Source of the DNA: Hydrogenophaga intermedia
Lineage (GTDB): Bacteria; Pseudomonadota; Gammaproteobacteria; Burkholderiales; Burkholderiaceae_C
NCBI GenBank assembly: GCA_945890705.1
Contig: CAMDCY010000013.1
Span: 1 to 35,525, forward strand
Length of the DNA: 35,525 nt
Direction: 5' to 3'
The translations under genes were made by a program, and so were the position numbers. Below the pieces are notes generated by a model. That model saw only the letters and a program-made list of their open reading frames with translations. It searched no databases and was not told the origin of the DNA. Positions 1 through 35,525 of the stretch are shown piece after piece. Every line of letters starts with the position of its first letter. The stretch's first letter is position 1.

Positions 1-125
1 ATATCCCCGAAGTCGGCGCGCGAGCGTTTGAAACCGGTGGTGCTGACGTTGGCGATGTTGTTGCTGGTCACGCTCAATTGCGTGGTGGCGGCATTCAAAC
101 CGGTCAGCGAGGTATAAAAAGACAT
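1..125 (-). CDS. flgE: Flagellar hook protein FlgE, N-terminal fragment (cut by window start)
   Basis: Only the first 41 codons are inside the window; the ATG is at 125 on the minus strand. The translation begins MSFYTSLTGLNAATTQLSV and continues with an NNIAN segment followed by STTGFKRSRADF. This is the conserved N-terminal rod/hook helix shared by axial flagellar proteins, which packs into the inner tube of the filament axis. Position directly downstream of flgD, in the order flgB-C-D-E, makes FlgE the natural reading; FlgE is the subunit of the flexible hook. FlgF or FlgG share this N-terminus, so the fragment alone is not conclusive, but gene order favours FlgE. The gap to flgD is 43 bp with no promoter seen, so it is probably co-transcribed from the sigma-54 promoter before flgB. 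Confidence 0.85.
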   Translation of the reverse strand, partial: MSFYTSLTGLNAATTQLSVTSNNIANVSTTGFKRSRADFGD

Positions 126-168
126 GGTTCAGACTCCTGCGGATGTATGGGTTTGTGCGGTATTGGGT

Positions 169-843
169 TCAGCTGTCGATGCGCTGAACGCCAGACAGAG
201 GCACGCTTGAACCGTCGTGGAGTTCAAGCATCAATTCGTTGTTGGTGAAAGTCACACTTTTGACGGTAGACGGCGTGCTGATGGGCACCTGTGACACTTG
301 GCCAAACTCATCGACGGTGGCCACGACTTTGTAGCGACCGGGCGCCATGCGTTCGCCTTGGCTGTTAAACCCGTCCCACCGCACCGTCAAGTCGCCGGGC
401 TGTTGGCGGCCCATGGTTTGGTTGAAGACTTTGACACCGTTGCTGTCGTACACGTCTAGGCTAACGCTGTTGGCGCCCTTGGCCAAAGACAAAACGCCAG
501 TGACATTGGCGCCGTCGACCAACTCGGCCGTACCGGTTGGCGATGCGACTTTTTTGCCAATCAAAGCAGAACCCGTCATCAAGCGGTCGCCTTGCATGGT
601 GCTGGACATGGAGGCCAAGCTGTCGGCCATTTTGGTGGTGGCTTCCAACTGGGAGAACTGCGCCAACTGGGCGACAAAGGCCTCGTTTTTAACGGGATCG
701 AGTGGGTTTTGGTTTTGTAACTGGGTGGTGAACAAGGTCAGAAAGGCCTGCTGGCTCATTTCGTCCTCGGTGTTGGCCTTCTTGCCAGTGTTTACGACAG
801 ATAGCTGAGCGCTGACGGCGCTGCTGGTGTTCATGACGGCCAT
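169..843 (-). CDS. flgD: Flagellar hook-capping (scaffold) protein FlgD
   Basis: 224 residues, normal for FlgD, which forms the temporary cap under which hook subunits assemble and is later replaced by junction proteins. The N-terminal third has the diagnostic block FLTLFTTQLQNQNPLDP followed by a Q/A-rich helix (FVAQLAQFSQLE). The C-terminal half has the FlgD Ig-like and Tudor-like pattern (VKVFNQTMGRQQPGDLTVRWDG, then GRYKVVATV). I chose the ATG at 843 because AGGA lies about 7 bases upstream; a second ATG three codons later is possible. It is the third gene of the flgB-C-D-E operon. Confidence 0.95.
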   Translation of the reverse strand: MAVMNTSSAVSAQLSVVNTGKKANTEDEMSQQAFLTLFTTQLQNQNPLDPVKNEAFVAQLAQFSQLEATTKMADSLASMSSTMQGDRLMTGSALIGKKVASPTGTAELVDGANVTGVLSLAKGANSVSLDVYDSNGVKVFNQTMGRQQPGDLTVRWDGFNSQGERMAPGRYKVVATVDEFGQVSQVPISTPSTVKSVTFTNNELMLELHDGSSVPLSGVQRIDS

Positions 844-862
844 GGTGTGTCCTGCTTAGACG

Positions 863-1288
863 TTAAGAACGCGTGATTTCGAGGGTGCGCATCATCAGCT
901 GACGCGCGGTGTTGACCACCTCGACGTTGTTTTGGTAGGAGCGCGAGGCGGCCATCATTTCGACCATCTCCGAGACTTCGCTCACGTTGGACATGAACAC
1001 ATAGCCCTCTTCATTGGCCAAGGGATTGCCGGGTTCATAGACCTTGCGAACCGGCGAGGGATCGTCTTCCATGTGATCGACCTTGACCCCACCGATGTAG
1101 GGCGCGGCCTCGTGGGTCATTTCTTTCTCCAACAATGCCTTGAACACCGTGCGTTTGGCCCGAAATGCGCCCTCTTCGGTACCGCTGACCGTAGAGGCAT
1201 TGGCCAAGTTGGAGGCGGTGGCGTTCAGGCGGGTCATTTGCGCGTTCAGCGCGGTACCAGCAATGCCAATGATGTTGTCGAGTGCCAT
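863..1288 (-). CDS. flgC: Flagellar proximal rod protein FlgC
   Basis: 141 residues, the family length. FlgC is one of the proximal rod subunits that cross the periplasm. The N-terminus carries the rod-type helix ending in ASNLANASTV, the usual SNLANAxT motif, and the C-terminus has the matching axial helix (YQNNVEVVNTARQLMMRTLEI). The centre has GGVKVDHMEDDPSPVRKVYEPGNP, typical of FlgC. An AGGGGAG ribosome site stands just before the ATG at 1288. The start lies 3 bp beyond the flgB stop, indicating tight translational coupling. Confidence 0.96.
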   Translation of the reverse strand: MALDNIIGIAGTALNAQMTRLNATASNLANASTVSGTEEGAFRAKRTVFKALLEKEMTHEAAPYIGGVKVDHMEDDPSPVRKVYEPGNPLANEEGYVFMSNVSEVSEMVEMMAASRSYQNNVEVVNTARQLMMRTLEITRS

Positions 1289-1291
1289 GGA

Positions 1292-1681
1292 TCAATCTCC
1301 CCTCAGTGCTTTGCGAGCGCTGCTGATGCGGCTCTCCAAAAAACTCAGCGTGGCTTGGTAGTCGGCCGCGGCTTTACCGTATTGGGCTTGTTCCACACTC
1401 ATCTCGACGGTGTTGCCATCGAAAGAGGTGCTGAACGGGGTGCGGAACTTCAGGCCATTGGCGCCGATGCTTTCACCGACGGGGTAATGGCCTTGTTGGG
1501 TGGCTTTCATCGGCATGTTGCCGTTGTTAGCGTCAGACAAGACCGCTTTGAAATCGAGGTCGCGTGCCTTGAAATTGGGCGTGTCGGCGTTGGCGATGTT
1601 TTTCGCGATCAACTCCAAACGCTGGCTGCGCAAGCCCAACGCTTTTTCGTGTATGCCCAAGGCATTGCTCAACAAGTTCAT
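1292..1681 (-). CDS. flgB: Flagellar basal-body rod protein FlgB
   Basis: 129 residues, in the expected range. FlgB is a proximal rod subunit. The motif LIAKNIANADTPNFKARDLDF is the classic FlgB signature, and the C-terminal helix (MSVEQAQYGKAAADYQATLSFLESRISSARKAL) is the second axial helix. A strong AAGGAGTG ribosome site precedes the ATG at 1681. It is the first gene of the flgB-C-D-E operon; a near-perfect sigma-54 promoter lies about 95 bp upstream, at 1772-1787. Confidence 0.96.
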   Translation of the reverse strand: MNLLSNALGIHEKALGLRSQRLELIAKNIANADTPNFKARDLDFKAVLSDANNGNMPMKATQQGHYPVGESIGANGLKFRTPFSTSFDGNTVEMSVEQAQYGKAAADYQATLSFLESRISSARKALRGD

Positions 1682-1771
1682 TTCTCAGCACTCCTTCACA
1701 ACAAGGGCGCCCGAGTGGGCTGCCGGTATCCCGACGCTTTGGACTCAAGTTGCGCCAGTTGCAACCGATAT

Positions 1772-1787
1772 TGCAATAGTCGTGCCA
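1772..1787 (-). promoter_or_regulatory. Sigma-54 (RpoN) promoter of flgBCDE
   Basis: Read on the minus strand the sequence is TGGCACGACTATTGCA, matching the RpoN consensus TGGCACG-N4-TTGCW at every defined position, with GG and GC spaced by 10. It lies in the 110-bp gap between the transglycosylase-like gene and flgB and points at flgB. The expected start of transcription is near 1760, leaving a leader of about 80 nt. Start site not measured. Confidence 0.9.
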
Positions 1788-1791
1788 GACC

Positions 1792-2832
1792 TTAGGGTCT
1801 TGATGGGCCAAGCTTGGCCGCTGCAGGGCCCAGCACCGCAACCTCGACATAGCTGTTGCGGGCGGCAACTTGTTGCCGCTGCGTTGCCGCTGCGTTGCCG
1901 GCCTGTTGTTGGGCCTCGTGTTGACTCAAAACCCGGTGGGCGTGCTGCTGCAATCCCCGTGTGAGGGATTGGCGAGTAATTCCTTGGTCTCGATCCGCGC
2001 CCACATACAAGGCCCGAGCTTGATCGCCCGCGATGTTCAGGGTGGCTTGGGGGCGTGCTTCTTGCCGTGCCGATGGGGTGAGCACCGACAAATACAAGTC
2101 GTCCAACCCGAGGCGATGGGGCGCTCTGGGATTCGTGCTGGGGCTCGTGTCCGATTTCAATCCCACATCATCGAAATAACGCTCAACCAAGTTGAGTTGC
2201 TGGGACACGCTCATCTTGGCGATTTCATGGGCTCGACCGCGCAAACCGACGCTGTCGGCCCCTCGGGCATGACCCTCACAAAATTGAATGATGCCGTGGC
2301 AGCGGCCGTTGGTGGCTTTGGGATTCAGACCGTCGCTCTCCATCAAGGCCATGCGAGCAAAGTCGTCGGGCAAAAATCCGTATTGCTTGCCCATGCCCAC
2401 GATGCGTCGCTCGACGGCTTGGCGCTCCTGGACTTGGATGAAGCCTTTGTCTACCGCCCGGTCCAAGGTTCTGCTGAGCACGGGGTGGGACAAAGGCCTG
2501 GGTTGAGCAGCCTTAGCGGCGGTTGCGCTACCCGCGTTGACCATGGACAGGTCCAAGGTCTTGCCCGCCACGATGCGGTTGGGGTTGCTCAGGCCATTGG
2601 CCTGCGCCACTTGATTGACCAAGGCCGTCAATCGTTGTTCGCTCAAGGCCTCCCCCACCTGCGTGCGAACCAAGGCCCTGAGCGTGTCACCGGGCTGAAT
2701 CAACACGCGACGACCCATCAGGCTTTGACTAGCCACTTGCATGGCGTCAAAAAAACCGGCGCTTTTCACCGACACGCGGGCCGCGCTAGCAGCAGACGTC
2801 CTGTGGTTCGCGCTGTCGATCGGCGTGGTCAT
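1792..2832 (-). CDS. LysM-domain protein with lytic-transglycosylase-like domain, possibly flagellar
   Basis: 346 residues from the ATG at 2832. A longer reading would start at GTG 2841, but the strong ribosome site AGAGGTGA overlaps that codon and sits 5 bases before the ATG, so the ATG is preferred. Residues about 40-95 resemble a LysM peptidoglycan-binding module (VLIQPGDTLRALV, later NPNRIVAGKTLDL). Residues about 150-220 resemble the lysozyme/SLT fold: MALMESDGLNPKA with a likely catalytic Glu165, then GRCHGIIQF where the family has a G-L-M-Q type motif. No clear signal peptide is visible, so export could be through the flagellar type III apparatus or by another route. It lies between flgA and flgB. 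Inference: it opens peptidoglycan for the rod or remodels wall at the motor. The C-terminal 100 residues are Ala/Gln-rich and unassigned. Confidence 0.65.
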   Translation of the reverse strand: MTTPIDSANHRTSAASAARVSVKSAGFFDAMQVASQSLMGRRVLIQPGDTLRALVRTQVGEALSEQRLTALVNQVAQANGLSNPNRIVAGKTLDLSMVNAGSATAAKAAQPRPLSHPVLSRTLDRAVDKGFIQVQERQAVERRIVGMGKQYGFLPDDFARMALMESDGLNPKATNGRCHGIIQFCEGHARGADSVGLRGRAHEIAKMSVSQQLNLVERYFDDVGLKSDTSPSTNPRAPHRLGLDDLYLSVLTPSARQEARPQATLNIAGDQARALYVGADRDQGITRQSLTRGLQQHAHRVLSQHEAQQQAGNAAATQRQQVAARNSYVEVAVLGPAAAKLGPSRP

Positions 2833-2852
2833 CGGGATCACCTCTTAGGGGT

Positions 2853-2868
2853 TGGTCTTGTTTTTGCT
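2853..2868 (+). promoter_or_regulatory. Probable sigma-54 promoter of flgA
   Basis: TGGTCTTGTTTTTGCT has the invariant GG and GC spaced by exactly 10 and a strong TTTTTGCT -12 element, but lacks the CAC after the GG. It lies 50 bp before the flgA start on the plus strand in a region divergent to the transglycosylase-like gene. It is weaker than the flgB and flhA sites. Confidence 0.6.
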
Positions 2869-2918
2869 TAGCAGGTGATGACGTACTCAATGTCGACTTT
2901 TCAACACCCACACCACCC

Positions 2919-3698
2919 ATGTTGCAAGACCTGTGCCCAACACTCTCCCCACAGCGCCAAACACGGCCATGGGTCGGCGCGTGGGCGTTATGGGTGCTGA
3001 CGCTGTTGCTGTTGAGCCCCACCGCTCATGCCAAAGAACGCACCGATCCGTCATTGCTGGATCAAGTTCAGGCATGGGTGGCCCAACAGCAGGGGGTCGA
3101 ACCATCACAGATCAAAACCAAACCCTTGGACAAGCGCATTCCCGTGCCGGCTTGTCCCTCCGGTTGGACGTTTGAAGCGCCCTTTCCTGGCCAAGCCAGT
3201 GTGAGAGCCCAATGCGAGTCCCCCAAAGCGCAGTTGTTTGTGCAATGGACTTCGCTACGGGTGAAATTGACCCTGCCTGCGCCGACTCGCCAGAGCATGG
3301 CCCCTGTGATGACCACTAAAACCGCCTTGGCCGCCAGCCGGACCCTGCCCCGAGGCAGTCATTTGGACGAGAGCATGGTGCAGTGGGTTGAAGTACCCGC
3401 AGGCCAATGGTCAGCCCACCATTTGAGCGACCTATCGGTGGTTCAGGGCAGCCAATTGATGCGGGACATGGTGCCCGGGCAAGTTATCCGCCGCCAAGAC
3501 ATCCGCCCGTCGGTGTTGGTGAAAAAAGGCCAAATGGTCAGCTTTCAGGTGGGCCAATCGGCCAACTTCATGATCACCGCCACTGTGCAAGCCCTCCAAG
3601 ACGGGCGAATGGGCGAACAAATCCGCTTAAAAAACCCCGACTCAGGCCGAATCCTCTCAGGTGTGGTGACGGGTTTAAACGCCGTCAAAACCCCATGA
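2919..3698 (+). CDS. flgA: Flagellar P-ring assembly chaperone FlgA
   Basis: 259 residues. FlgA is a periplasmic chaperone that helps FlgI build the P ring. A Sec signal is visible: Arg-containing N-region, hydrophobic stretch WALWVLTLLLLS and a likely cleavage after PTAHA (about residue 39). The C-terminal half has the SAF/FlgA pattern: RTLPRGSHLDESMVQWVEV, then GQVIRRQDIRPSVLVKKGQMVSFQV and a final block containing GEQIRLKNPDSGRILSGVV, where the family has xIrVrNxxSgrvvxgxV. No good ribosome site is seen before the ATG at 2919, so the exact start is uncertain. It is divergent from the flgB side and is followed by flgM, which has its own sigma-28 promoter. Confidence 0.93.
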   Translation: MLQDLCPTLSPQRQTRPWVGAWALWVLTLLLLSPTAHAKERTDPSLLDQVQAWVAQQQGVEPSQIKTKPLDKRIPVPACPSGWTFEAPFPGQASVRAQCESPKAQLFVQWTSLRVKLTLPAPTRQSMAPVMTTKTALAASRTLPRGSHLDESMVQWVEVPAGQWSAHHLSDLSVVQGSQLMRDMVPGQVIRRQDIRPSVLVKKGQMVSFQVGQSANFMITATVQALQDGRMGEQIRLKNPDSGRILSGVVTGLNAVKTP

Positions 3699-3756
3699 GC
3701 CCCCAGCAAGCCCCTACAATGAAAAAAAAATCAAAAAAAATGGTCGTTGGGGCTCA
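3696..3756. repeat. Inverted repeat TGAGCCCC / GGGGCTCA at the flgA-flgM junction
   Basis: Left arm TGAGCCCC at 3696-3703 begins with the flgA stop codon; right arm GGGGCTCA at 3749-3756 runs into the -35 element of the flgM promoter. The 45-nt loop holds two A-tracts (3722-3730 and 3733-3740). The same 8-bp arms recur after flgN (4498-4547). Function unknown; a long-loop hairpin or weak terminator is possible. Confidence 0.5.
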
Positions 3757-3780
3757 AGTTGTCTCAACTCGAGCCGATTC
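3754..3780 (+). promoter_or_regulatory. Sigma-28 (FliA) promoter of flgM
   Basis: TCAAGTTG (-35, 3754-3761), an 11-bp spacer, then GCCGATTC (-10, 3773-3780). The consensus is TAAAGTTT-N11-GCCGATAA. The site is 57 bp before the flgM start. A sigma-28 promoter for the anti-sigma-28 gene is the known feedback arrangement in enteric bacteria. Confidence 0.9.
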
Positions 3781-3836
3781 TGTACGTATGTCCCCTTACG
3801 GTCACCCTGCTGAGTGACCGAAGAAAGCGAAACATC

Positions 3837-4139
3837 ATGACGGATCTCATCTCTTCCAAAGGCCGAATGGCCACTTCGGGCCCCTCCAACCGCGAGTTGA
3901 TGGAGAAAGCCGAAGGCCGCAAAAGCAGCGCCTCCGATGCCGCGTCGAGCACACCTGCGCCCGCGGTGCGCGACGAGTTCGTGCCCAGCGACGTGGCCAA
4001 ACAGGCCATGAGCAGCGAGCCGTTTGACCAAGCCAAGGTCGACGCCATCAAACAAGCCATCCAAGACGGTCAGTACCCCTTGGACAGCCGCCGTATCGCT
4101 GAGAGCTTCTTGGCGGTCGAGCGCATGATCGGCGGCTGA
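3837..4139 (+). CDS. flgM: Anti-sigma-28 factor FlgM
   Basis: 100 residues from the ATG at 3837. FlgM binds FliA (encoded at 27421) and holds late genes off until it is exported through the finished hook. The N-terminal 60 residues are polar and low in hydrophobics, as expected for a mostly disordered export substrate. The C-terminal segment FDQAKVDAIKQAIQDGQYPLDSRRIAESFL is the conserved FlgM sigma-binding helix pair (VxxIkxAIxxGxYxid...iAxkLl). The open frame extends upstream to 3747, but those codons overlap the sigma-28 promoter, so the later ATG is used. flgN follows 4 bp downstream. Confidence 0.95.
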   Translation: MTDLISSKGRMATSGPSNRELMEKAEGRKSSASDAASSTPAPAVRDEFVPSDVAKQAMSSEPFDQAKVDAIKQAIQDGQYPLDSRRIAESFLAVERMIGG

Positions 4140-4143
4140 AGGC

Positions 4144-4500
4144 ATGGCGGTTGACACGCAAACGGCGCAAGACCTGTTGCTGGTGCTCAACCAAGAGTTT
4201 GACGCGCTCAAAATCCAAGATTTGGCGCAATTTGAAGCCTTGCAAGCGGGCAAATCCGCCTTGCTGGCCCGCTTAGAAGGCGTTTCGCCCGAATCCATCA
4301 GCGGTGATGTTCGCGATCTCTTGGTGCAATGCCGAGATGCCCACCGTCGCAACGAAACCCTGATCCAACACCAACTCGTGGCCATCCGAGGTACCTTGCA
4401 GTCCCTGACCGCCACCCACGCCACCGAGACCGTGGACGTTTACGACCGTTTGGGCAACGTGCGCAGCGGCACCCTGGGCCGGGGCTACAACGACGCCTGA
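4144..4500 (+). CDS. flgN: FlgN-type export chaperone for hook-filament junction proteins
   Basis: 118 residues. FlgN is a cytoplasmic chaperone that delivers FlgK and FlgL to the export gate. The protein is almost all helical, with an N-terminal heptad-like stretch (LLLVLNQEFDALKIQDLAQFEALQAGKSALLARLE) and the C-terminal YDRLGNVRSGTLGRGYN, a pattern common in proteobacterial FlgN. A GAAGG ribosome site precedes the ATG at 4144. It is co-transcribed with flgM and convergent with the FlhB-like gene at 4519. Confidence 0.88.
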   Translation: MAVDTQTAQDLLLVLNQEFDALKIQDLAQFEALQAGKSALLARLEGVSPESISGDVRDLLVQCRDAHRRNETLIQHQLVAIRGTLQSLTATHATETVDVYDRLGNVRSGTLGRGYNDA

Positions 4501-4547
4501 GCCCCCTCCCCCGCTTCTTCACCCGCGCTTTTCATCTCCGGGGCTCA
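4498..4547. repeat. Inverted repeat TGAGCCCC / GGGGCTCA between convergent flgN and FlhB-like gene
   Basis: Perfect 8-bp arms at 4498-4505 and 4540-4547 with a 34-nt loop. The left arm starts with the flgN stop codon; the right arm lies inside the last codons of the convergent gene. No T-run follows. It could act as a weak two-way terminator. The arms are identical to the repeat after flgA. Confidence 0.5.
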
Positions 4548-4800
4548 TGCCTTTGAGCCAGTAGGCCCAGGACAACACCACCGCCACCGCGGTATACAGC
4601 TCCGGTGGGATTTCTTGGTCAATCTCCAAACGCGACAACAAAGCCAACAAGGCAGGATCTTGGGCCACGTAAACCCCGTGGCGCTGAGCCTCGGCGATGA
4701 TGCTGTGAGCCAAATCGGCTTGGCCCTTCGCGCTCACCACGGGCGTCGGTCGTTGCCCATAGGCCAAGGCCACCGCTTCTTTGTAGTCTTTGTGCGCCAT
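4519..4800 (-). CDS. Stand-alone FlhB C-terminal-domain-like protein (FhlB/YlqH type)
   Basis: 93 residues from MAHKDYKEAVAL at 4800. It resembles only the cytoplasmic substrate-switch domain of FlhB: AVALAYGQRPTPVVSAKGQADLAHSI, then HGVYVAQDPALLALLSRLEIDQEIPPELYTAVAVVLSWAYWLKG. These align with FAVALEYDPSSDRPPIVVAKG and HGVHIFSAPPLARALY in the full FlhB of this window. It lacks transmembrane helices and the NP(T/E)H autocleavage site. Proteins of this type are known beside fliK-like genes and can partly replace the FlhB C-terminus in some species. It is the last gene of the operon after the FliK-like protein (4 bp apart), so a role in export specificity is likely but inferred. The frame is open further upstream to 4881, but that part overlaps the preceding gene. 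Confidence 0.85.
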   Translation of the reverse strand: MAHKDYKEAVALAYGQRPTPVVSAKGQADLAHSIIAEAQRHGVYVAQDPALLALLSRLEIDQEIPPELYTAVAVVLSWAYWLKGMSPGDEKRG

Positions 4801-4804
4801 GGGC

Positions 4805-5875
4805 TTAAGCCTTGAAATCCACCAAACGGCCCTGGGGTGGCACGGCCTCGGGCTCGTCGGTGCGCCGACCATGGATGACACGAAACGCCACCAAGTCCAG
4901 ATCGGCTTCGCGCATTTCTTGCGCCAAGCCCTCAGCCCGACTTTGGGCGCTGCGGTAAATGCTCTCTCGCTCGGCCCACATGGTCAAGCCCACGCGCTGC
5001 TCGGACAAGACCTTGACCTGCAACCACAAGGGACCCCATTGCTCGCTGTCGCTGTGGATGTTCACCAACCAGGGGGCGTCTTTGGGGGCTTGGCGCCCGC
5101 CTTCGCGCTGAATTTGAACGTGCACCGCTGGCGCATCGGCAAAGCCCAAAACCAAAGCCAAGCCCTCTCGGCCACTGTTGCCGTCCAAGGCGTGCAACTG
5201 GGCCGACTCGATGTCGTCAACCGCATCGCTGAGGGTTTTGCCCAAAGGGCTATTCGCTGATAGGCGTCGCATCCAGTCGCGCAGCATCAGTTTGAGGTCT
5301 TGAGGCGCATCGTTGATGCCTGCGAGCAAGCGCGATTCGGTGAACAGGCCGCTGCGCATCAAAGCCAGCTTCAGTGATGGCCCATCCAAGGTGCCCATGC
5401 GGGGGAAAGGTCGCAGGGCGGTGACGGCCTCGGGACTCGGCGGCAACTGGGCTTGCACTTGCTTGAAAAAACCGGGCTCGAACAATTTGAGCCAAGCCGC
5501 CAGCCCCGACTGCGGGCGCACAGCCAACTGATCAGCACGGGCAGCCGTCGAGGACACTGAGGTCTGCTCGGTCGGGGCCGCCTTAATGGGCAAGAGTGCG
5601 CGCAGTTGCGCGCTGCCGTTGGCCAAGACCTGAACCTGCATGGTCAGCACATCACCCGCTTGTGCGCGCAGTCCGGGCGGTAAGTCAAACAGACGGTTGA
5701 AAATCACCATCTTGAGCTGCTCTTGGCGCACCTCGATGGTGGGTTTGACCATCTGACCATCGCGCAGCCCCAAAGCCAACACATCTTTGGCTTGCAACAA
5801 CAGCGGCAGGCGACCTTCGAGGTAAATCGGCGTGGGACGCCCCACCAAACCTGCGGTTTCGGCGCCAGTGATCAT
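4805..5875 (-). CDS. FliK-like hook-length control family protein (second copy)
   Basis: 356 residues. The C-terminal 90 residues (PWLVNIHSDSEQWGPLWLQVKVLSEQRVGLTMWAERESIYRSAQ, ending DLDLVAFRVIHGRR) fit the Flg_hook substrate-switch domain of FliK. The middle is moderately Pro/Ala-rich, and the N-terminus (GLVGRPTPIYLEGRLPLLLQAKDVLALGLRDGQMV) is better ordered than in classic FliK. The usual FliK of the cluster is at 21711-23030, so this is a second family member. Similar FliK-like plus FhlB pairs occur in other flagellar clusters. Likely substrates and partner are FlhB or the small FlhB-like protein encoded next to it. The start ATG at 5875 lies 19 bp after the stop of the LysM-like gene. 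Confidence 0.72.
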   Translation of the reverse strand: MITGAETAGLVGRPTPIYLEGRLPLLLQAKDVLALGLRDGQMVKPTIEVRQEQLKMVIFNRLFDLPPGLRAQAGDVLTMQVQVLANGSAQLRALLPIKAAPTEQTSVSSTAARADQLAVRPQSGLAAWLKLFEPGFFKQVQAQLPPSPEAVTALRPFPRMGTLDGPSLKLALMRSGLFTESRLLAGINDAPQDLKLMLRDWMRRLSANSPLGKTLSDAVDDIESAQLHALDGNSGREGLALVLGFADAPAVHVQIQREGGRQAPKDAPWLVNIHSDSEQWGPLWLQVKVLSEQRVGLTMWAERESIYRSAQSRAEGLAQEMREADLDLVAFRVIHGRRTDEPEAVPPQGRLVDFKA

Positions 5876-5894
5876 GGGTGGCGTGCTGTCCCCG

Positions 5895-6371
5895 TCAGGG
5901 AAAGCGGACCCATTGCTTGCGCTGATCGGGCGTGGTGCGGGCAGCTGCGCCCATCGCTGACCCTTGCACGCCCGTGGGCGTTTGCCCCTCGGCCATGGCC
6001 ATCAGCTCAGCGTGTGTGGGCACTTTGAGGCGGGCACCAGCGGTCACGACGTGGTGGGTTTTGCGGGGAAAGGCCTCGGGGTTCAGTGCCACAAAAGCCT
6101 GGTAAATGAAATCGTCTCGAAATGGGCTGCCTTTAAAATGCGCGCGCACGATGCGAGCCAAGGTCTCGCCACGGCGGACCACGACCACCGAGTGATCACC
6201 CGAGACGCCAGCGCCAGTTGAGGCAGAAGCGCTCGGAGGCGCTGGAGAGGTGGTCACGGTTTGGCCCAAAAACACCCGCACCGCAGCGTCCAGCGGCGGC
6301 GCTTCCGAGCCTGCCGACCAAGCCGAGCCCGACACCCACATGGCCAACAGGCCAATCCAAGCTTGTTTCAT
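5895..6371 (-). CDS. Periplasmic FimV/LysM-like protein in the flgP-flgT operon
   Basis: 158 residues from the ATG at 6371, chosen because it gives a clean Sec signal (MKQAWIGLLAMWVSGSAWSA). An upstream ATG at 6389 overlaps the preceding stop (TGATG) and is possible. After a Pro/Ser/Ala-rich spacer comes VVVVRRGETLARIVRAHFKG, then FIYQAFVALNPEAFPRKTHHVVTAGARLKVPT. This is the FimV/HubP form of the LysM domain, in which a residue run like ALYxxNPxAFxxxNxxxLxxGxxLxVP is diagnostic. LysM domains bind peptidoglycan. Its place between FlgT-like and FliK-like genes suggests a motor-associated periplasmic part or a polar marker; neither is shown. Confidence 0.7.
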   Translation of the reverse strand: MKQAWIGLLAMWVSGSAWSAGSEAPPLDAAVRVFLGQTVTTSPAPPSASASTGAGVSGDHSVVVVRRGETLARIVRAHFKGSPFRDDFIYQAFVALNPEAFPRKTHHVVTAGARLKVPTHAELMAMAEGQTPTGVQGSAMGAAARTTPDQRKQWVRFP

Positions 6372-6388
6372 GTTCGTCTCGTTTCTCA

Positions 6389-7522
6389 TCAAATGGGCAA
6401 GGCCACCCAATGGCCTTGCGTGGGCATGGCGGGACCCGCGATTTGTTTGAGTTGAACCCGGTCTTTGTGGACTTGTACCACCTCGGCCATGGCCAACTGA
6501 CCCAGAGCACCAGGCTCGGCCAGTCGCTGCGGCAAGCGGTCGCGGTCCATCACCAGCACGCGGTCACCGGCCCGAAAACCCGAGGCGGTGCCCACCGGCA
6601 TCACCCAACCTTGTGCCGATGGTGCCACATCGAACTGGCTTGGCTCACAAGCCCCACGGGCATCCACTTCGGCACGAATTTGGCTCAAGGTGTGACGCAA
6701 GACCTCCAAGGTCTTCATGCCCACAAATTGTTGCGATCGGACTTCAACCGAGGAGGCAGGCAGGTGCATGCGAGATTGCCAAACGGGGGACGAACCATCG
6801 GTGCGACCAAACGATACGTCCAAGCGCCAACCCGGCACACGCAAGCCATCGGTGGCCAGCACGAGTTGCAAACGCCATGGCGTCTGGCGCTGACTTTGGC
6901 CACCGAGAACGGCACGCATATAAGGCGAAGCTGGGCTATCGGTGACAGCGGATCGAACCTCCGCTTGGTCCCAGTGCCAGCGCTGGCTGTGACCAGACTG
7001 CTGGCGCCACCAGTGCGCGGACTCCTGAGCCAGCCAAGTGCCGACATGGGTGTCGCGGCCTTTGAGTGAAGGATCCAAGGTCACGATCATGTCCACTGGC
7101 ATGCGCCAACGTCCAGCCGATTGCAAGCAGGTTTGGGCATCGCCTTTGACGGTGGCCCAATGCGTGGGGGCTTCGTTCACCGTGGCTGCACGCAACTCAG
7201 GAGCGGCTTGTCCCTGAGCGGTATAGGCCATCACCCGAACCCCGCGCACCTTAGCTTGTGAGTGGAATTGTGTGGACTCGTGCAAAGCGCCTTTGTCGTC
7301 TACCCAAGCGGTGTTGTACACCTGCATGGGCGCTTGGCTGACCGCTTGCACCAAAGCCAAGCGAATGGCTTGCAGTTGCTCATCCGGTGTGCCCGGCGAA
7401 CGGGTCGGCAAGGCTTGCGCCCAGGCCCCGCCGGCCGTCAGCAAAGCCAAGGCCAAAGCGCCACGGGCTGATTTGCTCAAGCGATAGCAGGTGTTGAACA
7501 TGGTGCAGACCCGTTCTTGCAT
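6389..7522 (-). CDS. FlgT-like flagellar basal-body periplasmic protein (H-ring type)
   Basis: 377 residues from 7522; MFNTCYRLSKSARG at 7501 is an alternative start and gives a more typical signal peptide (hydrophobic ALALALLTAGG, cleavage near AWAQA). FlgT of Vibrio forms the H ring around the LP ring and helps recruit stator rings. The mature protein begins with a QLQAIRLALVQAVSQA helix, like the FlgT N-domain, and has a beta-rich middle. The end fits the SH3-like C-domain: VMPVGTASGFRAGDRVLVMD, then LGQLAMAEVVQVHKDRVQLKQI. It starts 5 bp after the FlgP-type lipoprotein, and the flgO-flgP-flgT linkage is known from Vibrio. Sequence similarity to FlgT is low by eye, so the assignment rests on domain pattern and context. 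Confidence 0.65.
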   Translation of the reverse strand: MQERVCTMFNTCYRLSKSARGALALALLTAGGAWAQALPTRSPGTPDEQLQAIRLALVQAVSQAPMQVYNTAWVDDKGALHESTQFHSQAKVRGVRVMAYTAQGQAAPELRAATVNEAPTHWATVKGDAQTCLQSAGRWRMPVDMIVTLDPSLKGRDTHVGTWLAQESAHWWRQQSGHSQRWHWDQAEVRSAVTDSPASPYMRAVLGGQSQRQTPWRLQLVLATDGLRVPGWRLDVSFGRTDGSSPVWQSRMHLPASSVEVRSQQFVGMKTLEVLRHTLSQIRAEVDARGACEPSQFDVAPSAQGWVMPVGTASGFRAGDRVLVMDRDRLPQRLAEPGALGQLAMAEVVQVHKDRVQLKQIAGPAMPTQGHWVALPI

Positions 7523-7527
7523 GCCGT

Positions 7528-8058
7528 TCAGCGGCTGCTGACCAACTGGCCCAGGTACAGGGCGCGCAAATCGTTGACGACCGAGCGGTCCAAAGACAGG
7601 GTCGCTTCATAGGTGTCATCGCCCGCTGGGGTGATGCTCACCAACACCGCGCCGTAGACTACGCCTTCCACACGAGCACGGAAGGTGTCACTCATGACCG
7701 TCATGTCGGACACGGTGGTCGTGGCATCCAAGTGCTGACCGTAAACCTGTTCGGTTAAGGCTCGATAAGCATCGAGCTTGGCGGCGCGGATGGCCAACAA
7801 ACGCTGCTGAGCTGGGTTTTTGTGGTTTTGCACGCTGATGACCGCGTAACCCGTGGCCACCAAGGTGTCACGCCGCTCGATCATGGGCGCCAAAAGACCG
7901 GCTTTGCTTTTGTCGCTCACCGTTTGTGTCGCTTCGGCCACTGGAGCAGGTTTGACGGGCTCGGCGCTCACAGGTGCCACCACCTGAGGGATCGACTGAC
8001 AGGCGGCCAGCAGGGCAACTGAGCCAACTGTTGCCAAACGTTTCAACCATGTGTTCAT
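7528..8058 (-). CDS. flgP: FlgP-type outer-membrane lipoprotein (LPP20 family)
   Basis: 176 residues from the ATG at 8058, fixed by a strong AGGAG ribosome site 7 bases upstream. The N-terminus is a lipoprotein signal (MNTWLKRLATVGSVALLAAC) with the lipobox LAAC, so the mature protein starts at Cys20. The rest matches LPP20/FlgP: VATGYAVISVQN, then QQRLLAIRAAKLDAYRALTEQVYG, then RARVEGVVYGAVLVSITPAGDDTYEATLSLD. FlgP is needed for stable flagella in Vibrio and forms basal-disc rings in Campylobacter. It is the first gene of the operon running to 4519, with its own sigma-28 promoter at 8133-8159. The open frame continues upstream, but without codon character or a ribosome site. Confidence 0.88.
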   Translation of the reverse strand: MNTWLKRLATVGSVALLAACQSIPQVVAPVSAEPVKPAPVAEATQTVSDKSKAGLLAPMIERRDTLVATGYAVISVQNHKNPAQQRLLAIRAAKLDAYRALTEQVYGQHLDATTTVSDMTVMSDTFRARVEGVVYGAVLVSITPAGDDTYEATLSLDRSVVNDLRALYLGQLVSSR

Positions 8059-8132
8059 GCTGTTTCTCCTAGTGAGCACAGGCCCAGTGCCGACATGCAC
8101 CCGAACAGCCTGTTCCTTCATCTGTGCTCTAA

Positions 8133-8159
8133 GAGTCGGCCCCAATGGGGCGATCTTTA
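8133..8159 (-). promoter_or_regulatory. Sigma-28 (FliA) promoter of the flgP operon
   Basis: On the minus strand: TAAAGATC (-35, 8159-8152), 11-bp spacer, GCCGACTC (-10, 8140-8133). The -10 octamer is identical to that of the fliS promoter at 29384-29391. It lies 75 bp upstream of the flgP start, in the gap after the SPOR gene. Confidence 0.88.
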
Positions 8160-8185
8160 GCAGCGCCGAGAGAAATTTACGGGCA

Positions 8186-9418
8186 TCAGGGCTTCTCGTT
8201 AAGGCTGGATTGTAGTGAGACCACGCCGCGCGACCAGTGGTTTTTCGGCACACCGGAGGACTGGGCGAAGGCGTTGGCCCTCTCCAAACTGGTAAACGGA
8301 CCGGAAACCAAAACCCAATAGGTTTGCCCGTTGGGCCGCAACAAGGGTACCGCTTGGGCCTTCTCCAACGCCGGGTGTTGAGACTGCCAAGCTTGCAACT
8401 CTGGCAAAGCGTCGAGTGCCACGTGTTGGACCACCCAGCCGCCCTTGTTAAGCTGGCGCGCCCACGCAAGACCGGGCACAACGGCGGCAACCGTGACGGG
8501 CGATGAGTCCGCAACCGGAGGAACCGCGGGGGCAGTCACCGGTTCGCTGACCACTGGGCTCTCGGTAACCACTGCAGGAACGGACACCACATTGGAATCT
8601 GTCACCGTGGAGGCTGGCTCGGCCTTGGGCAGGTTGTCGGGACTTTGGGTCGAGCCGCTACTGACGGCTTCGACCGCTGGCGCATCCGGCGCTGAACGGT
8701 TCTGCCACTGGTGCAGTCCCAAGACGATCACGCTGACCAGCACAAAAATGCCCAACAGGAGTTGAACCACCCAACGCTGGCTCTTGGCGAATCGAGGCGT
8801 CGGAGCGCTTTGCGCGGAAAAAGCAAAATCCACAACAGGTCCCGCCGCCGCATCGTCCATCCAGTGGGGTGCCGCCGTGGCCGCAGCCGCCAAGGGTTTG
8901 GACGCCGAAGGGGTTGCGGGTGCAACGGCTTTGCGCATCACAGGGGCGTGCCAAACCAAGAGTTTTTTGGCTTGACCGTGGTGAATCAGGTCGTCGGCGC
9001 ACAGGTTGTTGGCCATCAACAAAAGCTTCACGCCGGCGGCCGGGAAATCGTTGCTCAACCGAATCAACAATTTGGCCTGATCCAACTCCTGGCTGTTGTG
9101 GATGTGTTGAAGCCAGACCTGCTGGGTGGGAGGGGCACCGTGCGATTGAAGGGCTTGATCCACCGACAGGTTTTCGATCAGGCGGTTGAAGCGTTGGAGC
9201 AAAACCTCGCGGTCCATGTCAAACATGGCGGAGACTTCCACGCCGGGGTTTTGGCGCAATTTGCGAACCACGCTCTGGCCACAGGCGTCCAGCAAAGCGT
9301 CGTCGTCAGAAACCATGAGCACCGAACGCCCCTCGTGCGCGAGCGCATGAAACAAGCCCTCCAAGGGAGGCAGTTTGCCTGTCTCAGCGCTCATGGGGTT
9401 GCTCCAGTCGGTTTCCAT
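8186..9418 (-). CDS. Single-pass membrane protein with degenerate AAA-like N-domain and C-terminal SPOR domain
   Basis: 410 residues from the ATG at 9418, with AGGAAA 7-8 bases upstream. Residues 10-150 look like the AAA domain of ExeA/DamX-type proteins, but the Walker A site is gone: the segment reads VLMVSDDDALLDACG instead of a GKT/S loop. A Pro/Ala linker is followed by one membrane helix (VVQLLLGIFVLVSVIVLGL, about residues 217-235), then a Val/Pro/Ser-rich periplasmic linker. The end is a SPOR domain (GGWVVQHVAL and QTYWVLVSGPFTSLERANAFAQ). SPOR domains bind denuded septal peptidoglycan, so a division-site or pole role is plausible. It is divergent from the sigma-54 activator. A DamX-like function is inferred. 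Confidence 0.7.
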   Translation of the reverse strand: METDWSNPMSAETGKLPPLEGLFHALAHEGRSVLMVSDDDALLDACGQSVVRKLRQNPGVEVSAMFDMDREVLLQRFNRLIENLSVDQALQSHGAPPTQQVWLQHIHNSQELDQAKLLIRLSNDFPAAGVKLLLMANNLCADDLIHHGQAKKLLVWHAPVMRKAVAPATPSASKPLAAAATAAPHWMDDAAAGPVVDFAFSAQSAPTPRFAKSQRWVVQLLLGIFVLVSVIVLGLHQWQNRSAPDAPAVEAVSSGSTQSPDNLPKAEPASTVTDSNVVSVPAVVTESPVVSEPVTAPAVPPVADSSPVTVAAVVPGLAWARQLNKGGWVVQHVALDALPELQAWQSQHPALEKAQAVPLLRPNGQTYWVLVSGPFTSLERANAFAQSSGVPKNHWSRGVVSLQSSLNEKP

Positions 9419-9482
9419 CAATTCATTTCCTGTGTCAATCGGTCGTCAATGGCAAAAATCAAGCAAAATGTGGACCATTGAG

Positions 9483-9511
9483 AAATGGCAGGAACGCCAT
9501 ATTCGCCATTT
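9483..9511. repeat. Inverted repeat AAATGGC / GCCATTT in the divergent control region
   Basis: Arms at 9483-9489 and 9505-9511 with a 15-nt spacer. It lies in the 190-bp AT-richer gap (9419-9608) between the SPOR gene and the sigma-54 activator. It could be an operator for autoregulation. A T-run follows the right arm, so a terminator-like hairpin is also possible. No sigma-54 or sigma-28 element was found in this gap. Confidence 0.35.
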
Positions 9512-9608
9512 TTTCATCAGTTCGGCCTACCTGATTCAAATAAATCATAAAGTATCATCTCAACTTGATCGCCTTAATCGCTCACCTTCAATTCGTACGA
9601 CGCACAGT

Positions 9609-10820
9609 ATGACACTCACGCCGCACCCTTTGATCGGTCAAAGCGAAGCCATGCGCAGCACACGTGCGCTCATTCAAACATTGGCCCCGTCATTGTCCAG
9701 TGTCTTGATACACGGTGAGAGCGGTACTGGCAAAGAATTGATCGCACAAGCCTTGCACGCACAAGGCCCCCGCCGATCGGGGCCTTTTGTGCCCATCAAC
9801 TGCGGTGCCATTCCTCGTGAGCTGCTCGAAAGTGAGCTGTTTGGCCACCGCAAAGGCGCCTTCACCGGTGCGGTGGGTGAACGCATGGGCCGCTTTGAAA
9901 TGGCCCATGGGGGCACGATTTTTTTGGATGAAATTGGCGACCTCCCCTTGGACATGCAAGTCAAACTCTTGCGTGTGCTCCAAGAGCGCCAGATTGAACC
10001 CTTGGGCTCCAACAAGTCGGTGCCCATCGACGTGCGGGTCATTGCCGCCACGCACAAAGACCTCGAAAAAGACATCACCGAACACAAGTTTCGCGAAGAC
10101 TTGTACTACCGGCTCAACGTCTTGCCCGTGCGCACCTCGCCTTTGCGCGAACGCCCTGAGGATATTCCAGAGTTGATGGCCTTTTTCTTAGCCAAATTCA
10201 CGCCACCGGGCATGAAGCCCTTGGTCTGTGACGGTAACCTCATGCAAGCGTTGCAACGCTACCCATGGCCGGGCAACATCCGCGAGCTCTCGAATATCGC
10301 CGACCGGTTTTCGGCGTTGTATGCCGGACAAAACTTGGATTTGTTTGCCATACCCGATTGGTTATTGCCAAAAGGCTTGGCGGCCATCCGGTCTGAGATG
10401 CCTGCACCTCCACGGCCCATTGACCTACCCCAAAAGAGCCAAGCTGCGGCTTTTTCGGGCGATGACGCTATGCAGGCCTTGCTCGACCCGCCCGAGGCCG
10501 TGACCCTAAGACCCGTGCCAGCACCCATGGTGCACATGGCGGCCAACGATGCTTTGGACCCCGCCTTGGCCATTTTGTCCGCCACCGACATCGATGAAGG
10601 CAACCCCGTCGAAGATGTGATCCGTTTGGCCATGGGCATGGACCCGCTGTTGCCCGATGGCATCTCGCTGCGCGACAAGCTCATCGACATCGAACGCAGC
10701 TACATCGAACAGGCGCTGCAGCGCACCGATTGGAACGTGTCGCAAACCGCTAGGATCTTGAGCTTGCAGCGCACCACGCTGATCGAAAAGATCAACAAAT
10801 ACGGCTTCAAACGCGCTTGA
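9609..10820 (+). CDS. Sigma-54-dependent transcriptional activator, FleQ/FlrA-like but without N-terminal receiver domain
   Basis: 403 residues from MTLTPHPLIGQSEAM at 9609. The frame is open further upstream, but that stretch lies over the divergent control region. The AAA+ domain starts almost at residue 1: Walker A GESGTGKE (about 36-43), the sigma-54 contact loop GAFTGA (83-88), Walker B GTIFLDEIGD (about 100-109) and sensor region VRVIAATHKDLE. A linker of about 90 residues (Pro/Ala-rich) precedes a Fis-type helix-turn-helix (IEQALQRTDWNVSQTARILS, then RTTLIEKINKYGF). The C-terminal NKYGFKR resembles FleQ/FlrA/FlbD. No N-terminal regulatory domain is present, so activity may be set by expression level, by FlhG contact or by partner proteins. 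It is the obvious candidate activator for the sigma-54 promoters before flgA, flgB, motA and flhA. Confidence 0.88.
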   Translation: MTLTPHPLIGQSEAMRSTRALIQTLAPSLSSVLIHGESGTGKELIAQALHAQGPRRSGPFVPINCGAIPRELLESELFGHRKGAFTGAVGERMGRFEMAHGGTIFLDEIGDLPLDMQVKLLRVLQERQIEPLGSNKSVPIDVRVIAATHKDLEKDITEHKFREDLYYRLNVLPVRTSPLRERPEDIPELMAFFLAKFTPPGMKPLVCDGNLMQALQRYPWPGNIRELSNIADRFSALYAGQNLDLFAIPDWLLPKGLAAIRSEMPAPPRPIDLPQKSQAAAFSGDDAMQALLDPPEAVTLRPVPAPMVHMAANDALDPALAILSATDIDEGNPVEDVIRLAMGMDPLLPDGISLRDKLIDIERSYIEQALQRTDWNVSQTARILSLQRTTLIEKINKYGFKRA

Positions 10821-10852
10821 TGCGCCCTTGCCAAGTGCTCGCGATCACCGCC

Positions 10853-11386
10853 TCACTTGTCCAGCACCAACCAAAACGGCCTTTGGTTGAGCACCGACTC
10901 TCTGCAGTAACTGTTTCCGCTGTAGCTGTAGTAGGCACAAGCCAGTTGCGTACCATGCCGACTCAAATCGGAGGCCCAATACTGTTCAACTTTGGCGCTG
11001 GGAAACACCTGTGTGTTGACAGCCGGGTTGGTACAGGCGGTTTCTTTCAGGGTGGCCATTTCTTTGAGCGTCGGCAAGCGCCATGCTTTGCCCGAGGACT
11101 CCGCAAAATCCGCCACATACGCCAAAGCATCGGTTTTGCTCATGAGGTGTGCGTCGCCCAAGCATTGCCCTTCTTGGAAGCGCTCACCTGCGTTGCAGCG
11201 AAACCAACGCAAACCGGTCTTGGGGTCGGCAGCCATACCCTGGCTGTCGACTTGCCAACTCCCCAAATCACCAGCGACAAAATGATCGCCACATCGCACC
11301 TGTTCGGCGTAACGGTCGCACGCACTCAGCCAAAAGACACTGCTCATGACAAACAAGGTGGCCAAGCATCGTTTCAAAATATTCAC
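10853..11386 (-). CDS. Putative lipoprotein with DUF1566 (Lcl C-terminal-like) domain
   Basis: 177 residues from a GTG at 11386, preceded by GGAG at a spacing of 8. The N-terminus is a lipoprotein signal ending in SVFWLSAC (lipobox LSAC). The rest fits DUF1566: GLRWFRCNAGERFQEGQCLG, then AWRLPTLKEMATLK, then VEQYWASDLSRHGTQLACAYYSYSG and a final WLVL strand. The domain is related to the fibrobacter/Lcl C-type-lectin-like fold and has several Cys residues that could pair. Its function is unknown. It is convergent with the sigma-54 activator and divergent from motA, so it may be flagellar only by position. Confidence 0.75.
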   Translation of the reverse strand: MNILKRCLATLFVMSSVFWLSACDRYAEQVRCGDHFVAGDLGSWQVDSQGMAADPKTGLRWFRCNAGERFQEGQCLGDAHLMSKTDALAYVADFAESSGKAWRLPTLKEMATLKETACTNPAVNTQVFPSAKVEQYWASDLSRHGTQLACAYYSYSGNSYCRESVLNQRPFWLVLDK

Positions 11387-11412
11387 GCGGACATCTCCAT
11401 GGGGTGTTCTAC

Positions 11413-11437
11413 AGAATCGGTGCAGGGTGTCGATTCT
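11413..11437. repeat. Inverted repeat AGAATCG / CGATTCT next to the motA sigma-54 promoter
   Basis: Perfect 7-bp arms at 11413-11419 and 11431-11437 with an 11-nt spacer. The repeat ends three bases before the -24 element of the motA promoter. Close dyads at sigma-54 promoters can be activator or repressor sites; no binding is shown. Confidence 0.45.
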
Positions 11438-11439
11438 CA

Positions 11440-11455
11440 AGGCACGGATATTGCT
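11440..11455 (+). promoter_or_regulatory. Sigma-54 (RpoN) promoter of motAB
   Basis: AGGCACGGATATTGCT differs from the RpoN consensus TGGCACG-N4-TTGCW only at the first base. GG and GC are 10 apart. It lies 98 bp before the motA start on the plus strand. Confidence 0.85.
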
Positions 11456-11552
11456 TTTATGACACAAATGGCAACAATTGGCCGATCGGTCGGTATTTCT
11501 GCTGAAATTTCAGGCATTGTAGAGTTTCAACCCCTTCTTCAGGATATTTGAC

Positions 11553-12311
11553 ATGGATATCGCAACCATCATTGGCTTTGCCGCGACCTTCGGCCTGATC
11601 ATCATGGCCATGGGCGACCCTGCCCCCTTCATCGACATGCCCTCGGTGTACATCGTGGTCTTGGGTACATTGACCGCCGTGTTGGCCCGAAGCACCATCC
11701 CCGAATTTGTGGGGGCCATTGGTGTGGCGCTCAAGACCGTGAAGTTCAAACTTGACAAGCCCGAGGACCTGATCGAGCAGTTGGTCAACTTGGGCACGAT
11801 TGCTCGCAAGGACGGCATGATCGCCTTGGAGGGCCAAGACATCCCCAACGCGTTTTTGGCCAAAGGCATCCGCATGCTGGTCGACGGCACCGAAGGCAGC
11901 ATGGTCAAGGCGACCATGGAGCGCGAAATGGGCATGATCAAAAACCGCAACGCCGAGGGCATGGGCTTCATCGCCTCAGCCCAAGAAATTGCCCCCGCCA
12001 TGGGCATGATCGGGACGCTGGTGGGCTTGGTGATCATGTTGGGCAACATGAGCGACCCCAAGTCGATCGGTCCTGCGATGGCGGTGGCGCTGCTGACCAC
12101 CATGTACGGCGCCATCATTGCGAACGTGATTTGTATTCCTTTGAACCAAAAACTCGCCAAACTCGATCAAGCAGAAGCCTTGAACCACGAATTGATCATC
12201 GAAGGCGTGATGTTCATTCAAAGCGGCGGCAACCCCCGCATGCTCACCGATATGTTGCTGCCTTTCGTGAGTCCCAAGGCACGCGCCAAGCTTGAAGCCG
12301 CCGCCGGTTGA
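11553..12311 (+). CDS. motA: Flagellar motor stator subunit A, PomA/MotC-like
   Basis: 252 residues, with four hydrophobic segments: near 3-22, near 30-50, and the pair around IAPAMGMIGTLVGLVIML and AMAVALLTTMYGAIIANVI. The cytoplasmic loop carries the charged torque-generating helix that contacts FliG. The length and the short N-terminal part match the PomA/MotC group rather than the 295-residue enteric MotA. The stator converts ion flow to rotation. AGGA lies 8 bases before the ATG. It pairs with the long MotB downstream (21 bp gap) under a sigma-54 promoter. Confidence 0.94.
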   Translation: MDIATIIGFAATFGLIIMAMGDPAPFIDMPSVYIVVLGTLTAVLARSTIPEFVGAIGVALKTVKFKLDKPEDLIEQLVNLGTIARKDGMIALEGQDIPNAFLAKGIRMLVDGTEGSMVKATMEREMGMIKNRNAEGMGFIASAQEIAPAMGMIGTLVGLVIMLGNMSDPKSIGPAMAVALLTTMYGAIIANVICIPLNQKLAKLDQAEALNHELIIEGVMFIQSGGNPRMLTDMLLPFVSPKARAKLEAAAG

Positions 12312-12332
12312 TCATCAAAAGAATGAATCACC

Positions 12333-13694
12333 ATGGCTGAAGAAACCCAAAAACCCGAAGACGCAACCGCAGCGCCTGCTGAGGCAGAAGCCAAGCCTGC
12401 GGCACCTGCGCCAGAAGACGCCGAGCCCGTCGCAGCGGCTGCAGCCGAACACGAATGTCCGAAGTGCGAGGAATGCCCGCCGTGCGTCAAAGGTGCGCCG
12501 GCTTGGATGGCTACCTTTGCTGACATGGCGACCCTGCTGATGGCCTTCTTTGTGTTGCTGCTGTCCTTTGCGGAAATGAACGTGCCCAAGTTCAAGCAGA
12601 TCAACGGCTCGCTCAAAAACTCCTTCGGTGTGCAGCGACTCATCCCTGTGGTGGAGTCGCCCAAAGCCACCAGCTTGATCGCCAAACATTTTTCGCCGGC
12701 CATGGCCGAGCCCACACCCGTCAATACCATTCGACAGCAAACCACCGACGACCGCAAAGAAAACGTCGAGCTCAAAATCGATGTATCCCCCGCGGCCGCT
12801 GAGGCGCTTGAAAAAGCCAAACAGCAATTGGCCCAAGAGATCAACCGCGGTGAGGTTCAGGTCAAAGTCGAAAACGACAAGGTCGTGGTCGAGATGGTGG
12901 CCCCCCTCACCGGTGGCGCCTCGGGTCCTGATGGCCAGCAAAAAGGCGGCAACAGCAGCAGCGGTAACCAACAAGGTGGAGCTGGTGCCAGCGGTAGCCA
13001 ACAAGCCGGCTCGGCCAACGCAGGCTCTGCACAAGCAGGCGCCAGCAAAGACGGCAGCGCTGCCGGTGCGGCCGCCAGCAGCGGGGCCAAGCAGGCCGGC
13101 ACGGTGGCGCAAGGTGAGATTGAGTTCTTTGCCAAGGTCGCCGATCTGCAGGCCTCCTCCCAAGCGCCGGTGGAAGTGCGCGACAACCGCACTGGCGGTG
13201 CCAGCGGTCAAGGCAACACGGGGAATGCGGGTGGCCCAGCCAACGCGGAAGCTGAGCTGCAGCGCATCCGTGAGGCCTTGGCCAAAGAGATACAAGCGGG
13301 CAAAGCCGAGGTGGAACGCGACGGTGCACGGGTGATCATCCGCCTGGCCGAACAAGGCTCGTTCCGCTCGGGTAGCGCCGACTTGCAGCCCGCCTTCACC
13401 CAGTTGCTGGACCAAGTGGGCAAAACCATTGCCCAAAGCAACGGCCGCATCTACATCGAGGGTCACACCGACAACGTGCCGGTGGTGTTCAACGAGCGCT
13501 TCAAATCCAACTGGGATTTGTCGGGCGCACGCGCCGGTGCGGTGGCCGACCGCATCTCGGGCGTCTCGGGCATTGCGCCAGGCCGCATGAGCGTCTCGGG
13601 CTATGCCGACACCCGTCCGCTGGAGAACAACAACACGGCCCCAGGGCGCAGCCGCAACCGCCGCATCGAAATCATCGTGGACGGCGCAACCTAA
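12333..13694 (+). CDS. motB: Flagellar motor stator subunit B, PomB-like, with long low-complexity linker
   Basis: 453 residues, well above the usual 260-330. The N-terminal 40 residues are Ala/Pro/Glu-rich, followed by four cysteines spaced CxxCxxCxxC (42, 45, 48, 51). The single membrane helix holds the ion-binding Asp64 in TFADMATLLMAFFVLLLSF, and the segment after it (FAEMNVPKFKQINGS) is PomB-like. Two related segments stand before the OmpA domain: ALEKAKQQLAQEINRG at about 156-188 and ELQRIREALAKEIQAG at about 304-343, each followed by a beta-strand pair. About 115 residues rich in Gly, Ser, Ala and Gln lie between them. The C-terminus is the OmpA-like peptidoglycan-binding domain (IYIEGHTDNVPV, NWDLSGARAGAVAD). 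The ion used (Na+ or H+) cannot be read from sequence alone. Confidence 0.93.
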   Translation: MAEETQKPEDATAAPAEAEAKPAAPAPEDAEPVAAAAAEHECPKCEECPPCVKGAPAWMATFADMATLLMAFFVLLLSFAEMNVPKFKQINGSLKNSFGVQRLIPVVESPKATSLIAKHFSPAMAEPTPVNTIRQQTTDDRKENVELKIDVSPAAAEALEKAKQQLAQEINRGEVQVKVENDKVVVEMVAPLTGGASGPDGQQKGGNSSSGNQQGGAGASGSQQAGSANAGSAQAGASKDGSAAGAAASSGAKQAGTVAQGEIEFFAKVADLQASSQAPVEVRDNRTGGASGQGNTGNAGGPANAEAELQRIREALAKEIQAGKAEVERDGARVIIRLAEQGSFRSGSADLQPAFTQLLDQVGKTIAQSNGRIYIEGHTDNVPVVFNERFKSNWDLSGARAGAVADRISGVSGIAPGRMSVSGYADTRPLENNNTAPGRSRNRRIEIIVDGAT

Positions 13695-13710
13695 ACACCT
13701 ATTGGGTCAC

Positions 13711-13750
13711 AAAAAACCGCCAGGCACTTCCATGTGGCTGGGGGTTTTTC
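13711..13750. terminator. Rho-independent terminator after motB, probably bidirectional
   Basis: A 12-bp stem with two mismatches (13716-13727 paired with 13734-13745) encloses the loop TTCCAT. A T-run follows on the plus strand and an A-run precedes it, so it can also stop the minus-strand operon that ends at 13783. Confidence 0.85.
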
Positions 13751-13782
13751 TTGGTCAGAGCTGAAGAAGATCGACCGGGTCG

Positions 13783-14778
13783 TTATTGGGCTTGAACGTT
13801 GGCCCCTGGCGCGGCGGTGGGCGATGTGGGAGGTGCGGGCCGGGGAAATTGAACCGGTGGGGGCCGACGGGCTTCAGCGGCTGCAGCCGCTTGCTTTTGC
13901 AATTGCTCCAAATAACGTTCACGCTGCAGGGTCACCAAGGCTTGTACGTCGCGTTTGAGCACATTGACATCGCCCACGGTCGACTGGAGGGCTTTGACAT
14001 CTTTGGACAAGGCCTGCACCGCATTCGCTTGGGTTTTGAGCTGCGAGCCCAAACCTTCAACTTGCTTGGTCACACCGCTGGTGGAGGCCGCCATTTGTTT
14101 GGCCAAGGCCTCAGGGACTTTTTGAACGGACTCAGTAGATGAGGCCAAGGTCGCTGCGATGCGCTGCTCGAGTTCCGCTTGTGATTTGGCCAACTGCTCT
14201 TGCTGAACCGTCAGCTCACTGATTTTTTCGCCCATCAAGCCCAAGCTTTCCAAGCTCGTGTTGAGCTCGACGGCGCGCTTGCCCACGGTCATGACGGTGG
14301 TATCCAATTGGTTGACCTTGCTGATCAAACGTACGCCCATGGCGGCAAAAAAACCGATCGAGAGCACCATCAGCACGGCGGTGGAGGCCAAGACGATGGT
14401 CGAGGTTTTGCCCATGCCTTGCGAGAGCTTGGTCAAGCGGACAGTCGAGTGGTTGAACTTTTGCCCCGCTTCATTGGCCGCCTTGGCGGCCTGACTGGCC
14501 ACATCGGCAGCATCCAGAACAGACGATGACAAGGTGACGAACTGCTGACTCAACAAGGCCTTGGTGGCCTCGTCCACCTCGACCGTGATCGGCTGAGGCG
14601 CAGGGGCTGCGAACGGTGGGGGGGCAACTTCGGGCGCCGACGTTGGCATGACCAAATCGCTGGGGGCAAATGCCGGTGCTTCGCTGGACCCATCGGTGGG
14701 CGAGGCATCCTGCGCCTGCACGTTGGTGCCGTCGGGCGTTGCGGGTGTGGCGTCGGCGTTTGGGGCTGAGTCGGTCAT
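13783..14778 (-). CDS. Membrane-anchored coiled-coil protein of unknown function
   Basis: 331 residues. The N-terminal 85 residues are Ala/Pro/Asp-rich and probably disordered. One clear membrane helix is near residues 128-150 (TIVLASTAVLMVLSIGFFAAMGV). It is followed by about 150 residues of heptad-like sequence (ELTVQQEQLAKSQAELEQRI, then VEGLGSQLKTQANAVQALSKDVKALQS), a long coiled coil. The C-terminal tail is Pro/Ala-rich and ends NVQAQ, a string that also occurs near the N-terminus. I do not recognise the family. It is the last gene of a four-gene operon, with its ATG overlapping the previous stop by 4 bp. Coiled coil plus single membrane helix suggests a structural or scaffolding role; a partner for the channel in the same operon is speculation. 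Confidence 0.8.
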   Translation of the reverse strand: MTDSAPNADATPATPDGTNVQAQDASPTDGSSEAPAFAPSDLVMPTSAPEVAPPPFAAPAPQPITVEVDEATKALLSQQFVTLSSSVLDAADVASQAAKAANEAGQKFNHSTVRLTKLSQGMGKTSTIVLASTAVLMVLSIGFFAAMGVRLISKVNQLDTTVMTVGKRAVELNTSLESLGLMGEKISELTVQQEQLAKSQAELEQRIAATLASSTESVQKVPEALAKQMAASTSGVTKQVEGLGSQLKTQANAVQALSKDVKALQSTVGDVNVLKRDVQALVTLQRERYLEQLQKQAAAAAEARRPPPVQFPRPAPPTSPTAAPGANVQAQ

Positions 14779-15152
14779 TTCAAGGTTCCTGTGGTGCGGC
14801 GCAAGGCGTCCGTGTCGCGACGCACTGTCGCGGACGTGGCGCGCAACTGAGCCATGCGCTCTTCCAAACCACGGTCGAGTGGCGTGTTGTGCGACACGGG
14901 TGATGCTTTAGGAATCGGCACCGCTTCGACATTCTTGAGTGCCGGGTTAGGCGTTATCTTGGGCATCAGAGGCATCTTGAGGGTGGTGCCCACTGGGTCT
15001 GACAGGTTCAAGCTGGGCAAATCCACACTTGCCCAAACTTTGGGCTCGATCGCGGACACCTGGAACCGGGGCTCAGTGTCGGTCGGCTCGGCGGTGGGGG
15101 CCAAGGTGTTGTGTTTGTGCAGTTGATCGGTGACCAAAGGGGACGTGCTCAT
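14775..15152 (-). CDS. Small hypothetical protein in the K+ channel operon
   Basis: 125 residues, polar, Pro- and Thr-rich in the first 80 residues, with no membrane helix or signal peptide. The C-terminal 40 residues (DRGLEERMAQLRATSATVRRDTDALRRTTGTL) are amphipathic and helical and could form a short coiled coil. I do not recognise it. It overlaps both neighbours (TGATG with the channel stop, ATGA with the coiled-coil gene), so the three are surely translated from one message. The helix may bind the long coiled coil of the next protein; this is inference. Confidence 0.72.
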   Translation of the reverse strand: MSTSPLVTDQLHKHNTLAPTAEPTDTEPRFQVSAIEPKVWASVDLPSLNLSDPVGTTLKMPLMPKITPNPALKNVEAVPIPKASPVSHNTPLDRGLEERMAQLRATSATVRRDTDALRRTTGTLK

Positions 15153-15958
15153 CAGTGATGCTCCTCATGGACGTGTTCGTGACGGTGACGTTGCAAGGTG
15201 TCGCTGAAAGCGGAGGCCAAGATCCCGGTGGGCATCGCAATGACACCAATGCCCGCCACCGCGGTCATGCCCGCACAGATACGACCGATGACGGTGATCG
15301 GATAAGCGTCACCATAGCCCACGGTGGTCAAGGTCACGATGGCCCACCACATGGTGCGCGGGATGCTGCCAAAGGCCTCTGGTTGGGTGCCGCCCTCGAC
15401 CACGTACAACACGGTGGACGACACCAAGAGCAAAAAACCGGTGAGCATCACGCTCATGCCCAACTCGTAGCGCCTTGAACTGACCGCTTCGGTGAGCAAC
15501 TGCAGCGAGCTGGAAAATCGCCCCAAACGCGCCAAACGCAAAATGCGCAACATCCGAAACAAACGGAAGATGTAGGCCTCGTTGCCAATGAAGGTCAGCA
15601 GCATGGGGGACAACGCCAAGAGATCGATGAGGGCCGTGGGACTGCGCAAATAGCGCAAACGCCCTCGCCAGCCGTCTTGGTAGGCATGAGACTCCACACA
15701 AACCCAAGCGCGAACGAGGTACTCAACGATGAACACCACACCCAAGAACTTTTCCACCACAGCCATCCCGACACCCCAGCGTTGGTTGATGAGGGGCTCG
15801 CTGTCCAAAATGGCGATGACCACCGAAAACACGATGGCGGTGGTCAAAAAACGGTTGATCGGCGAGAGTCCGCCCAAGCTCCATGCCGATGGGTCCAAGT
15901 GCACAAAGCAGCGGTGTCGCCATTTTTTCATGGGCGATGGGGCATGGCTTGGGCTCAT
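15152..15958 (-). CDS. Voltage-gated-type potassium channel, six transmembrane segments
   Basis: 268 residues. The Kv layout is complete: S1 near 37-52, S2 near 66-88, S3 near 108-124, an S4 with regularly spaced Arg (FRLFRMLRILRLARLGRFSS, 131-150), S5 near 166-187, a pore helix, and the K+ selectivity filter TVGYGD at 212-217, then S6. The C-terminal tail is His-rich (QRHRHEHVHEEHH), which might bind a metal or sense pH. Family knowledge: bacterial Kv channels set membrane potential and can support electrical signalling. It is the second gene of the operon, overlapping the preceding gene by ATGA. Nothing in sequence links it to the flagellum except its place between motAB and flhB. Confidence 0.93.
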   Translation of the reverse strand: MSPSHAPSPMKKWRHRCFVHLDPSAWSLGGLSPINRFLTTAIVFSVVIAILDSEPLINQRWGVGMAVVEKFLGVVFIVEYLVRAWVCVESHAYQDGWRGRLRYLRSPTALIDLLALSPMLLTFIGNEAYIFRLFRMLRILRLARLGRFSSSLQLLTEAVSSRRYELGMSVMLTGFLLLVSSTVLYVVEGGTQPEAFGSIPRTMWWAIVTLTTVGYGDAYPITVIGRICAGMTAVAGIGVIAMPTGILASAFSDTLQRHRHEHVHEEHH

Positions 15959-16371
15959 TTATTGGTTTTGAATTGTTCGCGCATGGCGTCGATGGTGCGG
16001 TCGACGTTGCTGCACTGCGCCGTGAGGGTCATGTCTTCTTGAACCTTCACAGGGGGTGTTTCAAAACCAAAACCGGGGTATTTGGGGTTGCTTTTCAAAA
16101 ACACGCGTTCGTTGCTCATGGTTTTGAGCACCGCCACCCCTTTGGCAAATTCAACCTGCCGGCCGTCGGTCGAAGTGGCCAAGAAGGCATCGTCAATCAG
16201 TCCGCACTGGTTGTTCAAGCGGATGATGCTGGTGATGGGTTTGGGTGTGTTGTCGCTCCATTGCATGAAAGCGAACCCCATGGCCACCGCCAAAACAATG
16301 AAGCCCAACAAAGACACCAAAATCAGGTTCCAGTTGGTTTCATCTTCAATTTTGAATTTCTTTTTTAGCAT
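15955..16371 (-). CDS. Small membrane-anchored protein of unknown function
   Basis: 138 residues from the ATG at 16371, chosen because GGGAG lies 5 bases upstream; an upstream TTG in frame would overlap that site. It has a basic N-terminus (MLKKKFKI), one membrane helix (LILVSLLGFIVLAVAMGFAF, about 18-38) and a periplasmic domain of about 100 residues with two cysteines. The domain has alternating strands (VEFAKGVAVLKTM, ERVFLKSNPKYPGFGF). I do not recognise it. It is the first gene of the operon with the K+ channel. It starts 66 bp after the flhB stop on the same strand, so read-through from the fliK-flhB operon is possible. Confidence 0.75.
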   Translation of the reverse strand: MLKKKFKIEDETNWNLILVSLLGFIVLAVAMGFAFMQWSDNTPKPITSIIRLNNQCGLIDDAFLATSTDGRQVEFAKGVAVLKTMSNERVFLKSNPKYPGFGFETPPVKVQEDMTLTAQCSNVDRTIDAMREQFKTNK

Positions 16372-16436
16372 TTTTACTCCCAAACCTCAATAAAACATTA
16401 CTTTGTATTTTAGAGAGTTGCAGTCTCAGTTTGGTT

Positions 16437-17591
16437 TCATGCCGGATCGGTCTGAACACGACCATCCGCGTCGTAACGCATGTTCGCTGGGACCTTGGGT
16501 TGGGGTTTGACCAGGCCGCCCCGTCCCGGTTGTGCGGCTTCAAGGTTGTACACATAGGCAATGACCTGGGCCACAGCGTGGTAGAGCGCTTCGTTGATGG
16601 GGGCTTCAACATCGGTGGTGAAGTACAAAGCGCGTGCCAAGGGTGGCGCCGAGAAAATGTGCACGCCGTGCACACCGCCCTCCTCGCGGATACGCGCTGC
16701 CATCTCGTCCATGCCCTTGGCCACCACGATGGGGGGGCGGTCGGACGAGGGGTCGTACTCCAAAGCCACAGCAAAGTGCTCGGGGTTGGTGATGATGACA
16801 TCCGCGTCTTTGACGCGTTGCATCATGCGGCCATTGGCCATTTCTCGCTGTCGGCGTCGGATTTGAGCTTTGACTTCAGGACGACCTTCAATGTCCTTCA
16901 TCTCGTCCTTGACCTCTTGTTGGGTCATGCGCATGCGCTTGGTGAACTGGCTCTTTTGAATGGGCACGTCAATGAACGCAATGACAGCCAGACTCAAGGC
17001 AATCCACAAAGCCGATTTGGCAATCAATTCGCCGCCCACGGCGAGCGCGGGCTCCAGACCCATGCGACCGAGCTGGAGCAAGGTGTCAAATTCGCTGGCA
17101 ATCGACAACCACAACACGCCCGACACCAAGGCGAACTTCAGCACCGCCTTGCCCAATTCGGTGGCGGCATGGGTACCGAACATGCGCTTGAAACCTTGAA
17201 TGAGGCTCAATTTGCTGCCCTTGGGCGCCACGGCCTTGAGGGAGAACAGATAACCGCCCGTCATGCCCGCGGCAATCACAGCCAGCACGGCCGTGAGCAA
17301 CAAAATGGGCGTGATCAGCAAAAAACCGTCCCACATCTGTGAGAAGAAAGTGCTGGGCAGCAACAGGGGTTGATCCAAGGTCTTGCGATCAAACACAAAA
17401 CCTTTGGCAAAGTTTTCGGCAATCTCGGTGACCAACCAGCCGCCCGTGGCCAAAATCATCAAAAAAGCACCGATCACAATGGCCGCCGCAGGCAGCTCTA
17501 TGGACCGGGCAACTTGACCATCCTCTCGGGCCTTGCTGAGCTTCCTGGCGGTCGGCTCTTCCGTTTTTTCTTGTGCGCTGTCTTCGGCCAT
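16437..17591 (-). CDS. flhB: Flagellar export switch protein FlhB (NPEH variant)
   Basis: 384 residues, matching the family. FlhB sits in the export gate and switches substrate class from rod/hook to filament after self-cleavage. Start MAEDSAQEKTEEPTARKLSKAREDGQVARS is diagnostic for the family's N-terminus. Four hydrophobic segments lie within about 35-210. The cytoplasmic part has the cleavage site as NPEH, with Asn at residue 269, the same position as in the enteric protein, where the motif is NPTH. Asn and Pro, the residues between which cleavage occurs, are kept. It starts 2 bp after the fliR stop and is the last gene of the fliK-flhB run. Confidence 0.96.
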   Translation of the reverse strand: MAEDSAQEKTEEPTARKLSKAREDGQVARSIELPAAAIVIGAFLMILATGGWLVTEIAENFAKGFVFDRKTLDQPLLLPSTFFSQMWDGFLLITPILLLTAVLAVIAAGMTGGYLFSLKAVAPKGSKLSLIQGFKRMFGTHAATELGKAVLKFALVSGVLWLSIASEFDTLLQLGRMGLEPALAVGGELIAKSALWIALSLAVIAFIDVPIQKSQFTKRMRMTQQEVKDEMKDIEGRPEVKAQIRRRQREMANGRMMQRVKDADVIITNPEHFAVALEYDPSSDRPPIVVAKGMDEMAARIREEGGVHGVHIFSAPPLARALYFTTDVEAPINEALYHAVAQVIAYVYNLEAAQPGRGGLVKPQPKVPANMRYDADGRVQTDPA

Positions 17592-17592
17592 C

Positions 17593-18363
17593 TCAAGGCA
17601 CCTTCAACACGCTGCGCACGACATCGAAGCCTTGCAGCCACAACCACTCGATGCGGCCACCCACGCTGTCGAGCGAGAGCATGAAAATCAACAGGCCCAC
17701 GGCGATCATGGCGGGAAAGCCCACGGCAAAAATGTTCAAACTGGGCGCTGCGCGGGTGACGACGCCCAAGCCCACGTTGATGAACAGCAGGGTGATCATG
17801 ACCGGCAACGTCAACAACACTCCGCCCAAAAACATCATGGATCCCCATCGGATGACCTGTGCGTAGGTGTCTTGATTCAAGATGCTGGCGCCAACGGGCA
17901 GCGTGTAAAAGCTCTCCATGATCAAGCCGATCAACACAGCGTGCCCGCCAGTGCCCACGAAAATCAGGGTCGACATGATGACCACGAATTGCGACAGAAC
18001 AGGCGCGTTACCGATGTTGGGATCGACCAAGGTGGCCATGGACAAGCCCATGGCGGCCGACAAGGCCTGGCCCGCCAAGACCAACGCAGCGACCACGACC
18101 TGCATGATCAGGCCCATGCACACGCCAATGAAAATTTGATTGAGCAACTCCAACAAACCTTGAGCAGACGTGGGGTCGATGCGGGGCCAGTCGTGAAGCG
18201 GGTAGATCATCCAAGTCAGCACAATGGCCAACAAAATACGGATGCGCAGGTTCACTGAGGCGGTTGAAAACGGTGGTGTGGTCAAGAGCATGGCCGAGAT
18301 GCGTGTCATCGGCCACAAGAACAAGTAAAACCGTTCAATGATCTCAGCACCGAGCAAGTTCAT
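17593..18363 (-). CDS. fliR: Flagellar export gate protein FliR
   Basis: 256 residues from the ATG at 18363, the usual length. FliR forms the core of the export channel together with FliP and FliQ. Hydrophobic throughout, with RISAMLLTTPPFSTASVNLRIRILLAIVL near the N-terminus, the pattern found in FliR. The frame continues upstream, but overlaps fliQ. It is 20 bp from fliQ and followed by flhB. Confidence 0.95.
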   Translation of the reverse strand: MNLLGAEIIERFYLFLWPMTRISAMLLTTPPFSTASVNLRIRILLAIVLTWMIYPLHDWPRIDPTSAQGLLELLNQIFIGVCMGLIMQVVVAALVLAGQALSAAMGLSMATLVDPNIGNAPVLSQFVVIMSTLIFVGTGGHAVLIGLIMESFYTLPVGASILNQDTYAQVIRWGSMMFLGGVLLTLPVMITLLFINVGLGVVTRAAPSLNIFAVGFPAMIAVGLLIFMLSLDSVGGRIEWLWLQGFDVVRSVLKVP

Positions 18364-18383
18364 GGCCAGGACCCAAGGGGCCT

Positions 18384-18653
18384 TCAGTTGAACAGCGCGG
18401 GAATGCGCAGAAAGATGGACCGGGTGAATTCCACCAAGGTGACCAGTTGCCAGCTGCCAAAAATCAGCAAAGCCACCCCCAAGGCAATCAGCTTGGGGAT
18501 GAAGCTCAAGGTCATCTCGTTGATCGACGTGGCGGCCTGGATGATACCAATGAACAAACCCACGGCCAGTGCCACACCGAGCAAGGGCGCACTCACGATC
18601 ATCGTGATCCACAGGGCCTGACGGGCCAAATCCACAACCATGGCGGTGTCCAT
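18384..18653 (-). CDS. fliQ: Flagellar export gate protein FliQ
   Basis: 89 residues, the usual size. Two membrane hairpin helices (ALWITMIVSAPLLGVALAVGLFIGIIQAATSI and ALGVALLIFGSWQLVTLVEFTRSIF) with the conserved QAATSINEMTLSFIPK loop, which closes the export gate. Ten base pairs separate it from fliP. Confidence 0.96.
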   Translation of the reverse strand: MDTAMVVDLARQALWITMIVSAPLLGVALAVGLFIGIIQAATSINEMTLSFIPKLIALGVALLIFGSWQLVTLVEFTRSIFLRIPALFN

Positions 18654-18663
18654 AGCCTTCTCC

Positions 18664-19404
18664 TTATGGCATCACAAAGCTCGAGGCCATGGAACCCATG
18701 ATCAGGGCCCAGCCATCGACCAGCACAAACAGCATCAGCTTGAAAGGCATGGAAATCATCATGGGCGAGAGCATCATCATGCCCATGGACATCAACACGC
18801 TGGCGACGATCAGGTCGATCACCACAAAGGGGATGTAGATCAAAAAGCCGATGGTGAAAGCGCTCTTGAGCTCTGAGGTCAAGAAGGCGGGTACCAAAGT
18901 GGTGAAAGGCACTTCGGCCGCACTGTTGACGGGTGTGTTGCGTGCAATTTCCATGAACAAAGCGATGTCGTCTTCGCGGGTCTGGTTGAGCATGAAACCG
19001 CGAATCGGCGCCTCTGCGGCGGCCAAGGCCGTTTCGAAGGGCATGTTGTTGTTCATGAACGGCAACAAGGCGTTGTTGTATACGTCGGTCAACACGGGCG
19101 ACATGATGAACAGGGTCATGAACAGCGCCATGCCGACCAAGACCATGTTGGGGGGTGTCTGACCGGTACCCAGCGCTTGGCGCAGGATGGACAAAACGAT
19201 GATGATGCGCACGAAGGAGGTCATCATCAGCAGCAGCGAGGGCAACAACGTCAGGGACGTCATCAAGGCGAGCAACTGCAAGCTCAGGCTGTACTGCGAA
19301 CCACCGGGGGTGTTGGTGACGTTGATGATGGGCATATCTGCACCCATGGCCACGGCCGGGATGCTCAAGGCCGCGATGGCCAACCATTTTCCAAGGTGTT
19401 TCAT
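18664..19404 (-). CDS. fliP: Flagellar export gate protein FliP
   Basis: 246 residues from the ATG at 19404, which overlaps the fliO stop (ATGA). It begins with a cleavable signal-like segment (MKHLGKWLAIAALSIPAVAMG). Conserved FliP blocks follow: LLMMTSFVRIIIVLSILRQALGTGQTPPN, then PFTTLVPAFLTSELKSAFTIGFLIYIPF and SMGMMMLSPMMISMPFKLMLFVLVDGW. FliP pentamers make the base of the export channel. Confidence 0.97.
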   Translation of the reverse strand: MKHLGKWLAIAALSIPAVAMGADMPIINVTNTPGGSQYSLSLQLLALMTSLTLLPSLLLMMTSFVRIIIVLSILRQALGTGQTPPNMVLVGMALFMTLFIMSPVLTDVYNNALLPFMNNNMPFETALAAAEAPIRGFMLNQTREDDIALFMEIARNTPVNSAAEVPFTTLVPAFLTSELKSAFTIGFLIYIPFVVIDLIVASVLMSMGMMMLSPMMISMPFKLMLFVLVDGWALIMGSMASSFVMP

Positions 19405-19727
19405 GTTTTTTTCGGGTTGGCGGTGGCCATGGGGACGCCCAAGTCGGTGGGTCGATCCTCGGCATCCCATTGACCCAGTACCGAAATGTCCGTAGCGGTG
19501 ACACCGAGCAAAAATTCACGGTCATCGACGCGGGTGATAACGACTTTTTGTCGAGCACCCAAACCCAAGGTCTCCACCACCTGCATGCGGCGGGCGCTGC
19601 GACCAAAACCTTGGCCTTGCTGCATTTTTTTCAAAAAATGCAGCAGCACCAACAGCAACACCACCACCAAGCCAAAACTCAGCAGCATTTGCAGCACGTC
19701 GGTCCAACCGAGCTGGGTCGGGTTCAT
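19401..19727 (-). CDS. fliO: FliO, assembly factor of the FliP export gate
   Basis: 108 residues, a normal length for a poorly conserved family. One membrane helix near the N-terminus (VLQMLLSFGLVVVLLLVLLHFLKKM) is followed by the cytoplasmic block MQVVETLGLGARQKVVITRVDDREFLLGVT, which is the FliO signature (LGxrqrlvlVxvgdrelLLGvt). FliO helps FliP oligomerise. It lies 12 bp after the fliN stop and overlaps fliP by 4 bp. Confidence 0.93.
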   Translation of the reverse strand: MNPTQLGWTDVLQMLLSFGLVVVLLLVLLHFLKKMQQGQGFGRSARRMQVVETLGLGARQKVVITRVDDREFLLGVTATDISVLGQWDAEDRPTDLGVPMATANPKKT

Positions 19728-19739
19728 GGTGGGTGTGGA

Positions 19740-20042
19740 TCAGAGGTTTTCGAGGCGCTCGGTGGCGGGTACCACACGGGTCAAGCGGATGCCGTATCGT
19801 TCATTGACCAAAACCACTTCGCCTTGGGCAACCACGGTATTGTTGATCAAAACGTCCAAGGGCTCGCCGGCGATGCGGTCGAGCTCCACCACGCTGCCTT
19901 GCGTCAGGCGCATGAGGTCGCGGATTTTGATGGTGGCACGGCCGACCTCAATAGACAGGGTCACCGGGATGTTTTGCAACACATCGGGGTGAATTTGTTC
20001 TTTGTCGACCACGGAGTTGTCGGTGTTTGCGGTATCGCTCAT
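19740..20042 (-). CDS. fliN: Flagellar motor switch protein FliN
   Basis: 100 residues, short but usual for FliN. The whole C-terminal 80 residues are a SpoA domain: PVTLSIEVGRATIKIRDLMRLTQGSVVELDR, then GEPLDVLINNTVVAQGEVVLVNERYGIRLTRVV. FliN forms the lower C ring with FliM and takes part in direction switching and export. Seventeen base pairs follow the fliM stop. Confidence 0.97.
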   Translation of the reverse strand: MSDTANTDNSVVDKEQIHPDVLQNIPVTLSIEVGRATIKIRDLMRLTQGSVVELDRIAGEPLDVLINNTVVAQGEVVLVNERYGIRLTRVVPATERLENL

Positions 20043-20059
20043 GTCTGTTTCCTTGACGC

Positions 20060-21058
20060 TTATTCGGACAGGGGTTTGAGGGCGCGCACCACTTTGGCCG
20101 CCAACTGGGAGCCCATGGTGCCCACTTCCAGATCAAAAACCGGGGTGTCTTCGATCAGGCCTCGGGCGTAATCGCCCTTCTTGAAATACAACACATCACC
20201 GGCTTGCATGGTTTTGACGGTGTGCAAAGAGGCTTGCAACTTACCCAAGAGCACATGCATGTCCAAGGGGGCATCGTTGACGGCATCTTCGAGTTGTTTG
20301 TGCCACACGCGGTCGGAAGCTTCATTACCATCGCCCGACTGTACGCGGCTGCGCAGAAGGTCACGCACCGGTTTGAGCGCAACATAAGGAATGGCAATGT
20401 CCAAGAAACCGCCAGACTGTTGCGAGCCCAACTCGGCCTCAAAACGGCTGAGCACGATCATGTCGTTCTCGTCGGCGATTTGGGCGAACTGTGGGTTGAT
20501 CTCCGAGCTAACGTGCTCGAAATCGATGCTGGTGATGGGGCCCCAAGCATCGCGCATGGAGCGAAAAAAGACCTGCAAAATCAATTTGATGATGCGCGTC
20601 TCGGTGGGCGTGAACAAACGGCCTGGGGCCAGCTGGTCCACACCTTTACCAAACCCACCAAAAAAACTGTCCAGCGAACTGAACACCAGTTTGGGCTCGA
20701 TCACCACCATGGCATGACCGCGCAAAGGGGCCATGCGAACGGTGTTGACCGACAGCGGTGCCTTGAGGCCTTGCAAGTAGTCGCCAAAACGCACGATCTG
20801 AACCCGCGACGGGTTGATGCGCGGACTGGTGCGCAAGACTTCCAACATACCCAATCGGAATTGGCGAATGAAGCGCTCGTTGATCATGTCCAAAGACATG
20901 ACGTTGACGCCCAGGCTGCTGTCTTCAGCGGCCAGGTCGTGCTTCTTGGCCGGCGCGCCCATGTTGAAGCCGCTGTCAACCGCGATAGCACCGCTGCCGA
21001 CACCGTCGACCAAAGCGGCGAGTTCTTCGCGAGACAAGAGGTTTTGGTTATCGGCCAT
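20060..21058 (-). CDS. fliM: Flagellar motor switch protein FliM
   Basis: 332 residues, the expected size. The N-terminal LLSREELAALVDGV is the CheY-P binding segment (family LSQxEIDaLL). The central CheC-like domain includes RINPSRVQIVRFGDYLQGLKAPLSVNTVRM and the GGxG loop (SFFGGFGKG). The C-terminal SpoA domain ends ARGLIEDTPVFDLEVGTMGSQLAAKVVRAL. FliM links FliG and FliN in the C ring. It lies 21 bp after the fliL stop. Confidence 0.97.
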   Translation of the reverse strand: MADNQNLLSREELAALVDGVGSGAIAVDSGFNMGAPAKKHDLAAEDSSLGVNVMSLDMINERFIRQFRLGMLEVLRTSPRINPSRVQIVRFGDYLQGLKAPLSVNTVRMAPLRGHAMVVIEPKLVFSSLDSFFGGFGKGVDQLAPGRLFTPTETRIIKLILQVFFRSMRDAWGPITSIDFEHVSSEINPQFAQIADENDMIVLSRFEAELGSQQSGGFLDIAIPYVALKPVRDLLRSRVQSGDGNEASDRVWHKQLEDAVNDAPLDMHVLLGKLQASLHTVKTMQAGDVLYFKKGDYARGLIEDTPVFDLEVGTMGSQLAAKVVRALKPLSE

Positions 21059-21079
21059 GCGACAAATCTCGTTGCGTCT

Positions 21080-21688
21080 TCACTGAATCACGAAAGTGGT
21101 GAAGTAGACCTCTTCGATGCCACCAAAGTCTTCGAACTTCTCCAATACCGCGTTCATTTCGGTCCGGATTTTTTCAGCCAAGTCCTTGCGGAACGTGGGC
21201 TTTTCAATTTCAGCCTCGGTCACCTGACGCAAAACGTCCAGCGCTGCAGAACGTAAAGCAAACTCATGCTTGTCCACGTTTTTGAACACGCGGTCGTCGT
21301 AAGTGGTCATGAGGGCCACTTGAACCTGGATGACTTTGCGTGAGCCGGTGATGTTGGCCAGGTACTCACGCTCGATTTCCTTGTAGGTTTGGACAAAACG
21401 CGTCAACTCAGGACTGTCTTTTTTAACCCGCGCATCTTCGGAGCCGAGCGGTGGCGGTGCATTGGGGTCGGCTGGCGCGGCTGCAGCTTTGTCGGCGGCG
21501 GCTTTTTCCTCCAAGGTGGTCAATTGCTCTTCGGCGGACTTTTCGTCCTTAGCGTCGAATGCGCCAGCAAAGAACAAGGTACCCACGATGGTGCCGGCGA
21601 GCAAAATCAGCACCAACAGCACGATCACGATGATCTTGACGATGGGGGACTTCTTTTTGCCTTCGACTTCGGTATCTTCATCAGCCAT
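21080..21688 (-). CDS. fliL: Flagellar basal-body-associated protein FliL
   Basis: 202 residues, somewhat longer than the common 150-180. A short cytoplasmic tail and one membrane helix (IVKIIVIVLLVLILLAGTIVGTLFF) are followed by an Ala/Asp/Pro-rich spacer of about 55 residues. The periplasmic domain has RKVIQVQVALMTTYDDRVF and ends EDFGGIEEVYFTTFVIQ, the usual FliL ending. FliL forms a ring around the stator and supports torque. The longer spacer accounts for the extra length. Confidence 0.94.
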   Translation of the reverse strand: MADEDTEVEGKKKSPIVKIIVIVLLVLILLAGTIVGTLFFAGAFDAKDEKSAEEQLTTLEEKAAADKAAAAPADPNAPPPLGSEDARVKKDSPELTRFVQTYKEIEREYLANITGSRKVIQVQVALMTTYDDRVFKNVDKHEFALRSAALDVLRQVTEAEIEKPTFRKDLAEKIRTEMNAVLEKFEDFGGIEEVYFTTFVIQ

Positions 21689-21710
21689 TGCTACACCTCT
21701 TGTTCACGAT

Positions 21711-23030
21711 TTAAACCCAAATATCCCATCCATCTGTTCCCTGAGACCGCCCTTGTGGCGTTGGAACATCTGGTTGTCCTTCTTCACCCGAATCTGGAGA
21801 CCGATTGCGGTCTGATTCCAGGGCTTGGGGTGTCGGTTGGCCGCCGTTTTTCGACGCGCCACCCGATCCAATGTTCAATGAAGCAACATCCATGCCCAAT
21901 TGTTGCAGCATTTCCCGTAGCTTAGGCAAAGCCTCTTGCAACAGCTCCCGGGTGGCCGGGTTCAGGGCCCCGAAGGTGGCTTCCAACTCGCCGCCTCGCA
22001 TTTGCATGTCAATTTCCACCCGCCCCAGGTGTTGGGGGTTCAAGGCAAAACGCAGTTGCCATTGTCCACGCTGCGCCTGCGCCACCATGCGCTGGGCCAG
22101 CATTTCACCGATCCGCATGGCCAAAGCCACCCGTTCTTCGGCTTTGAGGGCCTTGAGGTCTGCATCGGGGGCCAGTTCTGAGATCAGGGCGCTCAGGTCC
22201 AAGTCCAACTCCACACGGCCATCCTCTGCGGTCGCCAAAGCCTGATCGGCAGCTTCTGCGCTGGGCGACTTGGGCAGCAAGAGGTCGGTGATGCGCTTGG
22301 CGGGCAACAGGCTCAACGCAGCCCGCTCCAAAGCCATTCGATCGGGCAAGTCCAAAGCCTCATGTGCATCGGCATCGACCACCGTAGGGTGGACCCCTGC
22401 GTGACGCTGACCCCCTGCGATCCAGGCGGCCGCAGGCACCAGCCCCGCCTTCAACACGGCAGCGCCATCCGCTTTGAATTCGTTACCAAACAAGCGCTGA
22501 AGCGCCGAATCGTCCAACCCTTGACCTTGAGCAAAGGACATCAAACTGTCCCTCCCCGTCTCCGGGCTGGGCACCGCTGGCGTGATCAGTTGCATACGGC
22601 CCTCTGGCAACCACGTGCTTTTGAGGTCCAGCCCGTTGGAGCTCAGGGGCATTTGAGGATTCAAGGTATCAGCAACCGAGCCAGACACGCTCCCTCCGCT
22701 GGGCACATTGACCGCCGGTGTGGGACTGGGCAATGGCGTGGCGGATGCCGTCGGCATTTGCGCCATGAGCATCCAAGGGGGAACCATCAACTCTAGAGCG
22801 GCGGGTTCAGGGGGGCTGCCGGCGTCGAGTCCAGCCATGTCCGGGAGCTCGGTGGCGGCAAGGGTTTGCCCGGGTGTGCCTTGGGTCACGGGAGGTGACA
22901 ACTGTGCAAACACCGCGGCAAAGCCCGATCCTAAGGTCTCGTCTGCGGGCTCAGCATCGCCCAAAACGCCCGATTCTCCGGGGGGCGCAGGCGTGTTGGG
23001 CTGCAAAACCGATAAAACATCAAGCTTCAT
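21711..23030 (-). CDS. fliK: Flagellar hook-length control protein FliK
   Basis: 439 residues from MKLDVLSVLQ at 23030; a longer frame to 23195 would run through the divergent flhA promoter. The N-terminal 300 residues are Pro/Ala/Ser-rich and low in complexity, as expected for the molecular-ruler part. The C-terminal domain (GQWQLRFALNPQHLGRVEIDMQM, then GELEATFGALNPATRELLQEALPKLREMLQQLGM) is the Flg_hook switch domain that acts on FlhB. It heads the fliK-L-M-N-O-P-Q-R-flhB run. No canonical promoter was found in the 180-bp gap to flhA; sigma-54-like sequences there have wrong spacing. Confidence 0.93.
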   Translation of the reverse strand: MKLDVLSVLQPNTPAPPGESGVLGDAEPADETLGSGFAAVFAQLSPPVTQGTPGQTLAATELPDMAGLDAGSPPEPAALELMVPPWMLMAQMPTASATPLPSPTPAVNVPSGGSVSGSVADTLNPQMPLSSNGLDLKSTWLPEGRMQLITPAVPSPETGRDSLMSFAQGQGLDDSALQRLFGNEFKADGAAVLKAGLVPAAAWIAGGQRHAGVHPTVVDADAHEALDLPDRMALERAALSLLPAKRITDLLLPKSPSAEAADQALATAEDGRVELDLDLSALISELAPDADLKALKAEERVALAMRIGEMLAQRMVAQAQRGQWQLRFALNPQHLGRVEIDMQMRGGELEATFGALNPATRELLQEALPKLREMLQQLGMDVASLNIGSGGASKNGGQPTPQALESDRNRSPDSGEEGQPDVPTPQGRSQGTDGWDIWV

Positions 23031-23144
23031 GTGTGTAACCGGGCGCCCTGTTATGCGAACCACCGCCAGCGCCTCGGTCCACCCATCAAGCAAGAAGCAT
23101 GACCGGCAGGACCTTGCCGCTTTGGTCGGTGGTGTCAAACCGGG

Positions 23145-23160
23145 TGGCACGGGTATTGCA
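23145..23160 (+). promoter_or_regulatory. Sigma-54 (RpoN) promoter of flhA-flhF-flhG-fliA
   Basis: TGGCACGGGTATTGCA matches the RpoN consensus TGGCACG-N4-TTGCW at every defined position. Transcription should start near 23171, so the in-frame ATG at 23160, which ends inside the -12 element, cannot be the start of FlhA. The ATG at 23211 then has a leader of about 40 nt. Confidence 0.92.
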
Positions 23161-23210
23161 TGAAGGACTTCAAACCGGGCACGACGCTCGGCCACTCAGA
23201 CACAAAGACC

Positions 23211-25307
23211 ATGATCAACAACAGCCTGTCAATCCTTCGACAGAACATAGGCCGATTCGATCCGGCGGGCTTGGCCATTCCCGGCCTGGTCCTGCTCATC
23301 ATGGCCATGATGGTCTTGCCGTTGCCGCCGTTGCTGCTGGACCTGTTGTTCACCTTCAACATCGTGGTGGCCTTGGTGATCATCATGATCGCCATCAGCA
23401 CCCGCAAGCCTTTGGAATTCTCGTCGTTTCCTGCCATTTTGCTGTTCGCCACCATGCTGCGTTTGGCGCTCAACGTGGCCTCCACCCGGGTGATCTTGGT
23501 CGAGGGCCACACCGGTCCAGACGCCGCAGGCCAAGTGATCGCCGCTTTCGGTGAGTTTGTGATCGCCGGCAACTACTTGGTGGGTTTCATCATCTTCGTG
23601 ATCCTGATGATCGTGAACTTCTTTGTGGTGACCAAGGGTGCTGGTCGCGTCTCGGAAGTGAACGCCCGTTTCACTTTGGACGCCATGCCGGGCAAACAAA
23701 TGTCCATCGACGCGGACCTGAATGCCGGCGTCATTGACCAAGAGACCGCCAAAAAACGCCGTGAAGAGCTGTCTCAAGAAGCCGACTTCTTCGGCTCCAT
23801 GGACGGTGCGTCCAAATTCGTCAGCGGCGACGCGCTGGCCGGCTTGCTGATTTTGATCATCAACATCGTCGGTGGCTTTGCCATTGGTTTGATCACACAC
23901 GACCTGCCATTAAGCGAAGTGACCCGCATTTATGTGCTTTTGACCATCGGTGATGGCTTGGTCGCCCAGATTCCCGCCCTCTTCTTGTCGCTGGCCACTG
24001 CCATCATCGTCACGCGTGTGACGACCTCGGAGTCGATGACCGAGCAGGCCACCAGCCAATTGGCCAACCCATCGGCCTTGTTCATCTCGGCAGGCATCTT
24101 GGCCTTGTTGGGCGTAGTGCCTGGCATGCCCCACTTCATCTTCTTGCTACTGGCCTTTGCCACCGCGGGTGTGGGCTTCATGGCGCTGCGAAAACAAATC
24201 GCACAAGAGAACCCGCCCCCCGTCGTGGCTTCTGCGACCGACGCGCCCAAAGAGCTCGATTGGGACGACGTGGAACAAGTCGACCTCATCGGCATGGAAA
24301 TCGGCTATGGCCTCATCCCCTTGGTCAACCCCGAAACCGGCGGCCAATTGATGAACCGCGTCAAAGGCGTGCGCAAAAAACTCTCCGCCGAATTGGGCTT
24401 CTTGGTCCAAGCCGTGCGCATCCGAGACGCTTTGAGCCTCAACCCAGACACGTACCACATCGTGCTCAACGGCACGGTGCGCGGTAAAGGCGACATCATG
24501 GTGGGCCGCGAACTGGCGATCAACCCCGGGAAGGTCTACGGCACGCTTGAAGGTATCAAGACCAAAGAACCTGCGTTTGGCCTGGAAGCCGTGTGGATCG
24601 ACCCCTCGCAGCGCGACTACGCCCGAACGCTGGGCTATACCGTGGTGGACCCCAGCACGGCCATCGCCACCCACCTGAACAAAGTGTTGCGCGAAAACGC
24701 ATCGGAATTGCTCAGCCACGACGAAGCGCAAAAATTGCTCGACAAAGTGGCCGCCAAATCGCCCAAGCTGGTAGAAGAGTTGGTGCCTGGCAAGTTGTCT
24801 TTGGGTGTGGTCACTCGCACCTTGCAAAACCTGCTGAGCGAAAACGTGCCGATCCGTGACATGCGATCCGTCGTCGAAGCCTTGACCGAAGCCAGCGTGC
24901 GTACCCAAGACCCCGATCAGTTGACCGCTTTGGTGCGCCCCAAACTGGGCCGCATGATCGTGCAAAACCTGCTGGAAAATCGCGAGACGCTCAACGTCAT
25001 GACGCTCGACCCTGGTCTGGAGCAATTGCTGCACACCGTGATTCAGCAAAACAACGGCTCCAGTGGGGTTGTGCTCGAACCCGGTTTGGCCGAACGCCTG
25101 TTCAACGCCTTGCGCGAAAGCGCCCGTGCGGTCGAAAACGACGGTTTTCCCGCCGTGTTGGTGGTCGCCCCGGCCATTCGCACCTGGATGGCCAAGGCCG
25201 TGCGCCACCGCGTGGCCGACATGACCGTGTTGTCTTACAGCGAAATTCCCGATGAGCAAGCCGTGAAGGTGATCAACACCGTCGTGGCCGAAAAACCCAT
25301 TCAATAA
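23211..25307 (+). CDS. flhA: Flagellar export gate protein FlhA
   Basis: 698 residues from MINNSLSILRQN at 23211, close to the 692 of the enteric protein; an earlier ATG at 23160 is excluded because it overlaps the sigma-54 promoter. The N-terminal half has about eight membrane helices, with the conserved FHIPEP-type loop: VNARFTLDAMPGKQMSIDADLNAGVID, then RREELSQEADFFGSMDGASKFVSGDA. The cytoplasmic half carries the four-subdomain C-ring-facing part (MEIGYGLIPLVNP, then LVRPKLGRMIV). FlhA forms the nonameric docking ring of the export gate. It is the first gene of the flhA-flhF-flhG-fliA operon, with an 17-bp gap to flhF. Confidence 0.97.
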   Translation: MINNSLSILRQNIGRFDPAGLAIPGLVLLIMAMMVLPLPPLLLDLLFTFNIVVALVIIMIAISTRKPLEFSSFPAILLFATMLRLALNVASTRVILVEGHTGPDAAGQVIAAFGEFVIAGNYLVGFIIFVILMIVNFFVVTKGAGRVSEVNARFTLDAMPGKQMSIDADLNAGVIDQETAKKRREELSQEADFFGSMDGASKFVSGDALAGLLILIINIVGGFAIGLITHDLPLSEVTRIYVLLTIGDGLVAQIPALFLSLATAIIVTRVTTSESMTEQATSQLANPSALFISAGILALLGVVPGMPHFIFLLLAFATAGVGFMALRKQIAQENPPPVVASATDAPKELDWDDVEQVDLIGMEIGYGLIPLVNPETGGQLMNRVKGVRKKLSAELGFLVQAVRIRDALSLNPDTYHIVLNGTVRGKGDIMVGRELAINPGKVYGTLEGIKTKEPAFGLEAVWIDPSQRDYARTLGYTVVDPSTAIATHLNKVLRENASELLSHDEAQKLLDKVAAKSPKLVEELVPGKLSLGVVTRTLQNLLSENVPIRDMRSVVEALTEASVRTQDPDQLTALVRPKLGRMIVQNLLENRETLNVMTLDPGLEQLLHTVIQQNNGSSGVVLEPGLAERLFNALRESARAVENDGFPAVLVVAPAIRTWMAKAVRHRVADMTVLSYSEIPDEQAVKVINTVVAEKPIQ

Positions 25308-25324
25308 GACCAAGAGCCCAAGCC

Positions 25325-26602
25325 ATGGAACTCAAACGCATCCTCGCCCGCGACGCCCGCACCGCTCACGACAAGGCCATTGCCTTGTACGGTCGCGACG
25401 CTTTGGTCATTTCCTCATCCCAAGTCAACGGCCAAACCGAGTTGATCGTCGCCGCCGACATCCCAATTGAACGCAGCGACCTGTTGGGCAGCCCCAAAGC
25501 GCAAGACATCCGCCTTCACGGCGCTGAAAGCGCCTCGGCCCAACGAGCCGCTCCCATGCCCTTCAAGACTTTTGAAGACGCGATGCAAGACACCTTGAGC
25601 GGTCGCATTGAGCCCGAGTTGGTGGTGCCCCCGGTCAGCGCACAAGAATTCAGTCCCGATCAACAGCAGCTTCGCGGCAAAGAAATCGTCGACTTGGTGC
25701 GCCAAGAGATTCAAATGCTGCGCCAAGAATTTCAACGGACCCAGCAGTTGCAAGCGTGGCAAACCCAGTTGGGGCTGCCCCCTGGCATGCAAGCCTTGGC
25801 TCAAGCCATGCAAGACACCGGTGTGCCTGCGCGCTTGCGCGCCCTGCTCGCCGACGCCCTGCGCAACTGCGAGAACCCCACGCAAGGCGTGGGCTTGATT
25901 CGAGACACGCTGGTCAGCAATTTGCCAGCCGCCCAAACCGCCCCCGATTGGCGCGGCGTACACGCCTTGTGCGGCCCCAGCGGTGTGGGCAAATCGCTGA
26001 TGTGCGCTCGATTGGCTCGTCAAACCGCTCAAACGCTTCACAGTGAACGGGTGGCTCTGGTCAGCTTCAGCGATACCCGTGCCGGGGCTTGGAGCCAACT
26101 GCAGATGCTGGCCACTCAGGCCGGCGTGGACGCTTACCGTGCCAAAGACATGGCCACGCTGGAGCTGTTGCTCGAAGAGCTCAAGGACCACGACAGCATC
26201 ATCATCGACACACCCGGGCTGGACTTCACCAGCCATGCCCAAGCCTTGGCCCAAGACCTGGGTGATATTCACGTTCACGCCGTGCTGCACGCCGATGCCT
26301 CGGGCAGTTTGCTGCAGCGACTGGACAAGGTGCCAGCGAACACGTGGAGCAGCTTGATCTTGACCAAGCTCGACGAATCGACACAAGCGTGGCCTTTGCT
26401 GCAACGCTTGACCGACCCCCACCCACTGCCCATCAGCTGGGTCGGCCATGGCGACAAACTGTCATCGAAAGCCAACGCTTTTGACCCCGCCGAACTGGTA
26501 GAGTTGGCTCTCGTACCTTTACAAGACAACTTGGCACCAGCCACCACCCCCGATGCCTTGTTCGCTTTGAGCAAAGCCAATCACAAAGTTTGGTATGGAT
26601 AA
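25325..26602 (+). CDS. flhF: FlhF, SRP-type GTPase controlling flagellar placement
   Basis: 425 residues. The N-terminal basic domain begins MELKRILARDARTAHDKAIALYGRDALVISS, a common FlhF start. Residues about 120-200 are the helical N-domain. The GTPase domain has G1 GPSGVGKS (about 217-224), the DTRAGAWSQLQMLA segment in place of DTYRIGAxEQL, G3 IIDTPGLDF and G4 LTKLDES. FlhF directs polar assembly of the first flagellar parts in polar flagellates. The 3' end overlaps flhG by 8 bp. Confidence 0.95.
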   Translation: MELKRILARDARTAHDKAIALYGRDALVISSSQVNGQTELIVAADIPIERSDLLGSPKAQDIRLHGAESASAQRAAPMPFKTFEDAMQDTLSGRIEPELVVPPVSAQEFSPDQQQLRGKEIVDLVRQEIQMLRQEFQRTQQLQAWQTQLGLPPGMQALAQAMQDTGVPARLRALLADALRNCENPTQGVGLIRDTLVSNLPAAQTAPDWRGVHALCGPSGVGKSLMCARLARQTAQTLHSERVALVSFSDTRAGAWSQLQMLATQAGVDAYRAKDMATLELLLEELKDHDSIIIDTPGLDFTSHAQALAQDLGDIHVHAVLHADASGSLLQRLDKVPANTWSSLILTKLDESTQAWPLLQRLTDPHPLPISWVGHGDKLSSKANAFDPAELVELALVPLQDNLAPATTPDALFALSKANHKVWYG

Positions 26603-27410
26603 AAAGAGCACCCCTCAAGTCATCGGTATTGCCAGCGGCAAAGGTGGCGTGGGTAAAACCACCATCACCGTCAACCTGGCGGTGGCACTGGCCAAACAAG
26701 GCCAGCGCGTCTTGCTGCTCGACGCCGATTTGGGCTTGGCCAACGCTCAGCTGGCCTTGGGCTGTCAAGCGCCGTTCAACTTGGGTCACGTTTTGCGAGG
26801 CGAAAAAACCCTGCAGGACATCATCGTGCGCACCGACTCTGGCGTGGGCTTGGTGCCTGGCGCCTCGGGCGTTCGTGAGCTCGCGGCGCTGGACGACCGA
26901 CAAGTGGCGGCCATCGTTCATGCCTTCGACGACTTGACCGAACCCGTCGATTATTTGTTGGTTGATGTGGCGGCTGGCTTGTCCCCGTCCGTGTTGCAGA
27001 TCATGGCGGCATGTCAGCGCCGGTTTGTGGTCTTGTGCGACCAGCCCGCCTCGATTGCCGACGCTTACGGCCTGATCAAGGTCATGTCCACAGAAGACTC
27101 GCTGGACGAGATTTATGTTTTGCCCAACATGGTCCAAAGCCAAGCCCATGGACAACAACTTTTCCATCGCCTCAACGAGGTGAGCCAACGGTTTTTACAA
27201 GTCACCTTGCGCTACATCGGCACCATCGAGTCCGACGAATTGATCGTCGACGCCCAAAAGAAATACCAATCGGTGTTGGAATGGGCGCCTGGCAGCAGTG
27301 GCTCTCGCGATTTCCGGCGATTGGCTCAAGCCGTCGTGGACTTGCCGCCCATTGGGCAGGCCTCTGGGCGCATTCAGTTTTTCATGAACCGCCTGTTGCA
27401 CGCACTTTGA
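26595..27410 (+). CDS. flhG: FlhG (FleN/YlxH), MinD-like ATPase controlling flagellar number
   Basis: 271 residues. The deviant Walker A is KGGVGKTT at residues 16-23, with the signature Lys16. A DADLGLANAQLALG switch block and VDVAAGLSPSVLQIM follow, as in MinD/ParA proteins. FlhG limits flagellar number and, in Pseudomonas and Vibrio, antagonises the sigma-54 activator FleQ/FlrA. Since the activator at 9609 lacks a receiver domain, FlhG is a plausible controller of it. No N-terminal activator helix rich in Gln (the FlhF-stimulating DQAxxLR motif) is obvious at the start. It overlaps flhF by 8 bp; fliA follows after 10 bp. Confidence 0.94.
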   Translation: MDKKSTPQVIGIASGKGGVGKTTITVNLAVALAKQGQRVLLLDADLGLANAQLALGCQAPFNLGHVLRGEKTLQDIIVRTDSGVGLVPGASGVRELAALDDRQVAAIVHAFDDLTEPVDYLLVDVAAGLSPSVLQIMAACQRRFVVLCDQPASIADAYGLIKVMSTEDSLDEIYVLPNMVQSQAHGQQLFHRLNEVSQRFLQVTLRYIGTIESDELIVDAQKKYQSVLEWAPGSSGSRDFRRLAQAVVDLPPIGQASGRIQFFMNRLLHAL

Positions 27411-27420
27411 CCCACACGCC

Positions 27421-28131
27421 ATGAACAAATCCGTCGCCATGTACGCGCAAGTTGAGGACACCAACGAAAGTTTGGTGATCGCCCACATGCCCATGGTCAA
27501 GCGTGTGGCCATCCACCTCAAGGCCCGCATTCCGCCCTTCATGGAAGTCGATGAGTTGGTTCAAGTGGGTATGGTCGGCCTGATCGAAGCTTCGCGCTCG
27601 TTCAACCCCACACTGGGCATCCCCTTTGAAAGTTTCGCCCTCACCCGCATCCGCGGCGCCATGCTCGATGAGGTACGTCGCTTGTCGTTTCTGCCCCGTT
27701 CGGCGGTGGCTTTCAATGCCAGCGAAAACGCCTCCTTACACACGCTCATGGCCGAATTAGGCCGCCAGCCCACGCAGGCCGAACTGGCAGCGCACATGGG
27801 CAAAGACTTGCCCTCTTACCACAAGGAACGCGACGCCGCCCAACGGTTTGAGACCTACTCCCTGGAGGTCGTTACCGACGAGGTGATGGGCATGGCCGAC
27901 GACAGCGATCACCAACCCGAAGTGGTGCTCGAAAAAGCCCAAATGATGAACGCATTGGAAGGGGCCATTGAGGCTTTACCCGAGCGTGAACGCATGGTTT
28001 TGCAGCTGTATTACGTGGAAGGCTTGATACTCAAGGAAATTGTTGAGGTCCTTGGTGTTACAGAATCGCGTGTTAGTCAAATTTTGTCGGGGACAGTTAA
28101 GAAGCTGCGCCAACAACTGCAAATAACTTGA
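27421..28131 (+). CDS. fliA: Flagellar sigma factor FliA (sigma-28)
   Basis: 236 residues, the usual length. Region 2 is visible as MVKRVAIHLKARIPPFMEVDELVQVGMVGLIEA plus IPFESFALTRIRGAMLDEVRR. Region 3 includes GRQPTQAELAAHMG. Region 4 has LPERERMVLQLYYVEGLILKEI followed by VTESRVSQILSG, the -35 recognition helix-turn-helix. FliA reads the sigma-28 promoters found before flgM, flgP and fliS and is bound by FlgM. It ends the flhA operon, so sigma-54 control sets its level. Confidence 0.97.
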   Translation: MNKSVAMYAQVEDTNESLVIAHMPMVKRVAIHLKARIPPFMEVDELVQVGMVGLIEASRSFNPTLGIPFESFALTRIRGAMLDEVRRLSFLPRSAVAFNASENASLHTLMAELGRQPTQAELAAHMGKDLPSYHKERDAAQRFETYSLEVVTDEVMGMADDSDHQPEVVLEKAQMMNALEGAIEALPERERMVLQLYYVEGLILKEIVEVLGVTESRVSQILSGTVKKLRQQLQIT

Positions 28132-28158
28132 CACAATAGAGCATCGTTAATTTATAAC
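28128..28158 (+). promoter_or_regulatory. Possible sigma-70 promoter before the unknown gene at 28175
   Basis: TTGACA at 28128-28133 overlaps the fliA stop codon. TTTATA follows with a 17-bp spacer (28151-28156), or TATAAC with 19 bp (28153-28158). A perfect -35 in an AT-richer gap points at the next gene, 17 bp downstream. Confidence 0.5.
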
Positions 28159-28174
28159 CCAACACCTGCAGCCC

Positions 28175-28705
28175 ATGTTTTCCTTCCTAAAAGACGCCGA
28201 TGTTGATGAAAAAGAACAGGCTCAAGCCCTGTTCGAAAAGATAACAGCCTCCAAAGCCGACACCCGCGAAGCTCGCAGCGCCCGCATTCGCATGGGTTTG
28301 CTCTGCCGTGCTCACCTAGACAAAACCTTCATCGATGGCGCACAAAGGACGGCTGTCTTTTTTGAAAAAATGGCTCAGGCCACCATCAACAACACCGAAA
28401 AACCCGATAAACCTGAGTTCAGCTTATTTCAACAAGTCAAGTCGGGTGACAAAGAGATTTGGGTCTACCTGCCAGAAGAGTACGCCCAAGAGACCTTCAA
28501 CGTTGGGGCCCTGTATCAAAAAACCGAAGTTGATGCAAAAACCGCTATCGACCGAGTGCAGCAGATCGCCGACCAAATTTGTTTGTACGAACTCAAGCTC
28601 GACACGCCCTTTGAGGTGTTGCAGTTCCTGCGGGATGAAATTTCCGGCAAATCTGCCGATTCATCTCCTGGGGCTGGCACACCGCCGGCCCAAAGCGCCG
28701 ACTGA
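28175..28705 (+). CDS. Cytoplasmic hypothetical protein between fliA and fliS
   Basis: 176 residues, without signal peptide or membrane helix. The first 60 residues are charged and helical (DEKEQAQALFEKITASKADTREARSARIRMG); the rest mixes helices with short strands (KEIWVYLPEEYAQETFNVGALYQK). The C-terminal tail is Ser/Pro/Ala-rich. I do not recognise the family. The coding character (GC at third position, codon use) resembles that of its neighbours. It has its own likely sigma-70 promoter and is followed 8 bp later by another unknown gene, so they probably form a two-gene unit. A motility role is suggested only by position. Confidence 0.75.
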   Translation: MFSFLKDADVDEKEQAQALFEKITASKADTREARSARIRMGLLCRAHLDKTFIDGAQRTAVFFEKMAQATINNTEKPDKPEFSLFQQVKSGDKEIWVYLPEEYAQETFNVGALYQKTEVDAKTAIDRVQQIADQICLYELKLDTPFEVLQFLRDEISGKSADSSPGAGTPPAQSAD

Positions 28706-28713
28706 AACCCGTC

Positions 28714-29367
28714 ATGGACTTGCTCTTTCTCGCCTTCATCGCCATAGGGTTGCTTTTGCTGCTCGTCTTGGTGATTTATTTGGTGGACCGAGTCAATTCC
28801 TTGGAAAAAGACACCAAAACTGCGATCGAAAACCTCAGTTCAATTGCACAAGCCCCAAGCAGTGTGGCGGTGGGCCCTTTTGCTGGGCTGAGCGCCAAAA
28901 AACTATGGGACGCCATGACAGGTCGGCCGCCAGAAGACGTCCCAGCGGACAGTCTGGGCGATGTGCGAACCCGTTACGAAACGGTGCTGATCAAGCACAT
29001 CGAGTCGATTTTTGAAGAAGGCAAGCGCGACGGCAACATGGGGGTGTCCTCGCCCCCTAAGAACACCCGCCAAATCACCACACTGCGCGGCAACGTCGAG
29101 TCTTGGCTGCCCATGCCCCAAGTCAATGCCATTTACCAGTGTGGTGTTGACATCAGCCAAAAGTCGCCAGAGCAACAAGGCGAGGTCCGCATGGCCTTGG
29201 ACGACGCGTGCAACCAATTGTTTGGCAAAACGCAGATCGAACCGAAGGCGCCCATGTCCCACAGCCTCATGGGATCCGATCCTGCCACCCCCGCGGTACG
29301 GGGTGGTAACGCGGTCACAACAGACGGCTTGCCCGCCCCGGATACGAAAATCAACGCCACGGGCTAA
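28714..29367 (+). CDS. Single-pass membrane hypothetical protein between fliA and fliS
   Basis: 217 residues. The protein begins with a strong membrane helix (LLFLAFIAIGLLLLLVLVIYLV, about 3-25) that runs into a short heptad stretch (RVNSLEKDTKTAIENLSSI). The rest is soluble, with GLSAKKLWDAMTGRPPED, then RYETVLIKHIESIFEEGKRDG and a Pro/Ala-rich tail. I do not recognise it. An N-terminal anchor followed by a short coiled coil fits a tethered adaptor. The stop codon TAA at 29365-29367 is part of the -35 element of the fliS sigma-28 promoter. Confidence 0.75.
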   Translation: MDLLFLAFIAIGLLLLLVLVIYLVDRVNSLEKDTKTAIENLSSIAQAPSSVAVGPFAGLSAKKLWDAMTGRPPEDVPADSLGDVRTRYETVLIKHIESIFEEGKRDGNMGVSSPPKNTRQITTLRGNVESWLPMPQVNAIYQCGVDISQKSPEQQGEVRMALDDACNQLFGKTQIEPKAPMSHSLMGSDPATPAVRGGNAVTTDGLPAPDTKINATG

Positions 29368-29391
29368 AGTTTTTCCCGTATGGGCCGACTC
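29365..29391 (+). promoter_or_regulatory. Sigma-28 (FliA) promoter of fliS
   Basis: A perfect -35 TAAAGTTT (29365-29372), an 11-bp spacer, and GCCGACTC (-10, 29384-29391). It lies 33 bp before the fliS start and overlaps the stop codon of the upstream gene. Confidence 0.95.
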
Positions 29392-29424
29392 ATGATGTAA
29401 CAACGCATTCATCAGGAGTTCTTC

Positions 29425-29847
29425 ATGCGATCACAACAACGCGCCCTCAACAGCTACGGTTCGGTTCAAGTCGTCACTGGCGTGGCCAGCGCCAACAATG
29501 TCCAGCTGATTCAAATGCTGTTCGACGGCTTGATCGAGAGCTTGGCCAAGGCCAAAGGCCACATGATTCACGGCACCATCAAAGAAAAATCCGATGCGTT
29601 GGGCCGTGCTGGCCGCATCGTGGTGGGCCTGCAAGGCGCATTGGACTTCAAACAAGGCGGCGACTTGGCCCAAAACCTCAACGAGTTGTACGCCTATGTG
29701 ACCCGCCGTTTGTTCCACATCAACGCCCACAACGACTTGGAAGCCTTGGACGAAGTCTTCACCCTGATGAACGACATTCGCCAAGCTTGGAACACCCTGC
29801 CCACCCTGATGGCCGACACGGCCCCCAGCGTTCGCTACGCCAACTGA
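29425..29847 (+). CDS. fliS: Flagellin export chaperone FliS
   Basis: 140 residues, the usual length. FliS binds the C-terminus of flagellin in the cytoplasm, stops premature polymerisation and guides it to FlhA. The block NNVQLIQMLFDGLIESLAKAKGHM matches the family's LIxmLydgal pattern; GGDLAQNLNELYAYVTRRL is the second diagnostic helix. AGGAG precedes the ATG. fliC and fliD are not adjacent, so fliS stands alone under its sigma-28 promoter. Confidence 0.95.
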   Translation: MRSQQRALNSYGSVQVVTGVASANNVQLIQMLFDGLIESLAKAKGHMIHGTIKEKSDALGRAGRIVVGLQGALDFKQGGDLAQNLNELYAYVTRRLFHINAHNDLEALDEVFTLMNDIRQAWNTLPTLMADTAPSVRYAN

Positions 29848-29942
29848 TGCCTCAGACTGAGGAGTGAAACGGTTGCCAGTTCAAACAAATTGGCGCCGCC
29901 GGGGATGGCCTAAAATCCAAAAAATGACATCCCTTAGCAGTC

Positions 29943-30293
29943 ATGACCACTGACCCGTTTCAATACCTCAACACCCAAAGAGCCGCTGAATTCATTGGCG
30001 ACAGCGCTGGCGTCAACCGCTTGCTAACAACGCTCAAAGCCACGCTCGACGCCGATCTTCCCACCCTGCGACAACGTTTGGCCGATGGCAACACCCAAGG
30101 CGTGCACGACCTTTTGCACCAATTCAAAGGCTTTGCGCCAGTGTTTTGTGTGGACAGTTTGGTTGAGCTGGTGATTCAAGTGGAGGCCATGAGCAAGCAA
30201 GCTTCTCCCAAAGCCCTCCAAAAAGCCATGGCTCCTTTGCTGGATCAACTCACGGTGTTACATGCCGAAGTTGAGCGTCAACTCGCGGCATGA
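29943..30293 (+). CDS. Histidine-containing phosphotransfer (Hpt) domain protein
   Basis: 116 residues, a single four-helix Hpt domain. The likely phospho-acceptor is His59 in LLHQFKGFAPVF, matching the HxLKGxAxxFG pattern. Hpt proteins pass phosphate from a hybrid kinase receiver to a response regulator. It is convergent with the hybrid kinase at 30278, their 3' ends overlapping by 16 bp. A TAAAAT near 29911 could be a -10 element, but the -35 is poor. Confidence 0.85.
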   Translation: MTTDPFQYLNTQRAAEFIGDSAGVNRLLTTLKATLDADLPTLRQRLADGNTQGVHDLLHQFKGFAPVFCVDSLVELVIQVEAMSKQASPKALQKAMAPLLDQLTVLHAEVERQLAA

Positions 30294-32032
30294 ACCTTCT
30301 GCGACAGCAGTTCCTCGACCTTTGCGCACAGCTGTGAGGGCTCAAACGGTTTGAGCATCACGCTGCTCAAGCCAGCCTCGACGAAACGGTCCAAATCTAC
30401 CGGGTTGACGTTGGCCGTCAAACCCAAAATCGGGGTTTGCGCGGCGGGGTTGGGTAATTCGCGCCGAATGAATTTGGACGTATCAATCCCGTCCATCACG
30501 GGCATGACCATGTCCATGAAGACCACGTCGTAGACGCCTGCTTGCAATTTCTCCAAGGCCATTTTTCCGTCATCGGCTTCATCAATGACGCTGCGCGGCC
30601 AGGCGTTCTGCAGCACCTGTTTGACCAACAAGCGGTTGATGGGGTGGTCGTCCACCACCAAAAAGCGCCACGAGGCTTGTGGCGTTTGCAAGGGCGAAGT
30701 CTCGGTCTGCACCATCAAGGGCGGCTCCATCGCGTGCAATGGCAGCTCAAACCAAAATCGGGAACCCTGACCCAACTGACTTTCAAAACCAATCGAGCCA
30801 CCCAGCAAATCGACCAAACGCTGGGTGATGGTCAGACCCAAGCCATTGCCACCGTATCGCTTTTGAATGTCGCTGTCGGCTTGGGTGAAGCGCTTGAACA
30901 CCTGCAAGTGGTGGTGCTGCGCAATACCAATCCCGGTATCCTCCACGCTGAACAAGACGCCCGTTGGGACACGTTGCACTTTCAACAACACATGCCCTTC
31001 GTGCGTGAACTTGATGGCATTTCCGATCAAATTGACCAGAATTTGCATCAGCCGGTGACGATCGGTGCTCACCCACTCGGGCACATCGTTTTGGATATCG
31101 GAGCGAAAAATAAGGTGGGTGCTCTTGATTCGGGGCAAGAAAAGATCGACCGCGTGTTGCACCGTTTGGCGCAAGGCAAAGGTCTCGGCCCTGGCCGTCA
31201 GACGCCCGGCGTCGAACTGGGAGTAGTCCAAAACATCGTTGATCACGGTCATCAAATGGTCGGCCGACTGACGCGTGTGTTCCAAAATTTGGCGCGCTCG
31301 CGGTTTGTCGCCCACTTGGTTGAGCAACAAGGTGTTAAAGCCCAAGATGGCGTTCATGGGCGTGCGCAACTCGTGGCTGACAGTGGAAATGAATTGCTCT
31401 CTGGCTTTGACCGTGTTGACCAATTCTTGACGTTTTTTCTCCAACTCCAATTGGCGATGCTCGACCTCTGCCAATGCCTTTCGGTGCTGGTGGTCATAAA
31501 TCAGGGGCACGATGATCAGCACGCAGGTCACCAAGGCGTAGGTCGTCAATGACGATGTCGCATGCACCAGACCCAAGTCGAAAGTCTTGAGCCAGTCACC
31601 CTGCCCCGTGAGCACGGTCACGGTCAACTGAATCAAGATCACCAAACCAAACCAAATGTACCCACTTCGCCTTCCAATGACAAAGAACGGTGTGATGGGC
31701 AAAATCAACAGCCAGGCCAAACGCGGGGAAAAAATACCACCCGACACCCAAGCCGCGAAAACGATCTGAACCGCTCCCAGTGCGGTGGCCAAGTGCACCG
31801 TCTTGGCCAAGGACATGCCCCGATACAAGAGAAAAATTTGCAGGGCCAAGGTGGCTGCAGAGACCAATGGGACCAGCGTGCCATAAGCGTAAGGGCTGAT
31901 CCAAGCAAAAACGAGCATGACGCCGATGATGAGCACCCCAAACAAAACGGCGTAAGGTGTCTTTCCGGCTTGAAACCGCTCGGGTAAGCGTGGGATGACG
32001 TGCTGAGAAAACCAGCGAGCGAGGTCGATCAT
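30278..32032 (-). CDS. Hybrid sensor histidine kinase with N-terminal multi-pass membrane sensor
   Basis: 584 residues from MIDLARWF at 32032, which overlaps the preceding stop as ATGA. Residues 25-185 hold about six membrane helices with short loops, so the sensor sees a membrane or membrane-borne cue. The kinase follows: phosphoacceptor His220 in STVSHELRTPMNAILG, N box VNLIGNAIKF, G1 DTGIGI and G2 YGGNGLGLTIT. The C-terminal receiver has Asp507 in FMDMVMPVMDG and the Lys of MLKPF. No DNA-binding output is present, so phosphate must leave via an Hpt such as the convergent one. It forms an operon with a very similar kinase upstream. Confidence 0.93.
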   Translation of the reverse strand: MIDLARWFSQHVIPRLPERFQAGKTPYAVLFGVLIIGVMLVFAWISPYAYGTLVPLVSAATLALQIFLLYRGMSLAKTVHLATALGAVQIVFAAWVSGGIFSPRLAWLLILPITPFFVIGRRSGYIWFGLVILIQLTVTVLTGQGDWLKTFDLGLVHATSSLTTYALVTCVLIIVPLIYDHQHRKALAEVEHRQLELEKKRQELVNTVKAREQFISTVSHELRTPMNAILGFNTLLLNQVGDKPRARQILEHTRQSADHLMTVINDVLDYSQFDAGRLTARAETFALRQTVQHAVDLFLPRIKSTHLIFRSDIQNDVPEWVSTDRHRLMQILVNLIGNAIKFTHEGHVLLKVQRVPTGVLFSVEDTGIGIAQHHHLQVFKRFTQADSDIQKRYGGNGLGLTITQRLVDLLGGSIGFESQLGQGSRFWFELPLHAMEPPLMVQTETSPLQTPQASWRFLVVDDHPINRLLVKQVLQNAWPRSVIDEADDGKMALEKLQAGVYDVVFMDMVMPVMDGIDTSKFIRRELPNPAAQTPILGLTANVNPVDLDRFVEAGLSSVMLKPFEPSQLCAKVEELLSQKVHAAS

Positions 32033-33756
32033 TTTTCGCCCCCCGTTGGCGCTTGGCTGAGCCATTGGGTGAGTGTCTTTTGCACCATGTGGCTATCCAT
32101 GGGTTTGTGCAGAACGCCGTTCATTCCCGACTCCAAACAGCGCTGGCGATCCATCGGGTTGGTGTTGGCGGTCAACGCCAAAATCGGCATCAGCGCATGC
32201 TCAGCAGAGGCTCGCAAGCGACGTGTCAACTCCATGCCGTTCATGTCGGGCATGACCATGTCGATGAGCGCGATATGAAAGGACTTGGTCCGCAGCGCTT
32301 CCAGCGCTGCTTGACCGCTTTCAACAGCGGTGATGCGTGCACCAGCGAAGTGTTTTTTGATCTGTAACTGGGCCACCATGAGGTTCACCACGTTGTCGTC
32401 CACCAGCAGCACATCAAACTCGGCAGGCATCCACCCTTGTCCAAAAGCACGCTGGGTCATCGCGCCAGTGTCTGCCACCTGGCATGGCAGCTCAAACCAA
32501 AAGCGAGAGCCCACACCCTCTTCAGAGCTCACGCCCAATCGACCCTGTTGCAACACCACCAAGCGCTCACATATCGCCAAACCCAAACCTGTCCCGCCGT
32601 AAGCGCGATTGGTCTGCTCATCGGCATGCTCAAAACGGTTGAAAATTTGCAATTGACGGGTCAGGGGTATGCCACTGCCCGTGTCTTGTACCTCGAACCA
32701 GAGCCGATCGCCCTGCACCAAACAAGTCACATCAATGCGACCAGTTGCTGTGAACTTGAGGGCGTTGTCCAACAATTGGTCGACAATTTGCGCCATTCGT
32801 CCAGCGTCAATCTCAACCCGCACATCAGGGACGTTCCACCCCAAACTCAATCCCTTGCCTTGCGCTCGCTGCACATAAGGCTCTGCAAAGCTGTTCATCC
32901 ACATCAGAAGATCGCAGGGTTCGGGGTGAAACACCACGCGCCCAGATTTGAGCTGCGAGAAATCCAAAATGTCGTTGATGAGGGACAGCAAACTCTCGGT
33001 CGAACCGCGGATCAAATCCACCGTTTCGATGGATTGGGGCTGATGTTTGAACTCATCTCGGAGCACCCCATTGAGACCCAGGATCGCATTCATCGGCGTG
33101 CGCAATTCGTGGCCGACGGAAGCCACGAACTCGTCTTTGTGGGCCTGCGCTTGCAGCAATTCAGCGTGGATATCGAGCAGCGCTTGATTGCGTCGCTCCA
33201 CCTCCAGCAAGCGACGGCGGTACAAGAAGTCAAACAACCACAAAGCCATCATCAAACAGGCCATGGCACCCAAGTGGTTGAAAAATGCCCATGGCAAGGT
33301 TTCATCGTCGTGGGTGATGGTGCTGACCAACCTGCCCTGCTGAGCGCCCACCCACAATAAGGCCTGAGCTCCTAAAGACACGCCCAACCACAGGCCGGTA
33401 CCTGCTGGGCCCAACAACAAGAGTGCGGCGATCGACAACACCACCAACCACACCAACACACTGGAGTTGATGCCGCCGGTTTGAAACGCGATGGTGGACA
33501 TGCCCAAGACGATGGCCGTCAAAAACACGTGGCATATCAGGTGGTACAGGCGGGCAAACACCGCCAAGGGCATGAGCAAAAAAAGAAAGGCGCTGAGCCA
33601 CATATTCACTCGGTGGTCATATGCGGTTTGCGGGACGAAATAAAACATCAGCGAGCTCAAGGCCGTGATGGTGATGCAAACCATCAGCAACTGGCGGCGA
33701 TTGAACAAACTGCCCGCCAGCAAGTCCCGCCATTCCACCCACCATCGCTGTGCCAT
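32029..33756 (-). CDS. Hybrid sensor histidine kinase, paralogue of the downstream kinase
   Basis: 575 residues from the ATG at 33756; an in-frame TTG two codons upstream is possible. Layout equals that of the next gene: about six membrane helices (residues 20-180), a short coiled linker, His216 in ASVGHELRTPMNAILG, a complete ATPase domain (LLDNALKF, DTGSGI, YGGTGLGLAIC) and a receiver with Asp499 in LIDMVMPDMNG. There is no output domain. The membrane sensor differs in sequence from that of the paralogue, so they probably read different cues and share one phosphorelay. Confidence 0.93.
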   Translation of the reverse strand: MAQRWWVEWRDLLAGSLFNRRQLLMVCITITALSSLMFYFVPQTAYDHRVNMWLSAFLFLLMPLAVFARLYHLICHVFLTAIVLGMSTIAFQTGGINSSVLVWLVVLSIAALLLLGPAGTGLWLGVSLGAQALLWVGAQQGRLVSTITHDDETLPWAFFNHLGAMACLMMALWLFDFLYRRRLLEVERRNQALLDIHAELLQAQAHKDEFVASVGHELRTPMNAILGLNGVLRDEFKHQPQSIETVDLIRGSTESLLSLINDILDFSQLKSGRVVFHPEPCDLLMWMNSFAEPYVQRAQGKGLSLGWNVPDVRVEIDAGRMAQIVDQLLDNALKFTATGRIDVTCLVQGDRLWFEVQDTGSGIPLTRQLQIFNRFEHADEQTNRAYGGTGLGLAICERLVVLQQGRLGVSSEEGVGSRFWFELPCQVADTGAMTQRAFGQGWMPAEFDVLLVDDNVVNLMVAQLQIKKHFAGARITAVESGQAALEALRTKSFHIALIDMVMPDMNGMELTRRLRASAEHALMPILALTANTNPMDRQRCLESGMNGVLHKPMDSHMVQKTLTQWLSQAPTGGEK

Positions 33757-33815
33757 ATGCAAGTCAACCCATTGAATCTGATGGTGAATTGTCTGGTGCG
33801 GTGGTCGTTGAATTC

Positions 33816-33829
33816 TTAACGAACGTTAA
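33816..33829. promoter_or_regulatory. Palindromic operator-like site TTAACG-AA-CGTTAA
   Basis: Perfect 6-bp arms with a 2-bp centre at 33816-33829, 60 bp upstream of the kinase start. It borders an AT-rich tract (33827-33892) containing a second dyad (ATTAAAA/TTTTAAT, 33849-33867). The 199-bp gap between the divergent kinase and acyltransferase genes holds both. Likely a repressor or activator site; the protein is unknown. Confidence 0.45.
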
Positions 33830-33955
33830 AATTAATACCAAAAAAATCATTAAAATTTATTTTTAATTTATTTAGTATTCTTATAGGCGCAATTGTGAGT
33901 TGGACTGTTTGAATGAAGCCACAACGCTGAGAACAATTGACAAGAATCGCTGTCC

Positions 33956-34552
33956 ATGCAAAACACCATATTCACCACCCCTTTGGTCAGTCCCCTGTTC
34001 AAGTGGCTGTCGATCAGAGTTTTGAAATTGAGCGGGTGGCAAGTCCAAGGCCAGCTGCCCACCCACGCCCAGAAGAGCGTGCTGATCGCCGCCCCCCATA
34101 CCAGCAACTGGGATCTGCCGATGACGCTGATGGTGGCCTTTGCTTTGGAGCTGCGGCCCCGCTGGATGGGCAAAGCGAGCATCTTTCGCTGGCCCTTCGG
34201 GTCACTCATGCTTTGGTTGGGCGGCATCCCTGTCGATCGCAGCCAGTCCAACAACTTGGTGGCCAGCAGCGCCCAAGCCATTCGCGACGCGGCCGAGCCG
34301 CTGCAACTGATCGTGCCCCCCGAAGGCACACGCAGCAAAACCCGACACTGGAAAACCGGCTTTTATTACATCGCCCACAGCGCCCAAGTGCCGATCGTCA
34401 TGGCCTACATGGACTATGCGAACAAGCAAAGTGGCTTGGGGCCATTGTTTGAACCCACGGGCGATGTCGAGGCTGACATGGCCAAAATCAAAGCGTTTTA
34501 CCAACCCTTCAAAGGCAAAAACGCCGATCAGTTCGCCGCCGAAGACGCTTGA
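33956..34552 (+). CDS. Lysophospholipid acyltransferase (PlsC-like)
   Basis: 198 residues. The HX4D catalytic motif is HTSNWD at residues 48-53, and the substrate-binding motif is PPEGTRSK at about 121-128. These place it in the 1-acyl-glycerol-3-phosphate acyltransferase family, here shorter than PlsC and lacking an obvious N-terminal anchor pair. It has PVDRSQSNN after the second block, as in the family's motif region. Acyl-CoA or acyl-ACP dependent acylation of a lysolipid is the likely reaction. It is unrelated to the flagellar cluster by content. No ribosome site is evident before the ATG. Confidence 0.88.
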   Translation: MQNTIFTTPLVSPLFKWLSIRVLKLSGWQVQGQLPTHAQKSVLIAAPHTSNWDLPMTLMVAFALELRPRWMGKASIFRWPFGSLMLWLGGIPVDRSQSNNLVASSAQAIRDAAEPLQLIVPPEGTRSKTRHWKTGFYYIAHSAQVPIVMAYMDYANKQSGLGPLFEPTGDVEADMAKIKAFYQPFKGKNADQFAAEDA

Positions 34553-34560
34553 ACATCAAG

Positions 34561-34881
34561 CTATACCCTCACCCTGGAGCGAACAAAAGCCGCCGCGACC
34601 GTCATGTGAACCTGTTTCGCCAAATGGCTGATCAGGGCTCGGTGGGTGTTTGAACCACCCAACACAAAACCACCACCATGCAGGTACAACACCACCCCGG
34701 AGGACTGCTCTGCAGGCCAGTGCCATTCGCAAGGCAGCCCCGCCAGCGTCGCCCGCTCCAACTTCACGCCAGGGACTTGTGGCAGGAAAAAGGTAAGCCC
34801 ACGCAAGACTGCGCGCTGCAACGCGATGGGGACCTGAGGTCGAACCCAGCCGCGAAACAACAAGCGCAGACCGTGACGCAA
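34561..34881 (-). pseudogene. Truncated alpha/beta hydrolase (hormone-sensitive lipase type) remnant
   Basis: About 106 codons remain. The translation has the N-terminal part of a HSL-type esterase: TLAGLPCEWHWPAEQSSGVVLYLHGGGFVLGGSNTHRALISHLAKQ, with the oxyanion-hole motif HGGG. The nucleophile GxSxG and the Asp and His of the triad are missing, because the frame ends shortly after HMTV, only 9 bp from the acyltransferase stop. There is no ATG start; the frame opens at TTG 34881, and the upstream sequence belongs to another remnant. A full enzyme has about 300 residues. Taken as a pseudogene left by deletions on both sides. Confidence 0.75.
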
Positions 34882-34885
34882 AAGT

Positions 34886-35100
34886 GATGGAAGGGATCTA
34901 GCATGGTTTGGGCGTCGTGGGGCCTATCGGCAGTCATCAATGCTTGACTGAGCGCCTCAACGCCGCGGAGAAATTCAGCGCGGTCTTGCGCCGTGTCTGG
35001 CTGACTTCGGTGCGTGGTTTGGTACAAAGACAAGCAAGGCGCTTGCGTCAATGCGCCCAAGCCCTAGAGGGCGTCGGTGCTGATGGCGTGCAGGTGTGAG
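34886..35100 (-). pseudogene. Remnant of a baeRF-type (release-factor-like) protein gene, with in-frame stop
   Basis: In one minus-strand frame the sequence reads HAISTDAL, a TAG stop at 35064-35066, then GLGALTQAPCLSLYQTTHRSQP followed by QDRAEFLRGVEALSQAL and AQTMLDPFHHF. The CLSLYQxTHR block resembles the N-terminus of bacterial archaeo-eukaryotic release-factor-like (baeRF) proteins. Nothing of the remaining domain is present: the frame runs out of family similarity about where the hydrolase remnant begins in another frame. No start codon was found before the stop. Family assignment is from memory and moderately sure; the decay is clear. Confidence 0.5.
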
Positions 35101-35195
35101 GGTCCATGTGGGTGGAATCAAACGGACAGGTCTGCCCGAACATGGCCCATGGTGCCCCCACAGCAGCGGTTTGTCGGTTCGCTGTCGCACACCCG

Positions 35196-35525
35196 TCAGC
35201 GAACGCCATCCCACAAGAGCTTGCACCCGGTCAGGAACATGCCGATTCGAATCAGCCGGTAGAACAAGACGGGGTTGATGGTGCGCGCCATTCGCACCCC
35301 GACCCAAACGCCGACCGGGGCCAGTGGCAACAGCACCAAGGACGTGCCGAAGTTGCGCATGTCCAGCAAGCCCAACCAAGCGTAGGGGGCCCACTTGGCC
35401 ATGTTGATGAAGAAGAACAGGTAGGCCATCGTACCGGTGAAGAGCACCGGCGAGAGCTTCAGGCGCATCACGTAGGCGTTGACGGGCGGACCGCCCGCGT
35501 GGGCGATGAAGCTGGTGAAGCCCGA
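35196..35525 (-). CDS. TauE/SafE family (DUF81) membrane transporter, C-terminal part, cut by window end
   Basis: The last 109 codons are inside the window; the start lies beyond 35525. The segment begins SGFTSFIAHAGGPPVNAYVM, the conserved second-half motif of TauE/SafE proteins, and continues with helices LSPVLFTGTMAYLFFFINMAKW, FGTSLVLLPLAPVGVWVG and the ending PVLFYRLIRIGMFLTGCKLLWDG. These proteins export small anions such as sulfite, sulfoacetate or other organic acids. Substrate cannot be read from sequence. Confidence 0.9.
   Translation of the reverse strand, partial: SGFTSFIAHAGGPPVNAYVMRLKLSPVLFTGTMAYLFFFINMAKWAPYAWLGLLDMRNFGTSLVLLPLAPVGVWVGVRMARTINPVLFYRLIRIGMFLTGCKLLWDGVR

Follow-up and report, generated by a model that had tools for sequence, protein, structure and literature searches.

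A run of four open reading frames, here termed P1, KV, P3 and CC, occupies positions 13783–16371 on the minus strand of the window, i.e., the whole stretch of 35,525 nucleotides analysed, which represents one entire contig of the draft genome G000 (82.67 % complete, 1.92 Mb in 128 contigs). The genes of the run, its neighbours and one further gene relevant to the analysis are the following:

8186–9421, minus strand: SPOR-like protein of 411 amino acids, here located between fleQ and flgP
11553–12311, plus strand: motA, convergent with CC
12333–13694, plus strand: motB, convergent with CC
13783–14778, minus strand: CC, membrane protein of 331 amino acids with a proline/alanine-rich N terminus, one membrane helix and a long coiled coil
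14775–15152, minus strand: P3, protein of 125 amino acids with a C-terminal helical stretch and no membrane helix seen; positional equivalent of the gene preceding CC in relatives
15152–15958, minus strand: KV, predicted six-helix voltage-gated K+ channel of 268 amino acids with a short histidine-rich tail
15955–16371, minus strand: P1, protein of 138 amino acids whose N terminus carries positive charge, followed by a single membrane helix and a domain of about 90 amino acids with two invariant cysteines
16437–17591, minus strand: flhB, upstream neighbour of P1 and probable head of the putative transcript

As read from the sequence, the genes overlap by 4 bp (ATGA, P1/KV), 1 bp (TGATG, KV/P3) and 4 bp (ATGA, P3/CC), while 65 bp separate the stop of flhB from the start of P1. 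The original prediction of four genes overlapping by 1–4 bp at every junction, and situated between motAB and flhB on the strand of the latter, agrees with these coordinates, and the overlaps support its proposal that the genes are arranged for joint production. The same motA/motB arrangement was found in six relatives (L110, L111, L113, L116, L146 and L147). Proteins encoded around the block were identified via Pfam as FlgD, the flgA chaperone, a FliK-like protein, LPP20, a sigma-54 activator and FHIPEP (flhA), as well as SRP54 GTPase (flhF-like), ParA (flhG-like) and sigma-70 (fliA-like) proteins, so that the block is part of an extensive flagellar cluster; the labels flgP, flgT, fleQ and flhX were assigned by us from domains and known gene orders.

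GC content and codon usage of the block fall within the values seen in the flagellar genes nearby, the one exception being the GC content of P1, which is the lowest (0.496) among the 32 genes computed. P1 and CC are considered to be coding, since homologs with conserved residues exist, and P3 is regarded as a gene mainly from its position. No sigma-70-like promoter was detected in the region 13600–17700. A sigma-54-like site with one mismatch (16624–16639) was dismissed, as it is located within flhB and the number of such sites (33) compares with 34.5 expected by chance.

The channel KV and the three neighbouring proteins

KV matches the Pfam families Ion_trans (95.3 bits, cut-off 25; E 4.4e-27) and Ion_trans_2 (53.2 bits, cut-off 22.5) and stays below the cut-offs of the NCBIfam models PRK10537 (26.2 vs. 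425) and K_channel_Meth (28.1 vs. 300). Its S4 segment, RLFRMLRILRLARLGR (residues 132–147), harbours six arginines, one at every third position; the S2 segment contains FIVEYLVR (residues 76–83), resembling the charge-transfer motif of this helix; the K+ selectivity filter TVGYGD is found at residue 212, and the C terminus is formed by a histidine-rich tail of 12 residues. The best solved relatives by sequence (PDB) are KCNQ2 (6e-32), Kv2.1 and Kv1. An AlphaFold2 monomer model, obtained with eight relatives in the alignment (pLDDT 77, pTM 0.63), had its best Foldseek matches with Kv1.2 (E 7.4e-10, TM-score about 0.6), Kv1.3 and Kv4.2. The Ion_trans match, the filter and the tail bear out the six-helix K+ channel with TVGYGD and histidine-rich tail that had been predicted, and sequence and model alike point to a genuine Kv-type channel, for which we infer voltage dependence, K+ selectivity, gating sign and tetramer state.

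None of the other three proteins matched a Pfam or NCBIfam family above cut-off, in agreement with the initial reading, in which P1, P3 and CC were not assigned to any recognised family. For P3 and CC, the window proteins were compared with Pfam and NCBIfam, and one counterpart of each protein from a relative with Pfam; weak matches of CC, all below cut-off, were read as coiled-coil noise. The domain of P1 is probably periplasmic, and its cysteines C56 and C120 are conserved without change in all four sequences aligned. The AlphaFold2 model of P1, computed without alignment, is confident in the helix only.

Gene order in related flagellar loci

CC matches were found in 21 of 399 genomes of the family (own genome included, i.e., 20 of 398 others), three of them weak. 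With the CC profile, matches were obtained in 6 of 300 order-level genomes (among them G000 and G146) and in 2 of 67 genomes of the genus (G000 and G030), and the CC alignment (A2) contains invariant residues. The window proteins were mapped onto the fetched surroundings of the CC-bearing loci. Overall, 19 loci contained the entire flhB–CC interval (L107–L113, L115, L116, L118–L124 and L145–L147, the last three of which were judged by protein matches and spacing alone). The cut contigs L114 and L117 were excluded from these 19, and the genomes with weak CC matches (G068, G122 and G336) from the slot counts; no match was obtained upon mapping of L126 (G336).

Without exception, CC lies downstream of flhB in the 19 relative loci that cover both genes. 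A gene for a SPOR-like membrane protein lies between flhB and P3–CC in 17 of them (missing in L119 and L145), and an ORF of 120–309 amino acids precedes CC in the 16 loci read. The common order in relatives is, thus, flhB, SPOR-like gene, P3 and CC. A match to KV or P1 did not occur in any of the 19 intervals (E limits 1e-3 and 1e-5), and in G030, the sole other member of the genus with CC, the slot is kept by a SPOR-like gene (without SPOR domain). The arrangement with P1 and KV in this slot is found in one genome only among those examined.

These gene orders bear on the original view of P1, KV, P3 and CC as one module. A single complex or signalling module for electrical motor control would be in line with the tight overlaps and the location between motAB and flhB; however, relatives have CC and the P3 slot but no KV beside them, all 19 intervals lack KV and P1, and P1 is without an adjacent KV in the three neighbourhoods read, so that such a module appears quite improbable. 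Correspondingly, the four genes are not conserved together near motility loci, with P1 homologs being solitary where their neighbourhoods were read and KV relatives mostly unlinked (see below). Membership in the flagellar cluster, in turn, holds for CC, together with the P3 slot, from the constant succession of flhB and CC, and does not extend to a four-gene module.

The 4-bp overlap of P3 and CC recurs in 11 of 16 relatives, the other five junctions ranging from −29 to +28 bp (measured on longest ORFs). Comparison of P3 with the profile of the relatives' pre-CC genes by hhalign yielded an E-value of 0.0087, which was reached by 1 of 100 shuffles and was the best among the window proteins compared. 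Against homology speaks the result of hmmsearch, by which P3 (E 0.11) ranked behind flgM (E 0.033). The equivalence of P3 to the relatives' pre-CC gene is, therefore, a positional call, resting on position more than on sequence.

The identity of the window's flhB amounts to 50–68 % with flhB of loci that have an identically ordered set of accessory genes, vs. 34–39 % with 43 of the 44 further genomes of its own genus that gave a match. This divergence from most of the genus, together with the fragmented and incomplete state of the draft genome, could suggest an assembly or binning artefact in which the contig order is chimeric; the overlaps at the junctions, an ordinary codon usage and intact synteny on both sides contradict this to an extent that renders it hardly credible.

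The SPOR-like gene that is missing from its usual slot was identified elsewhere in the window (8186–9421). Its product is the only match to a relative's SPOR-like protein in the own genome (E 4.4e-21), aligns with the relatives' profile over 373 columns (hhalign, 100 %, 1.8e-40), matches by blastp at 4e-28 and reaches 21.2 bits for a C-terminal SPOR domain in Pfam (cut-off 21). The SPOR-like proteins of 15 relatives (A3) are mutually homologous by blastp, with the short proteins of L112 and L115 attaining best E-values of 2e-18 and 9e-18 outside their pair, and KV, P1 and CC of the window have no blastp match to any of the 15. The Pfam SPOR domain was seen in three of eight relatives' proteins scanned (one above cut-off), and 4 of the 15 (L112, L115, L118 and L124) end before the SPOR domain. 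No SPOR-like match was found beside flgP in ten relative loci holding flgP. Hence, P1–KV occupies the slot of the SPOR-like gene, which in the window sits at flgP. Either the SPOR-like gene moved and P1–KV filled the slot, or P1–KV entered and displaced the SPOR-like gene. An origin of P1 as remnant of a SPOR-like gene was rejected, since the SPOR-like gene is intact elsewhere in the window and P1 has relatives of its own and no match to SPOR-like proteins.

Taken together, CC is supported as a conserved flagellar accessory protein, and the most plausible view is that it forms a separate flagellar accessory set with P3 and the SPOR-like protein. SPOR domains bind denuded peptidoglycan at division sites; from the presence of this domain a scaffold role at the envelope or pole is suggested, and P3 and CC would probably contribute, with the SPOR-like protein, to an envelope scaffold of the flagellum. 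In the best reading of the data they are not channel subunits.

Distribution of P1 and of KV-type channels

Homologs of P1 were detected in 3 of 298 other genomes of the family, all belonging to one genus (g124), and in 8 of 10 genomes of this genus. In the three neighbourhoods read (L138–L140) they are solitary, being accompanied by other genes and no channel. Plasmids searched with P1 and with the CC of one relative yielded no match. P1 and KV could nevertheless represent an auxiliary subunit and its channel, with the flagellar site being irrelevant to the pairing, which would be compatible both with the reading favoured below and with hitch-hiking. The 4-bp overlap fits this notion, and each of the four P1-bearing g124 genomes searched for KV (G182, G273, G342 and G403) has a KV-type channel gene at another site. 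However, the two genes are not neighbours in g124, a single genus provides no independent evidence, and KV-type channels are present in 130 of 399 family genomes as compared to P1 in 4 of 299; a dedicated pair is, overall, rather unlikely.

KV-type channels (E 1e-20; own genome included in the above 130) share at most 41 % identity with KV in any other channel found in the family. At class level, matches (E 1e-40) were obtained in 27 of 284 genomes, own included, and the closest relatives belong to other families (54 % in G846, 47 % in G938). The higher identity to channels of other families than to those of its own fits lateral gain or differential loss; considering that GC content and codon usage of KV resemble those of the flagellar genes, a transfer, if any, would not be recent or would have proceeded from a similar genome. 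A tree computed without the closer class-level relatives, which placed KV as sister to a Sphingomonas channel (support 100/99), was given no weight, since the program warned of long branches.

A KV-type channel within 20 kb of FlhB was observed in 2 of 80 family genomes (G333, 0.4 kb, where FlhB may be of type III secretion rather than flagellar; G317, 5.3 kb), with roughly 0.64 expected by chance (P about 0.14). These 80, of which 72 have FlhB, are not a random sample but those ranking highest by E-value among the 130 genomes with a match; contigs were matched by hand and 13 distances computed, and misses are possible, as contigs are often short. Likewise, the flagellar probes gave no match in the 20 class-level loci (3.6–19.9 kb each) that surround the closest channels. 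KV as a generally motility-linked channel was rejected for the family on the former count. Five of 12 named loci, all from Halieaceae (L046 and L048–L051), show the channel adjoining two sigma-54 regulators, which in L048, the one Halieaceae locus scanned with Pfam, are followed by FliF, FliG, FliH and FliI. There is, consequently, no general link between channel and flagellum, although a comparable neighbourhood exists in one further lineage at least.

The strongest remaining rival to a motility-related role is hitch-hiking, i.e., a housekeeping K+ channel gene residing in a permissive slot of a flagellar operon, its co-expression being incidental and motility unaffected. This is a tangible possibility, favoured by the scattered distribution of the KV relatives, by their near-absence from the vicinity of flagellar genes in both samples and by the solitary occurrence of the P1 relatives in the three neighbourhoods read; on the other hand, the start/stop overlaps at either end of KV couple its translation with that of the flagellar genes, and Halieaceae, too, place a related channel beside flagellar genes.

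Proposed role of KV and relation to known systems

The explanation we favour, granting it an even chance of being correct, is that P1–KV was inserted, in this lineage specifically, into a conserved operon of flagellar accessory genes, with KV most likely acting as a voltage stabiliser. As regards expression, the KV start overlaps the P1 stop and the KV stop the P3 start, among flagellar genes of one strand, and co-expression with the export gate is presumed. As regards function, KV, which is too short for a cytoplasmic ligand-binding domain, would form a homotetramer opening upon depolarisation, and K+ efflux through it would repolarise the membrane. Given its presumed production alongside flagellar proteins, KV most likely stabilises the membrane voltage in cells building and running flagella, both of which consume proton motive force. 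As regards partners, P1 may face the periplasm as a partner of KV.

Restoration of voltage would matter, because the flagellar export gate of Salmonella needs membrane voltage (PMC8179193), and because alkaliphilic Bacillus altered its tumbling and swim speed when voltage-gated Na+ channels were blocked (PMC4225499). A motility role of this kind would not be a family trait, as most KV-type channels lie away from flagellar genes (2/80 and 0/20, see above). A still more specific version, in which KV, produced along with the export gate, is a dedicated flagellar part that senses the depolarisation arising as protons pass the export gate and the stators, and repolarises the membrane, such that export and rotation persist, with Halieaceae representing a second, independent recruitment, is in our view unlikely. 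The link between KV, membrane potential and motor, as put forward originally, is regarded as possible.

New are the swap, present in one genome, and the conserved accessory set, with P3 and CC unnamed in the libraries searched. Among the titles and abstract beginnings listed for literature on flagella, bacterial channels and SPOR/DamX, there was no description of the arrangement or of the accessory set, and no literature was found joining a SPOR domain with flhB, or a bacterial K+ channel with swimming and membrane potential. The conserved accessory genes P3 and CC, belonging to no library family, could point to an envelope component of these flagella that has not been described. To our knowledge, few voltage-gated channels of bacteria have been assigned a role, and a channel gene overlapping its neighbours within a flagellar operon provides a specific, testable case for such a role. 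In PMC8179193, the K+ channel of B. subtilis biofilm signalling is named as the only example of voltage-gated activation in bacterial function to date, to which flagellar export is added.

Among known systems, Escherichia coli DamX comes closest to the SPOR-like family of the window and its relatives, the profile of the relatives' proteins matching the DamX structure 2lfv (E 1.2e-5). DamX possesses an N-terminal AAA-type domain; no Pfam AAA family match was found in the SPOR-like protein of the window or in the eight relatives scanned. The SPOR-like family differs from DamX in being located in flagellar operons and in the four relatives ending before the SPOR domain.

The closest voltage-gated K+ channels of the Ion_trans family are Kv1, Kv2, Kv4 and KCNQ as well as KvAP. 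With Kv1, Kv2, Kv4 and KCNQ, KV shares the six-helix core, the six-arginine S4, TVGYGD and the predicted Kv fold, whereas its 268 amino acids leave no room for a T1, calmodulin-binding or nucleotide-binding domain, and it differs in the 12-residue histidine-rich tail and in the location of its gene within a flagellar operon. NaVBP/NsvBa of alkaliphilic Bacillus is voltage-gated, and its blockers alter motility (PMC4225499); it conducts Na+ or is non-selective, in contrast to the K+ selectivity presumed for KV. The Halieaceae channel is a related Kv-type channel beside flagellar genes (36–37 % identity to KV over the four aligned), but, unlike KV, it is encoded by a single gene divergent from its neighbours in another flagellar segment, has a longer C-terminal tail and belongs to another branch of the channel tree.

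Divergence of flhB within the genus

The flhB of the window (16437-17591) shares 50-68% identity with its counterparts in the loci of relatives carrying the flagellar accessory genes, including 66% with that of G030, a genome of the same genus. In the remaining 43 matching genomes of this genus, flhB is only 34-39% identical to it. A second flagellar type, transfer or a binning problem may account for this divergence.

Further features of the flagellar cluster

The following features were detected in the window, where looser sigma-54 sites occur in a number expected by chance:

1772-1787 (-), perfect sigma-54 consensus match upstream of flgB
10853-11467, gene with Lcl_C domain, flanked by fleQ and motA
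23145-23160 (+), perfect sigma-54 consensus match at the flhA start
30278-33762, two adjacent hybrid histidine kinases behind the flagellar cluster, one with a MASE6 match scoring below the cut-off

An Lcl_C-domain gene occupies the equivalent position in five loci of relatives (L110, L111, L113, L146 and L147). Two frames share the motB match in L110 (10663-11933), a split that may reflect a frameshift or a sequencing error.

Kv-type channel genes in other genomes

In Halieaceae, two sigma-54 regulators adjoin a Kv-type channel (at about 10000 in L046 and L048-L050, at about 4500 in L051), followed in L048 by FliF-FliG-FliH-FliI. In L148 of genome G333 (10341-12628), a Kv-type channel gene lies tail-to-tail with an FlhB/YscU family gene, which may be either flagellar or of type III secretion. 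Clustered Kv-type channels, four per run, were found in three small genomes of a single genus (2.5-2.6 Mb, completeness 100%).

Four-gene runs of Kv-type channels (family genome search)
G139:C1:583670-588838
G242:C1:456545-463810
G379:C19:97476-104811
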